Source of the DNA: Pseudomonadota bacterium
Lineage (GTDB): Bacteria; Pseudomonadota; Alphaproteobacteria; Paracaedibacterales; CAIULA01
Length of the DNA: 6,084 nt
Assembly: GCA_021804455.1 (NCBI GenBank)
Contig: JAJZHT010000082.1
Location: 1 to 6,084 of the forward strand
Direction: 5' to 3'
This document shows, one piece after another, positions 1 to 6,084 of this stretch. A program made the position numbers and the translations under genes. The notes under the pieces are model-generated. The model did no database searches. It was not told the origin of the DNA and was given only the letters and a program-made list of their open reading frames with translations. Every line of letters starts with the position of its first letter. The first letter of the stretch is position 1.

Positions 1-404
1 CGGTGTCGGTCTAAAATCCAAGAAAGCAAAGCGACAAAAACAGGAAAGGCAAAGAAAAACATCATGGCAATGCCTGTACCTAAATTTTCAGCCGCTAAGA
101 AATAAAATAAGGCGCAGGCTGCATATGTACCGCCGCCCAGGAAAAATAAAAGCCCAATAATAGGAAGGTTGAATTTATGCCAAGTCGTAGAGCGTATTAC
201 AAAGGGCATGATCAAAAGCGCTGCCCCCATAAAACGCCAAAACAACATATCATAGACATTAAACCCAACCTGTATTTGGCTGATCCCCAAATATCCCAAG
301 GTTCCATATAAAACCCCTGAAAGGATTGCTAAAAACGTCCCATAGTTCGAGGGTTTATGGGGTGCAAGAGAAGGGTGGTTTGGTAAACCAAAGGAAGCTG
401 TCAA
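1..404 (-). CDS. EamA/DMT-family membrane transporter, N-terminal part (cut by window edge)
   Basis: About 134 residues are visible; the C-terminal half lies beyond the left edge. The protein is very hydrophobic. A first membrane span covers about residues 24-42 (FLAILSGVLYGTLGYLG), followed by a second with the FWRF...AALLIMPF pattern, then a glycine-rich third span and a fourth ending in a Phe-rich stretch. A conserved Arg near the start of the second span and a Pro in the fourth are typical of EamA repeats of the drug/metabolite transporter superfamily, which usually have ten spans and about 300 residues. An in-frame TGA (414-416) leaves TTG at 404 as the only start ahead of the first span; GAGG sits just upstream. 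That TTG overlaps the symporter stop as TTGA, so the two are probably translationally coupled. Substrate is unknown. Family is fairly sure, exact function is not. Confidence 0.85.
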   Translation of the reverse strand, partial: MTASFGLPNHPSLAPHKPSNYGTFLAILSGVLYGTLGYLGISQIQVGFNVYDMLFWRFMGAALLIMPFVIRSTTWHKFNLPIIGLLFFLGGGTYAACALFYFLAAENLGTGIAMMFFFAFPVFVALLSWILDRH

Positions 405-1606
405 TTTTTTGCCTCAAAAGCCTTAAAAAAATTTCGGGTCAATAAAGCAAAAGCACCATTTCCCATGACATTGGCTGAAGTTAAAATAGGATCTTGCAGA
501 ATATAAATTGTTGCCAAAAGGCTGGTCATTTCTGGATTCAATCCCAGATAAGTTTGAGCAACCGGTAAAATCACAAGCACCCCTCCACCGGGCACGCCCG
601 CACACGAAAATTTGGCTAAACAGTAATACAAAGTAAAATAAAGATAGTCATGCATTCCCGGTAAAGGTTGACCAGCCATCACCAAAAGGGCCAGGGATGT
701 TAGGGCAATATTGAGGCCGTCACCTATCAGGTGAATATTAACCGTGGTGGGGATAACAAAATCTGCATAGGATCTATCCTGTAAATTCTTTTCTGTGGCC
801 GCCAAAGTAACGGGCATGGTTGCTGCGCTGGACATGGTACTAAATCCTGTGAGACCGGCTGGCACCATTTCCCTGATAAAATTAAGCCAAACGGATCCCT
901 TAAACCGTGCAGCCATTGCGTAAAGAAGGGCTATATAAGCAATAATTAAAAAACAACTTAAAACAAAAACACGGCCATAGTTTTGAACCAAAATCCCTAA
1001 AGACCCGTCCCGGTCTAATTTTAAGACAAACCCTAGAACATAAATAGGCAAAAAGGGAATAAATCCCCGTTTAAGTCCCCGTGTTGTTCCATCGCGCAAA
1101 CGAAATGACCATTTTTTAACAAACTGCCCCAAAGCCTGAGAAGGAATTAAATTGGTTATAAGACCGATTGTTATACCAATCAGTAAGGCGCGGTCAGGCG
1201 ATAAAATAGGAGGAATTCCTAACATCCAAATGGGATGAATGGCCTCTTGAGTGGTTACTAAAGAATGGGCAGTCATTCCCTTTAAAAGGGGGAAAGTAAA
1301 CTGTGCCACTCCATAGGCTGTTAAAACGCTGGCTGCGTTTGAGATAATAACCAAAGCAAGAATTGCCATGATTAACAAAGGCGCTTGCTTTTCAAAAGAT
1401 ACTAAGGCTGCTAGCAAATAGCTGATAATAATAACGGGTAAAGCCAGCATCAATAAATCTTTGATCAAATAACTGGCTGTATAGATATAAGCCACCGCTT
1501 GGTCGCTAAAAAAATCACCAAAAAAAATTCCAATTCCTAGGCATAATAGCAATTGTAAAGGTAAGTTATTTAAAATTTTCTTTTTAAGAACGCTAAAAAA
1601 AAACAT
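401..1606 (-). CDS. Dicarboxylate/amino acid:cation symporter (DAACS/SDF family)
   Basis: This is a 401-residue inner-membrane secondary transporter, close to the family's usual 400-450. Members take up glutamate, aspartate or C4-dicarboxylates with Na+ or H+. Visible hallmarks are the serine-rich re-entrant hairpin 1 at about residues 253-267 (TGFSTMSSAATMPVT), a helix-7 region at about 287-300 (VNIHLIGDGLNI) in the place of the NMDGT motif of GltPh, hairpin 2 at about 333-349 (CAGVPGGG) and helix 8 at about 370-384 (LQDPILTSANVMGNG) with its Asp and Asn. The helix-7 motif departs from NMDGT, so substrate and coupling ion cannot be read off. I chose ATG at 1606 because it puts the usual short basic N-terminus before span 1 (LPLQLLLCLGIGIFFG); the frame is open upstream to a TTG at 1681, and neither start has a strong SD. 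The ATG is followed directly by nine Ts encoding Phe-Phe-Phe. It is the first gene of a two-transporter unit. Confidence 0.9.
   Translation of the reverse strand: MFFFSVLKKKILNNLPLQLLLCLGIGIFFGDFFSDQAVAYIYTASYLIKDLLMLALPVIIISYLLAALVSFEKQAPLLIMAILALVIISNAASVLTAYGVAQFTFPLLKGMTAHSLVTTQEAIHPIWMLGIPPILSPDRALLIGITIGLITNLIPSQALGQFVKKWSFRLRDGTTRGLKRGFIPFLPIYVLGFVLKLDRDGSLGILVQNYGRVFVLSCFLIIAYIALLYAMAARFKGSVWLNFIREMVPAGLTGFSTMSSAATMPVTLAATEKNLQDRSYADFVIPTTVNIHLIGDGLNIALTSLALLVMAGQPLPGMHDYLYFTLYYCLAKFSCAGVPGGGVLVILPVAQTYLGLNPEMTSLLATIYILQDPILTSANVMGNGAFALLTRNFFKAFEAKN
1595..1603. repeat. 9-base homopolymer right after symporter start
   Basis: Nine A on the plus strand (T9 on the coding strand) fill codons 2-4 of the symporter if translation starts at ATG 1606. 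Gain or loss of a base would frameshift the whole gene. Such tracts are known slippage sites; whether this one varies is not visible here. Confidence 0.8.
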
Positions 1607-1758
1607 GAGCAAAGACTTATGGTGATAAAATAATAACAGCAGATCGAATGTCCTTGTCTTTGTAGCACAGGTGAGAATCAATCAACAACCCCAAACAAGA
1701 TGGTTCTGTACAAGGGCGTCACATCGCAATTTTTTCCAACTCCTCGCCCAGAGGCACG

Positions 1759-1794
1759 CCTTCCGAATGGCAGAGGTGGGTAAATCCTTCCGAA
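1759..1794. repeat. Pair of 9-bp direct repeats CCTTCCGAA
   Basis: CCTTCCGAA occurs at 1759-1767 and again at 1786-1794, start to start 27 bases apart, inside the GC-richer block of the intergenic region. It could be part of a dispersed repeat element or chance; the two copies diverge on either side. Confidence 0.5.
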
Positions 1795-1898
1795 CATCCA
1801 GCTAGCGTCCTAAAAAACTTTATAAAACACCATCAAGAAAAGTTTCCTGTTTTTATCAAAAACCCTGGGTATCTTATTCTCTGCTAATAATTTATTGT

Positions 1899-1927
1899 TT
1901 GATCAAAATAAATGTTTATTTTATTAA
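1899..1927 (+). promoter_or_regulatory. Candidate promoter with AT-rich inverted repeat for the secreted protein
   Basis: TTGATC (1899-1904) and TATTAA (1922-1927) are 17 bases apart, acceptable but weak -35 and -10 elements. An inverted repeat with 8-bp arms, AAAATAAA-TG-TTTATTTT (1905-1922), fills the spacer and reaches the first base of the -10 box, and the palindrome TTTGATCAAA (1898-1907) overlaps the -35, so a regulator site is possible. In DNA this AT-rich, such patterns also arise by chance. Confidence 0.35.
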
Positions 1928-1970
1928 AATTTGTTCTAAAATGGTCCTTGATAATTTTAAATCTTAACAA

Positions 1971-1976
1971 AGGGAG
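1971..1976 (+). promoter_or_regulatory. Ribosome binding site that selects a GTG start
   Basis: AGGGAG lies 8 bases before GTG at 1985, ideal spacing. An ATG at 1978 is only one base after the SD and runs into a stop after five codons, so it is not the start of the long gene. The GTG reading gives a proper signal peptide at once. Confidence 0.75.
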
Positions 1977-1984
1977 CATGAAGA

Positions 1985-3577
1985 GTGAACCTTAAAACGA
2001 AATTAAAAACAGGCCTTTTGGCTGTTTCGTTGGCGTTAACGGGCGCTAACGCTCAGGAAAAACCAGGTGGTTTTGATTGGCAAGACGTTGTTAAAAATTT
2101 TGCGGCGTTATCAACAATGCCGAATCCAGGAGTTCAACAACCCCAACAACCTCCACTTTCCTCGTCACAACAACCCCAGACCTCTCAATTCCCGGCCTTT
2201 GCTTTTATGGGGCCCCAACAGGAAGGATGGGGTCAAAGTCCTAATCCTAGTCAATTCCCAACTTTTGGAGGACAAGCACCTTCGATTCCTGTATCCTTTG
2301 GAAGTTTTCCTTCTATACCAGACCAATGGTTGACGGGCGCTGGTGGTCTAGATAAATCTAAGGCACCTGTTAATCTGACATCGACTTCCAAGGATTTAGG
2401 GGGGCTTCCTGTTGTGGACGATTCAAAGCAACAGAAATCCAAAAAACCCATTATTCTTTTGAATCAAGAGGGGCCAAAGACTCAAGATCCTCTTAAAAAT
2501 GAACAACAAGCGGCGCCTGGACAAATATTTTCAAAGGGCAAACATGATGTTCGTTCCTGTTCCTGTAAGAAAGATTGTCCAGATTGTTGTTTGACTCCCG
2601 TTGATAACATGAGGTTGTTAGAACAATTGATTGCTACCCGAATCGATGGTTTCAGTCAGGCTGTAGAAATGTATTCACTCCAAGCCTTATTATCCAGTAT
2701 GTATACTGGAAAACCGTTAGATTCCGAAGGTCAAGCCGAAGGATGGGCTTCCCTATGGCAAACCATGACACTTGACCCTCAAAGTGGACTACAACCCTAC
2801 TTGCAACAACAAATCCATGTTAACCCTGTTGAATGTATGATTGCATTGTTGAGGCCCAAATTCGAATGCGATGATTTTTGTTCTCGGATAAAAATTGCTA
2901 ATCGTTTTGTGGAAATGTTTAAAACGGTGGCCGCAAGAACAGAACATGTAATCGCAACTTTTAAGAATTGTGAAACCGATGGAACAATGACAATTACCAA
3001 TATTTTACCTGAGGGAGATCCAGTTAACATTGGAGATATAGCGTCAACTGTATTAACAGGAACCGTCACAACGGACAATTTGGTATTAAAGGCAACTTTC
3101 CGAACGGTACAAGATTTATTCTGTAATGATGATGTTCAGGTTCTCATTAAGGCTATGTTGGAAACGGCACAAATTGATGCTGGTTTCAAAAAAGATCGCC
3201 TTGGATGCTGGTTGAAAGTTTTAGGGGACGTCTTACCTTATGCTAAGGGAGACTGTAGTTATGGGCTTCAAGAACCACAAGGAACTCATTTTGGAACAGC
3301 ACCTCAACGATTGTCTTTGCGCGAGCAAATTGCTTTATTTATCGTCCAGAGCCACTTTCCTCAGATTCTGATGCAGCAGGGTCAAGGTGGGCCTGTGTTA
3401 CCAACAATGATTCAGCCTCAAATGGGTCAAGGCAATACATCCAGTCAGGGGAAATCAAGCAATCAAACCCCACCCGTGATTGTAAAGCCGTTACCAAAAC
3501 CTCAAGGACAACCAACAGAGCAGAATACCACCTCAAGCTTAAATCCAAATCCAAATCCAAATCCAAACTCTTACTAA
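1985..3577 (+). CDS. Secreted Cys-rich protein of unknown function with Gln/Pro-rich region and Asn-Pro tail
   Basis: I do not recognise a family for this 530-residue protein. It begins with a classical Sec signal peptide (MNLKTKLK, then GLLAVSLALTG, cleavage probably after ANA23). Residues about 45-115 are low complexity, rich in Gln, Pro, Ser and Phe. About 120-190 is polar. A Cys cluster follows (C192, C194, C198, C201, C202, as CSCKKDCPDCC), then a probably folded, mostly helical domain of about 205-470 with seven more cysteines (284, 295, 299, 329, 380, 408, 424). Twelve cysteines, all after the signal peptide, suggest disulfides made in the periplasm, or metal binding by the cluster. 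The tail is again Gln/Pro-rich and ends in four NP pairs plus NSY. GTG start is set by AGGGAG 8 bases upstream; no other start precedes the signal peptide. It stands alone, with its own promoter zone and terminator. A surface-exposed or exported protein is inference. Confidence 0.85.
   Translation: MNLKTKLKTGLLAVSLALTGANAQEKPGGFDWQDVVKNFAALSTMPNPGVQQPQQPPLSSSQQPQTSQFPAFAFMGPQQEGWGQSPNPSQFPTFGGQAPSIPVSFGSFPSIPDQWLTGAGGLDKSKAPVNLTSTSKDLGGLPVVDDSKQQKSKKPIILLNQEGPKTQDPLKNEQQAAPGQIFSKGKHDVRSCSCKKDCPDCCLTPVDNMRLLEQLIATRIDGFSQAVEMYSLQALLSSMYTGKPLDSEGQAEGWASLWQTMTLDPQSGLQPYLQQQIHVNPVECMIALLRPKFECDDFCSRIKIANRFVEMFKTVAARTEHVIATFKNCETDGTMTITNILPEGDPVNIGDIASTVLTGTVTTDNLVLKATFRTVQDLFCNDDVQVLIKAMLETAQIDAGFKKDRLGCWLKVLGDVLPYAKGDCSYGLQEPQGTHFGTAPQRLSLREQIALFIVQSHFPQILMQQGQGGPVLPTMIQPQMGQGNTSSQGKSSNQTPPVIVKPLPKPQGQPTEQNTTSSLNPNPNPNPNSY
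3541..3567 (+). repeat. Hexamer tandem repeat AAATCC x4 coding for Asn-Pro repeats
   Basis: AAATCC is repeated four times, followed by AAA, just before the end of the secreted protein gene, and encodes the NPNPNPN tail. The 6-base unit keeps the frame, so copy-number change would only lengthen or shorten the tail by two residues per unit. Confidence 0.9.
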
Positions 3578-3595
3578 ATTTTGTAAGATTTTTTC

Positions 3596-3630
3596 AAAAC
3601 CTTGGGATTCCTATCCCAAGGTTTTTTATT
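3596..3630 (+). terminator. Strong intrinsic terminator of the secreted protein gene
   Basis: A perfect 13-bp stem (AAAACCTTGGGAT / ATCCCAAGGTTTT) with loop TCCT is followed by further Ts, 18 bases after the TAA stop. The A-rich 5' side gives only a short, interrupted T-run on the minus strand, so it may act weakly for the convergent PDZ gene too. Confidence 0.92.
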
Positions 3631-3672
3631 GAAAGAGGAGGAGAGCTTATCTTCACAACAAGTTTAGGATGC

Positions 3673-4155
3673 CTAGCTAATTTTTCCGATACCTGTTTCT
3701 TGGATTTTTTCAATCAATATATCTGTTGTAAAAACTACAAATTCTGAAGCAAGCGTTTTATCGGCCAAGGTTGTTGTGATAACTCTGTAAATTTGAAAGG
3801 GATATCTTCGGCCTCCCTCGAGTTGGCTGATAACCATTAACGCCTCTGAAACATTGGATACGGGCGTTGCATTAATCCTTAAGATGATATCCCCAGCTTT
3901 CAGGCCGGAAAGTTCGGCGGGATGTTTGGGGACTACAGCGCTTACGTACACCCCTTCGCCTGTGTACTTTGTTAAGGCGCGATGTCTGGGATTAATGTTT
4001 GAGATCTCTATTCCGACGATATTTCGAAAATCTTTAGAGGCACTGTTAACCGCCTCAACACTGCCGGGATTTAAGGTGCATGATACAAGACAGAAAATCG
4101 AGGTCAAAACAGTCAAAAATACGACTCTTCTTCCTAGAATGTTATTATTTTTCAT
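3673..4155 (-). CDS. PDZ-domain lipoprotein
   Basis: A 160-residue protein with a lipoprotein signal peptide: positive NNNILGRR, hydrophobic VVFLTVLTSIF, then lipobox LVSC with the lipidated Cys at residue 26. A single PDZ domain covers about 47-125: GEGVYVSAVVPKHPAELSGL followed by KAGDIILRINATPVSNVSEA, the HtrA-type pattern of carboxylate-binding loop, PAELSGLKAGD turn and helix. No protease domain is present, so it likely binds C-termini of envelope proteins as an adaptor or scaffold rather than cleaving them; this is inference from the domain. ATG at 4155 is chosen because AGGAG sits 7 bases upstream and it starts the signal peptide cleanly; an in-frame TTG at 4170 overlaps that SD. Residue 27 is Thr, not Asp, so in an enterobacterial-type Lol system outer-membrane sorting would be expected. 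It is last on the minus strand and converges on the large secreted protein gene. Confidence 0.85.
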   Translation of the reverse strand: MKNNNILGRRVVFLTVLTSIFCLVSCTLNPGSVEAVNSASKDFRNIVGIEISNINPRHRALTKYTGEGVYVSAVVPKHPAELSGLKAGDIILRINATPVSNVSEALMVISQLEGGRRYPFQIYRVITTTLADKTLASEFVVFTTDILIEKIQETGIGKIS

Positions 4156-4246
4156 TTTAAGTCTCCTCAAAATTAAGCTGTTGTTTCGTCGGAATAACTT
4201 TTAGAACATTATCTTTTAAGGTTTCCTCAATTTTATCCCCATCAAT

Positions 4247-4297
4247 GGGGGCAGCAGGTTAAATAAGTACTCAAAACTCCCCTGTAGCCCCCTTTTT
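4247..4297 (+). repeat. Imperfect long inverted repeat followed by T5
   Basis: GGGGGC..CAGG (4247-4258) pairs with CCTG..GCCCCC (4281-4292) around a 22-base loop, with a two-base mismatch, and TTTTT follows on the plus strand. It resembles a plus-strand terminator although no plus-strand gene precedes it. It lies in the leader of the minus-strand PDZ gene, so it may instead be an mRNA structure there. Confidence 0.4.
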
Positions 4298-4321
4298 CAT
4301 AAAACCAGCCTGGTTTATGAA
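4296..4321 (-). terminator. Hairpin just downstream of the small secreted gene
   Basis: TTCATAAACCA and TGGTTTTATGAA pair with a single bulged A around a 3-base loop, beginning 8 bases past the TAA of the upstream minus-strand gene. On the minus strand AAAGGGGG follows instead of a T-run, so it may stabilise a 3' end rather than terminate. Confidence 0.4.
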
Positions 4322-4328
4322 CTCTCTT

Positions 4329-4716
4329 TTACCTCGTATGGGAAGTGCTTGGAGCCATTTCACAAACACACTCTGTGCCCATGTTTAAATTTTTAAAGGT
4401 AACTTTGTAATCTTTATCAACGCTTAAATTGGCACAAGTCCCCCTAGGAGTAAGAGGATTCGTTCTACCCCTTATGAAAAATGTTGATTTTCCCGCCATT
4501 TCCTTATCCGTTACATCAAACGTAACCGTGGAAAGAGGGGCTATTTTAAGCTCTAACCAGTGCAAATCCTCGGTTAAAGCTCCTTCTGCTTGAATATATA
4601 CGATCAACTCTTTGGCGTTTTCGTTCTTCACTTCCAATTTAGAAGCCAACAACGTGGATGACGTCATTATTATGAATAAGGCTGTGGAGATTCTAAAGAT
4701 CCTATTTTTTTTTCAT
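4329..4716 (-). CDS. Small secreted protein of unknown function; signal peptide split off by frameshift in A9 tract
   Basis: The uninterrupted frame runs from ATG 4667 to TAA 4329 (112 residues), but that ATG has no SD. Upstream, AAGGAG is 7 bases before ATG 4716, followed by nine As and an immediate TAG. With eight As the frames join as MKKNRIFRISTALFIIM, then TSSTLLAS, a textbook Sec signal peptide, giving 128 residues with cleavage near LLA/S. So the native gene very likely starts at 4716 and this copy carries a one-base insertion, a phase-variable state, a slippage-corrected site or a sequencing error. The mature part alternates beta-like stretches (LIVYIQAEG, LELKIAPLSTVTFDV, STFFIRG, YKVTFKNL) and has three cysteines (78, 100, 102 of the 112-residue frame), with CVC near the end. 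I recognise no family; a small periplasmic beta-sandwich is inference. It lies 51 bases after the DUF2795 gene and may share its transcript. Confidence 0.75.
4705..4713. repeat. 9-base homopolymer at the start of the small secreted gene
   Basis: Nine T on the plus strand (A9 on the coding strand) follow ATG 4716 directly. As read, AAA AAA AAA TAG ends translation after four codons; one A fewer opens the frame into the 112-residue downstream frame. Confidence 0.9.
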
Positions 4717-4729
4717 GATTTATCTCCTT
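4717..4729 (-). promoter_or_regulatory. Ribosome binding site that marks the true start at 4716
   Basis: AAGGAG (4724-4729) lies 7 bases before ATG 4716, whereas ATG 4667, the start of the open frame, has no SD. This is the main argument that translation begins upstream of the A9 tract. Confidence 0.8.
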
Positions 4730-4767
4730 AAAGATTTTAGGTATTGGACAATATATACCCTCAGTGA

Positions 4768-5034
4768 CTATTCGATTCTTCCCACTTCTTTAGCAATATC
4801 AACAGCGGTGTTATAAGTCTTTTCTTCAAAGCGATTTAAGACACTCATAACATCTTCTGGTGCATTATTTTGTTTAGCTCTTTCGATGAGATCTTTCTTT
4901 TGTGCTGGTAAGTCGATCCCTTTCATATAACGTTCTACAGCGGCAGGACTGGCCTTTTCTGGGTTTCCGCGTCCACCTTCACTGCTTTTTTGTCCGCTAA
5001 CTTGGCGTCCATCTTTTTTATCATCAGTAAACAT
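4768..5034 (-). CDS. DUF2795-type small protein
   Basis: An 88-residue, highly charged, soluble protein without signal peptide. Residues 1-30 are Gly/Ser/Lys-rich and probably disordered. About 31-85 fits my knowledge of DUF2795: AAVERYMKGIDLPAQKKDLI, then ERAKQNNAPEDVMSVLNRF and EEKTYNTAVDIAKEVG, that is, a helical fold in which the KGIDLP and DLIERA segments are the most recognisable part. The biochemical role of this domain is not established; it is often seen in small proteins near stress-related genes. ATG 5034 is supported by GGGAGG 5 bases upstream. It sits 101 bases after the KGG gene and 51 bases before the small secreted gene, in the same direction, so a shared transcript is possible. 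No catalytic residues are evident; a regulatory or nucleic-acid-binding role would be a guess. Confidence 0.8.
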   Translation of the reverse strand: MFTDDKKDGRQVSGQKSSEGGRGNPEKASPAAVERYMKGIDLPAQKKDLIERAKQNNAPEDVMSVLNRFEEKTYNTAVDIAKEVGRIE

Positions 5035-5114
5035 TTTTGCCTCCCTTGAAAGTGTGCCTCGTTACCCAATCCCTGGTATTAACAAAGCATTTAACGTGTT
5101 AAAACAATATAAGA

Positions 5115-5134
5115 AAACCAAACTTGAGTGGTTT
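5115..5134 (-). terminator. Weak hairpin after the KGG gene
   Basis: On the minus strand AAACCA and TGGTTT pair around an 8-base loop, starting one base after the stop codon, with TTCTTATATTG following. Only six pairs, mostly A-T, so at best a partial terminator that would let some transcription reach the DUF2795 gene. Confidence 0.35.
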
Positions 5135-5135
5135 A

Positions 5136-5426
5136 TTACTCTTCTTCGTGGTGGCTGCCTGCTCTGCCAGGACGGGAACGATGGGGTGCTGACCCTCCCT
5201 CTCGACCTAACTCGACATACCCTTCGTGTCCTAATTGTTCGGCACGAACTTCACCACCTTTGTGGCCCCTTGCTGCCATACCTTCGTGACCGGCCTTTTC
5301 CGCGCTGGCATGTCCACCTTTACTGGCAATTTCCTTGACTTTTTCAGTGGGCATAGAGGCAAATCCTTTTGCAGCATGAGGACTATTTTGAGAATCTTTT
5401 TGAGGGGATCGATTTTTAGTAGTCAT
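5136..5426 (-). CDS. KGG-repeat stress-induced protein
   Basis: A 96-residue, very hydrophilic protein, rich in Gly, His, Lys and Glu, without signal peptide. It contains three copies of the stress-induced bacterial acidophilic repeat (KGG motif): residues about 21-41 (GFASMPTEKVKEIASKGGH), 45-61 (AGHEGMAARGHKGGEVR) and 65-81 (LGHEGYVELGREGG). The family includes E. coli YciG and YmdF and Bacillus GsiB-like general stress proteins; such proteins are probably disordered hydrophilins that protect in desiccation, acid or starvation, though the mechanism is unsettled. The third repeat has REGG in place of KGG. The tail SHHEEE has no assigned role. ATG 5426 is well supported by AAGGAG 7 bases upstream. 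It follows a gene-free stretch likely to hold its promoter and leads toward the DUF2795 gene, which suggests a stress-responsive unit. Confidence 0.9.
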   Translation of the reverse strand: MTTKNRSPQKDSQNSPHAAKGFASMPTEKVKEIASKGGHASAEKAGHEGMAARGHKGGEVRAEQLGHEGYVELGREGGSAPHRSRPGRAGSHHEEE

Positions 5427-5506
5427 CGCTGTTCTCCTTAATTAAGAGTAAAAATTAAGCTTAAAGAAAACTGAACTTATTCAATCTTGAGCGCAATTAT
5501 TGAAGT

Positions 5507-5536
5507 TTTATATTTACTGACGCGGCTAAAAAACAA
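5507..5536 (-). promoter_or_regulatory. Candidate promoter for the KGG gene
   Basis: On the minus strand TTGTTT (5536-5531) and TATAAA (5512-5507) are 18 bases apart, resembling a housekeeping sigma promoter, and would give a leader of about 75 bases. I saw no GGAAC-type general-stress (EcfG) element. The background is AT-rich, so chance matches are likely. Confidence 0.35.
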
Positions 5537-5610
5537 AAATTATTGTTAATTCTATGAGTCTAAGCAGTTATACGTTAAAGTTTTATCTTAAAATTGCTGC
5601 CACGTTTTAC

Positions 5611-5629
5611 AAGCTCAGTTTTAGAGCTT
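5611..5629. repeat. 6-bp inverted repeat AAGCTC/GAGCTT
   Basis: AAGCTC (5611-5616) and GAGCTT (5624-5629) flank a 7-base loop, about 75 bases upstream of the candidate KGG promoter -35. It could be an operator or part of an RNA hairpin; no gene sits where it would act as a plus-strand terminator. Confidence 0.4.
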
Positions 5630-5688
5630 TTATAAGGACATCTTTTGAATAGCAAATAATAACTTTAAAAAACAGGGGAATTTCTGGG

Positions 5689-5702
5689 AGGGTTTCAACC
5701 CT
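5689..5702. repeat. Short palindrome AGGGTT-TC-AACCCT
   Basis: Six-base arms around TC, upstream of the SD-like site on the plus strand and 75 bases past the stop of the partial gene on the minus strand. No T-run follows on either strand, so an operator is more likely than a terminator. Confidence 0.35.
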
Positions 5703-5742
5703 AAAGAGAATATTCGTTTTGAAAAATCTTAAAGGAGGGATT

Positions 5743-5823
5743 ATGCCAACCTTTGTTAATCGAGGGTTAAAGATCTTTAGATTTTTTTTTGTTTTTCTAA
5801 GAATTCTTGGATTCCCTTGAGTT
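5743..5823 (+). CDS. Doubtful 26-codon ORF with very strong SD
   Basis: AAAGGAGGG (5731-5739) is followed 3 bases later by ATG and a frame of 26 codons reading MPTFVNRGLKIFRFFF and ending RILGFP before TGA. The peptide is basic and hydrophobic in its second half, as in some small membrane peptides. Against it: the SD spacing is short, and from 5777 the frame lies antisense to the end of a real minus-strand gene, whose A9 tract makes the Phe run. It may be a chance frame or a remnant of a lost gene. No family recognised. Confidence 0.2.
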
Positions 5824-6084
5824 CTTTTGCAGTTCTAAAGGGGATAGCATCTGTATCGGTTAATTCCAAATTTAATTCTTTTCTGAGTCGATTTCGTAAG
5901 GACTTTAACAAGGGGTCAAAAGGGGCATTTTGGCCAAGAATAAGATGAAGTTTGTCAATTTCTTCTTTGGTTCCATAAAGTTGTATCATAGCAATCGCCT
6001 CTTCTAGATTTTTTTGCAGCTCGAAATTTTTTTCATTTTCTGGATCACGAGCCACGCCCATGGCAATCTGCCTATAAACATTGA
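5777..6084 (-). CDS. Helical protein of unknown function, C-terminal part (cut by window edge)
   Basis: The frame is open to the right edge (about 101 residues visible, beginning NVYRQIA), so an ATG at 6061, which has no good SD, may be internal rather than the start. The visible part is predicted helical: VYRQIAMGVARDPENEKNF, then LEEAIAMIQLYGTKEEIDKL, then FDPLLKSLRNRLRKELNL. This arrangement, an AIAMIQLYG helix followed by LLKSLRNRLRKEL, recalls C-terminal domains of uncharacterised bacterial proteins often anchored by an N-terminal membrane helix, but I cannot name the family, and the anchor, if any, would lie outside the window. The C-terminus (FLEKQKKI) is Lys-rich and contains an A9 tract just before the stop. 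No clear terminator follows, and 350 bases separate it from the KGG gene. Confidence 0.65.
   Translation of the reverse strand, partial: NVYRQIAMGVARDPENEKNFELQKNLEEAIAMIQLYGTKEEIDKLHLILGQNAPFDPLLKSLRNRLRKELNLELTDTDAIPFRTAKELKGIQEFLEKQKKI

Follow-up and report, generated by a model that had tools for sequence, protein, structure and literature searches.

The DNA analysed here (the window, 6,084 nt) is one whole contig of a 1.2-Mb draft genome, which comprises 174 contigs and is 84% complete; among the genomes searched, its species is represented by this one only. The bacterium is uncultured and likely related to the symbionts of amoebae, and it would fall in the Paracaedibacter/Odyssella order of protist symbionts. 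On the minus strand, a Shine-Dalgarno (SD) motif AAGGAG (4724..4729) lies 7 bases 5′ of an ATG codon (4714..4716, hereafter ATG 4716), which is followed by nine A's (A9, 4705..4713; T9 on the plus strand) and a TAG (4702..4704). Translation from this ATG gives only MKKK*. Another frame opens at 4712, right behind a TGA overlapping the ATG, and extends to 4329 over 127 codons. As judged from its translation, the alignment to a homologue and the leaders of the family, this frame encodes a Sec-type signal peptide, KKNRIFRISTALFIIMTSSTLLA (4644..4712, up to a putative cleavage site), and then a conserved mature domain with a predicted beta-sandwich fold (4329..4643 with the stop codon, from a putative mature start). 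The 112-aa ORF of this frame (4329..4667) begins at ATG 4667, the earliest ATG, GTG or TTG available; this codon falls within the signal peptide, and by eye no SD precedes it. The predicted export signal is out of frame with the good start codon owing to the nine A's after the ATG. The sequence features given in the earlier note were found at their coordinates, all of them on the minus strand, and its statement that the good SD belongs to the disrupted start and none to ATG 4667 agrees with the sequence.

Upstream of this gene, a DUF2795 protein is encoded on the same strand at 4768-5034, 51 bases off, and a KGG/LEA_5 stress-type protein at 5136-5426. A 530-aa, secreted-looking, Q/P-rich protein with no Pfam match above the cut-off is encoded at 1985-3577 and ends in an AAATCC tandem repeat (NPNPNPNPN).

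A profile search gathered a family of 115 proteins, including the window's own. The named sources are Paracaedibacteraceae, Odyssella, Caedimonas and Nucleicultrix relatives, and the remaining records are named only Alphaproteobacteria bacterium or bacterium. Our literature search returned several described 5′ poly(A) switches and no publication on this protein family. The closest homologue, P0002, matches the shifted frame with its residue 2 onward and without gaps, beginning at base 4712 (KKNRIF...); 79 of 119 positions are identical, leader included. This alignment bears out the earlier proposal that the signal peptide in the shifted frame is joined to the 112-residue ORF. By a motif count, the mature start is preceded by at least 21 residues in 108 of 114 homologues and by fewer in six, one of which (P0007) is an early motif match. 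The leaders of P0044, P0085 and P0003 have only 8-14 residues, and at least P0044 and P0085 have kin with full leaders; these short-leader proteins and P0087 could reflect additional breaks or the ends of contigs. P0082 and P0057 appear by eye to be the same mature protein, but the N-terminus of P0082 is unrelated and without an evident signal peptide, so that P0082 is a possible further leader break.

When family genes were read as DNA, the SD-ATG was in frame with the leader in 22 of 24 distinct genes and out of frame in two, the window and G004, a genome of the same GTDB family. This count took in 23 loci and gave 24 rows, one per distinct gene, using a loose SD list and ATG as the only start codon. 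Loci L152, L154 and L155 have no row of their own, and the paralogues L030-L044, L129 and L130, which are longer or more distant, were excluded. Under a stricter SD list, several of these paralogues showed no SD-start, and L030 and L041 showed an out-of-frame SD-start further in. Export is likely the family state and ATG 4716 is likely the old start, because the P0002 alignment, the homologue leader counts and the SD-ATG frames all point the same way. On these comparisons, the leader frame as the ancestral one and the A tract as the point of the shift are well supported. Broken leaders were found in 2 of 3 genes inside the GTDB family and in 0 of 21 outside it, although the former figure overstates the share, since the window was chosen for being broken, and becomes 1 of 2 when the window is excluded.

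The second break is of a different kind. In G004, AAGGAG precedes the start as it does in the related G007 gene, and AAGGAGATTTACAATG is retained, but the short frame stops as MKSNLYF*. A few codons into the leader, G004 lacks one base relative to G007, and there is no long homopolymer at the site. The first in-frame ATG of the G004 copy aligns with ATG 4667 of the window, eight residues ahead of the inferred cleavage site. According to the earlier note, a relative starting at the position of ATG 4667 would speak against a disrupted signal peptide. G004 has that form, but in its own copy the SD-ATG is intact and a frameshift follows. Adaptive loss of the leader would read the two cases otherwise: in both, ribosomes would reinitiate at the internal ATG once the short frame ends and make a cytosolic domain. 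An ATG does stand at the same aligned place in the two broken copies (MTSSTLLA in the window, MTIETALA in G004), where G007 has TTG. By eye, however, neither internal ATG is preceded by an SD, the two invariant cysteines of the domain suggest an exported fold, and there are two cases only; we hold adaptive loss to be very improbable. A scan for a promoter inside the leader stayed at the chance level (2 found, 2.1 expected). The G004 and G007 leaders (loci L065 and L066) differ downstream of the break at 4 of 54 bases, and their mature parts at 73 of 288; nucleotide conservation at the 5′ end of these loci is unusual.

A direct search located the gene in 3 of the 8 genomes of the GTDB family and no copy in the other 5, whose listed completeness is 91 to 100%. 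G001, from the same genus, carries nothing closer than a distant relative, which lies in a frame of 203 aa. A HAD-like hydrolase gene (named by eye) that adjoins the family gene in G004 (L065:8817-9522) has a 2-base gap relative to G007. When G006 and G007 genes were compared with G004, breaks were flagged in 1 of 12 comparisons in this region and in 0 of 29 elsewhere; this comparison is blind to the leader break and, with both genomes used, may count a G004 gene twice. The 29 comparisons elsewhere do not support the view of G004 as a generally error-prone assembly. In the reverse comparisons, G006 had one flagged case among 22, a partial match, and G007 one among 12, where only 66 residues match a 398-aa gene of G004. 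With the window as outgroup, a relative-rate test counted 9 changes unique to G004 and 4 unique to G007 (chi-square 1.92). None of the ten outgroups tried gave a chi-square above this value. The counts lean to G004, but no clear relaxation was found in it.

The domain itself has no other lesion in the window. The five residues invariant in the alignment are all kept, N15, C78, Y87, F91 and C100, with C78 and C100 of the 112-aa ORF as the two invariant cysteines. Between G007 and G004, the domain has a dN/dS of 0.07 at a dS near 2, and eight neighbouring comparisons range over 0.018-0.175; synonymous sites of the window are saturated, so that this figure covers the G007-G004 pair only. An old pseudogene would carry several lesions and show relaxed constraint; found here were a single frame change, a conserved domain and the low G007-G004 dN/dS. 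Taken with the lack of clear relaxation, the intact domain and this ratio suggest that the breaks in the window and G004 are recent or tolerated.

No family name was assigned to the domain. DUF3124 was the sole Pfam match of the window protein, with an E-value of 0.099, below the cut-off. Among 12 aligned members, DUF7356 matched most widely (4 of 12, best E-value 0.00058) and Cupredoxin_1 matched 2 (best 0.02); neither these nor EfeO-type cupredoxin-like, the UniRef name of P0009, was taken as an assignment. P0002, P0006 and the G004 protein, the three searched against NCBIfam, gave nothing near a cut-off. A sequence search of solved structures returned a single match, a ribosomal protein with an E-value of 0.75, and no TssJ, and the viral contigs searched held no relative. 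Cytolysin-domain matches appeared in Foldseek and VIA, but several unrelated beta-sandwiches score equally, and no cytolysin function is claimed. With TssJ and transthyretin-like lipoproteins the family may have, at most, a common fold, and the window's leader has no cysteine and hence lacks the lipobox cysteine of those proteins. A lipobox-like motif was present in 4 of 114 homologue leaders (P0010, P0012, P0054 and P0081) and in the longer paralogue L018, and these members may be lipoproteins.

Nine-base tracts are not in themselves rare in this genome, with 36 exact A9/T9 runs in 1.206 Mb. Three of the 36 sit in the window, where about 0.2 would be expected. The other two are a T9 at 1595-1603, right after an ATG of the dicarboxylate-symporter gene and in frame, and an A9 at 5782-5790, close to the 3′ end of the gene at 5777-6061. 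Elsewhere in the genome, locus L101 has an ATG followed by A9 in frame, MKKKVAVVLLNLGGPDS..., and its product presumably resembles ferrochelatase. Of 30 of the 36 sites whose frames were read, 22 were in stop-to-stop frames of at least 100 codons, and 19 of these, L101 included, were past the first possible start. In 104 sampled coding sequences, coding A/T runs of at least nine were depleted relative to a codon shuffle, 1 being seen against about 12 expected (nine-base runs, 1 against 6.3; ten or more, 0 against 5.7). Runs of 5 to 7 were above the shuffle and runs of 8 slightly low (19 against 24.7). In many of the genomes studied, a large share of the total, selection against A/T runs has been reported to set in at nine (PMC1088944). 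By the reasoning of Baranov 2005 (PMC1088944), slippage at nine, be it in replication or transcription, would then carry a cost here, because coding runs of at least nine are scarce. A scan of the 120 bases around the start in 24 family genes found an A/T run of at least 8 in the window's gene only and in none of the 23 others. Loss of mutS or mutL as a driver was rejected, both genes being present with open frames of 893 aa and 608 aa, respectively.

The clustering of runs bears on whether the ninth A exists at all. An error in homopolymer length or in the consensus of the metagenome assembly would leave the true tract in frame, and both the 174 contigs of the draft and the three A9/T9 runs in this one 6-kb contig are in its favour. 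However, the window's two further runs are within open frames, and the cluster of the 112-aa protein (P0001) is recorded with two members from two contigs, of which the window's was the one read. We assign a small probability to such an error.

If the tract is real, its position invites comparison with a phase-variable export switch, in which A8 would be on and A9 off, reversibly, and the tract would be kept by selection as in swrA, inlA and mycoplasma p78 and vaa. The homopolymer stands immediately after the start codon and sets the frame by its length, the SD and the rest of the gene are intact, and runs of at least nine are scarce in the sampled coding sequence. The swrA gene uses the same lengths of 8 and 9, and other surface proteins are known to be switched by poly(A) tracts at the 5′ end (PMC2831843). 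A selected switch is nevertheless disfavoured because it predicts a tract kept among relatives, an optional sign of selection for any one locus, and among the 24 family genes the tract is private to the window. Further points against it are the long open frames of mutS and mutL, the break in G004 with no long run for slipping, the in-frame ATG-A9 gene at L101 and the direct search, which located the gene in no more than 3 of the 8 genomes of the GTDB family. We consider such a switch unlikely, though a candidate within the species. A more specific version, in which a protist symbiont would toggle secretion of a small Holosporales-type protein by A8/A9 slippage at the start codon while related lineages repeatedly lose the leader and the domain stays under selection, appears to us distinctly unlikely; if it were true, export itself would be the trait toggled. 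The earlier note listed four options (phase variation, RNA polymerase slippage, a newly broken gene and an assembly error) and chose none. Slippage at the tract gains support from the scarce coding runs and from swrA, and the comparisons above count against a conserved, selected switch.

Slippage by RNA polymerase, in place of the replication machinery, would give a mixed mRNA pool from the A9 gene, part of which reads into the leader. The tract has nine A's, that is, a run of at least nine at the frame change; the dnaX gene of T. thermophilus uses nine A's (PMC1088944), and the poly(A)-indel genes of Blochmannia are otherwise intact (PMC3017870), as the domain is here. Such a rescue is possible, and its support here amounts to the tract length and the intact domain. 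However, a run conserved among homologues, which is Baranov's sign of use, is absent, the lesion of G004 has no long run, and with the tract right after the ATG the exported product would come only from shifted transcripts. Overall, we judge the rescue improbable.

The reading that we favour, with about even confidence, is that the A9 gene is an off allele produced by slipped-strand mispairing (A8 to A9) in a dispensable gene for an exported protein, and that this gene is probably eroding in the lineage. Replication slippage from eight A's to nine would have shifted the start codon out of the leader frame, no exported protein would be made from the A9 allele, and the same slippage could occasionally restore the frame. 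What is seen would then be loss and not regulated switching. A cytosolic product from ATG 4667 would have no SD for its translation and would miss the oxidising compartment that pairing of the two invariant cysteines, should it occur, would call for. A slip from A8 to A9 that is able to revert would be the simplest cause, because the swrA tract both gains and loses its ninth A (PMC2831843), and reversion as in swrA is plausible.

Slippage is a likely origin on three counts: the sole run of at least 8 near the start among the 24 genes, the coding depletion of runs of at least nine and the analogy with swrA. That the gene is probably eroding is suggested by the G004 leader and HAD-like breaks, the 66-residue match of G007 and the gene's presence in 3 of 8 family genomes. 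The lack of any other domain lesion and a G007-G004 dN/dS like that of the neighbours point to a recent event. Several observations count against parts of this reading. Neither broken copy has gained further lesions, which would also fit a gene still in use; relaxation in G004 is not clear from the relative-rate counts; dS is near saturation; and the partial match flagged in G006 (1 of 22) places breaks elsewhere above zero. The A9/T9 sites in long frames, 22 of the 30 read, 19 of them past the first start, argue against A9 as such being harmful and indicate that it is tolerated.

The locus is a clear case in which a one-base slip at the start codon would stop an otherwise intact protein from being exported. 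To our knowledge, few such switches are known in uncultured host-associated bacteria of this lineage. The analysis also brings out an uncharacterised family of 115 proteins, predicted to be exported, in which the leader is out of frame at different sites in two genomes.

Among known systems, swrA of Bacillus subtilis is one of the nearest. It has an A tract near the 5′ end, 8 or 9 A's set the frame, and the gene behind the tract is intact (PMC2831843). It changes from 8 to 9 A's at about 1e-5 and from 9 to 8 at about 1e-4 (PMC2831843). However, switching was measured in swrA, whereas here one assembled allele is seen, and the tract of the window differs in standing directly behind the ATG, between the ATG and the signal peptide. 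The inlA gene of Listeria and p78 and vaa of Mycoplasma resemble the window gene in that a surface protein is silenced by a 5′ poly(A) indel, which in inlA leaves an 8-residue peptide (PMC2831843). They differ in that the window belongs to an uncultured, symbiont-like alphaproteobacterium with one allele seen, and its family is unrelated as far as known. For rescue by transcription, slippage has been shown for tssM with eleven A's (PMC4256274), and poly(A) frameshifted genes of Blochmannia are thought to be rescued in the same manner (PMC3017870). Blochmannia is like the window in being a host-associated lineage with an indel in an A run of an otherwise intact gene (PMC3017870). In contrast, several of the Blochmannia genes are information-processing ones and some of the frameshifts are common to more than one species (PMC3017870), whereas in the genome of the window long runs are scarce in the sampled coding sequence and the gene is present in 3 of 8 family genomes.
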